From: Methanothermobacter sp. MT-2
GTDB lineage: Archaea > Methanobacteriota > Methanobacteria > Methanobacteriales > DSM-23052
DNA: 64,000 nt
Assembly: GCA_003584625.1 (NCBI GenBank)
Contig: AP017647.1
Span: forward strand, 1,102,603-1,166,602
Direction of reading: 5' to 3'
The position numbers and the translations under genes were made by a program. Below, in pieces: positions 1 through 64,000 of this stretch (position 1 is its first letter; each line of letters begins with the position of its first letter). Below the pieces are notes generated by a model that was not told where the DNA came from, did not search any database, and worked only from the letters and a program-made list of their open reading frames with translations.

Positions 1-21
1 TTTGCATCAGAGTTGTGGAGT

Positions 22-513
22 ATGATTAGGATAGCTACCGCAGAATGTTTCACCCATGGGAAAATAGCCAGGGAAATACATGCATTCTCCCAAGGCTATC
101 CACTATCATATAAATGGAACATCAATCCAAAGATTTACAGGCTATCACTTGTCGCCGGGGTGTTCATCCCAACAATTTTTGGAATCAAAAAGATCCTAGG
201 ATTTGAACCATTACCACCCACTGATTTGGTAGATGATATAAAAGTCTATGATGAAGCCGCTGATAAGAAGATGGCTAAAAAGATGGCTGAAGCCATAAAA
301 GAGATCACAAGTGCAGATATTGGTATAGGGACAACCGCCGGTATTGGGAGGGGTGGCATAGCTGTTATAAGCGATAAAAGGGAAATCGTGAGCTCTTCGG
401 ATGTCTATGCAGATCTTAGATCTTCTCCGGCCTCTGAGATAATCAAGAGACAAGAATCTGGGATAAAAAAGACCCTTAAATTCCTAGAGGATATCCTCAC
501 AAATATGATATAA
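22..513 (+). CDS. UPF0254 family protein
   Basis: A 163-residue protein that I recognise as UPF0254, a small family of unknown function found mainly in methanogens; the start MIRIATAECFTHGKI is typical. The upstream TTG at 13 is open too, but the ATG at 22 lies just behind GTGGAG and matches the family's N-terminus. A glycine-rich stretch (GIGTTAGIGRGGIAV, around residue 105-120) is the clearest conserved feature. It precedes sufC by 43 nt on the same strand, so the three genes may be co-transcribed. No catalytic motif is recognisable and I do not propose a function. Confidence 0.85.
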   Translation: MIRIATAECFTHGKIAREIHAFSQGYPLSYKWNINPKIYRLSLVAGVFIPTIFGIKKILGFEPLPPTDLVDDIKVYDEAADKKMAKKMAEAIKEITSADIGIGTTAGIGRGGIAVISDKREIVSSSDVYADLRSSPASEIIKRQESGIKKTLKFLEDILTNMI

Positions 514-556
514 ATATCATGAAGGAGAATCATATAAATAGTTGAGGTGGTTTAAT

Positions 557-1312
557 ATGCTTCTTGAAATCACGGACTTAGCAGTTGAAGTGGATGGGAA
601 AGAAGTTCTCGAGGACATAGACCTCTACATAGACAAGGGAGAAACTCACGTTCTCTTAGGACCAAACGGATCTGGTAAGAGCACGCTTTTCATGACAATC
701 CTAGGCTTCCCAAAATATGAGGTTAAAAGGGGTGAAATAATCTTTAAGGGTGAGGACATCACAAACCTGCCCACAACAGAAAGGGTTAGGATGGGTATAG
801 GTGTAAGCTTCCAGAACCCCCCGCCAATACGCGGCGTTAAACTAATCGACCTTTTAAAGATAGAAAACGGACAGACAGTCGAAGAAGAATTAAACCCCAA
901 GATAATGGATATAGCTAAGAAAATGAAATTTGATGAAAAATTCCTTGAAAGGGATGTTAACATGGGCTTTTCTGGTGGAGAAGTTAAAAGATCAGAAATA
1001 CTGCAACTACTAGCCCAGAAACCCGACTTTATAATGTTCGACGAACCAGACAGTGGAGTTGACATCGAAAACGTAGAACTACTCGCAGAAGAAATCAACA
1101 CTCTCCTAGAGAAGGATAAAAAACCAGGCCAAAGACAAAAGTCAGGGCTTCTAATCACACACTTAGGATACATATTAAACTTCGTGAAAGCTGATATAGC
1201 CCACGTCCTATTAGATGGTAAGATAGCTTGCACAGGAAACCCCACCGAGATATTAGATGATATAAGAACAGAAGGATTCAAAGGGTGTGTTAAATGTTGC
1301 CAGACGCAATAA
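557..1312 (+). CDS. sufC: SufC-type Fe-S assembly ATPase
   Basis: ABC-type ATPase of the SUF iron-sulfur cluster assembly system, 251 residues. Visible motifs are Walker A (GPNGSGKST), the Q-loop region (SFQNPPPIRG), the signature FSGGEVKRSE and Walker B FIMFDEPDSGVD. The frame is open to 542, but the ATG at 557 sits 6 nt after GAGGTGG and gives the usual N-terminus MLLEITDL. It overlaps the next gene, the SufB/SufD homologue, by 19 nt, which implies translational coupling and agrees with the known SufBC partnership. The protein is cytosolic and lacks membrane segments. Confidence 0.95.
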   Translation: MLLEITDLAVEVDGKEVLEDIDLYIDKGETHVLLGPNGSGKSTLFMTILGFPKYEVKRGEIIFKGEDITNLPTTERVRMGIGVSFQNPPPIRGVKLIDLLKIENGQTVEEELNPKIMDIAKKMKFDEKFLERDVNMGFSGGEVKRSEILQLLAQKPDFIMFDEPDSGVDIENVELLAEEINTLLEKDKKPGQRQKSGLLITHLGYILNFVKADIAHVLLDGKIACTGNPTEILDDIRTEGFKGCVKCCQTQ

Positions 1313-2526
1313 AGAAAGCCGAAAAGGCGAAAGAGAAGAAAGCAGCATACGGTTATGACATAGACCTTGAAAAGTTCATAAAAGAAGAAGCAGGAGAACA
1401 TGAAAGGATCAATAAGGCAACAGAAGTGCCAAAGAAGATGAGAGAAACCCTACTCAAAGTTGGTGTCGACCCAACAGAAAAAGAAAGAGCAGGCACATTC
1501 ATACAAGTAGACCAATCAGGAGTATATACAAGCCGCGTCTCAAAAGCCGTGGAGGTAATGGGCTTAAACGTGGCCCTGGAAAAATACGATTGGCTTAAAG
1601 ATTACATGTGGAAGGTTGTAGCCCCAGACACAGACAAATATACTGCACACACAGCCCTCAGGGAAGCTGAGGGAGATGTGGGCGGATACTTTATAAGGTC
1701 TAAGCCAAATTCCCGGGAAATATTCCCAATCCAAGCTTGCATGTTCATAGGCGATGAGAAGGTTATGCAAACACTACATAATATTATAATTGCTGAGGAG
1801 AACTCTGAACTACATATAATAACTGGTTGCGCCACGGGCGAAGATGTGAGTTCAGCATTACACCTTGGTATATCCGAATTTTACATAAAAGAGGGTGCCA
1901 AGGTCACTTTTACAATGGTTCATAATTGGGCTGAACAAGTAGAAGTAAGGCCAAGGACTGGTATAATATTAGGAGATAACGCCACTTATATAAACAATTA
2001 TATACTTACAAGTCCTGTTAAGAGCATACAATCATATCCAACAGCTTATTGTACAGGTGAAAATTCTAGGGTTGTTTTCCAGTCCATCCTTGGAGGGAGA
2101 AAAGAATCCGTACTTGACTTGGGTTCACGGGTCATCCTGGAAGGTAAGGGGTCTAGTGCCGAGATAGTTTCAAGGGCGGTTTCAAAGGATAAATCAGAGA
2201 TATATTCAAGGGGTCATCTCGCTGGCAGAGTCCCGGAGGTTAAAGGGCACCTAGAATGTCATGGTCTTGTATTATCCGATGATTCAATGATATATGCAGT
2301 CCCTGAACTTGTAGGTAGTGCAACGGATCTTGAAATGTCCCATGAGGCTGCTGTTGGCAAAATCGCGGAAGAAGAGATATTATACTTGACATCTAGGGGT
2401 TTAACTGAGGATGAAGCAGCGTCAATGATAGTTAGGGGTTTTCTTAGCATGGACATAAAAGGTTTGCCGCCTGAACTTGCCGCGGAAACAAAGAAGATGC
2501 TCGATATGAGTTTGAAGGGAATGTAG
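1294..2526 (+). CDS. SufB/SufD family scaffold protein
   Basis: A 410-residue protein of the SufB/SufD beta-helix family, the archaeal single-gene counterpart of bacterial SufB and SufD. With SufC it forms the scaffold on which Fe-S clusters are built. It starts at an ATG inside the last codons of sufC, overlapping by 19 nt, behind GGGTGTG. The C-terminal third, with EMSHEAAVGKIAEEEILYL and a helical end, is the conserved SufBD core. Its sequence alone does not tell SufB from SufD; archaea usually have one such gene. A methanogen rich in Fe-S enzymes would use this minimal SUF system heavily. Confidence 0.93.
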   Translation: MLPDAIKKAEKAKEKKAAYGYDIDLEKFIKEEAGEHERINKATEVPKKMRETLLKVGVDPTEKERAGTFIQVDQSGVYTSRVSKAVEVMGLNVALEKYDWLKDYMWKVVAPDTDKYTAHTALREAEGDVGGYFIRSKPNSREIFPIQACMFIGDEKVMQTLHNIIIAEENSELHIITGCATGEDVSSALHLGISEFYIKEGAKVTFTMVHNWAEQVEVRPRTGIILGDNATYINNYILTSPVKSIQSYPTAYCTGENSRVVFQSILGGRKESVLDLGSRVILEGKGSSAEIVSRAVSKDKSEIYSRGHLAGRVPEVKGHLECHGLVLSDDSMIYAVPELVGSATDLEMSHEAAVGKIAEEEILYLTSRGLTEDEAASMIVRGFLSMDIKGLPPELAAETKKMLDMSLKGM

Positions 2527-2530
2527 AAGG

Positions 2531-2806
2531 TTATTCTGCTATTATTATGAACTCCCCAACCTTCTCCACCTTCCCAAATGGGACGAATAGGCGGCCGCCC
2601 TTCTTCTTCGCGCCTTTTACTGTTACATTCCTCCCTTTTTCGACTTTTATGACTATATCTGTTATTTTACCAGTTTTTTCGTTGATTATAAGTCCTTCTA
2701 GTTCGCCGAGTATCCTCGCATTATTTGTAGCGACCTGGTAACCTTTAATGTCGCTCCAATACTTCTCTTCTCCTTTTATCAAACTTTTCTCTTCCAATAT
2801 CATCAC
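2531..2806 (-). CDS. PRC-barrel domain protein
   Basis: A 91-residue protein with one PRC-barrel-like domain: the pattern GELEGLIINEKTGKITDIV, then VPFGKVEKVGEFIII. Such small archaeal PRC-barrel proteins are thought to bind RNA or other proteins, but no specific role is known to me. Translation can start at GTG 2806 or ATG 2803, both behind AGGATG. The gene begins 62 nt inside the 3' end of cobY, an unusually long same-strand overlap, and converges on the SufBD gene with 4 nt between the stops. Confidence 0.8.
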   Translation of the reverse strand: MMILEEKSLIKGEEKYWSDIKGYQVATNNARILGELEGLIINEKTGKITDIVIKVEKGRNVTVKGAKKKGGRLFVPFGKVEKVGEFIIIAE

Positions 2807-3395
2807 CTAACATCCTTTTGAATAATATAAGATCCCTGGGAGTGTTTATGTTTATTGCAAGTTCCAGTCTTGGAATCTTCAAAATTTCTTGTTTTTGTAT
2901 CTTATTTTTACTCCTTAATATATTTACCCCGCTTGGCACCATACCATCCCATGAACTTGAAGGTATAATACCATGATCCTTGTAAACCTTAAGTGGCACG
3001 AAGACCGCAAGAGCCTCCACATCTAGGTCCATATAATATTCTATTATCTCATCTATAAGGCACGGGCCTACAAGGGGCAAGTCCGCATTTATAATAAATA
3101 GGATATAATCGCCTTTTTCTTCAAAATAGGATAATATCTCCCCTAGATCGTGTATGTAACCTTGGCCGCTGGTGCGAATATAATCATATCCTCTATTTTT
3201 TATATGTTCTTCCGTTCTAGGGGTGTTTGGACTTGTCGCAACTGTTATACCCTGGATGTTCTGGGCGCCCTCAAGATTCCCTAGCACATAATCGATTAGC
3301 GGGGTTCCCTCTACAAGGATGAGTGGTTTTTCATGTTCTTTTTTGAGGCGTGTGCCTTTCCCACCCGCCATTACAACAGCTTCTATTCGATCCAT
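2745..3395 (-). CDS. cobY: CobY adenosylcobinamide-phosphate guanylyltransferase
   Basis: A GTP:adenosylcobinamide-phosphate guanylyltransferase, the archaeal replacement for the CobU guanylyltransferase activity in corrinoid synthesis and salvage. The nucleotidyltransferase signature VVMAGGKGTRLKKEHEKP lies near the N-terminus, with the metal-binding region IINADLPLVGP around residue 95. The ATG at 3395 is chosen because the family begins a few residues before the glycine-rich loop; the longer frame to 3500 would run into the marker-14 gene. At 216 residues it is longer than I expect (about 200), because the C-terminus reads 62 nt into the PRC-barrel gene. The product serves the corrinoid cofactor that MtrA uses. 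Confidence 0.88.
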   Translation of the reverse strand: MDRIEAVVMAGGKGTRLKKEHEKPLILVEGTPLIDYVLGNLEGAQNIQGITVATSPNTPRTEEHIKNRGYDYIRTSGQGYIHDLGEILSYFEEKGDYILFIINADLPLVGPCLIDEIIEYYMDLDVEALAVFVPLKVYKDHGIIPSSSWDGMVPSGVNILRSKNKIQKQEILKIPRLELAININTPRDLILFKRMLGDDIGREKFDKRRREVLERH

Positions 3396-4882
3396 TTTTC
3401 CTCTTTCTTGGCTTGTAGTTTTCTTCTCATGCCGAGTATACATGGCCCTTCTTGTCTGCCTCCTATTGGCGTGTGTGGCGTGCCCATAGAATTCATGCAA
3501 CGGGCCATTACAGCAGCACCCAATGCGAGGGCATCTGAGACAAACACAACATCCTTAAATCTCTTATTAACATATTCTAATATTAGTCTAGGTTTTTCAC
3601 CTGTTATACCTGCCCTTCCGGTAACTCCCAGGACTGAACCGTCTTCTATGACTCCTTCTTCGAATGCTTCGTCTATGAGTCTTTTTGCTATGAGCGCGCT
3701 CACATAATCTAGGGTTGCGAATAGTGTGTGTATACCATCTTCCTGGTATATTTCATGTCCAATATTTGCAAGTTCTCCGAGTTTATCACCATTTTTCCCA
3801 GCGTCACAACCTATAAGTGTTGTGCCGGCATCATAGGCAGCCTCAGGATCCACGGGGACTGTTCCGAATCTTCTGCGGTCTTCTGGGACTTTCCTTATGT
3901 CTATCACTTCTTCGTGGACCATCTCTGCATTTTCGCGCGCCTTTTTCCAGTCGGCTCCTTTTAGGATTGATCTTTTATAAAGGTCTATGGCTGCTCCACC
4001 CTCCTTGTCAACCATTTCTGTGCCCCTTATTAGGGCGTCGGGTATGGCCCCTGCAAGTCCGCAGAAGTTTCCTATTGTTCTTGCATAAGGTTCTGCGCTG
4101 TTCACTATACGCCCTGCGAGAGTTGTGCCGAAATCTAGGGAGACACAGGGGTTTCTGTAATCTACTTGTGTCCATTTCGCCCCTATTTTTATTCCTGCTG
4201 TGACTAGTTCGCCTTCCATTTCATTGGCAACAACCTGTCTACCAGTAGGGGGTATTACACTTGCCACTGCACCATCAAATATTACCTTGTCGAGCAATGA
4301 GAATTTTCTTAAACGTTGGGGTAGATTATCGACTGAGAGAGCGGGGGCCATCTTTCTTGGGGGTATGCCGGCTTTCAGGCATCCTTCTGCAAGTGCTATG
4401 ATGAGTTGGCCAACGTCTTTTGGGGATGCGAATCCTGCTGTGACACCAGTGGATCTCACCACGAAATCAAGGTCTTTTTCTATGTTTATCCTGGCCCTTT
4501 TAGCAGATTCTAGTATCGTGTCTTTTACAAGTTCGGCTACTGATTCCTTTGTTAGTTCAACACCCCATACTGTTTTTCCGAAGACTTCTTCTCCGGGTTT
4601 TGGGGGTCTTATGTCCCTTGTCATGTTCACTGTTTTATCTAGTAGGTAGTTTCGACTTGTATTAAGGTTTGTTGCGGTTAATATACATTTAGTGGTGGTG
4701 TTACCTAGTTCTACCGATGCTACTATGTAATATACGTCTGGGTTTAGCGCGTAGCCGGAGCCCACGGTCTTTTTTGTGAATGGTGATGCCTTTATTTCTT
4801 CTATGGTCTTATATTTACTTTTGGCTATTATTGGTTTAGGACCGAATAATCTTTTCAGCAATGACAAATTGGATACCCCCAA
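3383..4882 (-). CDS. Methanogenesis marker protein 14
   Basis: A 499-residue protein that I recognise as methanogenesis marker 14, a family confined to methanogens whose biochemical role is not established. Glycine/threonine-rich loops VELGNTTTKC (near residue 56), SLDFGTTLAGRI (near 250) and GVTGRAGITG (near 435) resemble phosphate loops of the actin/Hsp70/sugar-kinase fold, so an ASKHA-type ATPase is a reasonable inference. The start ATG overlaps nothing upstream and lies 2 nt from the stop of the universal stress gene. The 3' end overlaps the start of cobY by 13 nt, so they are probably one operon. Confidence 0.85.
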   Translation of the reverse strand: MGVSNLSLLKRLFGPKPIIAKSKYKTIEEIKASPFTKKTVGSGYALNPDVYYIVASVELGNTTTKCILTATNLNTSRNYLLDKTVNMTRDIRPPKPGEEVFGKTVWGVELTKESVAELVKDTILESAKRARINIEKDLDFVVRSTGVTAGFASPKDVGQLIIALAEGCLKAGIPPRKMAPALSVDNLPQRLRKFSLLDKVIFDGAVASVIPPTGRQVVANEMEGELVTAGIKIGAKWTQVDYRNPCVSLDFGTTLAGRIVNSAEPYARTIGNFCGLAGAIPDALIRGTEMVDKEGGAAIDLYKRSILKGADWKKARENAEMVHEEVIDIRKVPEDRRRFGTVPVDPEAAYDAGTTLIGCDAGKNGDKLGELANIGHEIYQEDGIHTLFATLDYVSALIAKRLIDEAFEEGVIEDGSVLGVTGRAGITGEKPRLILEYVNKRFKDVVFVSDALALGAAVMARCMNSMGTPHTPIGGRQEGPCILGMRRKLQAKKEEKWIE

Positions 4883-4884
4883 AT

Positions 4885-5403
4885 CTAAACATTTAGTGGA
4901 TTTAATAGCATTAGATATAAATTTTTTGGAGAAAACAATTTGAAGGGTCCTATAATAATAAAATGGGTGGCATATACTGTTCTTACGAGGTGTATAGTGC
5001 AGGGAGCGTAATGTACAACTTTTTCGGACACGCTTCCAAGTAAATGTTTGTCAACGAGACTTTTACCGGTTCCCAACACGATAATATCGACTTTTTCTTC
5101 TTCTGCAAATTTAACGATTTCATCAGCAGGGTCTCCTTCTTTTATCACGCCCTTAAATTTTACGTTTGGGTTCTGGGGGCCGTCAATGCCCTTTTTCATA
5201 TCTTCTATTATTTCTTTTCCTCTTTGGCGCAATTCTTTTACCATCATTTCTTTGATTTTCCTTGGCGTTAGGAATGGTACTGATGTGTCAACAACATATA
5301 AGCATATGACTTCTGCTTCCCTACCATGGAGTAGGTCGAGGGTATGCTCTATTAATTCATCCATGTATTCTCCCATTGTAGCAACAAGAATCTTCCTATA
5401 CAT
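4885..5403 (-). CDS. Universal stress protein (UspA family)
   Basis: A universal-stress-protein domain: N-terminus [13 protein letters not shown], and the ATP-binding loop [20 protein letters not shown] about 40 residues before the end of the core domain. The ATG at 5403 is preferred over the open frame to 5433, since Usp proteins begin two or three residues before the first strand; the latter also overlaps the antiporter gene. After the normal end of the domain (HLVR) the frame runs on for about 33 hydrophobic residues, an odd tail. It lies 1 nt after the antiporter gene and 2 nt before marker 14, so it belongs to that operon. Confidence 0.85.
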
Positions 5404-5404
5404 A

Positions 5405-6355
5405 TCAAACACCATATAATCTGATAAATGCATATAGTATGTATACTGCGAATAATATTATGCCCCCGCTCCTTTTAAGTTTCATGTTTCCCTGTTTGAT
5501 TAATAATACAAGGAGTATTGTTACAATTATCATGACTGGAGCATCTAATCTCAAGGATAGTGGATCAACTGGGATCGTTTTTATAAGTGCGGGGATTCCT
5601 ATACCTATAAGGATATTAAATGTGTTACTTCCGAGCACGGTTCCAAGTGATAGATGATGGAGTCCTTTAATTGCAGATGATAGTGTCACAACAAGTTCAG
5701 GTATGCTTGTCCCGATGGCGAGTGTGAATAAGCCCATTATCATTTCAGGGACGCCCATTATCCTCGCAAGTTCGACAGCAGTATAAACTAGGATCCTGCA
5801 TCCTACTACAAGCCCTGCGAATCCAAGAACTGTTAAAAGGACAATCTTAGGGTTTAATTTTCTTCTTTTCCCATCCCTTTCATGTTCCATGTTATAATCT
5901 TTCTGGGCTTTTATAAGACGCCAGAAATAAATCAAATATACCAGTATCATGAAAAAGGCAGCGACCCTACCAATATCACCCAATAACATGAATAATACTA
6001 ATATAACGGCTGTTAAAAGCGTGACTGTGAAATCCCTTTTAAGGCCAGCTGCCTCAGTGCCTATCTTCCCTGCTACTATAGCCGAAATACCTAGTATGCC
6101 CGCGATATTCCAAATGTTAGATCCTATAACACAACCCACCCCAATCGCTGTGCTCTCAGAAAGGGATGCTATGACCGCCGAACCAAATTCTGGCAGAGAA
6201 GTTCCAATTGCAGATGCCGTAACCCCAAGTATAATCTCTGATATCCCGAGTACGCCCCCAATTTCGACAAGGTTATCTACGAAGACATTAGCAGATTTTA
6301 TAACTATAATCAATGATATGACCAACGCAACAACTAGGATAACTTCCACTATCAA
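5405..6355 (-). CDS. Calcium/sodium antiporter, CaCA family
   Basis: A 316-residue membrane protein with about ten hydrophobic segments and the two inverted alpha-repeats of the cation/Ca2+ exchanger family: [16 protein letters not shown] near residue 50 and [18 protein letters not shown] near residue 215. The conserved acidic residues in these GTS(L/I)PE motifs bind the cation. It starts with TTG at 6355, which lies behind GGTGAT. It opens an operon with the stress protein, marker 14, cobY and the PRC-barrel gene. The ion exchanged cannot be read from sequence. Confidence 0.88.
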
Positions 6356-6444
6356 AAGATATCACCACAAAAAAACCATTACAACTAATCAAATTTAAAC
6401 GTTACGATTTATTCAAAAAAAATATTAAAAGTAAAATAAGGGGA

Positions 6445-6470
6445 AAGCTACCAAAATTTTAAAGTAGCTT
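6445..6470 (-). terminator. Terminator of the mtr operon
   Basis: On the minus strand, AAGCTAC (6470-6464) pairs with GTAGCTT (6451-6445) in a 7-bp hairpin that includes the last codons and stop of mtrH. It is followed downstream by T-rich sequence including a run of eight T (about 6424-6417). This is where transcription of the mtr operon should end. Confidence 0.65.
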
Positions 6471-7394
6471 ATAGAATGGGTGGTCTTCTGTTTGAGTCTC
6501 TGTGCCCAAGTCCATAGCAGCTTCAGTTATGAAAATGTCAGTCATTGCACAGCCAACAAAAGCCATCCTAACGTTTTCTATTGGACCATAAAATATCCAG
6601 TCCGCACCAGTCATCTGTTGTATGAAGTTGGAGCCAACGTCACAAACAGGCCAAACCTCTCTGTGTTCTTTCCTGAAAGTACGCATCCAATCCCAAGCAG
6701 ATGGCACATTGTGGATAGCGCTGCCAACAGGATAACCCCATTTGCTCTTCACAGCAAATGCCGTTCTCACTGCATGTCCAGCGCCTGCACCTAATGGTGT
6801 GACTGCAACGTCCATAAGTGGCTTGTCAACACCACAGTCTGCAGCAATCTCTATCAATCCCTTCTCGATCATGCCACCGCCATCTTCCCATATAGCAATC
6901 CTGCCTTTAACACTTGGATCCTGGGCATTGAAACCTAAAACCACAGCAGAGGACACGCCAGTATCCTTTAACCCTGCGATTTCATCAGCTTCAATAGACA
7001 TGTTAATTGAATTGTAAATGGCCCTGTCAGCAACCCCTATCTCATCGGCATGGGTGGCACCTGCAAGTCTTGCATCAGCAGCTGTTGAGTCTATGAGGAA
7101 TGGTGCCTCTGTAACTTCAACAACGAAATCTATGTGGTTGGCCATGGCCTCGCCATCTTCAGCTTGTATACCTACAAAACAGGGGTTGCCAGTTATATCT
7201 GACATCTCCTCTTGGAGTTTTATCAGTTCCTCTGCCTTATCCTTATTGAAAATATCCTTCTTCTCATCCTCATAAATGTCCTGTCCAGGATAGAATATTG
7301 TCCCAGCAAGTACTGTGGGATATTCTCCAGGTTGACCTCCAACTTTAACACCGGCTATGTCAAATACCTCTTGTTCTTTATCAAACCTAAACAT
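6459..7394 (-). CDS. mtrH: MtrH, methyltransferase subunit H
   Basis: Subunit H of the Na+-translocating methyl-H4MPT:coenzyme M methyltransferase. It is the peripheral, TIM-barrel subunit that transfers the methyl group from methyl-tetrahydromethanopterin to the cob(I)amide of MtrA. 311 residues from ATG 7394, which lies behind GGAGG; the five codons further upstream are not needed. Recognisable are MFRFDKEQEVFDI at the start and the glycine-rich TPLGAGAGHAVRTAF around residue 205. It is the last gene of mtrEDCBAFGH, 21 nt after mtrG. Confidence 0.97.
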   Translation of the reverse strand: MFRFDKEQEVFDIAGVKVGGQPGEYPTVLAGTIFYPGQDIYEDEKKDIFNKDKAEELIKLQEEMSDITGNPCFVGIQAEDGEAMANHIDFVVEVTEAPFLIDSTAADARLAGATHADEIGVADRAIYNSINMSIEADEIAGLKDTGVSSAVVLGFNAQDPSVKGRIAIWEDGGGMIEKGLIEIAADCGVDKPLMDVAVTPLGAGAGHAVRTAFAVKSKWGYPVGSAIHNVPSAWDWMRTFRKEHREVWPVCDVGSNFIQQMTGADWIFYGPIENVRMAFVGCAMTDIFITEAAMDLGTETQTEDHPFYKLL

Positions 7395-7415
7395 GTTATA
7401 AACCTCCAAGAATTT

Positions 7416-7661
7416 TTATAACCCAAATAGGGATTTTATAAATCCTACAAATAAAAGTCTTGTGGCTAAAAGGATTAAAAGGCCTATAACTAAACCATAT
7501 AGGATTCCAACATCCCTACCTATCTGCTGGCCTAATCTCTGGGAATATTCACCGACTACGAATTCAACCTTCTCTTCCACATCATCTAGGCGTTCATTTG
7601 CTTTGTTGAATTCCTCAGCAGATACCATTACACGGGGTACTATAGTTTCTTCCTCTGCCAA
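7416..7661 (-). CDS. mtrG: MtrG, methyltransferase subunit G
   Basis: A small subunit of the Mtr complex, 81 residues: a soluble charged N-terminal part (heptad-like, residues 10-45) followed by one C-terminal membrane helix ([19 protein letters not shown]). It starts with TTG directly after the stop of mtrF, behind GGGGTGATC. Its single helix anchors it beside MtrA, B and F in the membrane complex. Confidence 0.93.
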
Positions 7662-7871
7662 TTAGATCACCCCAAAAATGTTCAATAGTAGAGGTATCCC
7701 CACCAGGATAAATGCTATGATAAGGCCGTAGCCTATCCCACTTATCCTAGTGGCCATTAAACCCGCGAATAATCGGCCATCTCTACCGATTAACTGGCTT
7801 CTATACTTCACGTCCTCGGCCACGCTTCTTATGCCTCGGACATTTGGTTTGCTTGATAATTTGATCACCAT
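7662..7871 (-). CDS. mtrF: MtrF, methyltransferase subunit F
   Basis: A 69-residue Mtr subunit with a short soluble part that resembles the region before the membrane anchor of MtrA (SQLIGRDGRLFAGL) and one C-terminal membrane helix. ATG 7871 lies behind GGAGG. The four codons before it are in frame but would precede the ribosome binding site. It lies between mtrA (14 nt) and mtrG (0 nt). Confidence 0.93.
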   Translation of the reverse strand: MVIKLSSKPNVRGIRSVAEDVKYRSQLIGRDGRLFAGLMATRISGIGYGLIIAFILVGIPLLLNIFGVI

Positions 7872-7885
7872 ATTATAAACCTCCA

Positions 7886-8605
7886 CTAGATCATTAATAG
7901 TAGTCCAAGGATTAACATGAAGGCTAAGCCTATCATTATACCTTGGACTTTTCCTGAGTACATCCCTGTGAATATCTTATTAGTGGAACCTATCATTTTA
8001 ACTTGTGTTTGTATGTTCCTCATTCTGGCTTCTATGAGCGCTGTTTCAGCTGCAACAGGCCTGATCTCCTCACCAACCTCTTCTTCACCTTCCTCTTCGA
8101 CTTCGATTACCATCGCCTCTTCTTCGAACGCCCCTGGATCTTTTTCTATGCATTCTTTGACTTTTGATTGTATTGGTCCCGGATCTTCAACGTCTATCAT
8201 GTTAACAAGCTCGACTTGCTTCTGGAATCTTTCTATCCCTTCATCTGGTATGTTCTCAATGTATGGTATTGCACCATCAGCCCCTATGATCTTCCTGTTC
8301 TGTTCTGGGTCTACACCGTTCTCATAGAGAGCAGCTAAACTCTGACCTACAATATGCCCTTGCACCTCTGAACCACAAAGCACAAGGAACCTTATATTAG
8401 GATTGGAGATCACGTTAGCGATAACCTTCTCAAGGCCAATGTTCTCTGTCTTACAAGGTCCGGCGATAGCGGCACCAGCCTCATGAGGAACATCCTCAAT
8501 GTGACTGGCCAAGGTCACTGCAGCCACAGGACTCTCAGGATCACCTACAATATAATCACCATTCACAACAGGCCAACCCTCAGCAGGAGCCTTTTTTTCA
8601 ACCAC
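7886..8605 (-). CDS. mtrA: MtrA, corrinoid-binding subunit A
   Basis: The corrinoid-carrying subunit of Mtr, 239 residues. The cobamide domain includes the segment [14 protein letters not shown]; by comparison with the family, the histidine of GHIVGQ is the axial ligand to cobalt. One membrane helix ([16 protein letters not shown]) closes the protein. I start it at GTG 8605, 6 nt behind GGAGGTG, which gives the family N-terminus [11 protein letters not shown]; the longer frame to 8614 would include the ribosome binding site. An acidic linker ([13 protein letters not shown], near residue 175) joins domain and anchor. Confidence 0.96.
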
Positions 8606-8617
8606 AAAAAACACCTC

Positions 8618-8923
8618 CTATAAGAGTATCCAGGCGCACAGCAGGATCAGGCCAAGGATGAAACCATAGACCATATTTGTTAATTTACCTGCGGTGAGGT
8701 ATACGCCCTCCCTACCAGGATAAGATCCCTCTGCTACTGTGCTCGGATCCAATGAATTCACAAGATCTTCTGCTGTGGCCTCTAAGGTAGCTATCTGTTG
8801 GTTTATTTCGTCCATGGATAGTATTAGGAGTTCTCTACCGACAGCCGCCCCTATTATACCCGTGGAAGGGTCTAGGCTGTAATTAAATTCAGGGACAACT
8901 TTAACTAAGGGTAACATGTCCAT
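8618..8923 (-). CDS. mtrB: MtrB, methyltransferase subunit B
   Basis: A 101-residue Mtr subunit with a soluble N-terminal part ([35 protein letters not shown]) and one C-terminal membrane helix. It begins with ATG after GGAGG and is separated from mtrA by a short gap that carries the mtrA ribosome binding site. The family length is about 100 residues, so it is complete. Confidence 0.95.
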
Positions 8924-8939
8924 TTTTCATATCCTCCTT

Positions 8940-9752
8940 TTATTCAAATTCTTCCTCCTTAGGCCATAATCCAGTCCATTTAACAGAAGCTGCATCTTCA
9001 AATGTTGCACTGACAAACGCCCTGAAAGATATTAGCCATGCTAGCGCGCCTATTAATAATATGAGCCACCATTGTGGGTTTATGGTGATTCCTAGTAATC
9101 CTATCACAGCCATTGAAAGGAAACCAGTTGATGCTGCTAGTTTAAGTGTTCTTCTCTGGTTTTCATTTGGTCCTAGGCATGCGTTGAATGGGTGTTGTAT
9201 AGCCATAGTATTCATTATGAACAACAAGCCGATGAATCCAGTAGCTATAACCGCACCTAACACAGGTTTCATAGTGTAATTCCCAGCGAGTGCTATCATG
9301 AATCCTAAGACAGAAAGTGCAGATGCCCCTGAAATCTCAGCAGTACATTTTGTAAGTATGGGGATCTTCATCTTCAAGACCTTTTGGCCTAAAAGACCTA
9401 CAATGGCTCCAAGTATCATTGCAAGTATTAATCCTATGATTGGTGCTGCAACAACAGGAACAGTCTTCATTACCATAGGAGTGGCGAGACCAGCAACGAG
9501 ACCCACTATGCCAATGGCCACTGACATGTATCCTATAGAGGGTACACCAGTACCAAGACCATAACTTGCAACTCTCCTAATGGCATCAGCACCCCATACT
9601 ATGGCGCAAACTGCACCAAGACATGCCAGCACCGTTCCAATAACAGGAACCATGAACAAGTATATCCCTACAAGCCCCCCTATAATCCCAAGGACCATTA
9701 ATCTGCTCTCTGGGATGGCGGCGGCTGTAGGGCCTCCGGCTGCTACTGTCAT
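8940..9752 (-). CDS. mtrC: MtrC, methyltransferase subunit C
   Basis: An integral membrane subunit of Mtr, 270 residues with about eight hydrophobic helices. With MtrD and MtrE it forms the membrane part that couples methyl transfer to Na+ export. The ATG immediately follows the stop of mtrD. The C-terminus is short and acidic (WPKEEEFE), as is common in this subunit. Confidence 0.95.
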   Translation of the reverse strand: MTVAAGGPTAAAIPESRLMVLGIIGGLVGIYLFMVPVIGTVLACLGAVCAIVWGADAIRRVASYGLGTGVPSIGYMSVAIGIVGLVAGLATPMVMKTVPVVAAPIIGLILAMILGAIVGLLGQKVLKMKIPILTKCTAEISGASALSVLGFMIALAGNYTMKPVLGAVIATGFIGLLFIMNTMAIQHPFNACLGPNENQRRTLKLAASTGFLSMAVIGLLGITINPQWWLILLIGALAWLISFRAFVSATFEDAASVKWTGLWPKEEEFE

Positions 9753-10448
9753 TTAGAATACACCTCCAATCAGTAATGTTGAGAATATTCCGGCTACTAG
9801 GGAGGCGACTAGACAAGCTACTATGCCTCTACCAATCCTCTTAAATTTGGGATCATGGAATCCTTCGATTGTACCACCAATATTGTATGATGCTATCACA
9901 GCATTTATGAAGAATATTCCCACGGCGAATATCCCTGCGACGGTAGAAGCTCCTATCATCCCATAGGATGCGAGTAGTGCTTGTTGTAGCGCCCAGTATA
10001 CTAGGCCTCCTCCTATTCCACCGAGGGCGGCTCCTATAATACCACTTACATAACAGACTGTTGGGAGACCATGACCCTCGGTACCTGGGGTTACATAGTC
10101 TTTCTGTTCGAGTCTCGTTATGGGGTCTCTGTCGACTTTTGCTGATACCGGGACTGTACCTACACCAAATACATAAACTAGGTTACCTACAAGCATGGTG
10201 ATACCTAGCATTAGCATAGCACCAACTGCCCCTGCAGCTAAGATCAAGCTTAGGGATTGGCCTGTCATAGCTGCTGCTGTTATAAGCCCTGTCATGCCTG
10301 CACCAGCTGCTAGCATCGCAGTACCTGTACCTACCCCTGTTGCTGTTGCCATGGCTGCTGGGGCTCCTCCTACAGGCACGAAATGGACGCCCCCACCTAC
10401 AAGTATTCCTCCAACTGTAATTGCACCTATTAATGTTAAGGGATCCAT
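9753..10448 (-). CDS. mtrD: MtrD, methyltransferase subunit D
   Basis: An integral membrane subunit of Mtr, 231 residues with about six helices and very glycine/alanine-rich membrane segments. It starts [14 protein letters not shown]. The conserved soluble loop ([20 protein letters not shown], near residue 100) is typical. It lies 3 nt after mtrE and 0 nt before mtrC. Confidence 0.95.
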
Positions 10449-10451
10449 TAT

Positions 10452-11342
10452 TTATTCCTCCTTCTCCTTGTAGGGTCCATAATTGTTTCTCGCGAACATT
10501 TCTATCCTATTATTGAGGATTATCAATAAGAGGACTATTATAAGGCCGGCAATGATTCCACCAGTTAAACCAAAGACTATGGTGTTCCAGAAGCTGAAGA
10601 ATACTATGAGTCCAAAACAGAAACCTGTGACTGGTCCTCCATATTTTACGCAGAAGTTGACTACATCCATTGAATTTCTGGCTCCTAACTCTGCCTTGGT
10701 TGTTATGTCACCATGGTTTGCTACCGGCACACCGCCACCAAATGGGTAGTGCTGGTATTCCCTCTCGGCACCATAGTGGACGTCTCCAGTTGATGAACCA
10801 ATGGCCCCAATCGTTATACCCCATAAAACTGCAAGTAATGGTAGTGGGAATGGGTGGCCAAGTCCTTTTATCGGTAAGGTCATGAGATATGATAATCCTA
10901 CAATACCAAATGTCACGATAAATCCGTGCCCTGCGATTGGGCCTATATGCTCGACGAGTATGTCGAGGAATAAAGGTTGATTAAATTGAGATTGGCTTGC
11001 AATCCTACCCATATGGGATGTTACAGCATATATTGCATGTACCATTGCAGCCACAACCGCTCCTAGGGCTATTGAGATTATAACTGGTATGTTGGCGCCT
11101 ATGAACACATATGCTAGTGAACCTGCGATACCACACCATAAGCCATAGGCTACTGGTTCTCCAGACACTGCCTTGTTAACTATACGGTGTAAGTGTCCTA
11201 CTTGGGGTGCTAACTGGACTTGTGAGTTCGGGTTACTCTGGGATCCAACATCAGACTCTAAGTCCTCTGCAGCCCCTGCTATAGTCGCAGCTGCGCTCAT
11301 CAAAGCCACAACACCTAAACCTGTTATCATAGCAGGATCCAT
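10452..11342 (-). CDS. mtrE: MtrE, methyltransferase subunit E
   Basis: An integral membrane subunit of Mtr, 296 residues, first gene of the mtr operon. MtrE is generally regarded as carrying the cation channel together with C and D. The sequence shows MDPAMITGLGVVALMSAAA at the start and about six helices. It starts behind AGGAAG. A perfect hairpin lies between it and mcrA, so it could be expressed by read-through from mcr as well as from its own promoter in the 50-nt AT-rich gap. Confidence 0.95.
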   Translation of the reverse strand: MDPAMITGLGVVALMSAAATIAGAAEDLESDVGSQSNPNSQVQLAPQVGHLHRIVNKAVSGEPVAYGLWCGIAGSLAYVFIGANIPVIISIALGAVVAAMVHAIYAVTSHMGRIASQSQFNQPLFLDILVEHIGPIAGHGFIVTFGIVGLSYLMTLPIKGLGHPFPLPLLAVLWGITIGAIGSSTGDVHYGAEREYQHYPFGGGVPVANHGDITTKAELGARNSMDVVNFCVKYGGPVTGFCFGLIVFFSFWNTIVFGLTGGIIAGLIIVLLLIILNNRIEMFARNNYGPYKEKEE

Positions 11343-11390
11343 ACTTTTCTTCCTCCTTCCAATCTTTTTTTGTTAAAATAATAAAAAAAT

Positions 11391-11438
11391 AAGGTGTATT
11401 ACACGCAGAGAATTATCCCCCAGCGTGTAATACACCTT
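11391..11438 (-). terminator. mcr terminator / mtr attenuator hairpin
   Basis: A perfect 16-bp inverted repeat: the arm AAGGTGTATTACACGC (11391-11406) and its exact complement (11423-11438), with a 16-nt loop. On the minus strand it is followed by a T-rich run toward mtrE. It should end most mcr transcripts and allow limited read-through into mtrEDCBAFGH; read-through between these operons has been described for Methanothermobacter. Confidence 0.85.
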
Positions 11439-11451
11439 TTATTTTGGCTGA

Positions 11452-13107
<1,656 letters not shown>

Positions 13108-13124
13108 ATTTTACACCTCCCCTC

Positions 13125-13874
13125 CTATTCTGGTAGGAAGCCTGCTTGGCTTCTTAGGACGTGGATTCTTTGGGTTACTTCTACTACGGCTTCATCGTCA
13201 CGGTATGCTATGTTGTCTCCACGGTATATTGTGGTCTTCTCTTTTAATGTTTCCTCATCTAATGGTTCTCCTAGGTCTACTGGTTCGTCTAGTTCGTCTC
13301 CGATCTGATTTTTAACGGCTTCTACTCTGCCTGTGTCTGGGTTGTAGACTTGTCTTCGTATCATGTCGAACATCATACCGTTTTCGTCTAATCTTAGTGA
13401 GTGTCCGTGTACTGTTTTACCCCTTATACCGCTTCTTGCGGGGTCGAAGAATTCTGTTTCGATAAGTTCTTTGGAGAGTTTTTCAAGGTCTCTTTCTCTT
13501 GTTTCAATGATTTGTCGTCCTGATAGTGTACCTGCATCAGCCCCTCTGTATCTCCACATGTATGCTCTGGATCTTACATATGGTTGGGCTGGTGCGTTGT
13601 ACATTGAGTCTGTGAATTGGATGTATCTGACCCTGTCACCTGCCTTGGCACCGTCTAGTGGTTCTACAAGTTCCCTTATTGGGTCGTCTGGTTCATCTAA
13701 TTCTTCGAGTGGTGGGTGTACGCTTGGGTATTCTTCTCCGGGTGCTCGGTGTCCTAGGATCCATACCACGTCCTCATCTGAGACTTCTCTCAATTTTTCT
13801 AATTCGGCTTCAGGGTTCATGAATTTTCTTCTGTTTTCGGCAATCTTGGTTGTGCCGGGATAAAATTGTGCCAT
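13125..13874 (-). CDS. mcrG: McrG, methyl-coenzyme M reductase gamma
   Basis: The gamma subunit of methyl-coenzyme M reductase, 249 residues, part of the alpha2-beta2-gamma2 enzyme. It starts [15 protein letters not shown] at ATG 13874 behind GGAGG. Typical are [19 protein letters not shown] (from residue 37) and [15 protein letters not shown]. It lies between mcrC and mcrA, 17 nt from each end of the McrA start region. Confidence 0.97.
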
Positions 13875-13875
13875 A

Positions 13876-14472
13876 TCATGCACCTCCTAATGCTAACTTA
13901 ACCTTTCTAATGATCTCATCCAACTTTTCCTGGGGGCATGTTTCGCCTCTAATAACCCCACTGATTATATCAACAATTGTACCCTTTGTTTTGGGTTCTT
14001 CTGGCATAACAACCCTCGTTTTAACCCCTATCCTGGCGAAATCCTCAAAGTCAACAGGATATTCGCATATTACTATGGCGGGGCGATCTACATTCCTTAG
14101 TATTAGTCTGGCCTTGTAGATGATGTGGTGTTTCACGCCTCCTAAGTGTATTACTAGGAGTTTGTGTCTTTTCATTTGTTCAATTTCTTGTTCTGTGAGT
14201 CCGAATAAGCTTCCTGCACCTGCTGTTGGGGCATCTTGGGGTACTCCCGCCCCTGCGTTTAATACTAGTGTGCTTGTCATTATATTAGCTTCACGGAGTG
14301 CGAATGTTATCTCACAGACTGGCTTTGTTATATGGCGTCTGCCTGGGGACATTGCAATGGCAAGGACTTCGCTTCCACATTGGGCTAGGGTTCCTCTCTG
14401 GGCTATACCGCCCCCTTCACCCATGCCCATTGTTTCTCGGCAGTCAACAACATGTGTGCACTTTCCGATCAT
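13876..14472 (-). CDS. mcrC: McrC, MCR activation component
   Basis: McrC, 198 residues. It is not a subunit of the mature reductase but part of the ATP-dependent machinery that reduces and activates F430-bound MCR. The N-terminus CTHVVDCRE and the glycine-rich [13 protein letters not shown] are conserved, as is the central [15 protein letters not shown]. It is tightly packed: its start follows mcrD directly and its stop is 1 nt before the mcrG start. The MMP7 gene in this window has a McrC-like centre, and both are reported in MCR activation complexes. Confidence 0.95.
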
Positions 14473-14919
14473 CTACTGCTCCCTTTTCTTCTTTTTTATT
14501 ATTGTGGCCCTTTCAGCTAACCTGGCGTTTGGGTCTGTTAAACCGACGAGTTCATCTGGGATCTCATCAAGGAGTTCCCCGTATTTTAGTTCATCGGTTA
14601 CTGTTTTTTGGGTTCTTATGAATTTTCCTATGTGGACTTCGAATCCGAATGGTAAGTGTTCTTCGCAAACTTTCTTTATATCGTCGATCGCGCCTTCATC
14701 CTCGACTTCTAAGAGTACTCGACCAGGTTTCACTTGTAGTTCAACTTCCTGGCCGCTTATTTTGATTATTCGACGGTCGGGGTGTCCCTCCTCTGCTGGG
14801 GGGAGTCTCTGGCCTTGTATGACCATCCTCTTAATGCTCTCGATTCCTTCAAGGTCGTTTAAGAGTTTTTCTGTTGTGTCGGCCCCGAGGAGTCTGTGTG
14901 GGAATATTTCAATGTCCAT
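14473..14919 (-). CDS. mcrD: McrD, MCR operon protein D
   Basis: McrD, about 148 residues, a conserved non-subunit protein of the mcr operon, presumed to act in assembly or cofactor delivery. I start it at ATG 14919 ([15 protein letters not shown]); the frame is open to a TTG at 14937, which lacks a ribosome binding site, whereas GGGGGC lies about 10 nt before the ATG. The C-terminus is very basic (IIKKKKREQ). Its stop abuts the mcrC start. Confidence 0.93.
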
Positions 14920-14954
14920 TAGTTTCTTTGCCCCCAATTTTGGGTGAGATCATT

Positions 14955-16286
14955 TTAGATTTCATCTTTTATTTCGGCTGCGGCCTCCACTACGAATTTG
15001 AGTGGTTCTCGGAACTCGTCTACTTGGCTGAACACGTCTTTAATTAGCCCTGATGTTGCTTCTGGGGAGAACATCTGGGTTCCTGAGTCTAGTGCCATTG
15101 CAGCGGCGACGCATGGTATGGCGAACCCTTTACTGTGTCTTGTGACGATGTGGTTTCCGTTGAAGATACCTGGACCACCACCACCGTAGATGGAGTGGCT
15201 GAAGAAGGAGAATCCTACTGCTGTACCTTCTACTCTTCCGAAGTCTACGCTTGGTAGTCCTGTTTCGAATTCGATTAGGTCGTTGTAGTATAGTAGTGTT
15301 GATGATACACCTTGTGCTGCCCTTGCTGCGCCTTGGTTGACCATTGTAGCGGCCATTTGACCGGCTGCAGCATAGGCGTTCCATAGTGGTATGTCATCTG
15401 TTCCATATACTTTGAAGCCATCTAATTCTTTTTCGACTTTTATCACACCATCTTCGAGTGCTCTTTCAACAACAGAGGCTATTACGGTACCTACTGTTCC
15501 TGTTTTTCCGTTTTCTTTTACTAGGTCGTATACGAGGTTGTCTGCGTTCATTCCCTGGTATGCAAGTCCAAGGAGGTGCATTCTTTCAAATGCTCCTACT
15601 GCGTCACCCATTTCGAACATTGCTGTCTGTTCTAAGATTGATGATAGTGCTGCTGCTTGCATTGTGTTCTTGAGTGTGACTGCTACGATGTGGTTGACTA
15701 GAATGTTCCTTAGGGCATATCCTGGGCCTTCGAGTTTCTGTGGTATGTCTAGCATTGTGGCTATGTTACCTCCTAGGTATTCGACTGATTGTGGGTATCT
15801 TCCGAGTACTGCTGCTTTGACCATGTTGGCGTCGTACATGCTAACATCTAATTCTTTGATTATGGCTTGTACGAATGCGCTGGCAGTTACCAGTGGAGCC
15901 ACGGAATATTCTGCGGCTGCTTCAAATCTTGCGCTTGGTACTTGTACGAGTGCTCTCTTTCCACCATGTAATAGTTCTACTGTTGTGTCGTCGTCTTCGG
16001 AGACTTGTATCATCTCCTTTGCGGTTTCTGCTATGGCCTCAGCATTTCCTAGGATGTCAAGGTCCATTTCTCTTCCTGGTATTCTGCATCCAGGTCCTGC
16101 TACCTTTGCTGTTTTCAGCGCGCCTTCGATTCCTTCCAAGTTGACGGCTACTGTTCTTTTAATGCCTTGTACGATTCTTCGAATTGCTGGGTTCCAGAGA
16201 GGACTTAAGGCCTCTACCGGCACGTCCTCTTCGACGAGGTTGCCTCTGTCGTCGTACAAGTCGACCTTATCCTCAAACTTCGCCAT
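14955..16286 (-). CDS. mcrB: McrB, methyl-coenzyme M reductase beta
   Basis: The beta subunit of methyl-coenzyme M reductase, 443 residues, first gene of the mcr operon. Recognisable are [16 protein letters not shown] at the start and [17 protein letters not shown] around residue 365, which lines the substrate channel and coenzyme B site. It starts with ATG behind AGGAGGG, about 25 nt downstream of the leader hairpin described separately. Confidence 0.97.
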
Positions 16287-16310
16287 TTTTTCCCTCCTAA
16301 CAATTAGTTT

Positions 16311-16375
16311 TGCATACTATGCAAGTTGGACATCGGCTGATGTCCAAGATCGTTCATCTAAACCTTGCATAGTAT
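16311..16375 (-). promoter_or_regulatory. Nested stem-loop in the mcr leader
   Basis: A compound inverted repeat 25-90 nt before the mcrB start codon. The outer arms are a perfect 12-bp match (ATACTATGCAAG at 16314-16325 against CTTGCATAGTAT at 16364-16375). Nested between them is a perfect 9-bp hairpin with a 4-nt loop (16326-16347, arms TTGGACATC/GATGTCCAA). The inner hairpin abuts the near outer arm exactly, so the RNA could form one long coaxial stem. The near arm is itself part of a 13-bp palindrome (16311-16323). It may be an operator or an mRNA structure controlling mcr. Confidence 0.7.
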
Positions 16376-16435
16376 ACGGTGTATATGTGTAATTAACATG
16401 TTTAATTAAGGTTTCTTTTTAATTCAAGTCGAAAA

Positions 16436-16445
16436 ATTTATAAAT
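16436..16445. promoter_or_regulatory. Possible shared TATA box, mcr / mmp10
   Basis: The sequence ATTTATAAAT is a perfect palindrome and reads as an archaeal TATA box in both directions. It lies in the 263-bp gap between the divergent mcrB and mmp10 genes. Either transcript would carry a leader of about 85-125 nt, long enough on the mcr side to include the nested stem-loop. Other AT-rich boxes exist in the gap, so the assignment is tentative. Confidence 0.4.
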
Positions 16446-16549
16446 AAGAAAATAGGGCTATGTATAGAATTATTAACATTTCCAATATTTTTCACAGTTT
16501 TTCCATCCACTAATAAATTATTTATCACTAAAGGGATAAGATAATAATC

Positions 16550-17800
16550 ATGCAAATCATGGCTGATGTCGGCGGCAGACCAGGAATAGACTGCAGAGGA
16601 TTCTGCAAATACTGCTATTTTAAAGGCGTTAAAGATTTCCCGCCACTAGGTTGTAGAAATTGCCCACCAAACCGAGTAGGATGCGAAACATGCCAAATGG
16701 AAGTTGCAGAACGCAAAAACGAATTCCTACCACCATTCTTCGTCCTCAGCAACGTCCAAACAACCCTCATGATGACACAACCCCAAGACAAGAACCTGAA
16801 AATTAACATAAGCGGTGGCGGAGATGTAAGCTGCTACCCACACCTCGAAGAACTGACCGATGGCATGAAAAACCTCGGAATACCCATACACCTAGGTTAT
16901 ACAAGTGGGAAAGGCATAGACGATCCAAAAATCGCCACAAAACTAATCAACAATGGAGTGGAAGAAGTCACATTCACAGTATTTTCCTGCAACCCAAAAC
17001 TTAGAAGAGAATGGATGCGCGACAAAAAACCAGAAGCATCCATAAAAGCCCTAAAAACATTCTGCGAAACCATAGAAGTCCACGCAGCAGCAGTCATAAT
17101 CCCAGGTATAAACGATGGAAATGAACTGCTAGAAACATGCACCAAACTAGAAGAATGGGGAGCGAAAGCACTCATAATGATGAGATTCGCCAACTACGAA
17201 AACCAAGGAATCATACTAGGCAACGACCCAATACTCAAAGGAATAGAACCACACAGTATAAAAGAATTCGAAAAACTCGTAAAAAAAATCGACAAAGAAT
17301 TCAACCTAAGAGTAACAGGCACACCAGTCTGCGACCCAGAAAACAATACCCCATTCGCACTCGCAGATGACAACAGCAAAAAATACCTAGAAATACTCCC
17401 AGAGATAAAAGCAGAAGCCACAATACTCACAGGAAAAATAGCAGCACCATACATAGAAAAAATAATAAAAAACCTCGGAGCCAAGGATCTCGTCAACGTT
17501 TACCCAACAGAAAAAGACATAGCCTGCCTAATAACAAGAAAAGACCTGGAAAAAGTAGACCTCTCACAACTCAAAGAAACCGTCATAATACCAGGAAGAG
17601 CATTCGTACACGACAAAGAAGCCGAAAAAATCCTAACACGTGACGGAACAGACAGAATAATAGCAAGAGGCCCCGACAAACTAACAGTAGACGGTGAAAT
17701 GAGCGGCACCCTAAACAAATATGATGTCATCGAAAGAGAAATGGAAGGATTCTATGAGCTCATACAAGCCATAAACTTCTTCGGGGTAAGACGAGGATGA
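16550..17800 (+). CDS. mmp10: Mmp10, McrA arginine C-methyltransferase
   Basis: Methanogenesis marker 10, a B12-dependent radical-SAM enzyme shown in other methanogens to C-methylate an arginine of McrA (R272 in this window's McrA). 416 residues. The [4Fe-4S] motif is C-x3-C-x2-C in CRGFCKYCYF near residue 18, followed by further cysteines (CRNCPPNRVGCETCQ, residues 36-50) also typical of the family. The start gives MQIMADVGGRPGID; a second ATG four codons on is possible. It is divergent from mcr and overlaps the next gene by 4 nt (ATGA), so the two modification genes are coupled. Confidence 0.93.
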   Translation: MQIMADVGGRPGIDCRGFCKYCYFKGVKDFPPLGCRNCPPNRVGCETCQMEVAERKNEFLPPFFVLSNVQTTLMMTQPQDKNLKINISGGGDVSCYPHLEELTDGMKNLGIPIHLGYTSGKGIDDPKIATKLINNGVEEVTFTVFSCNPKLRREWMRDKKPEASIKALKTFCETIEVHAAAVIIPGINDGNELLETCTKLEEWGAKALIMMRFANYENQGIILGNDPILKGIEPHSIKEFEKLVKKIDKEFNLRVTGTPVCDPENNTPFALADDNSKKYLEILPEIKAEATILTGKIAAPYIEKIIKNLGAKDLVNVYPTEKDIACLITRKDLEKVDLSQLKETVIIPGRAFVHDKEAEKILTRDGTDRIIARGPDKLTVDGEMSGTLNKYDVIEREMEGFYELIQAINFFGVRRG

Positions 17801-19089
17801 AAATAACCGTAATAACACCAGAATTCTACAATTACGGTTCAATGATAGTTGCCGGGATCCTGAAAGACCTAGGATATGATGTAACACTAAAAAAAGGCTT
17901 CAAGGATCCCCAAGCAGATATTGTTTTTATAAGTTTACATTCAACAATCCACCTAATCAAATATCAGAAAGAGATCAACCAGATAAAAGCCTTTAAACTC
18001 CTCGGAGGCCCGGTAACCACAGACCCAAAACTAATATTCAAGCACCTTAACATAGACCTTATAGTGAAAGGCGAAGCAGAAGGCAAAATAGACAAAATAA
18101 TGGAATACATCCAAGGAAAAAGGGAAAAAACATCCATTCCAGGGATCGCCTTCAAAAAAGACAATAAAATAGTAAGTACGCCTTCTACTCGAGAAGATTC
18201 AATCACACACCCATTACCCCTAATACCATCCGACATATCCAAAGAGAACATAAGAGGGGCTAACGTCTATATCGAAACCCACCGTGGATGCGTTGGAAAC
18301 TGCACATTCTGTCAAGTCCCCTGCTTCTTCGGCAGAAAAGTCAGAAGCAGAAACCCAGAAAACATAATCAAAGAAGTTAAAGAATTCCTGAAGAAAGGCG
18401 CGAAAAAGATAGCTATAAGCGGCGGTACAGGAACCCTCTATGGCAGCAAAAAATTTAAAGACATTGATGAAGAGGCCTTCATAGAACTCCTAAAAAAAGT
18501 TAGTGAAATCACAAAACCAATAAACCTAACAATCCCAGACATAAGAGTCGACCTCGTAACAGATAACATACTAGAGGCCATAGCACGTTACACCAACGGC
18601 TGGATATACTATGGAATCGAATCAGGAAGCCCCAGAATCCTGAAAAAGATGAGAAAGGGTATAAGCGTCGATGACATATTCGAGGCCGTGGAAATGGCGA
18701 GAAAACACGGAGTGAAAGTTGCCGGGTCCTTTATAGTGGGCTACCCAGGAGAAGAAGAGGATGATTTCCAGGCCAGCCTTGAAATTGCAGATGAACTCAT
18801 GCTTGATGATTATTTTGTGAGTATAGCCGAGCCTATACCAGGCACAGCCCTAGCAGAGGAAGTGAAAAAACTTCCACTCGAAGACAACCCACTTTACATG
18901 GACTCCAATGAAGGCCGATTTAATGGTTTGGCGGCGGAAAGAGCCTTCAAATTCATGTTAGATTCTTATGTATTCAGGAGCATACCGGTTCCAATAACAG
19001 ATAAGCTATTTAAATCCATCCTTGAGGAGGTTAAATCTCAAGAAGAACATATCAGAACTGTAACGGCCATGATAAAAGGTCTTATTTAG
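17797..19089 (+). CDS. B12-binding radical SAM protein, likely MgmA
   Basis: A 430-residue cobalamin-binding radical-SAM protein of the MJ0865 type. The N-terminal part (residues 1-120) fits a B12-binding Rossmann domain without the base-off histidine motif. The radical-SAM cysteines are C-x3-C-x2-C in HRGCVGNCTFCQ near residue 165. An enzyme of this type (MgmA) was shown to install the alpha-C-methyl group on the active-site glutamine of McrA, which is Q401 here. Its 4-nt overlap with mmp10, and their position next to mcr, support that role. The symbol is withheld because other family members could have other targets. Confidence 0.85.
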   Translation: MKITVITPEFYNYGSMIVAGILKDLGYDVTLKKGFKDPQADIVFISLHSTIHLIKYQKEINQIKAFKLLGGPVTTDPKLIFKHLNIDLIVKGEAEGKIDKIMEYIQGKREKTSIPGIAFKKDNKIVSTPSTREDSITHPLPLIPSDISKENIRGANVYIETHRGCVGNCTFCQVPCFFGRKVRSRNPENIIKEVKEFLKKGAKKIAISGGTGTLYGSKKFKDIDEEAFIELLKKVSEITKPINLTIPDIRVDLVTDNILEAIARYTNGWIYYGIESGSPRILKKMRKGISVDDIFEAVEMARKHGVKVAGSFIVGYPGEEEDDFQASLEIADELMLDDYFVSIAEPIPGTALAEEVKKLPLEDNPLYMDSNEGRFNGLAAERAFKFMLDSYVFRSIPVPITDKLFKSILEEVKSQEEHIRTVTAMIKGLI

Positions 19090-19166
19090 ATTCAATGCTC
19101 CTCCTTTTAGTAATGCATATTTATCAAATTTAAATTGTCCACCTTTAAGAGTGTGCATATTCTAGT

Positions 19167-19724
19167 TTAGTCAGCTGCACACATTATTCCGCCACATTTT
19201 GGGCATTTTTCGCTTCTGCATGGCACTCCGGGGGTTTTTGGTATTTCGTATCCGCATTCGATGCATTTGCAAGCGCGTGGCGGCCCGGCTCTCATACCTC
19301 TTCCTCTCTGGATGCTAATTCTTTGGGATATGTCTTCTCCTATTATGGTTATGTTTTCTGATCCGCAGTCTGGACATTTTTTGTATTCTTTTTTGGGGGA
19401 TATCCATTCGAATTGGCAATCTAGACATTTATATCTTTTCTTGTCTGTTATATAATCACCTCCTTTTAGGATTATTGTTTTGCCTTCAACCAAGGCTTTC
19501 GCTATCTTTGAACGGGCTGATGTTATTATGCGGTGGAATGTGGGTTGTGATATTCCCATTATTTCCGCTGATTTCCTCTGTTTTATACCGTGGTAGTCTC
19601 TGAGCCTTATAGCTTCGAATTCATCTAATGTTACTTCGATTAGTTCATCTGATCCCATTTCGGGTTTGAAGCATTTGATTGTTGGTTTTCTTAGGATTCT
19701 TCTGTGTCTTCTTGGCCTAGGCAT
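19167..19724 (-). CDS. DUF134 (UPF0251) HTH zinc-ribbon regulator
   Basis: A 185-residue DUF134-family protein. The N-terminal half has a sigma-70 region-4-like helix-turn-helix (LDEFEAIRLRDYHGIKQRKS, then AEIMGISQPTFHRII; residues 33-70). The C-terminal half carries zinc-ribbon cysteine pairs (KCLDC, KCPDCG, CKCIECG, KCPKCGG), more than the basic family needs. It starts with ATG directly against a 22-bp palindrome and has no ribosome binding site, so the mRNA is probably leaderless. A DNA-binding regulator that controls itself is the simplest reading; the target genes are unknown. Confidence 0.8.
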   Translation of the reverse strand: MPRPRRHRRILRKPTIKCFKPEMGSDELIEVTLDEFEAIRLRDYHGIKQRKSAEIMGISQPTFHRIITSARSKIAKALVEGKTIILKGGDYITDKKRYKCLDCQFEWISPKKEYKKCPDCGSENITIIGEDISQRISIQRGRGMRAGPPRACKCIECGYEIPKTPGVPCRSEKCPKCGGIMCAAD

Positions 19725-19746
19725 GTTTTGAATATATATTCAAAAC
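19725..19746 (-). promoter_or_regulatory. 22-bp perfect palindrome at DUF134 start
   Basis: The half-site GTTTTGAATAT (19725-19735) is followed exactly by its reverse complement (19736-19746), making a 22-bp perfect palindrome that ends one base before the ATG. Upstream on the minus strand, CTTTAAATA (about 19758-19750) would serve as TATA box and place the transcription start near the ATG, inside or at the edge of the palindrome. This is the geometry of an operator that blocks initiation. Confidence 0.7.
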
Positions 19747-19790
19747 TAGTATTTAAAGATTACCCCCCATTATAAATAGTAAAAAATTTT

Positions 19791-20831
19791 TTAGGGTTTT
19801 AATTTGAGCACTACAATCTCATTACATGATCCAAGACGCATTGGAGGCCCCCATGTACCAGTACCCTCTGAAACATAAAGGTACTGACCCCCATTTTCAT
19901 ACAAACCCGAAATATATGGGAACATCCATTTCACGAGAAGGTTGAAGGGATAGAATTGTCCGCCATGTGTGTGCCCAGACAATTGAAGGTCAACACCACA
20001 TTCCTTTGCAGTATCCCATTCACTGGGGAGATGATGGAGTAAAATAGTTGGAAGACCTTCTTTGAAGTTGATCTCTTCTAATAGTATTTTGAGGATTCCA
20101 CGTTGCATATAATAGCCTATGCCTACAAGTTGTATGCCCATAAATTCTATGCTCTTATTATCTAGGATTGTCACACCCACAGATTCTAATAATCTGTAAA
20201 CTTTTTTTCTGTTGGCATATGTGTCATGGTTGCCTGAAACAAAAAATACTGGCTTGTTCACTTCCTTAAGGGGTTCCAGGGTGGATCCATCAATTGGGGA
20301 ACTTCCATCAGCAAGATCTCCTGTTATCACAACAGCATCGGCTTCTATGCTGTTCACTTTACCTTTTAGTAGGTTTAGGAAACGTTTACCCCTCATGGAA
20401 CCTATATGAAGGTCTGAAAGTTGTATTAATCTAATTTCACGGCGAACCCCAAGAGGTATCTCCAGGTATCTTATATTGATCCTTGTAGCATTGAAGATCG
20501 AAAAAAATCCTATGGATAAAGCTATGAGATAGGCTACCCCCTCTATTATTCCTGGTATAGGGATGAAAATTTTAAGCAAATCTATGAATAAAGTTGTCCA
20601 GAACAAGAAAAGGATAAGACCAAGCCAGATCATGGAAAAAACATATAAGATTCTTGTGAAAGTGGATGGGAACCTTTGTTCACCTATAATAGCCACTGGT
20701 AAAGCCAGTGAAACTAAAGCTGCCAGTTTTATCTCATTTATGCCCATCGCTGCTAGAACATGGAAATTTAACAGACCATAGCCTATGGTTAATATTAGTA
20801 TGAAGAATAGGATTCCTATGATCTTTTTCAC
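19791..20831 (-). CDS. Membrane-anchored metallophosphoesterase
   Basis: A 346-residue protein: about four membrane helices (residues 1-110), then a calcineurin-type phosphoesterase domain with all metal motifs, DLHIG (near 144), GDLADG (near 171), GNHDTY (near 201), HHLPSEW and GHTHGGQF (near 288). This arrangement is like the YkuE/YaeI group, some of which cleave lipid-linked phosphates; the substrate here is not known. It starts with GTG shortly after marker 7, probably the same transcript. Confidence 0.88.
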   Translation of the reverse strand: MKKIIGILFFILILTIGYGLLNFHVLAAMGINEIKLAALVSLALPVAIIGEQRFPSTFTRILYVFSMIWLGLILFLFWTTLFIDLLKIFIPIPGIIEGVAYLIALSIGFFSIFNATRINIRYLEIPLGVRREIRLIQLSDLHIGSMRGKRFLNLLKGKVNSIEADAVVITGDLADGSSPIDGSTLEPLKEVNKPVFFVSGNHDTYANRKKVYRLLESVGVTILDNKSIEFMGIQLVGIGYYMQRGILKILLEEINFKEGLPTILLHHLPSEWDTAKECGVDLQLSGHTHGGQFYPFNLLVKWMFPYISGLYENGGQYLYVSEGTGTWGPPMRLGSCNEIVVLKLKP

Positions 20832-20839
20832 TTATATCA

Positions 20840-21751
20840 CTAGATTAGGGAAGTTTCTGGTAGAAGTTTTACAAGGATGTAATCATACATCACTGAGGGT
20901 TTTATTTCAGCGATATCCTTTAGTTTATACTCGTATACTTTAACATTTTCTATGTCTTTATGGTAGCGTTCATAGTTTAGTTTGACTCTGACACCATCGA
21001 GTTGACTTGTAACTGGTGTCGGGGAATAAACGTTTCTTATGGCATGGACTTGATGTTCAATTTCGCTTTTAACAACTATTGGGGGGACAAGTGGCGGGTC
21101 CTCGGCCATTTCTCTCCTTCTGTTATCAAGGATTTCTTCAACAACCTTAACCAGTTTTTTCAAGGCTCTGATGTTTTCGCCTCTTTTAAGGCGTCTTGGT
21201 ATCCTCCCGAAGCCGCTGATATATGCTGTTGCACCTGGAAGTTCCTCTACTTTGATTTTGGGCGCGCCTGTAACAACCACTGGCACATTTATACCCTCAA
21301 ATAAGTGGACTTTCTCTTTTATACAATGTTTGAAGCTTCCAAGGGCGAAGATCGCCAGGTCATGTTCATTTATAAGTTGTTTCTCCTCCTCTGATATCCT
21401 TGATATCCCTTTACCAGCGCCCCTTGCTAATCCTATCATATTATCCTTTGCACCATACCTTCGAAGGTATTCTGCAATGTCACAAGCCGCATGCGGCAGA
21501 TGATGTCTTGCAAGGGTGGGTGATACAACAGCAATCTCTGTACCGGCCATTGGAGCTATTTTAACTTCTCCCAGGAGTTCCTTGGCCTTTTCTTTAACTT
21601 TCTCCACGTCTTCTATCGGAACTGCTAATGTTAATATTAGATCCATTTGTAACATGTTCTCTTGGAGTACGAAACCTCCAAGGTCTTCGATGAGCTCCTC
21701 CATTTCCTCGTGGCGGTGCACACCACCAACATAGGTTAATGTTTCATACAT
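20840..21751 (-). CDS. Methanogenesis marker protein 7
   Basis: A 303-residue protein that I recognise as methanogenesis marker 7 (DUF2113). The centre resembles McrC ([15 protein letters not shown], near residue 98; [14 protein letters not shown], near 135), and the family has been found with McrC and component A2 in complexes that activate methyl-coenzyme M reductase. Conserved histidines and a cysteine lie at [18 protein letters not shown]. Its start overlaps the end of the preceding gene by 16 nt. Confidence 0.85.
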
Positions 21752-22281
21752 AGTCTGTTCTCCAATATCCTGTATCTTAGCAGAGCCCTTTTAACAGGAT
21801 CCAAGGGCAGGTTATAATGTGATGGGACTTTCACCGTCTTTTTATCCTCTTTTATTTGCATATAATCTGGGTAGACTATATAATCTGGGTTTTCTTTACT
21901 TATAGTATATCCCATGTCTTTGATGATATCTTTTAGGAAATTTGAATAAACTTTTACTTTTATGTTCTTATTTTTCTCTTTGAGTGTCTGGGGTTTATCC
22001 CACCATGGTGAACATACCGTAAATTTTATCTCGGAAAATGACCCATATTTTAGTTTATAAGGGGATAATCTTTTAATGGTTTCAAAGACAAGAGATAAGC
22101 TATCCTTGATTTGTGGGAATGTGTTCAACTTTAACCTAATAGCCCTTGAACGTGTTCTAGTCTCCGAGAGGGTTATTGCAAGGTCTGGATCTAGGCTATC
22201 TGGGTTTCTTGAAACGATATAATCTCGCACCCCTACAATGTCAAGTATACCTTTACACATTGGCGTGGTAACAATCCTCAT
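21736..22281 (-). CDS. Partner of marker 7, possibly marker 17
   Basis: A 181-residue protein starting [17 protein letters not shown] at ATG 22281 behind GGTGGTGGGG. I do not firmly recognise the family. Its length, its 16-nt overlap with the marker-7 gene and the context suggest methanogenesis marker 17, a known component of MCR activation complexes. The segment [20 protein letters not shown] (residues 45-64) and [10 protein letters not shown] look conserved. There are three cysteines but no clear metal-binding cluster. Another methanogen-specific family is possible. Confidence 0.6.
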
Positions 22282-22362
22282 AGTCCCCCACCACCCTTCC
22301 ATTTATACATAATATCATAAATATTTTCTTAAAAAAAGCTTTTTGAGGGAGCGTCCCAGGGA

Positions 22363-23031
22363 ATGAAGATCAAGTTAACCCATCAAAGATCAACCACAAG
22401 AGATCTTAGTATCATGGTAGACCTTTTAAGGGCCAGCACAACAATAACCATCGCATTAGATAAATTCAAGAAAATAATACCAGCCGAGAGCATATCAGAG
22501 GCCCTTAAAATTTCAAGGGAAACCGGCGGATTGCTTGCAGGTGAACGTGGCGGTGAAACCATCAATGGTTTCATAGGAAACTCACCAATCCAAATCCAAG
22601 ATTATGCTGGTGAAACCCTAATCTTAACAACAAGTAATGGTACAAGGATACTTAAAAATTTAAAATCGAAAGCACTAATAGGATCCCTTATAAACGCCAG
22701 TGCAGTGGCCAGCGCAGCGATTGAACTTGCAAGTCATGAAATAGAAATAATCATGGCTGGTGTGAATGGCAGATTCGCTATTGAAGATTTCCTAGCAGCA
22801 GGAGAAATAATATATTATCTGAGAGATTATGAACTTGACGAGTTTGCGAAGGCCGCTCTCATGGCGGCAGATGACAAGAAAATGGTTGATGATGCCATAC
22901 TAAATTCCAAATCCGCTCTAAAATTGAAAAAACTTGGATTTTTTGAGGATGTGGAATTTTCCATCCAAAGAAACATTTCAGAGAATGTACCTATCTATAA
23001 TGGGGAACTAATAAAAAAATACAAAATATAA
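22363..23031 (+). CDS. comB: ComB 2-phosphosulfolactate phosphatase
   Basis: A 222-residue 2-phosphosulfolactate phosphatase, second step of coenzyme M synthesis from phosphoenolpyruvate and sulfite. Family motifs are visible: MVDLLRASTTI (near residue 18), AGERGGE (near 60), GNSP and LTTSNGTRIL (near 88). It starts with ATG behind GGGAGCG and is divergent from the MMP7 gene pair. The other CoM genes comC, comD and comE are 22 kb away in this window. Confidence 0.93.
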   Translation: MKIKLTHQRSTTRDLSIMVDLLRASTTITIALDKFKKIIPAESISEALKISRETGGLLAGERGGETINGFIGNSPIQIQDYAGETLILTTSNGTRILKNLKSKALIGSLINASAVASAAIELASHEIEIIMAGVNGRFAIEDFLAAGEIIYYLRDYELDEFAKAALMAADDKKMVDDAILNSKSALKLKKLGFFEDVEFSIQRNISENVPIYNGELIKKYKI

Positions 23032-23051
23032 TAATATAATAGTGATGGTTC

Positions 23052-24203
23052 ATGGAACACTTAAAAATAATAGGAACAGCACACGTATCAAAAAAAAGCA
23101 TAGAAGAAGTAAAAGAGATCATACGCACAGAAAAACCCGATGTAGTGGCTGTCGAATTAGATATTGGAAGATACCAGAAACTCATGAAGCAAAAGTTAGG
23201 CCTCCAAGAAGATGAACAATTTTCAATTAAAGACATTCTCAAAGGGGAGAACATAGGCCTCTTCCTCGTAACTGGACTCTTAACTTACCTGCAAAATAGG
23301 ATAGGTGACGATCTAGGTGTGAAGCCAGGTTCAGAAATGTTAGCGGCCATTGAAGCCGCGGAAGAAATAGGTGCAAGGATAGCCCTCATCGATAGAGACA
23401 TAAACATAACAATGCAAAGGATAATGGACTCCATGAATCTAGTTGAAAAATTAAAATTCTCATTTAATATCCTCGCATCCTTCTTCAAAAAAGATGAAAT
23501 AGACGATATTGAAAACCTAAAGAGTGAAGACACACTACAAGAAGTAATGGAATACTTCAAGGACATCTCACCCAAAGCATACCACGTACTAGTAGATGAA
23601 AGAGACGCATACATGGCCAAGAGACTACTAGAAATCCCAGAAGATAATGTGATCGCAGTTGTGGGGGCAGGCCACAAAAAAGGTATAAAACATTACCTTG
23701 AAAACCCAGATCAGATACCCCCAGCAGATGAATTATTAACTTTTAAACCTTCAAATCCCACCAAAAAGAAACTATTACTCATAATACCCCTTCTATTAGT
23801 TGTGCCGTTTATTTTAGCGTTTTTTTCAGGTGTTAATATACAAGGGGATATCCTCAAATTCATACTCCTGACAGGGGGCCTAGCATCAATAGGATCTTTA
23901 GTGGCAGGATCAAAGATTAAATCGGCCCTAATAGCATTCCTAGTAGCTCCCATAACAGTGTTACACCCACTCCTAGCCGCCGGGTGGTTCGCCGGTTTAA
24001 TGGAGGCTAAACTGCGAAGAGTCAGCCTTAAAGACCTTGAAAGGTTGAATAGATGTGACAGTTTCCACGATCTTTGGAAGAACAATCTTTTCAGGGTCTT
24101 GCTTGTTGTTGCAGGTGCAAATATTGGCTGCACCATAGGAACCTTCCTAACAATACCACAGATAATAATCCCAATGATCAGTAAAATAATAGGAGCTGGC
24201 TAA
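23052..24203 (+). CDS. TraB family membrane protein
   Basis: A 383-residue protein of the TraB/TIKI-like family. The N-terminal domain has GTAHVSKKS (residue 8), VAVELD (near 34) and GAGHKKGI (near 205), the residues expected to form a metal-dependent hydrolase-like site. The C-terminal 150 residues have three or four membrane helices. In bacteria TraB shuts down a peptide pheromone; the archaeal role is unknown. It follows comB by 20 nt and precedes the next gene without a gap. Confidence 0.85.
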   Translation: MEHLKIIGTAHVSKKSIEEVKEIIRTEKPDVVAVELDIGRYQKLMKQKLGLQEDEQFSIKDILKGENIGLFLVTGLLTYLQNRIGDDLGVKPGSEMLAAIEAAEEIGARIALIDRDINITMQRIMDSMNLVEKLKFSFNILASFFKKDEIDDIENLKSEDTLQEVMEYFKDISPKAYHVLVDERDAYMAKRLLEIPEDNVIAVVGAGHKKGIKHYLENPDQIPPADELLTFKPSNPTKKKLLLIIPLLLVVPFILAFFSGVNIQGDILKFILLTGGLASIGSLVAGSKIKSALIAFLVAPITVLHPLLAAGWFAGLMEAKLRRVSLKDLERLNRCDSFHDLWKNNLFRVLLVVAGANIGCTIGTFLTIPQIIIPMISKIIGAG

Positions 24204-24416
24204 GTGTACATAATATTCAGATGCGACTGTGGAAGGGCATTATACGCACGTGAAGGTGTTAAAACCCGTAAATGCGTCTGTGGAAAAACAATAAAAGTGA
24301 AAACCCGCCGGATACTTGGAAAAGTTGAAAGTTTCCAAGACGCTGCATACATGGTCAGAAAACTGCAAGAAGAAAAATATGGACCCGGAGGATTCCTACA
24401 AAAAAAGAAAAAATGA
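24204..24416 (+). CDS. DUF1922 zinc protein (MTH1184-like)
   Basis: A 70-residue protein starting with GTG directly after the TraB stop codon. It matches, from memory, MTH1184, whose structure is known and which belongs to DUF1922: [18 protein letters not shown], then CVCGK form a four-cysteine metal site, and [10 protein letters not shown] follows. The function is unknown. Its place between TraB and a translational GTPase is a local gene order I would expect in related species. Confidence 0.88.
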
Positions 24417-24422
24417 TCAAAA

Positions 24423-26018
24423 ATGATCAAAGACCTGAAATCCTTCACCAAAAAAGGTGAAAGAAGGAACATAGAATTTAAAAAAGCCCTCAAAAGCTCA
24501 TACCATCTCAACAAGGACAGGAAAAGACAACTCATCTCCCAGATGAAATACAGGATGGAAAGAGGAAGAGGCAAGGCAATCTACCTACTCGGAGTTGAAG
24601 ATGATGGAAGCCTAGTAGGCCTCCCCAAAAAGGAACTCCAAGAATCAATCCACGTCCTAAAAATCCTAAGCCATGAAATAGGAGCACACATAGAAGAAGT
24701 GAACGAATACCCACTAAAAGACGGTAAAGTGGCCGAAGTCACCATAGGATGGAAAAACTCATTCAAAAAAGAACACCTTGTCATAGGAGTCGCAGGCCAT
24801 GTTGACCATGGAAAAAGCACCCTACTCGGAAGTCTGACAACAGGCATACTCGATGACGGAACCGGAAAAACCCGCATATTCCTCGATGTCCAGAAACATG
24901 AAATAGAAAGAGGACTCTCAGCAGACCTCTCATTTGCAATCTACGGCTTCATAGACGGTAAACCAGTCCGATTAGACAACCCCCTTGATAAAAAAGAGAA
25001 ATCCGAGCTCATGGAAAAATGTGAAAGGATAATATCATTCGTCGACACAGTAGGCCACGAACCATGGCTCAGAACCACAATAAGGGGTATAGTAGGCCAA
25101 AAACTAGATTATGGTCTTTTAACAGTAGCCGCAGACCAGGGACCTACACATATTACAAGAGAACACCTAGGGATTATTCTAGCAATGGAATTACCTGTGA
25201 TAGTAACCATAACAAAAAAAGACCTTGTAGGAGAAGATGAAATCCAAAAGGTACATGAGAGAATATCAGAACTCCTTAAACTCGTAGGTAGAATACCATT
25301 CAAAATCAAGGACAAATCAGACGCACTACTAGTATCAGAGAAAATGAACCAACATATCGTACCAATCATAGAAACATCCTCCCTAACAGGAGAAGGACTA
25401 GAACTATTAGATGAACTATTCCTAAATTTAAAAATCCCAGAGAACCCAAAAGATGACAAAAAACCCTTCATGATGTACATAGATAAAGTCTATTCAGTAA
25501 AAGGCGTGGGAACCGTGGTCAGCGGCACAATAAGACAAGGCCGGGTTAAAAAAGGGGAAACATTACTCCTCGGACCATTACCCACAGGAGAATTCAAAGA
25601 AGTGAAAGTCAAATCCATTGAAATGCACCATTACCAGATAGGATGCGCAGAACCAGGACACATCGTCGGCATATCAATCGCAGGAGCATCACCACAAGAA
25701 ATCGAAAGAGGCATGATAATAGCCCACCCAGACTACAACCCAAAGGCAGTGAGAGAATTCGAAGCAGAAGTAGCAATACTAGTACACCCCACAACAATAA
25801 AAGCAGGATACGAAAGCGTGACACACATAGAAACCATAGCAGAGACAACAATACTAGAACCACTCGACCAGGAGTTCATGTCAGCCGGTGACAAAGGAAG
25901 AGTCCAGATGAGATTCAAATACAGGCCACACCACGTGAAAGAAGGGCAAAAACTAATATTCAGAGAAGGAAGAAGTAAAGGCATAGGATCCATAACAAAG
26001 ATCATAGAGAACCCCTGA
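24423..26018 (+). CDS. GTPBP1-like translational GTPase
   Basis: A 531-residue GTP-binding protein of the EF-Tu superfamily, closest to the GTPBP1 group. A 115-residue N-terminal extension precedes the G domain, whose motifs are G1 [10 protein letters not shown] (residues 124-133), G3 DTVGHE, G4 TKKD and G5 SSLTGEG. EF-Tu-like domains 2 and 3 follow ([15 protein letters not shown], then the C-terminal barrel). GTPBP1 proteins act in translation or RNA surveillance in eukaryotes; the archaeal role is not established. Its 3' end overlaps the convergent thiolation gene by 17 nt. Confidence 0.88.
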
Positions 26019-26844
26019 TCATGGATATCAGCTCACAGGCTTTACAAGTCCTCATAGACGCGGGCTCACCACACACCTCACACTCAAAAAGTTCAACTTC
26101 CCCTTGTCCCATTTTAAAAGTCCTAGTGAAAGATTCCATGATCATCTTTTTCGTTCCAGGCCTTTTAGATTCAATATTCTCAAGGAACTTTTTAATTTTT
26201 GATCTGAGGGATAAAATAGCATATGGACACTCCCCCAAGTGAACCCTAATATTATTTAGGAGAGCCCACCTTTCAGTTTCATCCTCAGTTGTATTCCATA
26301 ATGGTTTTATCCTTGGTATAAGCCTCGGATGGATCATCTCCAATTTCGGGCCGAACTTGGAAAATTTCCTGATATCCCCCCTAATTAGGCTCATCATAAA
26401 TGATTGGATCTCATCATCCATGTTATGGCCAGTAGCTATTTTATCAGCTCCCAGTTGCCGGGCTGTCTTGTTTAAAAGGTGTCTTCTGAAGACTCCGCAG
26501 GGTATGCATGGACTCTTAAATATCTTATAAATGTCATCTAGTGAGAAATTGAATTCTTCCATGAAGGATTTTTCAACCAATTCCACACCTAAAAGTTTTG
26601 CATTGTAACGCGCAGCCTCTAGGCCCTCCTCTCTATAATCTTTTATACCCTCATTGATGCTTATAGCAACAATATCAAAACCAAACTCTCCCTTAAGGTC
26701 ATCTAGGATGTGGAGTGTGAGTAGACTGTCCTTTCCACCTGAGAGGGCCACAGCCACCAATTCACCCTCATCTATAAGCTCATAGCCTCTTATCAACTCC
26801 TTGATTTTTTCTCTTAACTTCCTGTTAAATTCAGCTTCTCCCAT
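26002..26844 (-). CDS. TtuA/Ncs6-type tRNA thiolation protein
   Basis: A 280-residue ATP-pyrophosphatase of the TtuA/Ncs6 group, which adenylates tRNA uridine and replaces oxygen by sulfur. The PP-loop is [12 protein letters not shown] (residues 33-44); CIPCG (near 114) and [12 protein letters not shown] (near 138) belong to the catalytic Fe-S site region, and a C-terminal cysteine cluster (CEVCG, CKACE) binds zinc. Family members usually also have an N-terminal zinc finger; here the frame begins at MGEAEFNRK and no upstream cysteines are available, so that part is missing. It converges on the GTPase gene. Confidence 0.8.
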
Positions 26845-26901
26845 AAATTATAATATATTGTCTACTAAAATATTATAGTATATTTTAATGGGGGGATGGA
26901 T

Positions 26902-27201
26902 TTGATAACAGCAGAATTAACTATAATCCCCATAGGAACAGGGGATACAAGTTTAAGTGGATATATAGCCGCCGCAATAAAAGCAATAGAGAAAAAAAAG
27001 ATAAAATATGAAATATCTGGTATGGGAACGCAGATAGAAGCCCAAGACCTTGAAGAGATTTTAGATGCTATAAAAGCCGCCCATGAATCAGTCCTAGGAC
27101 TAGGTTGTAGTAGAGTGTACACCACAATCAAAATAGATGACAGAAGAGATGCTGAAAAAAGCTTGGAAGAAAAGATAGCATCAGTAATAAGTAAACTCTA
27201 A
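26902..27201 (+). CDS. MTH1187-type thiamine-binding protein
   Basis: A 99-residue member of the MTH1187/YkoF-like family (DUF77), ferredoxin-like proteins some of which bind thiamine or its pyrimidine part. [13 protein letters not shown] and [15 protein letters not shown] are characteristic. I favour TTG 26902, giving MITAEL as in MTH1187, with the G-rich stretch 5-10 nt before it; ATG 26896 is the alternative but lies against the same G run. It is divergent from the thiolation gene and overlaps the convergent aminotransferase gene by 4 nt. Confidence 0.88.
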
Positions 27202-28277
27202 ATAGGGAAATTCTCAACAGCATCAATTATCCTATCAAGGTCATCCTCACTGAGACTAGGATGCACAGGCAACGACAAAACTTCCCTGGACGCTTTTTCA
27301 GCCTCGGGACAACTAGCCCCTAAACCAAGACCCTTATATAATGGTTGATTGTATATCGGCCTTGGATAATATACTCCAGTCCCTACACCCTCCCTGGTAA
27401 AATGTTCTATCCACCTTTCCCTCTCCCGAACCCTTACAGTGTACTGATGGAACACATGCTTCACATTATCCTGGACATATGGCGTCATAATATAATCAAA
27501 GGCTTCCAGTTCCCCTGTCAGATACCTGGCATTTTTTATCCTTTTTTCATTGAACCTGTCAAGTTTTTTAAGTTGAACTAGGCCAATAGCAGCGGCTATA
27601 TCAGTCATCCTAAAATTGTATCCCAGGATCACATGCTCATATCTTCTACTTTCACCATGTGACCTGATCATCCTGGCCAGCCTCGCCATCTCTTCATCAT
27701 CTGTTGTTATCATACCACCCTCACCAGAAGTGATATTCTTCGTGGGATAAAAACTGAAACAGGCAAGATCAGCCAATGAACCAACCTTCCTACCATAATA
27801 TAAAGCCCCATGCGCCTGGGCCGCATCCTCAATAACTACAAGTCCATGATCCTCCCCTATATCCCTGATATGATCCATCTCGGCTGGCTGCCCATACAGA
27901 TGAACAGCTATTATAGCCCTGGTATCCTCGGTTATAGCATCCTCTACACCCTCAGGGTCTATATTATAAGTCTGGGGGTCTATGTCAACGAAAACTGGCC
28001 TGGCTCCAACATAAAGGGCTGCGTTTGCAGTGGCCGCGAAACTAAATGGTGTTGTTATAACCTCATCGCCTTTACCCACACCTGCAGATAATAAGGCCAC
28101 GTGTAATGCTGTTGTGCCGGAGCTTGTGGCCACAGCATATTTACAGTTGGTGTAGTCAGCGAATGCCTTTTCAAATTCTTCTACTTTGGGTCCTTGAGCA
28201 AGAAAACCTGAACGTAATACTTTTATGACTTCTTGGATTTCATCATCTTCTATTATTGGGTTCGCAATTGGTATCAT
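27198..28277 (-). CDS. DegT/DnrJ/EryC1 aminotransferase
   Basis: A 359-residue PLP-dependent sugar aminotransferase of the DegT/DnrJ/EryC1/StrS family. The lysine that binds PLP is in the [16 protein letters not shown] region near residue 184; DAAQAHGA (near 157) and the N-terminal [13 protein letters not shown] are also typical. These enzymes make amino sugars on nucleotide carriers for glycans or cell-wall polymers. ATG 28277 follows GAGG by about 9 nt. It overlaps the upstream CPBP gene by 4 nt. Confidence 0.9.
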
Positions 28278-29377
28278 ACTATACAACCTCTCTGAAATAT
28301 TTTGAGGATATCATCTTTCCTATTCCTGAAGAGTATGAATGTTACAAGTAAAACCGCTACTATAAGTGTTATGGGTGAAAGGTAGGGGTTTGGTGGGGTT
28401 ACCATCAATGATGGTAGGCTGCCTATTCCACTGTCAGGAGAATTATGGATTAGGGTCACATAAAGGTTATTGATGATGTGGATGCCCACGGCCAATTCTA
28501 TACCGTCATCTGCAAGGGTGATTAAACCTAACATTAAACCTATTATAAATGCGCTTATAACAATAGAGGTGCTCATCACAAAATTGCTCCCATTCCACCA
28601 GTGAAGCGCTGCAAAAATTAGAGAATTTAGGATCAACACCAGGAGGGGTTTCCTAGCTATTAAACCTATAGCCTGTAATAGGTATCCTCTGAAAAAGACC
28701 TCTTCGAAGGATGCTTGTATTGGGAATACTATAAGCGCTATCATGGATAATATTAGGAAGTTGCCGGGTTCGAATGAGAATCTGAAGGATCCTGGGCTTA
28801 TAATAAAATATAGGATGTCTATGAAGGCCATTACAATGAACCAGGCTATTGCTCCTTTCCCTATCCTTTTCCAATCAATTTTTCTACCAGCATTTATAAG
28901 GGATTTGAAGCTTCTTTTATGCAAGAACCTGACTGAGAAATAAAGGAAAAGGTAGGCTGTCGAGAACACCATACCCACGATTATAAGCATGTAAAATGGA
29001 TTAGATAACATGTTAAATATGTCTAATGTCCTGTTGGATAAAATGAGCATGAAGCCTAGGATTATTCCTAATATTAATCCCGTTAGGATGCTTGAAACTC
29101 CAAGGGTTAATATGATAGTTAGAATATACCTCCATAGGCTATTGTCACCCTTCCGGGCATTTAATAAAAATTTAGGCATACCATGGTGGGCTTCCAATTC
29201 GCTCCCACAGACAATGCAAAAATTACCTACGGGTGTTTCAAAACCGCAATTTTGGCAGGAAATCTTCAGTTTTCCGCCGCAAAAAATGCAAAATCTAGCA
29301 TTTTTCGGATTTAACCTTTGACATTCTGGGCAGATTATCTCTCCCAGATACTCTTCCATCTCCCTACCTGTAACCAT
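28274..29377 (-). CDS. CPBP intramembrane protease with zinc ribbons
   Basis: A 367-residue protein: two N-terminal zinc ribbons (CPEC and CIFCG; CQNCG and CIVCG; residues 16-58), then about eight membrane helices with the CPBP/CAAX-protease signature [11 protein letters not shown] (near residue 225), HWW (near 265) and a distal IHIINN. CPBP proteins are glutamate-dependent intramembrane proteases. The double zinc ribbon suggests a regulatory or partner-binding head in the cytosol. ATG 29377 is used; ATG 29359 behind AGGTAGGGAG is an alternative. It overlaps the aminotransferase gene by 4 nt. Confidence 0.85.
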
Positions 29378-29494
29378 AATACACCCTAAAGAATATTTTT
29401 TTACCTTCTTCTTTAATATTTTAGATCAGAACCTCTTAAACCATACCCTATATAAAATTTTTTTGTATAAAAAGGGAGAGTGAGTGCATCAAAT

Positions 29495-30646
29495 ATGAAG
29501 ACTGTGAAGGAAGGTAGAGTCAAAATAAAAATTCCCAGTTTTGATAAGGTTTCATCAAAGGCCCCGGTATTCTATAATCCTGCCATGGAGCTTAACAGAG
29601 ACCTTTCAATCTTGGCAATTCAACAATTCCAAAGAGAAAAGGGATCCGGGATAAAAGTAGCTGATGTTTTTGCTGGTAGTGGTATAAGAGGTATAAGATA
29701 TCTGGTTGAAATAGAGGGCGTGGAATATGTCCTTGCAAATGATATAAACCCAGTTGCAGTGGAATTCATAGAAAAGAACAGTCAACTTAACAATACAAAT
29801 ATTGATATAAGAATGGAAGATGCTAACATCCTACTTCGAAAAAATAGGGGCTTATTTGATGTTGTGGATATAGACCCCTTCGGCACACCCTCACCCTTCA
29901 TAGAATCCGCCGGTTATTCCCTTAAAAAAGATTCCCTTTTATGTATCACGGCAACAGACACTTCCAGTCTCTGCGGCACATATAAAAAACCTTGTATAAG
30001 GAAATATAATGCCATGCCATTAAAGACAGAATATTGCCATGAAAACGGACTTAGGATACTTGCAGGTTTCACAAGCCTCAGCATTGCAAAATATAAAAAA
30101 TACATCAAAGTAAAGTTAGCCTACAGCAGCCAACACTATATGCGCCTATACCTAAAAATTGGTAAAGGAGCCTCCAAAACAGATGAATCCATCAAAAAAA
30201 ATATTGGATTCATCTACCATTGCCACAATTGTCTATTCCGCGACTTAGAAGAAGGCATACTCCCAACCTTGCCAAAAAAGTGCCCTAAATGTAATGAAAG
30301 ATTAAATTTCACCGGTCCGCTCTGGATTGGAAAACTGGGAGATAAAAATTTCATCAAAGAGATGATAAGATTACTACCCGAAAAAAAATTAAACAAGAAA
30401 AAAGAAGCCCTAAAATTGCTGAAATTTCTAGAAGATGAGTCTGAAATGCCCCCAACATTCTATGACACCCATAAAATCTGCAGCAAACTTAAGGTAAGCG
30501 CCCCACCCCTCAAAAAAGTCATAGAATCACTAGAAGAAAAAGGGTTTAAGGCAACTAGAAGCCACTGCAATGACACCGGAATAAAAACCAACGCACCATT
30601 ATCAGAATTAAAAAAATCAATCAAAGAAAATCTATTCATAATTTAA
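29495..30646 (+). CDS. trm1: Trm1 tRNA(G26) dimethyltransferase
   Basis: A 383-residue tRNA (guanine(26)-N2/N2)-dimethyltransferase. The SAM site is DVFAGSGIRGIRYL (near residue 60), the catalytic segment is DIDPFGTPSPF (near 125), and a zinc ribbon (CHNC, then CPKC, near 245) precedes a winged C-terminal part. The frame extends to GTG 29480, but ATG 29495 gives the expected MKTVKEG. Its 3' end overlaps the convergent exported-protein gene by 15 nt. Confidence 0.92.
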   Translation: MKTVKEGRVKIKIPSFDKVSSKAPVFYNPAMELNRDLSILAIQQFQREKGSGIKVADVFAGSGIRGIRYLVEIEGVEYVLANDINPVAVEFIEKNSQLNNTNIDIRMEDANILLRKNRGLFDVVDIDPFGTPSPFIESAGYSLKKDSLLCITATDTSSLCGTYKKPCIRKYNAMPLKTEYCHENGLRILAGFTSLSIAKYKKYIKVKLAYSSQHYMRLYLKIGKGASKTDESIKKNIGFIYHCHNCLFRDLEEGILPTLPKKCPKCNERLNFTGPLWIGKLGDKNFIKEMIRLLPEKKLNKKKEALKLLKFLEDESEMPPTFYDTHKICSKLKVSAPPLKKVIESLEEKGFKATRSHCNDTGIKTNAPLSELKKSIKENLFII

Positions 30647-31318
30647 CATGTTATGGGTGTAATAATATTGAAGAGCCTTAGCATTTCTAATTTCAAAATC
30701 ACGATAACTATCATATATATAAGGATAAAAGAAACCCTGAATAACATAATAATATGCTACCAGAGGCCCATATTCACTCCTTATCATATGATAATATAAT
30801 GGGAATCCACAACCTTGGTTTATTATAACATCACCCTCCCTCACAGTACCATGATATACGAGTGGTATGGGACCCTCCTGGCCATTATCACTTGCACGCT
30901 TCCTTATATAGGCTAAAGCTTCATCAAGAGTTTGGAATTCTATCCCATCAGCCCTATAAGTCCATTTATCTTCTGGCACGCCATGTATTCCTTCCTCCCA
31001 TACTTCACTCCAATTTATGCCTGGCTTGTATGGTTTCTTCTCCACATATGCTAATTGAAGTATTAGAACATCCCCTTCCATGTAACTTCGATAATTCGAA
31101 GATCCACCATAATGTACAACTAGGGCGCATTTAGAACCATGGGACTTCGCATACTCTGCAAGTAACTTAGAATGAGGATGGCCTGGGTACATGTCAGGGT
31201 TGGCTAATTTGACGAAAGCCAGCCTACCCAGGGGTTCGAATTCCCCATTTGCTGTTGTGAGATACACATAACCAATAAAGATTATGACTATAACAATGAA
31301 TATCCAAGCTTTTCTCAT
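30632..31318 (-). CDS. Exported protein of unknown function
   Basis: A 228-residue protein with an N-terminal signal or anchor helix (KAWIFIVIVIIFIGYVYL) and an otherwise hydrophilic, aromatic-rich sequence. I do not recognise the family. Two cysteines (KCALVV and GCGFP) could form a disulfide outside the cell. The C-terminus is rich in tyrosine. It stands alone, convergent to trm1, with AT-rich promoter-like sequence upstream (TTATAAAT near 31328). Confidence 0.65.
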   Translation of the reverse strand: MRKAWIFIVIVIIFIGYVYLTTANGEFEPLGRLAFVKLANPDMYPGHPHSKLLAEYAKSHGSKCALVVHYGGSSNYRSYMEGDVLILQLAYVEKKPYKPGINWSEVWEEGIHGVPEDKWTYRADGIEFQTLDEALAYIRKRASDNGQEGPIPLVYHGTVREGDVIINQGCGFPLYYHMIRSEYGPLVAYYYVIQGFFYPYIYDSYRDFEIRNAKALQYYYTHNMLNYE

Positions 31319-31473
31319 ATAGCCACCTTATAAATCTTAAGGTTAGGTCTATTAACTTAGATAGAAGCCTTTATAAATATTTTATTGTGACTCGGTATAT
31401 GTGTTGACACACATCAGATTATCCTATTTTTTTCAAAATTTTGCTCAAATTCTTAAAAAAAAATATTAACCTA

Positions 31474-31484
31474 TTATATATAAA
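31474..31484 (+). promoter_or_regulatory. TATA box of first DUF4013 gene
   Basis: TTATATATAAA lies about 40 nt before the ATG at 31516. The surrounding AATATTAA-x3-TATTATATATA pattern recurs before the second DUF4013 gene (32935-32954), so the promoter seems to have been duplicated with the gene. Confidence 0.55.
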
Positions 31485-31515
31485 TCGACATATTGTAGGT
31501 TTGGAGGTGTGAATT

Positions 31516-32256
31516 ATGGATGTCCATGAGATTATAGTCGACGCCATCAAATACCCAGCATCAAGTTGGAGGAAATTCATCACACTAGCTATGTTATTTC
31601 TACTTCTAAAATCATTAACCTTATTCAGAGTCCTGCCAAAATACCCATTAATTTCAGCTACGCTCTCACTGATCCTAACACTAATACCATTATTTCTTGT
31701 TATTGGATACATTTTCAGAAACCTTAAAACCACGATAGCAGGATCTGACGAGCTTCCAGAATTTGATAAATTAGGTGGGATGTTCATCGACGGACTTAAA
31801 GTTCTCCTTGTAAGCATAATCTACATGATAATACCAGGGATAATCATAGGTGCTATTATTTACCTAAACATTCCAAACTCCACTATTAGGATCATCACCC
31901 AATCAATAGGGGTTATCGTGACCATTATATTCATACTATTAGCGAATATTGCAATAGCACATATGGCATCCAAAAAAGGTCAATTCAAGGCAGCATTCCA
32001 TGTCAGAGAAGTAACAAATGCCATATCAAAAATTGGATGGGGAAAATATATCATCTGGTACATTATAGTTATAATCATAATTGGAATAATCAGATACGCG
32101 GTAACTTTCATCATAAAATTAGGCTACATAGGCCTAAGCATGGTTATTAGTCCGTTAGTCAGTTACATAATCGCTAGCATATTATCCGCGATCTTCATAA
32201 GCTCTTATATTTCACTATTCTACTCCAGGGCACTTGGACTACTATACCCTAAGTGA
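31516..32256 (+). CDS. DUF4013 membrane protein, copy 1
   Basis: A 246-residue membrane protein with about six helices. The family signature is the cytosolic segment AGSDELPEFDKLGGMFIDGLK (residues about 75-95), typical of DUF4013. It starts with ATG behind GGAGGTG and a nearby TATA box. The function is unknown; some DUF4013-like genes lie near cell-surface genes. It is a paralogue of the gene at 33008, with matching start (MDVHEIIVDAIKYP against MDIGEIISDAIRYP) and ending (SRALGLLYPK). The stop codon touches the hairpin cluster that follows. Confidence 0.82.
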   Translation: MDVHEIIVDAIKYPASSWRKFITLAMLFLLLKSLTLFRVLPKYPLISATLSLILTLIPLFLVIGYIFRNLKTTIAGSDELPEFDKLGGMFIDGLKVLLVSIIYMIIPGIIIGAIIYLNIPNSTIRIITQSIGVIVTIIFILLANIAIAHMASKKGQFKAAFHVREVTNAISKIGWGKYIIWYIIVIIIIGIIRYAVTFIIKLGYIGLSMVISPLVSYIIASILSAIFISSYISLFYSRALGLLYPK

Positions 32257-32398
32257 CCCCCATGCATGGGGGGCTCCCCCCAAACATGAAACTTTGCAAA
32301 GTTGAGGAGACCTCATGGCTTCACGCTCCCCCCGGGACTGTTACCAGGCCCCACACTTCCCAAGGAGTGGGCTACAACCTATAAACTAGTATTTAAAT
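32257..32398 (-). mobile_element. Possible IS200/IS605 right-end remnant
   Basis: A palindrome cluster starting at the stop codon of the first DUF4013 gene: 16-bp palindrome 32257-32272, G6/C6 hairpin 32268-32281, 14-bp palindrome 32290-32303 and GAGG/CCTC hairpin 32304-32314. Read on the minus strand, it ends in GAGCCCCCC, a hairpin and GGGGGTCAC, resembling the 3' end of tnpB and its omega RNA. A short open stretch just before it reads GPGNSPGGSVKP and stop, which could be the stub of a TnpB tail. No transposase remains. The identification rests on resemblance only. Confidence 0.4.
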
Positions 32399-32462
32399 TT
32401 ACTTATCCCCCCTATTGTATACTTCCTTTCAGGGGGTCTTATAAGTAAGATAATTTTTTTTT
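32399..32462 (+). terminator. Intrinsic terminator
   Basis: TTACTTAT (32399-32406) pairs with ATAAGTAA (32441-32448), and within it C5-6 (32407-32412) with G5 (32432-32436). Nine T follow at 32454-32462. This is a strong rho-independent-like terminator for plus-strand RNA, either the long 3' tail of the first DUF4013 mRNA or a separate RNA from 32257 on. Confidence 0.65.
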
Positions 32463-32930
32463 GAACTTAGATAAATGGGGGGGTTTGATACCGGACACTT
32501 AAAATCACTTTCTTGTTAAGCTCCTTTGAGGGGGTGGATATGTGGGGGGGGTAAAGAGGGTGTATAGTAATGATTAGGGATGTGCCTTGAACATTGAGTC
32601 CCTTAGGAACGGAGACAATGAGGGGATCTTGTAATCTTAGGTATAGGTGAGTTCACAAGAGGCTAATTCCTATCCTTATGGGGGATGTTCTATGTATTTT
32701 TATAGACCAGGATTTTGCCAGAAATTCTTCCGAGGCCCGGAGGAAGATCCAACGAAGCTATGAAGGGTTTCAGCTTAACCCTTGTAAAATGGACATATCT
32801 TGTGAATTGTAGTTTTTTTCTTCATTATAGACAAATTTTACATTCTAAACTTAGTGTTCTTGGAGACCCGTATATTTTCTGCATTTTTTTATGATTTGTA
32901 AGTTAACAATTCCAAATTTTTTATTTTATG
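32463..32930. other. Gene-free stretch
   Basis: I see no credible coding frame on either strand and no tRNA or rRNA. There are G-runs (32476-32483, 32543-32550) and a perfect 7-bp hairpin, AAGGGTT/AACCCTT, with a 7-nt loop (32763-32783) but no T-run after it. The stretch could be the decayed interior of the element suggested next to it, or an unrecognised RNA gene. Confidence 0.5.
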
Positions 32931-32945
32931 AAAATATTAAGCATA

Positions 32946-32954
32946 TTATATATA
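32946..32954 (+). promoter_or_regulatory. TATA box of second DUF4013 gene
   Basis: TTATATATA lies about 60 nt before the GTG at 33008 in a context matching the promoter of the first copy (AATATTAA, TATTATATATA, then AAA and GACA). Confidence 0.5.
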
Positions 32955-33007
32955 CAAAAATTGACAATATTATAAGATTAGAGTATTTTTTATAGGAGGT
33001 ATAGGAT

Positions 33008-33745
33008 GTGGATATTGGTGAAATTATAAGTGACGCAATCAGGTACCCTATATTGGATTGGAAGAAAGCTGTAACATTAGGAATACTATTTTTATTAAGC
33101 TTCCTAATAATACCAGCATTCCTTGCTCTTGGATACTTATTCAGGGCGCTTAAGACCACAATGGCCGGTTTTGATGAGCTTCCAGAATTTGATGAATGGG
33201 GTGAAATGATCATTGATGGACTCAAAGTGTTTATTGTCACCATAGTGTACATGATAATACCAATGATAGTCATTTTCGCCGGTATTTTCACAGGATCCAG
33301 TGCTAATGTTGCCACATTACCTGGAACATACACACCAACCATAATAAACCCAGCGATTATACAAGCTGGTGGGGGCACGACCCTAATAGGGTTTATCCTT
33401 GCTATTATATTTGGACTGTTATTGGCAATCGCAATAGCTCATATGGCATTCAATGAAAGTTTGGGAGCAGCATTCCAAATCGGGGAGATATTGGATGTCA
33501 TATCAGAGATTGGATGGGCAGATTATATCATCTGGTACATTGCAGTTATGATAGTGAGTGGAATAATAGGTCTCATAGCAAGTTTCATTATAGGCTTAAT
33601 CGACATTATCCCACTAATCGGTCCAATCATCAGCTTTATATTATTCACAGTCTTCGTAACACCCTACTTCAACTCTTCTATTACAGGGCTCTTGGACTTC
33701 GATACGCATATGAATAAAATAGCCCTCCCCTTTTCTTTTTCATAA
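33008..33745 (+). CDS. DUF4013 membrane protein, copy 2, frameshifted
   Basis: A paralogue of the gene at 31516, with about six membrane helices and the signature AGFDELPEFDEWGEMIIDGLK. It starts with GTG behind AGGAGGT. Up to TPYF at 33670 it aligns with the family, then reads NSSITGLLDFDTHMNK, unlike any DUF4013 end. The next frame over reads QLFYYRALGLRYAYE and stops at 33717, which matches copy 1 (SLFYSRALGLLYPK). One base, a C after position 33670, appears to be missing. The gene is otherwise intact, so this may be a sequencing error, a fresh mutation, or a slippage site. Confidence 0.75.
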   Translation: MDIGEIISDAIRYPILDWKKAVTLGILFLLSFLIIPAFLALGYLFRALKTTMAGFDELPEFDEWGEMIIDGLKVFIVTIVYMIIPMIVIFAGIFTGSSANVATLPGTYTPTIINPAIIQAGGGTTLIGFILAIIFGLLLAIAIAHMAFNESLGAAFQIGEILDVISEIGWADYIIWYIAVMIVSGIIGLIASFIIGLIDIIPLIGPIISFILFTVFVTPYFNSSITGLLDFDTHMNKIALPFSFS

Positions 33746-33764
33746 ACTTTGTTGGGTGGTTAAA

Positions 33765-34226
33765 ATGGATACCGTTAAAATAGATGACATAGACAAGCAA
33801 ATAATTCATCTTCTTAACGAGGATGGAAGGATGTCCTATAGAGAAATTTCAAGAAAACTTGGAGTATCGGTGGGTACCATTCATAATAGAGTGGAGAAGC
33901 TCATGAAAACCGGTGTGATAAAAAAATTCGTCCCAATCATAGACCATGCAAAATTAGGCTACAAATTAACAGCGATCATAGGCGTCAGAGTGAAAGGTGG
34001 AGTCTTAAGGAACTGGGAGGAGAGAACAGCATACCAGAAGAACGTCCTAGCGATCTATGATGTTACAGGGGAATTCGACGCCATACTAATCGGAAAATTC
34101 AGGGACACTAGTGAACTTGACAAGTTTATAAAAGGCCTTCTCAGCGAAAATGATGTGCAGAGAACATACACCCAAACCGTGCTAAATATCGTGAAAGAAG
34201 ACATGACATCCTCTAAGATGCTGTAA
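33765..34226 (+). CDS. Lrp/AsnC family transcription regulator
   Basis: A 153-residue Lrp/AsnC regulator: helix-turn-helix (YREISRKLGVSVGTIHNRVEKL, around residues 23-44) and the ligand-sensing RAM domain (VTGEFDAILIGKFRD, then LNIVKED). ATG 33765 follows GGGTGG. It lies 20 nt downstream of the second DUF4013 gene and 24 nt upstream of the deacetylase-like gene, but the target genes cannot be read from the sequence. Confidence 0.9.
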   Translation: MDTVKIDDIDKQIIHLLNEDGRMSYREISRKLGVSVGTIHNRVEKLMKTGVIKKFVPIIDHAKLGYKLTAIIGVRVKGGVLRNWEERTAYQKNVLAIYDVTGEFDAILIGKFRDTSELDKFIKGLLSENDVQRTYTQTVLNIVKEDMTSSKML

Positions 34227-34250
34227 ACCCCACTATGGGTTGGATGTGTC

Positions 34251-35240
34251 ATGAGAATCGTGTATTCCCCAGATTATGATCTTCATAACATGGAATCCCA
34301 TGTGGAAAACAAAAAAAGGACAGATACCATCATTGGAGCCCTTAAAACTTTAAATCTTGAGATAGTGGAACCTAGAATGGCAAGCCCAGATGATATCCTA
34401 AGGGTTCATACTCCAGGTCATGTGGAGTATGTGAAGGGATTCGCAGAAAGAGGTGGGGGCCACCTTGACTATGACACTTACATGACACGTGAAAGTTACA
34501 AGGTGGCGCTTCTAGCAGCTGGAGGGGCTATAAGAGCGGCTGAAACCGTTCTAGAGGGTGGTGGATGGGCTTATTCAGTCGCAAGACCCCCGGGACACCA
34601 TGCCACAAGGGACAGGTCAATGGGTTTCTGTATATTTAATAATATGGCGATAGCCATCGAACATCTGAGAGAACAAATATCAGACCATCTCCTTATAATA
34701 GATTTTGACGTGCATTATGGTAATGGTACGGCCGAGATATTCTATGATGACCCTAATGTAATGTATATTTCAATACACCAAGATCCTAGGACATTGTATC
34801 CAGGGATGGGATTCATAGATGAAATGGGCATAGATGAAGGTCTAGGATACACAATGAATATTCCCATGCCACCAGGCTCAAGTACAGATGATTATATCTG
34901 GATCCTTTCAAGGATACTGGAACCCATAAAAGATGAATTCAAACCCAAAATTGTCTTCTTGGAAGCTGGTTTTGACGCCCACCGGAATGATCCCATTTCT
35001 AATATGAGGGTTGATGAAGAATTTTATGCATGGATAGGATCTTGCCTAAAAGATGAAAGTATAGTCGCAATCTTAGAAGGAGGATACGACCTAGAAGCCC
35101 TTGCAAGTTCAAACTTAAAATTTGTCAAATCACTCATGGGCCTTGAAACCCCAATAGAACGTGAAATAAGAGCCTCTGATCCCGTGGAGGATATATTTTC
35201 AAGGATAAAAGATAAGTTCTCAGAATACTTTAGAATGTGA
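34251..35240 (+). CDS. Histone-deacetylase-family hydrolase
   Basis: A 329-residue member of the arginase/deacetylase superfamily, class II HDAC-like. The zinc and catalytic motifs are complete: RPPGHHATRD (His pair near residue 117), IDFDVHYGNGT (near 150), EAGFDAH (near 240) and EGGYDLEAL (near 275). The substrate may be acetylated protein (Alba or histone), polyamine or a small metabolite. It overlaps the next open frame by 4 nt, though the start I prefer for that gene is 14 nt downstream. Confidence 0.88.
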   Translation: MRIVYSPDYDLHNMESHVENKKRTDTIIGALKTLNLEIVEPRMASPDDILRVHTPGHVEYVKGFAERGGGHLDYDTYMTRESYKVALLAAGGAIRAAETVLEGGGWAYSVARPPGHHATRDRSMGFCIFNNMAIAIEHLREQISDHLLIIDFDVHYGNGTAEIFYDDPNVMYISIHQDPRTLYPGMGFIDEMGIDEGLGYTMNIPMPPGSSTDDYIWILSRILEPIKDEFKPKIVFLEAGFDAHRNDPISNMRVDEEFYAWIGSCLKDESIVAILEGGYDLEALASSNLKFVKSLMGLETPIEREIRASDPVEDIFSRIKDKFSEYFRM

Positions 35241-35254
35241 TGAGAGGATCTGAA

Positions 35255-35926
35255 ATGGAAAAAATACGGATAAAACAAGCAGAAAAGCTAATAAGACAAG
35301 CATGCACCAAACAAAAAAGAACCATGATGAAAAAGCCAGAAGCTGGTGTGATCAACGTCCGAAACTTTGAAGACACCATAAAAGAACTGATAAAGGCTGA
35401 AGATTACATCTATGAAAGTCTACCCACCCACAGACTTTCAAAGGAAGAAGCATCAGGATTCTGCCAACACCTCCTTAAGGCCCGGGCTAAAATAGATAAA
35501 ATACTCTCAGACTTTAAAGTGTTGGAAATAGAAGATCTGAAGGATAAAATAAGAAAATTATCCCAAGACGTGCTTATAATAACCACAAAAAGTGATATAC
35601 GAAGATCATTATCTAAAAGGGGGATTGAAGCCCCACATATTATCGTGACAGGAGCTCCACTATCAGTTGAAGACATGAAAAAAATAAACCCAAAAATCCC
35701 AGAAAAAACCCTGGAAAGTATAAAAAAGAAGATAGAACACACAAAAGATGATATAAAGCGAAAAATCGAAAATATGGGTATAAAAAAGGTTATAGTATTG
35801 GCAGAGCCAAATCCCACATCAAAACTTATCGGGAAAAAAGCCGAAGAACTTTACAATGCAAAAGTCATACTATACAAAGACCCAAAAGACATACCAGATG
35901 ATGAACTCATCAAAATACTCACATGA
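35255..35926 (+). CDS. DUF2100-like conserved archaeal protein
   Basis: A 223-residue, very lysine-rich protein that resembles DUF2100, a methanogen family of unknown function. This assignment is from memory and moderate. ATG 35255 follows GAGAGGATC; the frame is open to 35237. The N-terminal half is helical; the C-terminal half has VIVTGAPLSVEDM and KKVIVLAEPNPTSKLIGKKA, which looks like an alpha/beta domain. No cysteine cluster or catalytic motif is seen. Confidence 0.6.
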   Translation: MEKIRIKQAEKLIRQACTKQKRTMMKKPEAGVINVRNFEDTIKELIKAEDYIYESLPTHRLSKEEASGFCQHLLKARAKIDKILSDFKVLEIEDLKDKIRKLSQDVLIITTKSDIRRSLSKRGIEAPHIIVTGAPLSVEDMKKINPKIPEKTLESIKKKIEHTKDDIKRKIENMGIKKVIVLAEPNPTSKLIGKKAEELYNAKVILYKDPKDIPDDELIKILT

Positions 35927-35963
35927 TAATAAACCAAAAAAAGATAATATTAAACCCCTCGAA

Positions 35964-35973
35964 CTTATATATA
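35964..35973 (+). promoter_or_regulatory. Probable TATA box of mptA
   Basis: TTATATATAG lies about 60 nt before the mptA start, in the 100-nt gap after the DUF2100-like gene. Start of transcription would fall near 35995, giving a leader of about 30 nt that holds GAGGTG. Confidence 0.45.
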
Positions 35974-36026
35974 GGATTCCTACTATTTATAGATAAAAAG
36001 TTTCCCTTAAAATTGAGGTGTAAAAC

Positions 36027-37004
36027 TTGGGCATGATCTGCTTCCCAGATACGCAAGAAAAAATACCCACGATTCCAGTCCACCTTACAAGAGTCGGGGT
36101 TACAGGAGTTAAAAAACTCCTCAAAATCGAAAGAGAAGACAAAAGACCAATAATACTACTACCAACATTCGACGCCTTCGTAGACCTTCCAAGCAAACAA
36201 AGAGGCATACACATGTCAAGAAACCCCGAAGCAATCAGCGAAGTACTCGAAGAAGTAGTTGAAAGAAACGTCCTCGAACTAGAATCACTATGTGCAGAAA
36301 TAGTCAACACATTACTCAAAAAACACAAATACGCCAAAAGAGCCGAAGTCAGCATGAAAAGCGACTTCATGTTCAGAAAAAGATCCCCAATCACCCATAA
36401 GAAGAGCCAGGAAATGACCAAGATAATGGCCGACGCCATCGGATACAGAGACCAGAAAGAAATCATGATAAGGAAGATGATAGGCGCAGAAGTAGTAGGG
36501 ATGACAGTCTGCCCCTGCGCACAAGAAACAATAAAAGAAACAGCAAAACAGGAACTAATGAAATTCCTCGACGAAAAAACAACACTAAAAGTCCTTGAAA
36601 CAGTCCCCCTAGCCTCCCACAACCAAAGAGGAAGGGGAATGATAATGATAGAAGTCCCAGAAGACCATACAATCAGGGGCGAAGATCTAATAAGGATAAT
36701 AGAAGAATCAATGAGCTCACCAGTCTACGAACTGCTCAAAAGACCAGACGAAAACGCAGTAGTAATAGAAGCCCACAGGAACCCCATGTTCGTAGAAGAC
36801 TGCGTCAGGAACATGATCCACCGTATAGTCAGAGAATTCCCACACCTACCAGATGACACACTCGTAACAGTAAGACAAATCAACGAAGAAAGCATACACC
36901 GCCATAACGCCTTCGCGGAAAAAGTTGCCACCATGGGAGAACTAAAATACGAAATAGAAGAACTAAACAACCAAATGGGTGGTCAACTTGATAAAACTCC
37001 ATAG
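36027..37004 (+). CDS. mptA: MptA, GTP cyclohydrolase IV
   Basis: A 325-residue GTP cyclohydrolase of the MptA type, first step of tetrahydromethanopterin synthesis: GTP to 7,8-dihydroneopterin 2',3'-cyclic phosphate with Fe(II). Family sequence includes VHLTRVGVTGVKK at the start and TVCPCAQE near residue 160. TTG 36027 lies 6 nt after GAGGTG and is favoured over ATG 36033. The end overlaps the next frame by 26 nt. MptA supplies the pterin whose methyl form is the substrate of the Mtr complex. Confidence 0.93.
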   Translation: MGMICFPDTQEKIPTIPVHLTRVGVTGVKKLLKIEREDKRPIILLPTFDAFVDLPSKQRGIHMSRNPEAISEVLEEVVERNVLELESLCAEIVNTLLKKHKYAKRAEVSMKSDFMFRKRSPITHKKSQEMTKIMADAIGYRDQKEIMIRKMIGAEVVGMTVCPCAQETIKETAKQELMKFLDEKTTLKVLETVPLASHNQRGRGMIMIEVPEDHTIRGEDLIRIIEESMSSPVYELLKRPDENAVVIEAHRNPMFVEDCVRNMIHRIVREFPHLPDDTLVTVRQINEESIHRHNAFAEKVATMGELKYEIEELNNQMGGQLDKTP

Positions 37005-37428
37005 ACTCGCAGGCGACATAATGACATACCTAGACGCCTATGAAGGCTCCAGACCAGCCCTAGACGCTGCTGAAATACTAATAGTAAGAGGACACTCCCA
37101 GAAGAGGATAAAAGCAGATAACATGAAAAAAATCCTCGACGAGCTCATGGAACATCTCCAGGCAGAAGAAATAGACCTACTATCAGATGCTGGAACAGAC
37201 CTCATAGGTATAATGGATGAACATATAAGAAGAAACGTTGATGTAGACGCCGACCCAGACATAGCAGGAGTACAACGCCTAAAAGAATCACTAGAAGCCA
37301 TGAACTTCGCAGTAGAATATCGTCTGGGAATCGCCAGGAAAACAGGATTCTTCATAGTATTATACAAAGACAAAAGCGATATCGGCCCCTGTTTTGTTGA
37401 AATCGTCGTATCCGATCTCGGTGAATAA
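36979..37428 (+). CDS. Conserved protein between mptA and cofG
   Basis: A 149-residue soluble protein of a family I do not recognise. The GTG at 36979 overlaps mptA by 26 nt; the TTG at 36988, 5 nt behind GGGTGG, is an alternative start and would give MIKLHRLAGDI. The sequence is mainly helical in the first 80 residues (KKILDELMEHLQAEEIDLL), then alpha/beta (FFIVLYKDKSDIGPCFVEI). Its stop abuts the cofG start. Its place between a methanopterin gene and an F420 gene suggests a role in cofactor synthesis, but that is only inferred from position. Confidence 0.6.
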   Translation: MVNLIKLHRLAGDIMTYLDAYEGSRPALDAAEILIVRGHSQKRIKADNMKKILDELMEHLQAEEIDLLSDAGTDLIGIMDEHIRRNVDVDADPDIAGVQRLKESLEAMNFAVEYRLGIARKTGFFIVLYKDKSDIGPCFVEIVVSDLGE

Positions 37429-38508
37429 ATGAGACCATCAAAGGACGACCTCAAATACCACCTAGAATGTGAAGGCATCCAAATACTGGATCTGATGAAA
37501 AAAGCATTGAATCTACAAAGAGAAAAAACCATAACATATTCTAGGAACGTGTTCATACCAGTGACGAGACTATGCAGGAACCGATGCGGCTACTGCACAT
37601 TCCGCAGGGACAAAACAGAACCCCCAATATTACCACCAGAGGACATCATGGAACAACTGAAAAGTGCAGAGTCATATGGTTGTAGAGAGGCCCTATTCAC
37701 CTTCGGAGAAGCTGCAGACCAACTAGAACCAGTGAAAGACCAGCTAGAAAAACTAGGATACAATAATATGGTGGAATATCTCTTTTACCTATGCCAGGAA
37801 ACCCTTGATAATACACTACTTTTACCTCACACCAACATGGGTATACTAAAATACAAAGAACTTAAAATGCTCAGGGAAGTTAACGCGTCCATGGGCCTAA
37901 TGCTCGAAACTTCGAGTCCACGTCTCATGGAGACAATAGCACACAAAAACAGCCCTGGAAAAGATCCTAAACTCCGGATTAAAACAATAGAATATGCTGG
38001 TAGACTTAAAATACCCTTCACAACAGGTTTGCTTATAGGTATAGGGGAAACGATAGATGAGAGGGTAGAATCCCTATTAGAGTTGAGGAGAATACAAGAT
38101 AAGTATGGGCACATCCAGGAGATTATAATCCAAAATTTCAAATCAAAACCTGGAATTCCAATGGAAGATTATCCAGAACCCACACTACTTGAAATGATCA
38201 AGATGGTGGCGGTCTCAAAGATGCTTTTTCCTGATGTGAGCATACAAGTACCCCCAAATCTTAACAGGGAAACTTGTGAGATATTCCTTCTTGCAGGTGC
38301 AGATGACTGGGGTGGCATATCACCCCTAACTAGAGATTATGTGAACCCAGAGGCTCCATGGCCCGAAATAAAAGAACTTGAAAGAATAACAGGAAAAGCA
38401 GGGTTCAAGTTAAAAGAAAGACTTCCCGTATATCCAAATTTTATATCAGAGGAGTATCTGAGTGAAAAGGTCCTTGAAAAGGTGAATGTCCACTTGGATA
38501 CACTATAG
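37429..38508 (+). CDS. cofG: CofG, F0 synthase subunit 1
   Basis: CofG, the radical-SAM subunit 1 of 7,8-didemethyl-8-hydroxy-5-deazariboflavin (F0) synthase, which makes the chromophore of coenzyme F420. 359 residues. The [4Fe-4S] motif C-x3-C-x2-C is [10 protein letters not shown] near residue 46. [13 protein letters not shown] and [10 protein letters not shown] are typical. The ATG immediately follows the preceding stop. It overlaps the convergent DUF429 gene by 6 nt. CofH is not in this window. Confidence 0.93.
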
Positions 38509-39048
38509 GGGCTTTGGTAGTATTATCGTGCCCTCGGAGGGGTCTCCTAGGATTATGTATTCTCCTTTAAGGTAGAAATGGCCTGTGATGGCAGCTATAC
38601 TAGCATCGAATTCGTGGGGGCTTATATCATCTTTTATTTTGAATTTAAATAATTTAGATTTTATTAGTTTATGTGCGGTGCTTGGATGAGTTTCTATTAT
38701 AGTCAATTTTGGATTTAATGATTTTAGAAGATTCTTTAACTGTACACCCCTATAGGTTAGCATTTTAATATAAGGGAAGGTCAAAGGGAGGACCTGCCCA
38801 TATTTTCTGATTTCTAGATCTGCTTTTCTGAAATGTCCAAATTTACTACATTCACAGCCTCTTTCAAGGCAACATCTCCCCTTTGGGAGTGAGAGGGGAG
38901 CGTCAAACGCGACAATATCCGCATTTACACTTTCTTTTAATATTTCATCATCTGATAATACTTCGATTGTCTTGATTTTGCTATTTTTTAATTTTGCGAT
39001 ACCTGTAGGGTTTTTTTCTTTGGCTGAAAGATCAATACCTATAAGCAT
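38503..39048 (-). CDS. DUF429 family protein
   Basis: A 181-residue DUF429 protein: [18 protein letters not shown] at the start, [10 protein letters not shown] (near residue 50), [11 protein letters not shown] (near 125) and [16 protein letters not shown] near the end. The pattern of acidic residues resembles an RNase H-like nuclease fold, but no function is proven. ATG 39048 is chosen for the family N-terminus; the frame is open to 39087. It begins 5 nt after the stop of taw2. Cysteines at [16 protein letters not shown] may bind a metal. Confidence 0.75.
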
Positions 39049-39053
39049 CTTGT

Positions 39054-39779
39054 TTAGTCTATTTTGGCATCTATTACAACGTGCCATACTCCTGGGGAAT
39101 ATTTTTTTATAATTCTTTTGTTTAATATTGTGACTTTGCGGGGGTTTGCGGCTTTTTTTATACGTCTTATTGGTCTTTTGAATTTTATCTTGTCTGGTGC
39201 TGTTTCATGGTAGTGTAATATTCCCCCTTTTTTGAGGCATTTGAGTGCGGGGTCGAGGTAATGGTGTGTTTTCACAACATATCCCATTAGGATTCTGTCA
39301 GCATTTAATTTTGGGGCTATGATTTTTGAGTCTCCTAATATAGGTTTGATTTTGTCTTGGACTTTGTTTAGTTTTATGTTTTCTTTGAGGTATTGGTATG
39401 CAGTGGGGTTTATTTCGATGGCATATACTTTTTTGGGGTTTGCGTGGACGGCTATGGGTATTGAGAAGTAGCCTATACCTGCGAACATGTCTACTATTGT
39501 TTCACCGTCTTTTATGAGTTTGGGTATTCTCATTCTTTCATAGGTGTTGCCCTTTGACCACATTATGTTTGCTGCGTCTAACTTGAACAGGCATTTGTTT
39601 TCCTTATGTATTGTCTCTGTTTCTTCTCCTGCGAGGATTTTAACCTCTGGTTTTCTTGTTTTGCCCTTGATCCTCTCTATTTTCAGCACGGTTTTTATTC
39701 CTCTCATTTTGAGGAATTTTTCCGGTTTTTCTATTTCTTTGTTTAGTATTATTATGTCACCTATTTGTTTCCATTTCAT
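39054..39779 (-). CDS. taw2: Taw2, wyosine aminocarboxypropyltransferase
   Basis: A 241-residue Trm5/TYW2-like enzyme. The sequence follows the characterised archaeal Taw2 closely (from memory, MJ1557): DMFAGIGYFSIPIA for SAM (near residue 100), AIEINPTAYQYL, and YSPGVWHVVIDAK at the end. Taw2 transfers the aminocarboxypropyl group of SAM to 4-demethylwyosine at position 37 of tRNA-Phe. ATG 39779 follows GGGAGC; the longer frame to 39971 overlaps purP antisense and is not credible. Confidence 0.9.
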   Translation of the reverse strand: MKWKQIGDIIILNKEIEKPEKFLKMRGIKTVLKIERIKGKTRKPEVKILAGEETETIHKENKCLFKLDAANIMWSKGNTYERMRIPKLIKDGETIVDMFAGIGYFSIPIAVHANPKKVYAIEINPTAYQYLKENIKLNKVQDKIKPILGDSKIIAPKLNADRILMGYVVKTHHYLDPALKCLKKGGILHYHETAPDKIKFKRPIRRIKKAANPRKVTILNKRIIKKYSPGVWHVVIDAKID

Positions 39780-39884
39780 TTCTTGCTCCCTGTTTAATCC
39801 CTTTGATACTATTATGTTTTTAAGACAAAAAAATGATAATATGAGTGATGAGTATTTCACCAAAGAATTTGAAGGGGGATTTTT

Positions 39885-40976
39885 ATGAGTAAGATAAAGA
39901 GGGATGAAATATTGGAGATATTTGAGGGGTATGATGAGGGAGATTTGACCATAGCAACCCTTGGAAGCCACACATCACTCCACATACTCCATGGAGCCAA
40001 AATGGAGGGATTCAAAACCACAGTAGTCTGTGAAAGGGGGCGTGAAGTCCCATATCAGCGTTTCAGGGTTGCTGATGAGTTTATAGTGGTGGATGAGTTC
40101 AAGGAGATTGCTGATGAAGATGTCCAAGAGAAGTTAAGGGAAATGAACAGCATAATCATCCCCCACGGATCATTTGTAGCCTATGCCGGGCTTGACAGGA
40201 TCGAAAATGACTTCTATGTACCAATGTATGGGAACAGGAACATACTAAGATGGGAATCTGAAAGGGAACTTGAAAGACGTCTAATGAAAAAAGCCGGCAT
40301 AAGGATACCCTACAAATATGATGATCCAGAAAAGATAGACCGGCCAGTTATGGTGAAATTCCCAGGGGCCAGGGGAGGTAGAGGATATTTTGTAGCCTCC
40401 AGTCCAGAAGAATTCCATGAAAAAATCGACTTAATGATAGACCGTGGATGGATAACAGAAGATGAAATATCAGACGCCCATATAGAAGAATATGTTGCCG
40501 GTACAAACTTCTGCATACAATACTTCTACTCAGCCCTAAAAGATGAAGTTGAAATTCTTGGAATGGACAGCCGATACGAATCAAACATAGACGGCCTTGT
40601 AAGAATACCAGCAAAGGACCAACTAGATATAAACCTGCAACCATCCTATGTTATCACAGGTAACCATGCGGTAGCCATGAGGGAATCACTCTTGCCACAG
40701 GCTTTTGATATAGGTGATAAGATGGCTGAGGCCGCTAAGGAACTTGTACCTCCCGGGTTGAATGGGCCGTTCTGTCTACAGACAATGTGCACAGATAATC
40801 TAGAGATTGTAACATTTGAGATGAGCGCGCGTTCAGATGGTGGTACCAACACCTTCATGGGTGGTTCAACTTACAGTTACCTCTTATATGGTGAGGGTAT
40901 GAGTATGGGTAGGAGAGCCGCCCTTGAAATAAAAAATGCCAAGGATAAGGGCGTCCTAGAAGAGATAATAACTTAG
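39885..40976 (+). CDS. purP: PurP, FAICAR synthetase
   Basis: A 363-residue formate-dependent 5-formaminoimidazole-4-carboxamide ribotide (FAICAR) synthetase, the archaeal ATP-grasp enzyme for step 9 of purine synthesis. Recognisable are [16 protein letters not shown] (near residue 24), [14 protein letters not shown] (ATP-grasp, near 155) and [13 protein letters not shown] (near 318). It starts with ATG behind GGGGG. purM lies 3 kb downstream. Confidence 0.95.
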
Positions 40977-40991
40977 CGAAAAATATTTATA

Positions 40992-41064
40992 GTGGCGGGG
41001 ACCATTCCCAGTATAGGGTAGTAAAAGTTTCCCTGCTGAGGATCCCCACCACATTTTATATTTT
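40992..41064 (+). terminator. Large stem-loop after purP
   Basis: A 10-bp stem with one C-A mismatch (GTGGCGGGGA, 40992-41001, against TCCCCACCAC, 41043-41052) encloses a 41-nt loop that can itself pair (AGGG/CCCT and CAG/CTG). T-rich sequence follows (ATTTTATATTTT, 41053-41064). It is best read as the purP terminator, but it is more elaborate than most and might be a small RNA. Confidence 0.55.
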
Positions 41065-41096
41065 AGGTGAAGCAGGAAGACTTTAGATGTTAAACC

Positions 41097-41104
41097 TTTA
41101 TATA
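41097..41104 (+). promoter_or_regulatory. TATA box of psmB
   Basis: TTTATATA within an AT-rich run (41097-41110), about 75 nt before the psmB start and downstream of the purP stem-loop. Confidence 0.45.
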
Positions 41105-41175
41105 ATATAAAAGTGTAAACTAAAGTTTGGAGAAGCTGGTTTTCATATTACTATTTTTATTTTCGAGGTGTATCT

Positions 41176-41802
41176 ATGGAAGATGAAAAAAGATTAAAAG
41201 GCACTACAACTGTGGGTATAACCTGCAAAGATGGAGTTGTTTTTGCAACAGAGAGAAGAGCCACAATGGGGAACCTAATAGCGCATAAAGTTGCTGATAA
41301 GATCTTCAAAGTCGATGAACATATAGCAGCAACAGTCGCAGGATCAGTAGCAGATGCACAGACACTAATGAAATATTTAAAGGCTGAAGCAGCATTATAT
41401 AAGATGAGAAACGCTGAGAGGATAAGTATAGAATCAGCAGCGGCCTTAGCATCAAACATACTCCATTCAAACCGCTTCTATCCCCTCATAGTACAAGCAC
41501 TCCTAGGAGGGGTTGATGATACAGGAGCTAAAATATACTCCCTAGACCCTACCGGGGGAATGATCCTAGACAAATTCATATCAACAGGTTCAGGTTCTCC
41601 TATAGCCTACGGTGTACTAGAAGACAGATACACCGAAGACTTGTATGTTGAAGAAGCAATCGACATTGCAATAAAAGCCATAAAATCTGCAATAGAAAGA
41701 GACACCTTCTCAGGGAATGGTATAAGAGTGGCGATAGTCACAAAAGAAGGTTTCAAAATGTTAAGTGAAGAAGAAGTTGAAAATAGAATAAAGGAACTAT
41801 AA
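41176..41802 (+). CDS. psmB: Proteasome beta subunit PsmB
   Basis: The 20S proteasome beta subunit, 208 residues. A nine-residue propeptide (MEDEKRLKG) precedes the catalytic threonine of TTTVGITCKDGVV; Gly-Thr autocleavage exposes Thr10. Conserved Asp and Lys follow (K41 region, VADKIFKV), and SGSG-type residues (ISTGSGSPIAYG) lie near residue 140. It starts with ATG behind GAGGTG and has its own promoter. Confidence 0.96.
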   Translation: MEDEKRLKGTTTVGITCKDGVVFATERRATMGNLIAHKVADKIFKVDEHIAATVAGSVADAQTLMKYLKAEAALYKMRNAERISIESAAALASNILHSNRFYPLIVQALLGGVDDTGAKIYSLDPTGGMILDKFISTGSGSPIAYGVLEDRYTEDLYVEEAIDIAIKAIKSAIERDTFSGNGIRVAIVTKEGFKMLSEEEVENRIKEL

Positions 41803-41891
41803 ACCTAATTTTATCCCCCCAAAAAAATAACATTCTTTAATTTTTATATTTTATTTGAACAATTAGATCCTATTTTTCAAGAAGTGATCAT

Positions 41892-43799
41892 ATGGTTTCA
41901 GCGGTCCTTGAAGAAATCAAGAAGACTATAATGCAAAGACTACCATCAAGAGTCCAAGTAGCCAAGGTAGAATTTGAAGGGCCAGAAGTCGTAATCTACA
42001 CAAAAAACCCCGAGATTATAAGTGAAAACGGCGACCTAATCAGGGAACTGGCCAAAGACCTCCGAAAGAGGATTATAATACGCTCAGACCGTTCAGTGCT
42101 CATGGAACCAGAAAAGGCCATGGAAAAAATCCATGAGATAGTCCCAAAAGAAGCAGAGATAACCAACATCTCATTTGATGACGTGACCTGTGAAGTAATC
42201 ATAGAAGCCAAAAAACCAGGACTCGTAATAGGCAAATACGGTTCAACATCAAGAGAAATAGTGAAGAACATAGGATGGGCGCCTAAAATACTGAGAACAC
42301 CACCAATATCATCAGAGATAATCCAAAGGATACGTAGAACACTCAGAAAAAACAGTAAAGAACGCAAGAAGATACTCCAACAACTAGGAAATAGGATACA
42401 TCAAGAAATAAAATATGAGAACGACTGGGCGAGACTAACCGCAATAGGAGGATTCAGGGAAGTTGGAAGATCCTGCCTATACCTCCAAACACCCAACAGC
42501 AAAATACTCCTAGACTGCGGAGTAAACGTGGCAGGAACAGACGAAAAAACATCATACCCATTCCTAAACGTCCCAGAATTCGCACCAGACAACCTAGACG
42601 CCGTAATAATAACCCACGCCCACCTAGACCACTCAGGATTCGTACCATACCTCTACCACTACGGCTACGACGGACCAGTATACTGCACAACACCCACAAG
42701 AGACCTCATGACACTACTACAACTAGACCACATAGACATAGCCTACAGAGAAGAACAACCACTACCATTCAACATCAAACACGTGAAAAAATGCATCAAA
42801 CATACAATCACCCTAGACTACGGAGAAGTAACAGACATAGCACCAGACATAAGACTAACCCTACATAACGCCGGCCACATACTAGGATCAGCCATGGCCC
42901 ACCTCCACATCGGAGACGGCCAACACAACATGGTATACACTGGAGACTTCAAATACGAACAAAGCCGCCTACTAGAACCCGCAGTTACAAGATTCCCCAG
43001 ACTAGAAACACTAGTCATGGAAAGCACATATGGTGGGAAAGAAGACGTCCAACCATCAAGAAACCACGCGGAAAAAGAACTGATAAGAACAATCTACACC
43101 ACCCTAAGGAGAGGTGGTAAAATACTAATACCAGTATTCGCAGTTGGAAGAGCCCAAGAACTCATGGTAGTCCTAGAAGAATATATAAGAACCGGACTCA
43201 TCGACGAAGTACCAGTCTATATCGATGGCATGATCTGGGAAGCCACAGCCATCCACACAGCCCGCCCAGAATACTTGAGCAAAGACCTCAGAGACCAAAT
43301 ATTCCATATGGGTCACAACCCATTCATCTCAGATATCTTCCGCAAGGTTAATGGAATGGATGAGAGAATGGATATCATCGAAGGGGAACCATCAATCATA
43401 CTATCAACCTCAGGGATGCTAACCGGTGGAAACTCCCTAGAATACTTTAAATGGTTATGTGAAGATCAAAGGAATTCTCTTGTCTTTGTAGGTTACCAGG
43501 CAGAGGGTTCTCTTGGCAGAAGGCTCCAAAAGGGCTGGAAGGAAATACCCCTCAAAGAGGATGGTAAAACAAGAGTATATAATGTGAAAATGGATATAAA
43601 AACCATAGAAGGTTTCAGCGGACACTCAGATCGCAGACAACTCATGGAATACGTGAAAAGGGTGATGCCCAGACCAGAAAAAATACTCATATGCCATGGG
43701 GACAATTACAAAACCCTAGATCTTGCATCAAGCATCTACAGAACCTACAAGATAGAGACAAAAACACCCCTCAACCTGGAAACTGTACGCATACAATAA
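41892..43799 (+). CDS. fttA: aCPSF1/FttA KH-beta-CASP ribonuclease
   Basis: The archaeal CPSF-like transcription termination factor (aCPSF1, FttA), 635 residues. Two KH-like RNA-binding domains (about residues 1-150; [13 protein letters not shown]) precede a metallo-beta-lactamase domain with HAHLDHSG (near 245), GHILGSAM and YTGDFKYE, and a beta-CASP insert with ESTYGG and GHSDRR near the end. The family cleaves nascent RNA after U-rich tracts and ends transcription in archaea. It lies 89 nt after psmB; the gap is T-rich with a possible TATA box. Confidence 0.95.
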
Positions 43800-43810
43800 A
43801 GGTGATCATA

Positions 43811-44836
43811 TTGGTAACATATGCAGATTCCGGAGTAGATATAGACCTTGAAGCACTAACAGTATCAAATATCGCCTCCAAACTCAAAAGAACCTTAAAA
43901 TATGCTGATGTGCTCACAGATAGTGGTCATTTCGCCTCTATAATACGAGTAGGTGATAAAGCGATAGCAATGAGCACAGATGGTGTGGGCAGCAAAATAC
44001 TAGTAGCAAAGAAAATGGGAAAATATAACACCATTGGAATAGACTGTGTAGCAATGGTTGTGAACGATATATTATGTGTAGGGGCTAAACCCATCGCAAT
44101 TGTCGATTACCTTGCAATGGAGAAACCAAACCCAGAAATCGCATCAGAGATAGGTGAAGGATTAGCCAAGGGCGCTGAACTAGCAGAAACAGCTATAATA
44201 GGTGGGGAAACAGCAACCTTACCCGAGATAATAAACAATCTCGACCTTGCAGCCACAGGCATAGGGATAACAAGCCCAGATGATATAATAACAGGAGAAA
44301 GTATAAAAACCGGCGACATATTAATCGGGGTGGAAAGTAGTGGGATACATAGCAATGGATTAACCCTCGCAAGGAAAATATTCTTCAAAAAACTAAAACT
44401 AGACGCTGATGATCCCATACCAGGTTCAAAGGATAAAATTGGAGATGAACTACTAAAACCTACAAGAATCTATGTTAAACCAATACTAGAAGTTCTCAGT
44501 TCAGGAATCAAGGTCCATGGACTCGCACATATAACAGGGGGCGGATTCGCGAATATTAAACGCCTAAAAGATACCGTGAATTACAATATAGATAATCTAC
44601 CAGAACCCCAGATCATATTTAAAACAATCCATAAAAATGGTGTTCCAATCCATGAAATGTACAGGGTCTTCAACATGGGAATAGGCTTCATACTAGTCGT
44701 GGATGAAGAAGATGCGAAGGAAACCATAAAAATAGTCCAGAAAACCTTCAAAGCAAAAGAAATAGGCACAGTAGAAAAAGAGCCTGCGGGGACTGTGAAA
44801 ATCAAAACATACACAAAAGAGGATATTACACTCTAA
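43811..44836 (+). CDS. purM: PurM, AIR synthetase
   Basis: Phosphoribosylformylglycinamidine cyclo-ligase (AIR synthetase), 341 residues. TTG 43811 follows AGGTGAT and gives MVTYADSGVDIDLE; the longer frame would lie within aCPSF1. Motifs include STDGVGSKILVA (near residue 55), GGETATLPE (near 135), SSGIHSNG and HITGGGFANI. It sits 11 nt after aCPSF1 and 12 nt before comC, so the genes may share a transcript. Confidence 0.94.
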   Translation: MVTYADSGVDIDLEALTVSNIASKLKRTLKYADVLTDSGHFASIIRVGDKAIAMSTDGVGSKILVAKKMGKYNTIGIDCVAMVVNDILCVGAKPIAIVDYLAMEKPNPEIASEIGEGLAKGAELAETAIIGGETATLPEIINNLDLAATGIGITSPDDIITGESIKTGDILIGVESSGIHSNGLTLARKIFFKKLKLDADDPIPGSKDKIGDELLKPTRIYVKPILEVLSSGIKVHGLAHITGGGFANIKRLKDTVNYNIDNLPEPQIIFKTIHKNGVPIHEMYRVFNMGIGFILVVDEEDAKETIKIVQKTFKAKEIGTVEKEPAGTVKIKTYTKEDITL

Positions 44837-44848
44837 TGAGGTGTCTCT

Positions 44849-45871
44849 ATGAGGATAACCAGTGATGATGAAAAAAGGATCATAATAAAAATCTTAAAAG
44901 CCCTTAAAGTGCCAGAAGAACATGCAAAGATAGTTGCTGATGTAACCCTCGATGCCGACCTTAAAGGTTTCAGTTCACATGGTATCGGCAGATTCCCCCA
45001 ATATGTAAAAGGCATCAAACATGGGAACATAAAAACAAAAGGCAAAATAGAAATCGAAAAAGAAACATCTTCAACCGCCCTAATAAATGGTAACCACCTA
45101 TTAGGACATTTTGTAACCTATAAAGGGATGGAAATAGCCATCAAAAAAGCAAAAAGGACAGGTGTTGGCCTTGTAGGCATTCACGATTCCAACCATTTTG
45201 GTATTGCAGGATATTATTCCGACATGGCAATCAAAGAGGATATGATAGGCATAGTAATGGCGAACACTGAACCAGCAGTGGCACCTTTAGGTGGAAAAGA
45301 GCCGATACTCGGAACAAACCCCATAGCCATCAGCATGCCCTCAAATAAATATTATGTTTCAGTTGATATGGCAACATCAGCTTCTGCACGTGGAAAACTA
45401 CTAGAAGCCGCCCGTAAAGGAGAGAACATACCCGAGGGTATAGCGTTAGACTCTGATGGAAACCCAACAACAGACCCGAAAAAGGCACTAGAAGGTTCAA
45501 TATTACCATTCGGGGGCCATAAAGGTTACGCATTATCTTTAATGGTAGAAATACTAGCAGGTCCACTTGTAAAAGCCGCAATCGGCAGGGAAGTGAAAGG
45601 CACCGTAAACCCCTATGAAAAATGTACAAAAGGAGACCTCCTATTAGCCATTAACCCATCAAATTTCGTTAACATCAAAGAATTCAAAGAACAAGTTGAC
45701 AAATTCGTAGAAGAAGTTAAATCCACAGGCAAGGTATTAATACCAGGCGACATTGAAAAAATGAACATGAAAAAGAACCTGGAAGAAGGCATATACATAG
45801 ACAATGAACTCCTAGAAGAATTTAAAAAAATAGAAAAAGAACTAAACTTGGATTTAAACTTAGAGGGGTAA
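44849..45871 (+). CDS. comC: ComC L-sulfolactate dehydrogenase
   Basis: A 340-residue member of the malate/L-lactate (Ldh2) dehydrogenase family. In this position, just before comDE, it is ComC, the NAD-dependent (R)/(L)-sulfolactate dehydrogenase of coenzyme M synthesis that forms sulfopyruvate. [12 protein letters not shown] (near residue 41), [12 protein letters not shown] (near 112) and [12 protein letters not shown] (near 215) are typical. It starts with ATG behind GAGGTG. Confidence 0.9.
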
Positions 45872-45876
45872 ACGCA

Positions 45877-46368
45877 TTGGATAGCAGCAAGGCAATATAC
45901 AAGGCCCTTAAAGACAACAGAATAAACTTTATAGTAAGCGTACCATGCGTTAACCTTGCAAAGGTCCTTGAAATGATAGACTCCGACAATGAAATCAAAC
46001 ACGTGCCAGCCACAAGAGAAGAAGAAGGTTTTGGGATAGCAGCAGGCGCCTACATGGCAGGGAAAAACACAGCCATCCTCATGCAAAATTCAGGTCTTGG
46101 AAATTCCATAAATGTCCTAGCATCCCTCTACAAATTGTACAGAATCCCAATACTCATGATAATAAGCCACAGAGGCACCAAGGGAGAATTCATGAACGCC
46201 CAGATACCAATGGGTGAAGCAACACCACTACTACTAGAAACCCTCAAAATACCATACCATGTCCCATCCACCCCCAAAGAAGCATACAATGCCATAAAAT
46301 CAGCCTGGAAAACCGCAAAAAAGAAAAGATATCCTACAGCCATACTCCTAGAAGTCAGCTACTGGTGA
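45877..46368 (+). CDS. comD: ComD sulfopyruvate decarboxylase alpha
   Basis: The alpha subunit of sulfopyruvate decarboxylase, 163 residues, corresponding to the N-terminal (PYR) domain of ThDP enzymes. The [18 protein letters not shown] segment (from residue 46) contains the glutamate that activates thiamine diphosphate. It starts with TTG 5 nt after comC, behind GAGGGG. With ComE it converts sulfopyruvate to sulfoacetaldehyde for coenzyme M. Confidence 0.93.
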
Positions 46369-46374
46369 AGGCCA

Positions 46375-46917
46375 ATGGAGCGTATAGAAGCCATAAAAAG
46401 GATAATAGAACAATTAAACGATGAACTAGTCATTTGTAATCTTGGATTCCCATCAAGGGAACTTTACAGTATAAAAGATTCCCCAAAACACTTCTACATG
46501 CTAGGATCCATGGGCATGGCCTCATCAATTGGACTTGGACTTGCACTATCACAAAAACGTAAAGTAATCGTCCTTGAAGGTGATGGTTCACTCCTCATGA
46601 ACCTTGGAAGCCTCGTGACAATACATGCCCAAGCACCCAAAAATCTCATACTCATAATCTTAGACAATGGATGTTATGCAACCACAAGTTCACAGTGCAC
46701 ATACGCCCTCCAAGTCGACCTAAGCAAACTTGCAAAGGGTATAGGATTCCAGAAAATCTTCAAATCCGAAAACCCACAAGAAATAAACATGAAAAAAGTG
46801 CTAAGAGAAGAAGGGCCTGTCATAGTCCATGTTAAGGTGGAACCGGGTAATGCAAATGTCCCAATCATAGACATAAGCCCAGAGGAGATAATATCAAGAT
46901 TCATGGATGAAATCTGA
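46375..46917 (+). CDS. comE: ComE sulfopyruvate decarboxylase beta
   Basis: The beta subunit of sulfopyruvate decarboxylase, 180 residues, the ThDP-binding domain: [15 protein letters not shown] (near residue 65) and NGCYATTS complete the GDG-N motif that holds Mg-diphosphate. It starts with ATG 6 nt after comD. The stop is immediately adjacent to the stop of the convergent polB1. Confidence 0.93.
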
Positions 46918-48666
46918 CTATTTTTTCCGGTAAGTGGCATAGAATCCATCAGTATCAGCATATACCGTGTGGAAACCGAACCTCTCCGCCTCTTTTATCG
47001 TTTTCTTAATATATTTCCTGCCCCAGGCCGTTATAGCCTCGGCACACTCTAAAGAATACCATCTGAAACGTGTGTAACCATAAACACCATACATTGTATT
47101 AGCAAGCCTTTTAAGGGCTTCCTGTTGCACGTCAAGTATCCTTTTTTCCATGGGCTCTTCAGCTGCCCTCATCTGATTTTTTATCTTAACCCTTTCATCT
47201 AATATTTGCCCTATAATCGAAGGCACGAATCCCCTTGGTTTTTTCCTGAACCTGTAACCAGACTCTGGGGCGATATAACATTCTTCTCCAGTATCATGGG
47301 TTAGGGTGTCGGGTGAAATGTTCTTTGAGATTATGATACTAGGATATAGGCTTCTGAAGTCAAACTGTACAATGTTTTCATGCAAGCCCTTTTCAGGTTC
47401 TTTAACATAGCCCCCAACCACCCTCTGGGTTCTTCTCATTTGCAGTTCCGAAGGTGACGGTTTATTAGGTACTAGTTCACCGTATTCAAATGCTTTTCTT
47501 ATGAGGAACCATTCAACTTGTTGTCCAGTGGCCATCCTTGTTATGTCGAATAGTGGCTGCCCCACGATCCTTGTGATCTCCATGTTTAAGGGCAGTATTT
47601 TTTCAGCGATCTTATAGGTTGCGATCACGTCTCCAAGTGAATATTCGAAGAGCTGGTCCCTTAGACTTTTATTGTCCCAATATTCCCATAATTGGTCGCC
47701 GGGCAGTTCAACCTTCTTCTCACCAAACAATTCAAGGTATACTCTTTCGAGGGTGTATGTGTCAAGGTTTATGTAGCGTCGCATAACAGGATAAAGGTCG
47801 ACATGTATTGTGCCCTTTATTGTTGTGGCTGTTGCAAAACCTCTCCTCATTGATTTTATTGTTGACCCGTCCCATCCTAGGTCGAGTTTAACACCTAGAA
47901 GATCTGCCCTTTTCCTTATATATGGGAAATCGAAATTGTCAGAATTGTACCCTACAAGTAACGCGGGCTTGGAACTTTTTATTATCTCGGCAAAGTTTTC
48001 TAGGAGTTCCTTCTCATCCTCTACAAGTTCGACAAAATCTAGGTGCCCTCCCTCTGTTGATATTATCCTTTTTTCCCGGCCATTATATAAGCTTATCATT
48101 ATTATCTCATCTTTTTCAGGGTTGGGCATCCCATGGGGGTTGTAGACTTCAATGTCAAAGGCTAAAATTTCAAGTTCTGGGAATCCTGATCTGATTGTCC
48201 TTGGAGGCTCATCCAATTCAATAATTTCAACATCAGAAGAACTTATAGAAGATGATTCTATACTATGACCTTTTAATTCTATCTTCGACATTGGGAACAA
48301 GTCGTTGTCGATAAGGTATCTTCTATAGAATGGTATGTCATGTTCCCTGATCTCCTGGACGTGTTCAAGACTCTTCACCTTCTCCCTGATCCTTGGAACC
48401 TCCTGAGGATGCCTTAATATGATCTTGATAACATCAATTGGCCTTCCAAGATCCTTCCTTTCCATAACCTCAAGATCCTCAAAACCAGCCCCTTCTAATT
48501 CATCCAAACATGAATCGACATCAGACGGCACAGCATAAATATATGGTTTGAATGACCTGTCCAATGCTATTATAGGCCTGTTATCCTCGTCCTTCCCAAA
48601 TAATCTTATAACTGGTATATCTTCAACTGTAACATAATCAATGTCAAGGAGTATCATCTTTCCCAT
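46918..48666 (-). CDS. PolB1, large part of split DNA polymerase B
   Basis: The N-terminal and central part of a family-B DNA polymerase, 582 residues, as in the split PolB of Methanothermobacter (polB1 here, polB2 elsewhere). Exonuclease motifs are LAFDIEVY (near residue 170), [11 protein letters not shown] and [11 protein letters not shown]; polymerase motif A is FRSLYPSII (near 430), motif [15 protein letters not shown] (near 530), and motif C YADTDG is just before the end. The protein stops a few residues after motif C, so the rest of the palm and the thumb must come from a second gene not in this window. Confidence 0.93.
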
Positions 48667-48806
48667 GATATCATATTTTGGTGGGATGGACTATTATATT
48701 CTTCCCAACCTTGGAGTCCCCCCCAAACATCTAAATTATAGATCCACCCACTAAATGTATTATGTCATACTCGTATCCAAGAAAAAAACTTGATGGGGGG
48801 TTCAGC

Positions 48807-49646
48807 ATGAAGATAATTCCACTCGCATCTGAAAGCCTGGGTGTTAGAAGCCTCTCAGTATATATCGAAGCCAAGAACAGGATATTAATAGACCCAGGAG
48901 TCGCCCTCGGCCCCAAGAGATATTCATTACCCCCTGCAAAAATCGAAATAGAAAAATTGGAAGCTGCCAAGAAGAAAATCATTGAATTCCTAGGAATGGC
49001 TGATACGATAATCATATCACATTATCATTACGATCATTATCTTCCAAGCGCTAATTATAATGGAAAGCATCTACTCCTAAAAGATCCCAGGAAAAAGATT
49101 AATAAAAGCCAGATGAGTAGGGCGTCCAAGTTTCTCAAAGGCAAGGAAAATTATGAATATGTTGATGGAAAAAATTTCACGATCAATGATTGTAGAATGG
49201 AATTCTCACCACCACTTCCCCATGGAGAAGAGGGAACTAGACTTGGATTTGTTATAATGACAATGATAGAAGATAAAAAGAGGATAATCCATGCAAGCGA
49301 CACCCAACTGTTAAATAAAAAAAGTATAGAATGGATAATAGAGAAGATGCCAGATCTCATAATTACAAGCAGCCCCCCAACCTATATAGGATACATTAAA
49401 AATGCTTGGAAAACTGGGACAAAGAACATTAACAAGATAATCCTAGAAACAGACTCTGAGATAATATTAGACCATCATATAATAAGGGATAAAAGATATC
49501 CTGAATTCTTTAAAGGATTGGAAAAAGAACCATCTACTTTTGCAAGATACTTAAAGGTGGAAGAAACGCCCCTTGAAGCATACAGAAGAGAACTACATGA
49601 AATAGAAAATGGCAAAAAAGTTAAATTACCCTTCAAGTTACCCTGA
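48807..49646 (+). CDS. UPF0282 metallo-hydrolase
   Basis: A 279-residue UPF0282 protein of the metallo-beta-lactamase fold. The metal motif is SHYHYDHYLPS (near residue 75), with PLPHGEEGTRLG (near 135) and HASDTQ as later ligands. ATG 48807 lies behind GGGGGGTT and gives MKIIPLASESLGVRS; the frame to 48762 is not needed. The substrate is unknown. It is divergent from polB1. Confidence 0.85.
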   Translation: MKIIPLASESLGVRSLSVYIEAKNRILIDPGVALGPKRYSLPPAKIEIEKLEAAKKKIIEFLGMADTIIISHYHYDHYLPSANYNGKHLLLKDPRKKINKSQMSRASKFLKGKENYEYVDGKNFTINDCRMEFSPPLPHGEEGTRLGFVIMTMIEDKKRIIHASDTQLLNKKSIEWIIEKMPDLIITSSPPTYIGYIKNAWKTGTKNINKIILETDSEIILDHHIIRDKRYPEFFKGLEKEPSTFARYLKVEETPLEAYRRELHEIENGKKVKLPFKLP

Positions 49647-49663
49647 TAAGCTCGATGCGAACC

Positions 49664-50683
49664 TCAGGATGCTTTTTCTTCCTTGTAAGCATTTAAGGCC
49701 GCGTATGCAACTCCTAGTATGAGCGGTCCTATTATGAAACCCGCCAAACCCCACACTAGAGGTCCTCCAAGGAATCCGACAAGGAAAAGCAGCGGATGAA
49801 TATCAGCATACTTGCCTGACAACTTCGGACGGAGATAAACATCAATACTGCTCAAAAAAGCACCGAATATTAAAACTATTATACCTCGGAGTATATTACC
49901 AGAGATAAAATCGTATATGGCAAGTATAGTATAAGTAGGCCAGGGTCCGATAACTGGGATCAGCTGGAAGAAGCCCGCTAGCAAACCCAAGAATATTGCA
50001 TACGGGTATCCGAGGATTTGAAAGCCTAATATCGCCATTAAACCTATTATGAATGCTGTTAGGAAATGTCCATAGAATATGCTCTTTATAACCTTTTCTG
50101 TTTCACCTAAAAGATGCCTTAAGAAATCCTTTCTATTATCTGGCATTAAAGAATATAAATAGGATATTATCTTGTCACCATCCCTTGCAAAATAGAACGC
50201 CGAAGCAAATAATATGAATAATTGTAATGCTATCATTGGCACTCCACTGATAAGATCCACAAAATAATTTATCACCATCCTCAAAAGATTATTGATAAAA
50301 TCCTTTAAAAGATTAAATAGTAGATCTGTTGAAGGCCAGAACTCAGAGGGTATATAAGATTTCAAAGCATTGTTCAGGGAACTTACATTTATCTTCTGGG
50401 CCGTGGAAAGTAATGCTGGTGCTGAATGGAAGAGAGTGTCAATGCTAATGGCTATGATCCCAATTAATGGTAAAAGTATTATTATCATTACTAGGCCTAT
50501 GGTAATCGACCTATAAGGGATATATTTATCCAGCCTCTTTGCTATTGGGCGTATACCATATGCAAACACAGCACCAAGGAATAACATTGTCCAGATTGGA
50601 TAGAGTACTATAGCTGATAATAGTAAAAGCACTAATATGATGAAAAAAGATGATGTTATAGTGTCTTTTATCCTATATATCAA
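49664..50683 (-). CDS. AI-2E family membrane transporter
   Basis: A 339-residue membrane protein of the AI-2E/YdiK/PerM family: two or three N-terminal helices, a central soluble segment (residues about 75-140), then helices with FFQLIPVIGPW (near 245) and a distal LRPKLSGKYADIHPLL (near 288). Members export varied substrates; some archaeal ones may be ion antiporters. It starts with TTG behind GGAGG and overlaps the pyrK end by 4 nt, so it is co-transcribed with pyrD-pyrK. Confidence 0.85.
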   Translation of the reverse strand: MIYRIKDTITSSFFIILVLLLLSAIVLYPIWTMLFLGAVFAYGIRPIAKRLDKYIPYRSITIGLVMIIILLPLIGIIAISIDTLFHSAPALLSTAQKINVSSLNNALKSYIPSEFWPSTDLLFNLLKDFINNLLRMVINYFVDLISGVPMIALQLFILFASAFYFARDGDKIISYLYSLMPDNRKDFLRHLLGETEKVIKSIFYGHFLTAFIIGLMAILGFQILGYPYAIFLGLLAGFFQLIPVIGPWPTYTILAIYDFISGNILRGIIVLIFGAFLSSIDVYLRPKLSGKYADIHPLLFLVGFLGGPLVWGLAGFIIGPLILGVAYAALNAYKEEKAS

Positions 50684-51507
50684 TTTTTACCTCCCAATGA
50701 TCTTATCACACCCGCAGCATCCCTCTTATATTCTCCAAACTCTTTAATCATTTTGAGTTCATGACTCCAGAATACAGGCCCTTTTATACATACTCTCCAG
50801 CCGGTATCATCAAGGCAACATTGTCCACATAAACCCATGGCACACTTCATATACCTCTCAAGGGAAAACTGGCCTACTATACCCTTATCCTCTAACCTTT
50901 CAAATATTCCCTTCATCATGGGTTCTGGGCCGCATACAAAAGCCATATCATAAAATCCTTCAAGAGATTCTAAACGGTCAGTGGCCAATCCCTTGAATCC
51001 ACAACTTCCATCATCAGTACATGTGAAAATCTTGGTCCCGGCCTTTTTGAGACGTTCTAGGAATAATAGTTCATCATATGTTTTGGCAGCTACTATAACA
51101 TCGACTTCAAAATCTCTTGCCCTGGCTTCTTCTACCAGGGCTACTATTGGAGCCATCCCTATACCCCCTCCTATGGCAAGTATCCTATGACCTTCTATGG
51201 TGAATCCGCGCCCGTATGGTCCTCTCAATCCTAGCTGATCCCCTTTTTTTAATCTGTGGATCCTTGAAGTGAATGGGCCGACTTTTTTTATTGAAACCCC
51301 AATTTCTTTGTTTGTCTTGTCGATTAATGAAACTGACATGGGTTTTTCATCCTTGAAATCCCAGATCATCATGAATTGTCCCGGGAAAGGGAATTTTCCC
51401 TGCCATGGGAATATGAGTGTCTTAACATCCTTTGATTCCCTGATAATCTTTTTAATTTCCAAGATTTTCGGAGCATGCAATTTTATAGCCTCCCAAGCCT
51501 TATTCAT
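50680..51507 (-). CDS. pyrK: PyrK, dihydroorotate dehydrogenase electron subunit
   Basis: The electron-transfer subunit of class 1B dihydroorotate dehydrogenase, 275 residues. It has a ferredoxin-reductase-like FAD domain (FPGQFMMIW; LRGPYGRGF), a nucleotide domain (AIGGGIGMAPIVALV, near residue 112; CGPEPMMKG) and a C-terminal [2Fe-2S] site with cysteines at YMKCAMGLCGQCC and VC. It passes electrons from orotate formation to NAD. It overlaps pyrD by 8 nt. Confidence 0.93.
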   Translation of the reverse strand: MNKAWEAIKLHAPKILEIKKIIRESKDVKTLIFPWQGKFPFPGQFMMIWDFKDEKPMSVSLIDKTNKEIGVSIKKVGPFTSRIHRLKKGDQLGLRGPYGRGFTIEGHRILAIGGGIGMAPIVALVEEARARDFEVDVIVAAKTYDELLFLERLKKAGTKIFTCTDDGSCGFKGLATDRLESLEGFYDMAFVCGPEPMMKGIFERLEDKGIVGQFSLERYMKCAMGLCGQCCLDDTGWRVCIKGPVFWSHELKMIKEFGEYKRDAAGVIRSLGGKN

Positions 51508-52402
51508 GGGCTATTCCAACCATTTCATTTATTTTTTTGAATCCTTGTTTTTTCATAAAAACTTTAAGGTCCTCGCAGATTTCCTTGAATATTCCAATGC
51601 CATGATAGAATATGCCGCTACCTATCTGGGTTGCGCTGGCCCCTGCATAAAGGAATTCCACAACATCCTTATAATCTGTTATCCCCCCAACACCGATTAT
51701 GGGAACATCAACCGTCTCATATACTTCATATACACACCTGATGGCTATTGGTTTTATTGCGGGGCCTGAGAGTCCCCCGAATTTGTTGGACAAGATTGGG
51801 CGCGCTGTTTTCAAGTCTATTTTCATTGCGGGTCCTAGAGAATTTATAAGGGTTATGGCATCACATCCCGCCTCTTCCGCCTTTAAAGCTATCTCTCTGA
51901 TATCAGTGACATTAGGTGTTAACTTAGCGGCCACAGGCACATTACAGTTGTCTTTAACGGCTTTTATCACCTGGAATGTTAGTTGTGGGTCTTGTCCTAT
52001 TGTTGCCCCGTAGCCTTTCATTGCATGGGGACATGAAATATTCAATTCTATCATATCTACTAGCTCCTGGATTTCCAGGGCGACTTTTACAAATTCTTCA
52101 GGAGAAGAACCATATATGGATGCTATCACCGGTATTTTATCCTCTACTTTATCCAGTTCATCTTTGAATGATTCCACACCCGGATTGGACAATCCCATAG
52201 CATTTATCAGCCCATATGGAACCTCCACTATCGTAGGGTTCCTGTAACCCATATTTGGTTCTAGTGAGAATGATTTGGTTACAACAGCCCCAGCTCCATG
52301 ATGATAAACACGATTTAATGATGATGCTGTCATCCCAAGGACACCCGCAGCAAGCATAATAGGATTTCGCATTTTAACCCCGCAAAGATTCACCTCTAAC
52401 AC
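51500..52402 (-). CDS. pyrD: PyrD, dihydroorotate dehydrogenase 1B
   Basis: The catalytic subunit of dihydroorotate dehydrogenase type 1B, 300 residues, FMN-binding. NISCPHAMKGYG (near residue 120) carries the catalytic cysteine of this class, and GVGGITDYKDVVEFLYAGA (near 240) binds the FMN phosphate. It starts with GTG behind GGGGTGA and overlaps pyrK, forming the pyrimidine operon pyrD-pyrK. Confidence 0.94.
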   Translation of the reverse strand: MLEVNLCGVKMRNPIMLAAGVLGMTASSLNRVYHHGAGAVVTKSFSLEPNMGYRNPTIVEVPYGLINAMGLSNPGVESFKDELDKVEDKIPVIASIYGSSPEEFVKVALEIQELVDMIELNISCPHAMKGYGATIGQDPQLTFQVIKAVKDNCNVPVAAKLTPNVTDIREIALKAEEAGCDAITLINSLGPAMKIDLKTARPILSNKFGGLSGPAIKPIAIRCVYEVYETVDVPIIGVGGITDYKDVVEFLYAGASATQIGSGIFYHGIGIFKEICEDLKVFMKKQGFKKINEMVGIAHE

Positions 52403-52456
52403 CTTATCTCACCCCATAAAAGATTATAATAGGGAACCAAACACAAAGTTATCCAT

Positions 52457-53545
52457 ATGAAATGCTACCTAGTACCATGTATTATCGGTTTCATCGCATT
52501 TGATAAAAATTTGGATATTGTAGATTATGAACTTTTCCCCAGAAAATCTATAATTTCAAAGTTGCTAGAATTCGAAAGAGGATCATTAACTAGTGAAGAA
52601 GAAAAAATCATGAAAAGACTCCTCAATAACTACAGAGAAATCTCCATAGAATCCAAACATAAAAGGAAGTATGGAAAATTCAAAAATGTCAAGTTAGAAT
52701 CGCCAAACAAGGCTGGTGAATATCTCAGAGAGAACCTGAAAGAAACACTTAAAAAGATTGGATTCATCAAAGATGGAGAATTCTATGATAGCATATACAA
52801 AATCCACATGGGGATAACAGTCAAAAAATTGGAAGAATCCCTAAAAGAACAGGACAAACTAATCATACAAGCAGCAAACGCACTAGATGATCTTGATGAG
52901 GCCACCGGCAAATTTGTTGAAAGGATAAGAGAATGGTACTCAATATATTTCCCAGAACTAGACTCCATAAAAGACCATGAACACTATATCAAACTCATAG
53001 CAGAACATGGAAAAAAAGAAGATATAATAAAAGTGAAAAAACTTCCAAGGGAAAGTATCGGGGCTGAACTAGAAGAAGAGGACATAGACCTCCTAAAAGA
53101 ATTCGCAAAGGCCATCAGATCACTACAGATACTGAGAAAATCCATAGAAAAATATATAGAGTTGAAGATGGGATATCTCGCACCCAATCTACAAGATGTT
53201 GCCGGCACCACACTCGGCGCGAAATTAATAGCACACACAGGGAGCCTGAAAAAATTAGCACTTTTACCATCCTCAACTATACAAGTGCTGGGAGCCGAAA
53301 AAGCCCTATTCAGACACCTTAGAAGAGGTTCGAAACCTCCAAAACATGGACTAATCTATCAACACCCTCTAATCAAAGGCTCCGCTTGGTATCTTCGCGG
53401 CAAAATCGCGCGGACACTAGCATCAAAAATCTCCCTCGCAGCCAGAAAGGACATCTTCACAGGAGAACACGATCCTAGTATAAAAAAAGACTTGTATAAA
53501 CGAATAGATATCATAAAAAAGGAAACCCCAAAAAGGAGAAGATAA
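52457..53545 (+). CDS. Nop5, C/D box RNP core protein
   Basis: The archaeal Nop56/58 homologue, 362 residues, core of the C/D box sRNP that guides 2'-O-methylation. An N-terminal fibrillarin-binding domain is followed by a coiled coil (residues about 130-215) and the NOP domain with LAPNLQDVAGTTLGAKLI (near 240) and LGAEKALFRHLRRGSKPPKHG. The C-terminus is lysine-rich. It lies 27 nt upstream of the fibrillarin gene. Confidence 0.95.
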   Translation: MKCYLVPCIIGFIAFDKNLDIVDYELFPRKSIISKLLEFERGSLTSEEEKIMKRLLNNYREISIESKHKRKYGKFKNVKLESPNKAGEYLRENLKETLKKIGFIKDGEFYDSIYKIHMGITVKKLEESLKEQDKLIIQAANALDDLDEATGKFVERIREWYSIYFPELDSIKDHEHYIKLIAEHGKKEDIIKVKKLPRESIGAELEEEDIDLLKEFAKAIRSLQILRKSIEKYIELKMGYLAPNLQDVAGTTLGAKLIAHTGSLKKLALLPSSTIQVLGAEKALFRHLRRGSKPPKHGLIYQHPLIKGSAWYLRGKIARTLASKISLAARKDIFTGEHDPSIKKDLYKRIDIIKKETPKRRR

Positions 53546-53572
53546 AAAAAACCTACCATATGGGGGAATAAC

Positions 53573-54235
53573 ATGAAGAAAATCAAAGGAATCGAAGGCA
53601 TTTATCTCCATAAAGATCATCTCGTAACAGTTAACCTCACACCAACCCTGAAAGTCTATGGTGAAAAACTATTCAAATTTGGTGGCCGCGAATACAGGAT
53701 ATGGGATCCTCACAGATCCAAGATGGCCGCAGCCATACTCAACGGTCTCAGAAACCTCAAAATCAAAAAAAATTCCAAAATGTTATATTTAGGGGCGTCA
53801 TCTGGGACAACAGCATCACATTTCTCTGATATGATCCCAGATGGTATCATATATTGTCTAGAATTTTCTCCGCGGATGATGAGGGAACTAGTAAAGGTGT
53901 GTGAAAATAGAAAAAATATGATACCCCTACTTAAGGATGCTACACGTCCAAGGGATTATCTACACCTTATAGAAAAGGTGGATTTCATCTACTGTGACGT
54001 GGCACAGCCAAGACAAAGTCAACTTTTCACAGAAAACATGAAACTATTCCTTAGAAGGGAAGGTCAAGGTCTATTGATGGTGAAATCAAGGAGCATAGAC
54101 GTGACAAGGAAACCTTCTGTGATCTTCAAAGAAGAGGAGGAGAAGATAAAAAGTTCGGGTTTCAAAGTCTTGGAAAGGGTTAGATTAGAACCATATGAGA
54201 AGGATCATATGGCTTTAGTTGTCGAGTTTTGGTGA
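53573..54235 (+). CDS. flpA: FlpA, fibrillarin-like methyltransferase
   Basis: Archaeal fibrillarin, 220 residues, the SAM-dependent rRNA/tRNA 2'-O-methyltransferase of the C/D box [19 protein letters not shown] (near residue 75) binds SAM, and [12 protein letters not shown] (near 142) and KSRSID belong to the active site region. It starts with ATG behind GGGGG. It abuts the stop of the convergent HTH gene. Confidence 0.95.
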
Positions 54236-54628
54236 CTATGTTTTGGCTGCTCTCCTACCCTCATCTGTTATCTTGATAAAGTCTTCTTTTAGCGTTCCTA
54301 TTAGCTTATATAATTCGATTGGGGGCATTTTCTGTATCTTGGAGGTTTCTATCCCCTTTTCTTTGGACAGTCCCTTGAGGAAGTATGTGAAATAGTTGCC
54401 TAGGAAATCTTTTATCCGGTAACCTCTTCCAATGGCTTCAATTTCTTTTTCATCCAATCCCCAAACAAGTTTTTTGATTTTTGAAAGTAGCGCGGGAGTG
54501 GGATGTTTAATTTCACCATTCTCCAATCCCTCTACAACCGTTTTTGGGACTTCTAGTTCTTTTGCAAGTTCATCAAGGCTTTTTCTTTTAATTTTCCTAT
54601 AACCTAGTATAAGGTCTTTTAATGCCAT
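54236..54628 (-). CDS. HTH (XRE-type) DNA-binding protein
   Basis: A 130-residue protein with an N-terminal XRE-like helix-turn-helix (KSLDELAKELEVPKTVVEGL, near residues 15-35) and a helical C-terminal part ending DEGRRAAKT. Two ATG codons are in frame, 54634 and 54628; the second has better spacing from GAGGTG. A winged-helix-like C-terminus is possible. Targets are unknown; an AT-rich promoter region of 115 nt precedes coaBC on the other side. Confidence 0.75.
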   Translation of the reverse strand: MALKDLILGYRKIKRKSLDELAKELEVPKTVVEGLENGEIKHPTPALLSKIKKLVWGLDEKEIEAIGRGYRIKDFLGNYFTYFLKGLSKEKGIETSKIQKMPPIELYKLIGTLKEDFIKITDEGRRAAKT

Positions 54629-54750
54629 TGACATCTCACCTCATAACATTTCCTTCCCTGATAATACTATATAATATGATATATAAATAATTTATTATTA
54701 ATATATGGAGAAAATCTTAAAAAATTATAATAAAAATTATCCTAAAATTA

Positions 54751-55887
54751 TTATAATTTCTGGGATATTAATTCTATCAAAATCTTGGAAAGCTCCACTT
54801 TATCCATCAGCGGAAGCTTCTTCACCCTATCAAAAACTAGTATAGGTTTGATCCTATCTGAACCAAAACCTTCAACTGCAAGATCATTAGCAACAACCAA
54901 ATCCGCCCCAGACCTCTCCATCTGCTCCCTAGCCAACTCTATAAGTTCATCCTCACTAACATCATATTCAGCCTTGAACCCAACAAGATAAACATCAGGG
55001 TTTAAAGTTTTCACAGAATCAATTATCTTAGGATTAACCTTCAACCTTAAAACCCTCTCCCTAGAAGAGGATATCTTACTTTCAGCATACTCCGGCCTGA
55101 AATCAGCTACAGCAGCAGCAGAAATAAAAACGTCAAAGTCTCCTATCAACTCCCGAACCTTATCAAACATTTCAGCAGCTGAAAGAACATTAACCACACG
55201 TATACAAGATGGTGCTCGTAGAGACAAATTCGCGCCAATAAGGGTAACATCCGCACCTTGTATAAAAGCCTCCTTAGCTAACTCCAATCCCATCTTCCCA
55301 GAACTCAGATTACAAACGCCCCTCACAGGATCAATAGCTTCATAGGTCCCCCCAGCACTTACAAGAACCTTCTTACCCTTCAGATTACCAGGAGAGGCCT
55401 CCCTTAAAACAGTAAGTATTATATCATCGAGATGGGGGAACTTAGCTTTACCCTCTTCTATCTTTGGTTGTGCGAAAACCACACCCTCTTTGATGAGTTT
55501 TTCAATATTAGATTTTATCGCCTGATACATTGACAGGTTCATTGAGGGTACCATTACAATTGGAGTTCCATAACCCCAAGCTGCGATTAGAAGAGCATTT
55601 ATGGGGTTGTCAGCTATTTTATATGCGAATTTACTTATAACATTAGCCGTTGCTGGGGCTACAAGGATAATATCAGCATCAGCATATTTCACATGTTCTA
55701 TCTCGCCTGTGAGCTCTAATATAACATCATTACCAGTTGCAAACTCCATGGCATAAGGATGAATAATATTACAAGCACCATCACTCATGAAACATTTTAT
55801 TGTTGCTCCCCGCCTTCTAAGTTCACGAGCGAGCTTAACAGACTCTATAGCCGCGATACTCCCAGTTACACATAATATGATATCCAT
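54751..55887 (-). CDS. coaBC: CoaBC bifunctional CoA synthesis enzyme
   Basis: The bifunctional phosphopantothenoylcysteine decarboxylase / phosphopantothenate-cysteine ligase, 378 residues. CoaC domain: CVTGSIAAIES at the start, PATANVISKFAYKIADN (near residue 80), VPSMNLSMY. CoaB domain: VSAGGTYEAIDPVRGVCNLSSGKMG (as two parts, from near 180), FISAAAVADFRP and GFKAE. I take ATG 55887 for the family start MDIILCV; upstream ATGs overlap the KH gene by up to 14 nt. Confidence 0.93.
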   Translation of the reverse strand: MDIILCVTGSIAAIESVKLARELRRRGATIKCFMSDGACNIIHPYAMEFATGNDVILELTGEIEHVKYADADIILVAPATANVISKFAYKIADNPINALLIAAWGYGTPIVMVPSMNLSMYQAIKSNIEKLIKEGVVFAQPKIEEGKAKFPHLDDIILTVLREASPGNLKGKKVLVSAGGTYEAIDPVRGVCNLSSGKMGLELAKEAFIQGADVTLIGANLSLRAPSCIRVVNVLSAAEMFDKVRELIGDFDVFISAAAVADFRPEYAESKISSSRERVLRLKVNPKIIDSVKTLNPDVYLVGFKAEYDVSEDELIELAREQMERSGADLVVANDLAVEGFGSDRIKPILVFDRVKKLPLMDKVELSKILIELISQKL

Positions 55888-55897
55888 GAAAATCCCA

Positions 55898-56398
55898 TTA
55901 ATGCTCATCAACTACTATGGTTGTCTCTTCGCCAGTTAACTGCTTTATAACCCTATTGAGAACATCGAGACTAATAGGTATCCTACGGGCGTCTTCCTTA
56001 ATAACCCTTATCTTGAATTTTTCCTTACCATCCTTCCCATAAACAATATTTATACCAGAAATCCTTGCAGGGGCAAGAACATCCTCAGCAACTGACTTGA
56101 GATCAGAATCCTCACCAACAACCCTCACACGCTTACCTATAGCCCTTGAAATAGTCCTCACAATCTTACCCCCCTTACCTATAAGTTTACCAACCTGATC
56201 CCTCTCAGTGATGATAATAACAACATCACCCATATCTATAGCCTTCTTAAACCATAATTTACCCTCAGCCAACTTATAAAGCACCTTTGAAATCTCCAAT
56301 TCTAATTCAGACACCTCACCACTTTTAAGTTTATCTTCACAACCCTGACATAAAATCCCACTCTTCAAACAAACATCACATATTGGTAATCCCATCAT
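55898..56398 (-). CDS. Zinc-ribbon KH-domain RNA-binding protein
   Basis: A 166-residue protein: N-terminal four-cysteine motif (CDVCLKSGILCQGC, residues 7-20), a helical linker, and a KH domain with VGKLIGKGGKIVRTISRA (residues about 70-88). It resembles the small archaeal NusA-like/KH family. An RNA-binding role in translation or transcription is likely; details are unknown. It starts with one of two adjacent ATGs behind GAGGAGG and precedes coaBC in the same direction. Confidence 0.82.
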   Translation of the reverse strand: MMGLPICDVCLKSGILCQGCEDKLKSGEVSELELEISKVLYKLAEGKLWFKKAIDMGDVVIIITERDQVGKLIGKGGKIVRTISRAIGKRVRVVGEDSDLKSVAEDVLAPARISGINIVYGKDGKEKFKIRVIKEDARRIPISLDVLNRVIKQLTGEETTIVVDEH

Positions 56399-56670
56399 TG
56401 ATTCCTCCTCTTCCCTATATTGATAAACCAGTAAAGATTATAGGCCACAAACAAGGAACAATTAGCACTTTACTCAAAAGTGCAAAAATAAAAAGTCCCA
56501 TATTAACTTGAATGTATTCCCATTGTGACCCTTACTCATAGATTTTAATATACTATAATATAAATTTATAACCCCCTTGAAACCTTAATAATCATGTGCA
56601 GATAAAAATTATTATCAAAAGCCTAATTCAGAGCATGCCATTCCAAGCTGGGTGAATATAATGGATCAAC

Positions 56671-57567
56671 CCCCCAAGAAAGATATCTTGCCAAATCTGT
56701 GGCAAGACCGCCGCCCAGATCCGAGATCATAGATCAAAAAGCTTACAGAAAAGGCTCATAGTGAAAGTCGTGTGATCCCACCAATTTACCCCCAGATGAT
56801 CCTAAAGGCATTATTTGTCATGAATGCAACCTCTGCAAGATAAAAGAAGGAAAGTATGGCTTCTGCCGTCTCCGCAAAGTAAAAGATGCTATGATACATC
56901 CCAGTATAGATAGAAACCAAGAAGCTGTTGGAATCTTCTATTTCGATCCTTTACCCACCAATTGCGTGGCTAATTGGGTATGCCCCAGAGGCACTGGGGC
57001 TGGTTACCCAAAATATGCATATTCAACAAGACCAGAATATGGTTACAAGAACCTTGCCACATTCCTTGGGGCTTGTTCATTCGATTGCCTATTCTGCCAA
57101 AACAGCTCATATAAGGAAATGGCCATCAGAGGAAAGCCTATATTCACTGCTGAAAATTTAGATGATATGATAAAGGTAAGCCTATCATCAGGTGGCATAA
57201 TAAAATTCGATCTTAAAGCATGAGATGATAAACTCCACAAGATATTGACAGGTGCAAGTAATAGACAAACTTTTAAAAATTTTAAATACATCTGCGAAGG
57301 CTATTTTGATAAGAGACCCGACCCACCATTACTTGTTGCCAGCACACTTTTAGTACCATATAAGGGGGAAAAGAAGTGAAGAATATGACCAATTTTCTAG
57401 CTGAGCTCAATCCTAACATACCATATAGTTTACTCGCTTTTCAGCCTCAACACATGATGAGAGATCTCCCACTATTGACATGGGAAGAGGCAAAGGAGTG
57501 TCTAGAAGCGGCCCAAGAGGAGGGGTTAGAACGGGTGAGGTTAGGGAACACTCATCTGCTAAAATAG
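56671..57567 (+). pseudogene. Decayed radical SAM protein gene
   Basis: Remnant of a radical-SAM protein of the pyruvate-formate-lyase-activating-like type. An N-terminal zinc-finger piece (SCQICGKTA, near 56690) is in one frame and ends at a stop. CHECNLCKIKEGKYGFCR (from about 56818), DPLPTNCVANWVC and the radical-SAM cluster CSFDCLFCQN (near 57080) are in another. At 57221 a TGA replaces an expected tryptophan in FDLKA-x-DD, and about 90 residues before it seem deleted. At about 57372 the frame shifts again to NIPYSLLAFQPQ and ends GNTHLLK. Confidence 0.85.
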
Positions 57568-57575
57568 AGGATGTT

Positions 57576-58112
57576 TTATCCTATGAACTTGAAACTATTA
57601 ATTATGATATCAAAGTTTGGTTTTTCCTTGTCAAAGTCGCTGGCCAGGGCGCTGCAGAGTATCACATACACTTCTTCTCCCCTTTGTATCCATATTGCCA
57701 TCTGTTTCTTTTTAACATCACCTTCTGTCACGATATAGGTGTTTTCAAGGGCTTGCATGGATCCTATGGTTATGTTACCCTCCGAGACCCGTTGATAACT
57801 TGAGTTATTGAAAAGTGTGGCGTAGTTTTGACTGTACATATAATCAAGGCTACCTTCTAAACTCTTTTTCTGTATTACTACAAGGGTCTGGGCATAACCT
57901 GTTTGGGGATTTACAGACTTAGGATCTGCCACAGCCACTATAGTGTCATTTGCCTGTGATTTTGCTACAACCCAACTTTGAGGATACTCAAATGTTATAT
58001 TATCTCCTGTGAATATCTTATTTTTATTTTCTCCATTGGATTGGGAAGTGCAACCCGCAACAGCTACCATTGCCATGATGGCAACTAAGATAACTAATAA
58101 AGGTTTTCGCAT
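57576..58112 (-). CDS. PsbP-like lipoprotein
   Basis: A 178-residue putative lipoprotein: signal peptide with lipobox VAVAGC (cysteine near residue 21), a Ser/Asn-rich linker and a domain beginning ITFEYPQSWVV, which resembles the PsbP/DUF1795-like fold. These domains occur in many archaeal surface lipoproteins of unknown role. It precedes no other gene in its direction except the pseudogene region. Confidence 0.7.
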   Translation of the reverse strand: MRKPLLVILVAIMAMVAVAGCTSQSNGENKNKIFTGDNITFEYPQSWVVAKSQANDTIVAVADPKSVNPQTGYAQTLVVIQKKSLEGSLDYMYSQNYATLFNNSSYQRVSEGNITIGSMQALENTYIVTEGDVKKKQMAIWIQRGEEVYVILCSALASDFDKEKPNFDIIINSFKFIG

Positions 58113-58140
58113 GATGGAGCACCTCTAAAAAAAACACCTT

Positions 58141-58707
58141 TTATCCTGAAGTATTTGTTGGCGGCTCCGATGGTGTGGTTGGTGTGGTTGGTGTTGTTGG
58201 CTCATAATATATTGTAGTATTATCATAGGTTGTCTTTGGGACGTAATTAGTGGTGTTGGTATGATTTATGGTGAATGTTGGGAAAGCGCTCTCGTTAACA
58301 AGAACAGTACCTGTCTGATCAGAACCCAGATTTAACAAGTAAAGGCCAAATCCACTACCTATAAAGAATGCTAATGCTAATAATAAAACTCCCACCATTT
58401 TAAGGGCGTTTCGGGGTCTTTCCGGCTCTTTCATGGGTGTGGGTTTTTTAACATATTTCTTTATTAGCTCCTCTTTTTCGCGAGCTTCCTCTTCTTCTCT
58501 AGTTTTTTCAATCCAATGATCTAAGGGTTTTTCATGGGTTGAACGACCCTGCATCCTTTTTATCCTCTCAGCAGCTTCTATGGCATCTAGTTCCCTCTGG
58601 TATTCTCTTTTCAGCATCCTATATTTGCTCTCGGATATTTCACCCGCTTTCCAATTTTTTTCCAATTCTCTTAGACGATGGAGCAGCTCTTTTCCCTTTT
58701 CAACCAT
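58141..58707 (-). CDS. Coiled-coil membrane protein with Thr/Pro tail
   Basis: A 188-residue protein I do not recognise. Residues 1-90 are charged and heptad-like (ELLHRLRELEKNWKAGEI), resembling short coiled-coil domains. One membrane helix lies near residues 105-125 (MVGVLLLALAFFIGSG). The outer C-terminal 60 residues are rich in Thr, Asn and Pro (PTTPTTPTTPSEPP), with many NxT sites, as in glycosylated archaeal surface proteins. The repeat is visible in the DNA as 9-bp units. It is 28 nt upstream of the lipoprotein gene. Confidence 0.65.
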   Translation of the reverse strand: MVEKGKELLHRLRELEKNWKAGEISESKYRMLKREYQRELDAIEAAERIKRMQGRSTHEKPLDHWIEKTREEEEAREKEELIKKYVKKPTPMKEPERPRNALKMVGVLLLALAFFIGSGFGLYLLNLGSDQTGTVLVNESAFPTFTINHTNTTNYVPKTTYDNTTIYYEPTTPTTPTTPSEPPTNTSG

Positions 58708-58761
58708 CTTTATCTCCTTTATTTTATTTTCTTAATCTAAGATTTGTATCAATTATTCTTA

Positions 58762-59583
58762 TTATTTTTTCTTGTACCATTTATCCATGGGATATGAACC
58801 TAGGATCTTCATAAATGGTGTTCTATTTTTAATCTCATTTAATATCATATTTATATTCTTTTCCTTTCTATGCCCCTCAAAATCTAGGAAGAATATGTAT
58901 TTTCCAAGGCCCATCTTTGAAGGTCTGGATTCTATCTTGGTCAAATTTATATTTGCATCTGCAAATAATCCTAGAATCTCATATAAACCCCCTGGCCTAT
59001 CCTCTGCGAGTGTGAATAATATTGAGGTCTTATCTGAGCCAGTGAATGGATGGTCATGTGTAGCTATCACGATAAAACGTGTCATGTTAGGAGTATAATC
59101 TTGGATATCCTCACATATAACATCTAAGTCATATAAACTAGCAGCTCTTAGGGTGCCTATGGCACAACACTCTCTTTTACCTTTTATGATTTTCGCTGCT
59201 GCAGCAGTACTAGATGTTGGATGAGCTATGAGACCCATCCTTTCTATAAATTTGTGACATTGTGCAAGTGACTGTGGATGTGAATAGACATCTGTGAGTT
59301 CCTCAAGTTTCACACCTTTATTAGCTAGAAGGTAATGATCAACCTTCAAGACTATCTCTCTTTCTATGCAAAGATTGTGTTCTTGGGCTAAAAGGTCTAA
59401 TGTAACGCCCACCGGACCCTCGATAGAATTTTCGATTGGTACAACACCCTTATCGACCTTCCCATTTTTCACAGCATCTAGAACATCTATTATAGAATCG
59501 AATGGTAATAGCCTATTTGATAATCTGTAGGCTGCCTCTTCTGTAAAAGTCCCCTCTGGTCCAAGATATGCTATAAGATCCAA
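58762..59583 (-). CDS. pheA: Prephenate dehydratase PheA
   Basis: A monofunctional prephenate dehydratase, 273 residues, for phenylalanine synthesis. YLGPEGTFTEEAA at the start, VPIENSIEGPV (near residue 50) and the catalytic TRF motif (NMTRFIVI, near 170) are present. A C-terminal ACT domain (GGLYEILGLFADANINLTKIE... ESRPS) allows feedback by phenylalanine. I start at TTG 59583, 6 nt after GAGGTG, giving MDLIAYLGPEG; the frame is open to GTG 59592. It begins 11 nt after the RNA ligase stop. Confidence 0.93.
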   Translation of the reverse strand: MDLIAYLGPEGTFTEEAAYRLSNRLLPFDSIIDVLDAVKNGKVDKGVVPIENSIEGPVGVTLDLLAQEHNLCIEREIVLKVDHYLLANKGVKLEELTDVYSHPQSLAQCHKFIERMGLIAHPTSSTAAAAKIIKGKRECCAIGTLRAASLYDLDVICEDIQDYTPNMTRFIVIATHDHPFTGSDKTSILFTLAEDRPGGLYEILGLFADANINLTKIESRPSKMGLGKYIFFLDFEGHRKEKNINMILNEIKNRTPFMKILGSYPMDKWYKKK

Positions 59584-59594
59584 AAAGAACACCT

Positions 59595-60851
59595 CTAGTA
59601 TAAGCCACCTTCTAGGAGGTTTTTTGTCCGGTCAGAGGTTGCCTGGTAGAAACGTCTTATAACTGCCTCACCATCTTTATAATCTATGATGGTGGCGGAA
59701 ACACCCAATGCATGTAGGTGTTTTATGAATTCCATGGCCTCTTTTCGACTTGACACATTTATCCTAGTATCTTCATGTGCCATCTCCCCCTTAGCTATCT
59801 CTTTTATCGTTTTTAACATTGGATAGATTATGGATTCGCCGAGTCTATGGGCTCTCTCACGCAATTCATCCTCGGATTCTTGCATTTCATATGCTTGGAA
59901 TCCTTCCCTTATCACTCTACTGAAGAAGAATGCTCTCCCGAAATCGAATGGGTAATTGAAAGCATATCTTATTTCACTGGCGTGTGCCTGGGATGCTGTA
60001 TATTTTATGGGTGGTAACTCCATCTTCGGGTCTTTTATAACAACACCTTCTCTGCCTTCCTCTCCTAGTTTTTTCACAATTTCTTTTATTTTTTCCGCGG
60101 CTTCTTTTACCTTGAAGACTCCTAATAAACGAACCACTGGAAGATCATAATCTCCAAGCAACTTTCTCTTCTCTTCAACAGGTAAGGGTTTATTTGTGCC
60201 TTTTTCCCTCACATCGAATATCCTAAATCCTAGTTCACCTATTTCCGGATAATAATGTGAAACATATGGATTGGATGTGCCTATCATCTCCCCACACAAT
60301 ACAAGGCCAGGATTGTCCTTGAAGAACTTGTCTAAATCCATGAATTCTTGTACTTTCCGGGTTGTGAAAGGACATAGGTATCCTCCCCGTGTAAGGGCCG
60401 CTATTTTTGAGTTAACTGATGCTATCCTAACATTGTAGCCGTTCATTTTCTCTTCGACCGCCACCTTGTCCTTGAAGTGCTTTTCTATAGTTGGGGATAA
60501 TATTAGGGTTCTGCGGATTTTTGGGAAGCCCCTTATAATCTCCAGTTTATCATCGGCGATATATACTACTGTCCCGGATTCTATGTGCATGAGGTCTTTT
60601 TTGAATAAGAGTGCTGGTTTTATAGACTTGTAGAATTTAACTGACCGTCTCTTGATGGCCCTTTCTAGTCTCCCATGGCTTATTCCTAGGGCTGCTGCTA
60701 TCTTCTTTTCCAGGAAATTCTCAGCGTATAATCTCCCTGTGAAATCACATTTTTCGCATGTGAAAAAGAAATTTTTTAAGGTGTTGTTTCTTCTCCAGTC
60801 TACTTCGAGGGTTGATCCGCATTTTGGACATTTTATGATGGGTAAAATTAT
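59595..60851 (-). CDS. Rnl3-type RNA ligase with N-terminal zinc ribbon
   Basis: An archaeal ATP-dependent RNA ligase (MTH1221/Rnl3 type) that circularises RNA. The nucleotidyl-lysine is in VEEKMNGYNVR; GEMIGTSN, FRIFDVRE, REGVVIKDP and PIKYT follow. The first ATG is at 60590 and gives 331 residues, about 50 short of the 381 I recall for the M. thermautotrophicus enzyme. The frame is open further upstream to 60854 and encodes the usual Rnl3 N-terminus (YAENFLEKK, near 60720) preceded by a zinc ribbon (CPKC, then CEKC). No ATG, GTG or TTG occurs there; AUA 60851 or AUU 60848 lies 7-10 nt after GGAGGGGGG. Confidence 0.75.
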   Translation of the reverse strand: MILPIIKCPKCGSTLEVDWRRNNTLKNFFFTCEKCDFTGRLYAENFLEKKIAAALGISHGRLERAIKRRSVKFYKSIKPALLFKKDLMHIESGTVVYIADDKLEIIRGFPKIRRTLILSPTIEKHFKDKVAVEEKMNGYNVRIASVNSKIAALTRGGYLCPFTTRKVQEFMDLDKFFKDNPGLVLCGEMIGTSNPYVSHYYPEIGELGFRIFDVREKGTNKPLPVEEKRKLLGDYDLPVVRLLGVFKVKEAAEKIKEIVKKLGEEGREGVVIKDPKMELPPIKYTASQAHASEIRYAFNYPFDFGRAFFFSRVIREGFQAYEMQESEDELRERAHRLGESIIYPMLKTIKEIAKGEMAHEDTRINVSSRKEAMEFIKHLHALGVSATIIDYKDGEAVIRRFYQATSDRTKNLLEGGLY

Positions 60852-60854
60852 TAG

Positions 60855-61676
60855 TTAACCCCCCTCCATTTCAACTATAAGGTCTAGTATGTCGCTTTTG
60901 GTTATTATACCTACAAGCGCGCCTTCATCATCTAATACTGGGAAACCTCCATATCCTGTTTCTATCATCTTTGATGCTGTGTTTGATATGTTATCTTCTG
61001 GGTTTACTGTTTTGACGTTTTGTGTCATGAGATCCTCTACTAGTAGGTTTCTTATCCTTGAACGTTTGTATTTGTCAGGAACGACTTTTCTGAAGGCTAT
61101 CATTGAACGTGCTATATCCTTTGATGTGATGATTCCTATGAGTTCTCCATCTTCAATTACTGGTAATCTTCCTATATCCGCGTCTATCATTAATCTTCTG
61201 GCGTGTATCATTCTCTCGGTTGGTTCTATGGTTATGAGCTCTGAGCTCATCACATCTTCTACCTTTCGTTCTTCATAGGGTTTGCCTTTGCAGACTTCGA
61301 GTATATCTGTTTTTGTGAGTATGCCAACTAATTTATCATCTTCTGTGACTGGCAGGCTCCCTATATTGTTTTCAAGCATTATGTCGGCTGCGGTGTCCAC
61401 GTCCATGTCAATATCTGCTGTTATAATATCTGGGCTCATGACAGTTGACACGTGGAAATGTGATGGTGCAAGGTTTCCATATCTTGAGGATCCGAGTTTT
61501 GTGGCGATATCCTTTTCAGTTACTATCCCAACAACTTCTTTTATATGTTCATTGTTGGTGTTTATGACTATGAGACGTGAAAGGTTATTCTTTTTCATGA
61601 TTCGTAGAGCGTCGCAGATATTCTGATCTTTATCAATACAGACTACATCTGGGTTCATGAGATATTTTATCTTCAT
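60855..61676 (-). CDS. Four-CBS-domain protein
   Basis: A 273-residue protein of four consecutive CBS motifs and nothing else; each shows the GI(I/V)T-x-(K/S)D ending (VVGIVTEKD, LVGILTKTD, LIGIITSKD, LVGIITKSD). CBS pairs bind adenosine nucleotides or SAM and act as energy sensors. The stop overlaps the ribosome binding region of the RNA ligase gene, so these two genes are closely linked. It lies 14 nt after the next CBS gene. Confidence 0.88.
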   Translation of the reverse strand: MKIKYLMNPDVVCIDKDQNICDALRIMKKNNLSRLIVINTNNEHIKEVVGIVTEKDIATKLGSSRYGNLAPSHFHVSTVMSPDIITADIDMDVDTAADIMLENNIGSLPVTEDDKLVGILTKTDILEVCKGKPYEERKVEDVMSSELITIEPTERMIHARRLMIDADIGRLPVIEDGELIGIITSKDIARSMIAFRKVVPDKYKRSRIRNLLVEDLMTQNVKTVNPEDNISNTASKMIETGYGGFPVLDDEGALVGIITKSDILDLIVEMEGG

Positions 61677-61690
61677 ATTGGTCCCTCCAG

Positions 61691-62530
61691 TTATTGGATG
61701 GCTTTTATGATATCTGTTTTTGTTATTATACCAGCTAGTTGGTTGTTTTCGTCGACTATTGGGATTCCGCTAATTTTTTCATTTAACATTATATTAGCGG
61801 CTTCAGCGGCATCAGCATCATCTTTCAAAGTTATGAGGTCTTCTGTCATTATATCCCCTGCTGTTAACATTGAAACTAGTCTCACCTTCTTTTTTTCCTC
61901 TGATTTTCTTTTAACGAAGTAGATTTTCTCAAGGGGCACGCCGGTTTCTGGATCTTCAAGTTGTGCGAATGATATGTTTTCTGATGTTATGATCCCTATT
62001 GGTTCGTTGTCTTTAATCACAATGATCCTACCGATGTTGTTTTCTTCCATTAGATTTGTTACATGGGCTATTGTATGGTTTTCAGTGACTGTAATAACAT
62101 CTTTTGTCATGAGATCAGAGACTTTCCATCTGCCTTTACATTTTTCATTATAAACCCATAGGAGGTCTGTTTTTGTTATTATACCAACAAGTTTACCATC
62201 CTCTACAACTGGTAGGGAGCTTATATTATTTCTTAACATTAGATCCACGGCTTCTCTTATATCAGAAGCTGCTGATATTGTTATAAGATCTTTGCTCATC
62301 ACCCGCTTTATTGATATCTTATCTATGGGCCTTCTTCGCCAAGTTGGCCCGGCTAATCTCAGCTTTTGGGTTATATCTTTTTCTGTTACTATTCCAACTG
62401 GTTTTTCTTTGTTGTCCACCACGATTATGTGGCTTATTCCATGTTTCAGCATTAGGTTCCTTGCATATGAGACTTGTTGGGTGTCTGGCATCACCATTAC
62501 TCTTGTGGTCATTACATCTTCGACTTTCAT
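61691..62530 (-). CDS. Four-CBS-domain protein
   Basis: A 279-residue paralogue of its neighbours, four CBS motifs (PVGIVTEKD, LVGIITKTD, PIGIITSEN, LAGIITKTD). The third motif has SEN in place of the usual acidic S/T-x-D end, suggesting loss of one nucleotide site. It starts MKVEDVMTTRVMVMP. No other domain is present. Confidence 0.87.
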   Translation of the reverse strand: MKVEDVMTTRVMVMPDTQQVSYARNLMLKHGISHIIVVDNKEKPVGIVTEKDITQKLRLAGPTWRRRPIDKISIKRVMSKDLITISAASDIREAVDLMLRNNISSLPVVEDGKLVGIITKTDLLWVYNEKCKGRWKVSDLMTKDVITVTENHTIAHVTNLMEENNIGRIIVIKDNEPIGIITSENISFAQLEDPETGVPLEKIYFVKRKSEEKKKVRLVSMLTAGDIMTEDLITLKDDADAAEAANIMLNEKISGIPIVDENNQLAGIITKTDIIKAIQ

Positions 62531-62560
62531 CTTCTCTCACCACTGGAAAAATAGTATATA

Positions 62561-63502
62561 TTAAAGGGCTATTGCCCTTAAAAGGTCGCTTTCGGTTATT
62601 ATACCGAGGATTTCCCCGTACTCAACGACTGGCACCCCTCCAATACCTTTTTCGGCCATTATCTCGTATAATTGTCCTAGCGTGCTTGTTGGGTTTATCG
62701 TGACTACTTTTTTCTCCATTATCTCGCTTACTGGTGTGTTGAGGGCTTCTTCTGCACTATTTGTTTTTATGGTGTCGAATACCCTGTTGGATCCTAGGAA
62801 TTCTAGTATGTCAGTAGCTGTTATGATACCTACGAGTTTTTCCTTTTCTGGGTGGGGTGTTCTTCTTTCTTCTCCGACTATTGGCAGTCTTCTGAATTTG
62901 TTTCTTACCATTATCTTGGACGCTCCCTCGATTGGGGTGCCTGGGGTTGTTGTTATAAGTTTTTTTGTCATGTGATCTGCTACTATTTCATCATTTAGGA
63001 CTCCTGCCATTAAAAATACGAAGTCTCTTTCTGAGACTATTCCAACCAATTTTTTTTCAGAGCCGATAACTGGTAATGCTCCGATATTGTGTTCGAGCAT
63101 TTTATTAACTGCATCTGCTATGGAGTCCTTTAATGTTATATATTTAACGTTACGGGTCATTATCTTCCTTACGGGTTCGTTTATGGCTGCGAGGAAGTTA
63201 TCATCATATTTTTCTTCGAGGATCTTGGATTTGTCTCCTCCTCCTAAAAAGTCTAGGATGTCCATTGATGTTATTATACCTAAGAGTTTTCCCGTGCCTG
63301 GATCTGTTATTGGAAGTCTTCTGAACTTGTTTTTAACCATTATCTCAGCGGCTTCCTTGATATTTATGGTTGGTGGTATTGAAACCACTTCCTTCTGTGC
63401 GATGCTCATAACATCGCCTTCATGTTCAAAGTTTCTACTTTCAAATTCCACTGGACCACGATCCAGGGATTTTACTATGTTTATGGTGTCTTTTTTTCTC
63501 AT
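62561..63502 (-). CDS. Four-CBS-domain protein
   Basis: A 313-residue paralogue with four CBS motifs (LLGIITSMD, LVGIVSERD, LVGIITATD, ILGIITESD), preceded by a 30-residue N-terminal stretch rich in charged residues. ATG 63502 follows GAGGTG; the frame is open to 63508 (GTG). The third motif contains an insert (VGEERRTPHPEKEK), as does the next gene (NPVYVKSDPQRAKE), so the two are closest relatives. Confidence 0.86.
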   Translation of the reverse strand: MRKKDTINIVKSLDRGPVEFESRNFEHEGDVMSIAQKEVVSIPPTINIKEAAEIMVKNKFRRLPITDPGTGKLLGIITSMDILDFLGGGDKSKILEEKYDDNFLAAINEPVRKIMTRNVKYITLKDSIADAVNKMLEHNIGALPVIGSEKKLVGIVSERDFVFLMAGVLNDEIVADHMTKKLITTTPGTPIEGASKIMVRNKFRRLPIVGEERRTPHPEKEKLVGIITATDILEFLGSNRVFDTIKTNSAEEALNTPVSEIMEKKVVTINPTSTLGQLYEIMAEKGIGGVPVVEYGEILGIITESDLLRAIAL

Positions 63503-63600
63503 CCGCACACCTCACGTGGTTTATTAAGAAACGTGAAAATTTTATTAAAAGAGTGGTTGCGATAAAATCCCTAAAATCTAGGGGTGACATCACCACACCT

Positions 63601-64000
63601 TTAAGAATAAATATAAGCCTTTAGTATATCTTCTCTTGAGACTATACCAACAAGTTTACCCTCTTTAGCCCTTTGAGGGTCGCTTTTAACATATACCGGG
63701 TTTTCAACTACTGGAAGTCTGCCCACATCTCTTTTAACCATTATTGTGGCTGCTTCATCAATTGTCATGTCCCTTGTAGCCACTAGGGGTGGGGTTTGCA
63801 TTATCTTTTCTACTGGCATAGCCTTAACATCACCTGATTCTTTCACGATACGGGCATGACCATACCTTATAAGGTCTTTTCTTGTTATTATACCAATGAG
63901 TTTGCCCTTTTTCATTACAGGTAACCCTGAATAACCTGATTCATCCATTTTATTCCAGACCTTGGACAGTGGATCCTTTATATCACATACTACAACTTTT
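63601..64000 (-). CDS. CBS-domain protein, partial
   Basis: The C-terminal part of a further CBS-domain protein; the frame is open through the window end (KVVVCDIKDPLSKVWNKM reads on from base 64000). Two CBS motifs are seen (LIGIITRKD, LVGIVSRED). It opens the run of four tandem CBS genes in the direction of transcription. The start is outside the window. Confidence 0.85.
   Translation of the reverse strand, partial: KVVVCDIKDPLSKVWNKMDESGYSGLPVMKKGKLIGIITRKDLIRYGHARIVKESGDVKAMPVEKIMQTPPLVATRDMTIDEAATIMVKRDVGRLPVVENPVYVKSDPQRAKEGKLVGIVSREDILKAYIYS

Follow-up and report, generated by a model that had tools for sequence, protein, structure and literature searches.

Isoleucine codons as probable translation starts of a zinc-ribbon Rnl3 RNA ligase gene adjoining a CBS-domain gene in Methanobacteria

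Results

An RNA ligase reading frame that lacks a canonical start codon

The window, i.e. the whole 64,000-nucleotide stretch of DNA that was analysed, carries on its minus strand a gene for a predicted ATP-dependent RNA ligase of the Rnl3 type that bears a zinc ribbon at its N-terminus (59595..60851; 418 codons from ATA 60851, with the TAG stop counted). It lies directly behind a CBS gene, whose product has four CBS domains (60855..61676, minus strand; four PF00571 matches), and the last codons of that gene hold a Shine-Dalgarno sequence, GGAGGGGGG (60859..60867, minus strand). This CBS gene belongs to a set of three successive minus-strand genes upstream of the ligase (60855-63508), each encoding four CBS domains. 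Downstream of the ligase is a prephenate dehydratase gene (58762-59592, minus strand); its GTG at 59592 falls inside its own GAGGTG Shine-Dalgarno sequence, so that gene more probably starts at TTG 59583 (spacing 7).

In the list of open reading frames, the ligase occupies an open frame that extends from 60854 to 59595 and begins directly past the TAA stop of the CBS gene (60857-60855). A sequence-only reading of this DNA had claimed that no ATG, GTG or TTG occurs in the frame between 60854 and 60591, and this is borne out: the earliest such codon is codon 89, the ATG at 60590-60588. That reading had also placed GGAGGGGGG within the last CBS codons, 7 nt upstream of an in-frame ATA (60851-60849) and 10 nt upstream of an ATT (60848-60846), and these coordinates are confirmed. 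Both CPKC...CEKC and YAENFLEKKIAAALGI are read in the ligase frame.

We compared this frame with 369 open reading frames of at least 130 aa from 464 kb of the same genome (the window plus 20 sampled stretches, about 30% of the genome). In these frames the open stretch runs for a median of 5 codons before a canonical codon appears (95th percentile about 29), and only two of the 369, the ligase and hemD (uroporphyrinogen-III synthase), reach 88 codons or more. The long open stretch of hemD needs no special explanation because its Pfam match starts at residue 128, downstream of its first canonical codon. The missing canonical start in the ligase frame exceeds chance.

The frame encodes an Rnl3 ligase with an added zinc ribbon

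The protein matches TIGR01209 with 458 bits against a cut-off of 136.9, and also PF09414 (111.5 bits) and PF18330 (143.7 bits). Its nearest solved relative is MthRnl (5d1o; phmmer E 1.5e-158, query residues 53-417), and the Rnl3 identity was confirmed by fold search with an AlphaFold model of moderate quality (mean pLDDT 69.7). Motif I, EEKMNG, is invariant in our alignment (A1), and its lysine (60447..60449, minus strand) is the predicted nucleotidyl acceptor, the role that this motif has in nucleotidyltransferases. The window ligase shares its catalytic and C-terminal domains and its N-terminal helices with MthRnl and with Pab1020 (2vug), but differs from both in having an additional N-terminal four-cysteine ribbon and a probable AUH (AUU, AUC or AUA) start codon; 5d1o and 2vug align only from residues 53 and 47 of the window ligase, respectively, i.e. 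past the ribbon.

The ribbon, CPKC-x20-CEKC (60747..60830, minus strand), is modelled as a small beta domain of four short strands (pLDDT about 73-83). All four cysteines are invariant in the eight aligned ribbon proteins, as are a proline, an Asp-Trp pair and a leucine. A ribbon-like family, Cys_rich_KTR (PF14205), is matched by the ribbon of the G034 ligase (L020) with 31.4 bits against a cut-off of 25.5, and by the window ribbon with 20.2 bits, below the cut-off; in the ligases described here, by contrast, the ribbon is fused to a ligase. The helical region that the sequence-only reading had expected from Rnl3 ligases is present as helices 45-54 and 58-66 of the model, and initiation at ATG 60590 (60588..60590, minus strand) would indeed remove it together with the ribbon. 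We conclude that the gene product combines an Rnl3-type RNA ligase with a zinc ribbon at its N-terminus; ligase activity and metal binding are predicted. Some ribbon ligases carry further segments: L018, L019, L020 and L022 (from g8, g11 and g19) have an additional insertion past VRIAS/VRIAC, immediately behind motif I, and the g8 and g11 ligases have a further 26-30 residues between the start and the ribbon.

The ribbon form spans three families

The query protein matched 20 of the 151 genomes of the order, one of them (G029) weakly and through the ribbon only. The ribbon form occurs in 12 genomes from seven genera and three families of Methanobacteria: four species of the window genus (G000-G003), G038, G148, G150, G034, G048, G149 and G049, and one genome outside the order (G151), perhaps a Methanothermus. 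Eight genomes (f2), probably Methanothermobacter, have an Rnl3 gene that lacks the ribbon and has ATG or GTG near its start. In a scan of 80 loci from named genomes, six were the same ribbon species, and no ribbon was found in the remaining archaeal Rnl3 frames among the matches listed. Nearly all of these ribbon-less frames have ATG, GTG or TTG near the expected start; the exceptions are a few broken or cut frames. In a midpoint-rooted tree the Methanobacteria ligases all form one clade (100/99), within which the ribbon forms are grouped (92/90). This grouping makes it probable that the AUH start dates back at least to the origin of the ribbon clade.

The segment upstream of the first ATG is coding

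Comparison among the species of the window genus gives dN/dS values of 0.09-0.21 for the N-terminus and 0.04-0.07 for the remainder of the ligase. The stretch upstream of ATG 60590 is coding. A start at that codon, giving a ribbon-less ligase with the upstream frame untranslated, has a parallel in the Methanothermobacter-like Rnl3 genes, which lack the ribbon and have ordinary starts. It is nonetheless highly improbable: it conflicts with the N-terminal dN/dS and with the invariance of the four cysteines, it cuts off part of the region aligned with 5d1o, and there is no Shine-Dalgarno pairing within the accepted spacing range ahead of ATG 60590. Furthermore, the position of the downstream canonical candidates changes from genus to genus. 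Conservation extends upstream of 60590, as the invariant residues there also indicate, and agrees with the longer protein that had been read from the sequence.

A block of 33 nt around the start, GAAATGGAGGGGGGTTAACTAATAATTTTACCC, is invariant in the four window-genus species, which differ from one another at 6-15% of sites; within the CBS-ligase unit, just one further stretch equals it in conservation. No conserved RNA structure that would mark a regulatory switch was detected over the start in seven sequences (z-scores -0.49 to +0.96).

An AUH codon follows a CBS-encoded Shine-Dalgarno sequence in every ribbon genome

At the start site, ATG, GTG and TTG are absent from all 12 ribbon genes. 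All 12 have instead an AUH codon after a Shine-Dalgarno sequence encoded by the CBS gene, as the sequence-only reading had proposed for the window: ATT in six (G038, G148, G049, G048, G034 and G149), ATC in one (G150) and ATA in five (G151 and the four window-genus species, in which ATT comes next). The C-terminal end of the CBS protein (similar to TK[TS]D..LDLIVEMEG) is found upstream of the ligase in every case. Loss of a canonical start through a sequencing or assembly error, which had been named as a way in which the reading could fail, is refuted by these relatives and has virtually no probability left: the canonical start is equally missing in 12 genomes, and the start region is identical in four species. 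The ribbon likewise belongs to the ligase frame in all 12, which disposes of a frameshift placing it in another gene.

Because two patterns for the 3' end of 16S rRNA had no match in the window's own genome (G000), where the rRNA may be masked or have a different end, we assumed GAUCACCUCCUU as the anti-Shine-Dalgarno sequence. Calibrated with it, the ordinary starts of the window have a spacing peak at 7, with the bulk at 5-9. The best gapless register for the window ligase, AGGGGGGU, pairs with about -10 kcal/mol at a spacing of 6 to ATA. Across the scored ribbon genomes, the AUH codon stands at a spacing of 6-7 in the best register, except in G149, where pairing is weak (GGAGTGGG, at best -3.7 kcal/mol).

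Two AUH codons compete in the window. AUA 60851 (60849..60851, minus strand) has a spacing of 6-7, and AUU 60848 (60846..60848, minus strand) has a spacing of 9-10. The latter aligns, counting from the first cysteine, with the ATT of G038 and G148 (I-[FL]-P), and AUU is the best-known AUH start, being that of infC (PMC5472188). Its spacing departs from the conserved 6-7 nt, however, and in G151 an ATA stands alone at the start site as the sole AUH codon near the Shine-Dalgarno sequence. Since the 6-7 nt spacing is conserved, AUA 60851 is most likely the initiation codon as judged from these comparisons; a start at AUU 60848, with the rest of the reading unchanged, is rather unlikely but the runner-up. 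CTA 60854 was rejected, since its spacing is only 3 and a stop codon occupies the equivalent place in G038 and G148. The three g8 genomes have an in-frame TTG at codon 28 (27 codons in), shortly upstream of the ribbon; no purine-rich stretch precedes it, as judged by eye.

The CBS stop codon lies at the probable ligase start

In the 12 ribbon genomes the CBS stop codon overlaps the AUH codon, abuts it, or lies 3 nt upstream: the distance is -1 in five (UAAUU or UAAUC), 0 in two and +3 in five. The CBS gene and the ligase are in one frame across the stop in seven genomes, the window's included, and this arrangement would allow readthrough of the CBS stop, or a frameshift, to yield a CBS-ligase fusion. 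The other five (G049, G048, G034, G149 and G150) have the two genes in different frames, with the CBS stop overlapping AUU or AUC, so a single readthrough model cannot serve all 12; a fusion would need two different recoding events, whereas AUH starts account for 12 of 12. The CBS stop codons also vary (TAA, TGA). We consider a fusion very unlikely.

Translation very probably starts instead at the AUH codon, in the window at AUA 60851 or, failing that, AUU 60848, and would give the zinc-ribbon Rnl3 ligase. Its retention in all 12 ribbon genomes suggests that the AUH start is used on purpose.

A probable second near-cognate start, in hemA

The hemA gene (glutamyl-tRNA reductase; L152:16642-17817, minus strand, at about 976,642-977,817 of C1 in the window's own genome; L157-L159 in three congeners) starts with a conserved CTG in each of the four window-genus species, at exactly the position of ATG, GTG or TTG in other Methanobacteriales. 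This CTG follows GGGGGT and adjoins an in-frame stop codon that probably ends the upstream gene. In the window's own genome the first canonical codon of hemA lies within the GlutR_N domain, 59 codons in. The conservation of the CTG implies that near-cognate starts are probably tolerated in the window lineage when a strong Shine-Dalgarno sequence precedes them, and they are probably found in at least two genes of the window genus. A screen of the sample for more AUH starts yielded candidates that on inspection had an ordinary start; the others listed had the AUH codon deep in the gene.

Discussion

What would an AUH start at the end of a CBS gene do? Termination-reinitiation at overlapping stop and start codons has been demonstrated in archaea and bacteria, and the distances at the CBS-ligase junction are within the coupling range (PMC6728339). 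The overlapping pairs described there (UGAUG, AUGA) resemble the CBS-ligase pair in that the stop overlaps or touches the start and the Shine-Dalgarno sequence lies within the upstream gene; the CBS-ligase pair differs in that the restart codon is AUU, AUC or AUA. We propose that ribosomes translating the CBS gene would release at the UAA, and that GGAGGGGGG in the last CBS codons would pair with the 16S rRNA tail and retain the small subunit. The initiator Met-tRNAi would then pair through the first two bases of the AUH codon, such that the ligase would begin with methionine. The CBS-linked yield would probably be low, restrained by the fidelity factor aIF1. We infer the use of the AUH codon and re-initiation at it, like the low yield, from the arrangement described above, and position is what points to coupling of the ligase to the CBS gene.

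Near-cognate starts of this kind can be regulatory, as for the bacterial genes infC (AUU, AUC) and sigR (GUC) (PMC5472188). The infC gene, which encodes IF3, has a conserved AUH start (PMC5472188), as the ribbon ligase gene probably does. However, infC is bacterial, encodes the fidelity factor itself and is autoregulated, whereas the gene described here encodes an RNA ligase and adjoins a CBS gene. In the case of Streptomyces sigR, a rare GTC start within a coupled operon is conserved in the genus and was experimentally shown to hold the level of the product low (PMC5472188). It differs from the ribbon ligase in its codon and domain of life, and in that the upstream gene carries the rare start; the ligase case is known from sequence. 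In the open-access literature that we searched, no precedent was found for an archaeal gene that starts with AUU, the known precedents, infC and sigR, being bacterial, and a review of archaea gives the start codons as AUG, GUG and UUG (PMC7531240). A tentative possibility is that AUU, AUC and AUA form a deliberate low-output switch, controlled by initiation fidelity and operated by aIF1, that ties the level of RNA ligase to translation of the CBS gene. Such a switch would be an archaeal counterpart of infC and sigR with the depth of the whole ribbon clade.

Gene callers restricted to ATG, GTG and TTG would remove the entire zinc-ribbon domain of the ligase. The ribbon is an added domain for Rnl3, an enzyme family with RNA targets that are still under investigation. 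A start at an isoleucine codon across three families would also offer a natural substrate with which to probe aIF1, and termination-reinitiation, on near-cognate archaeal starts.
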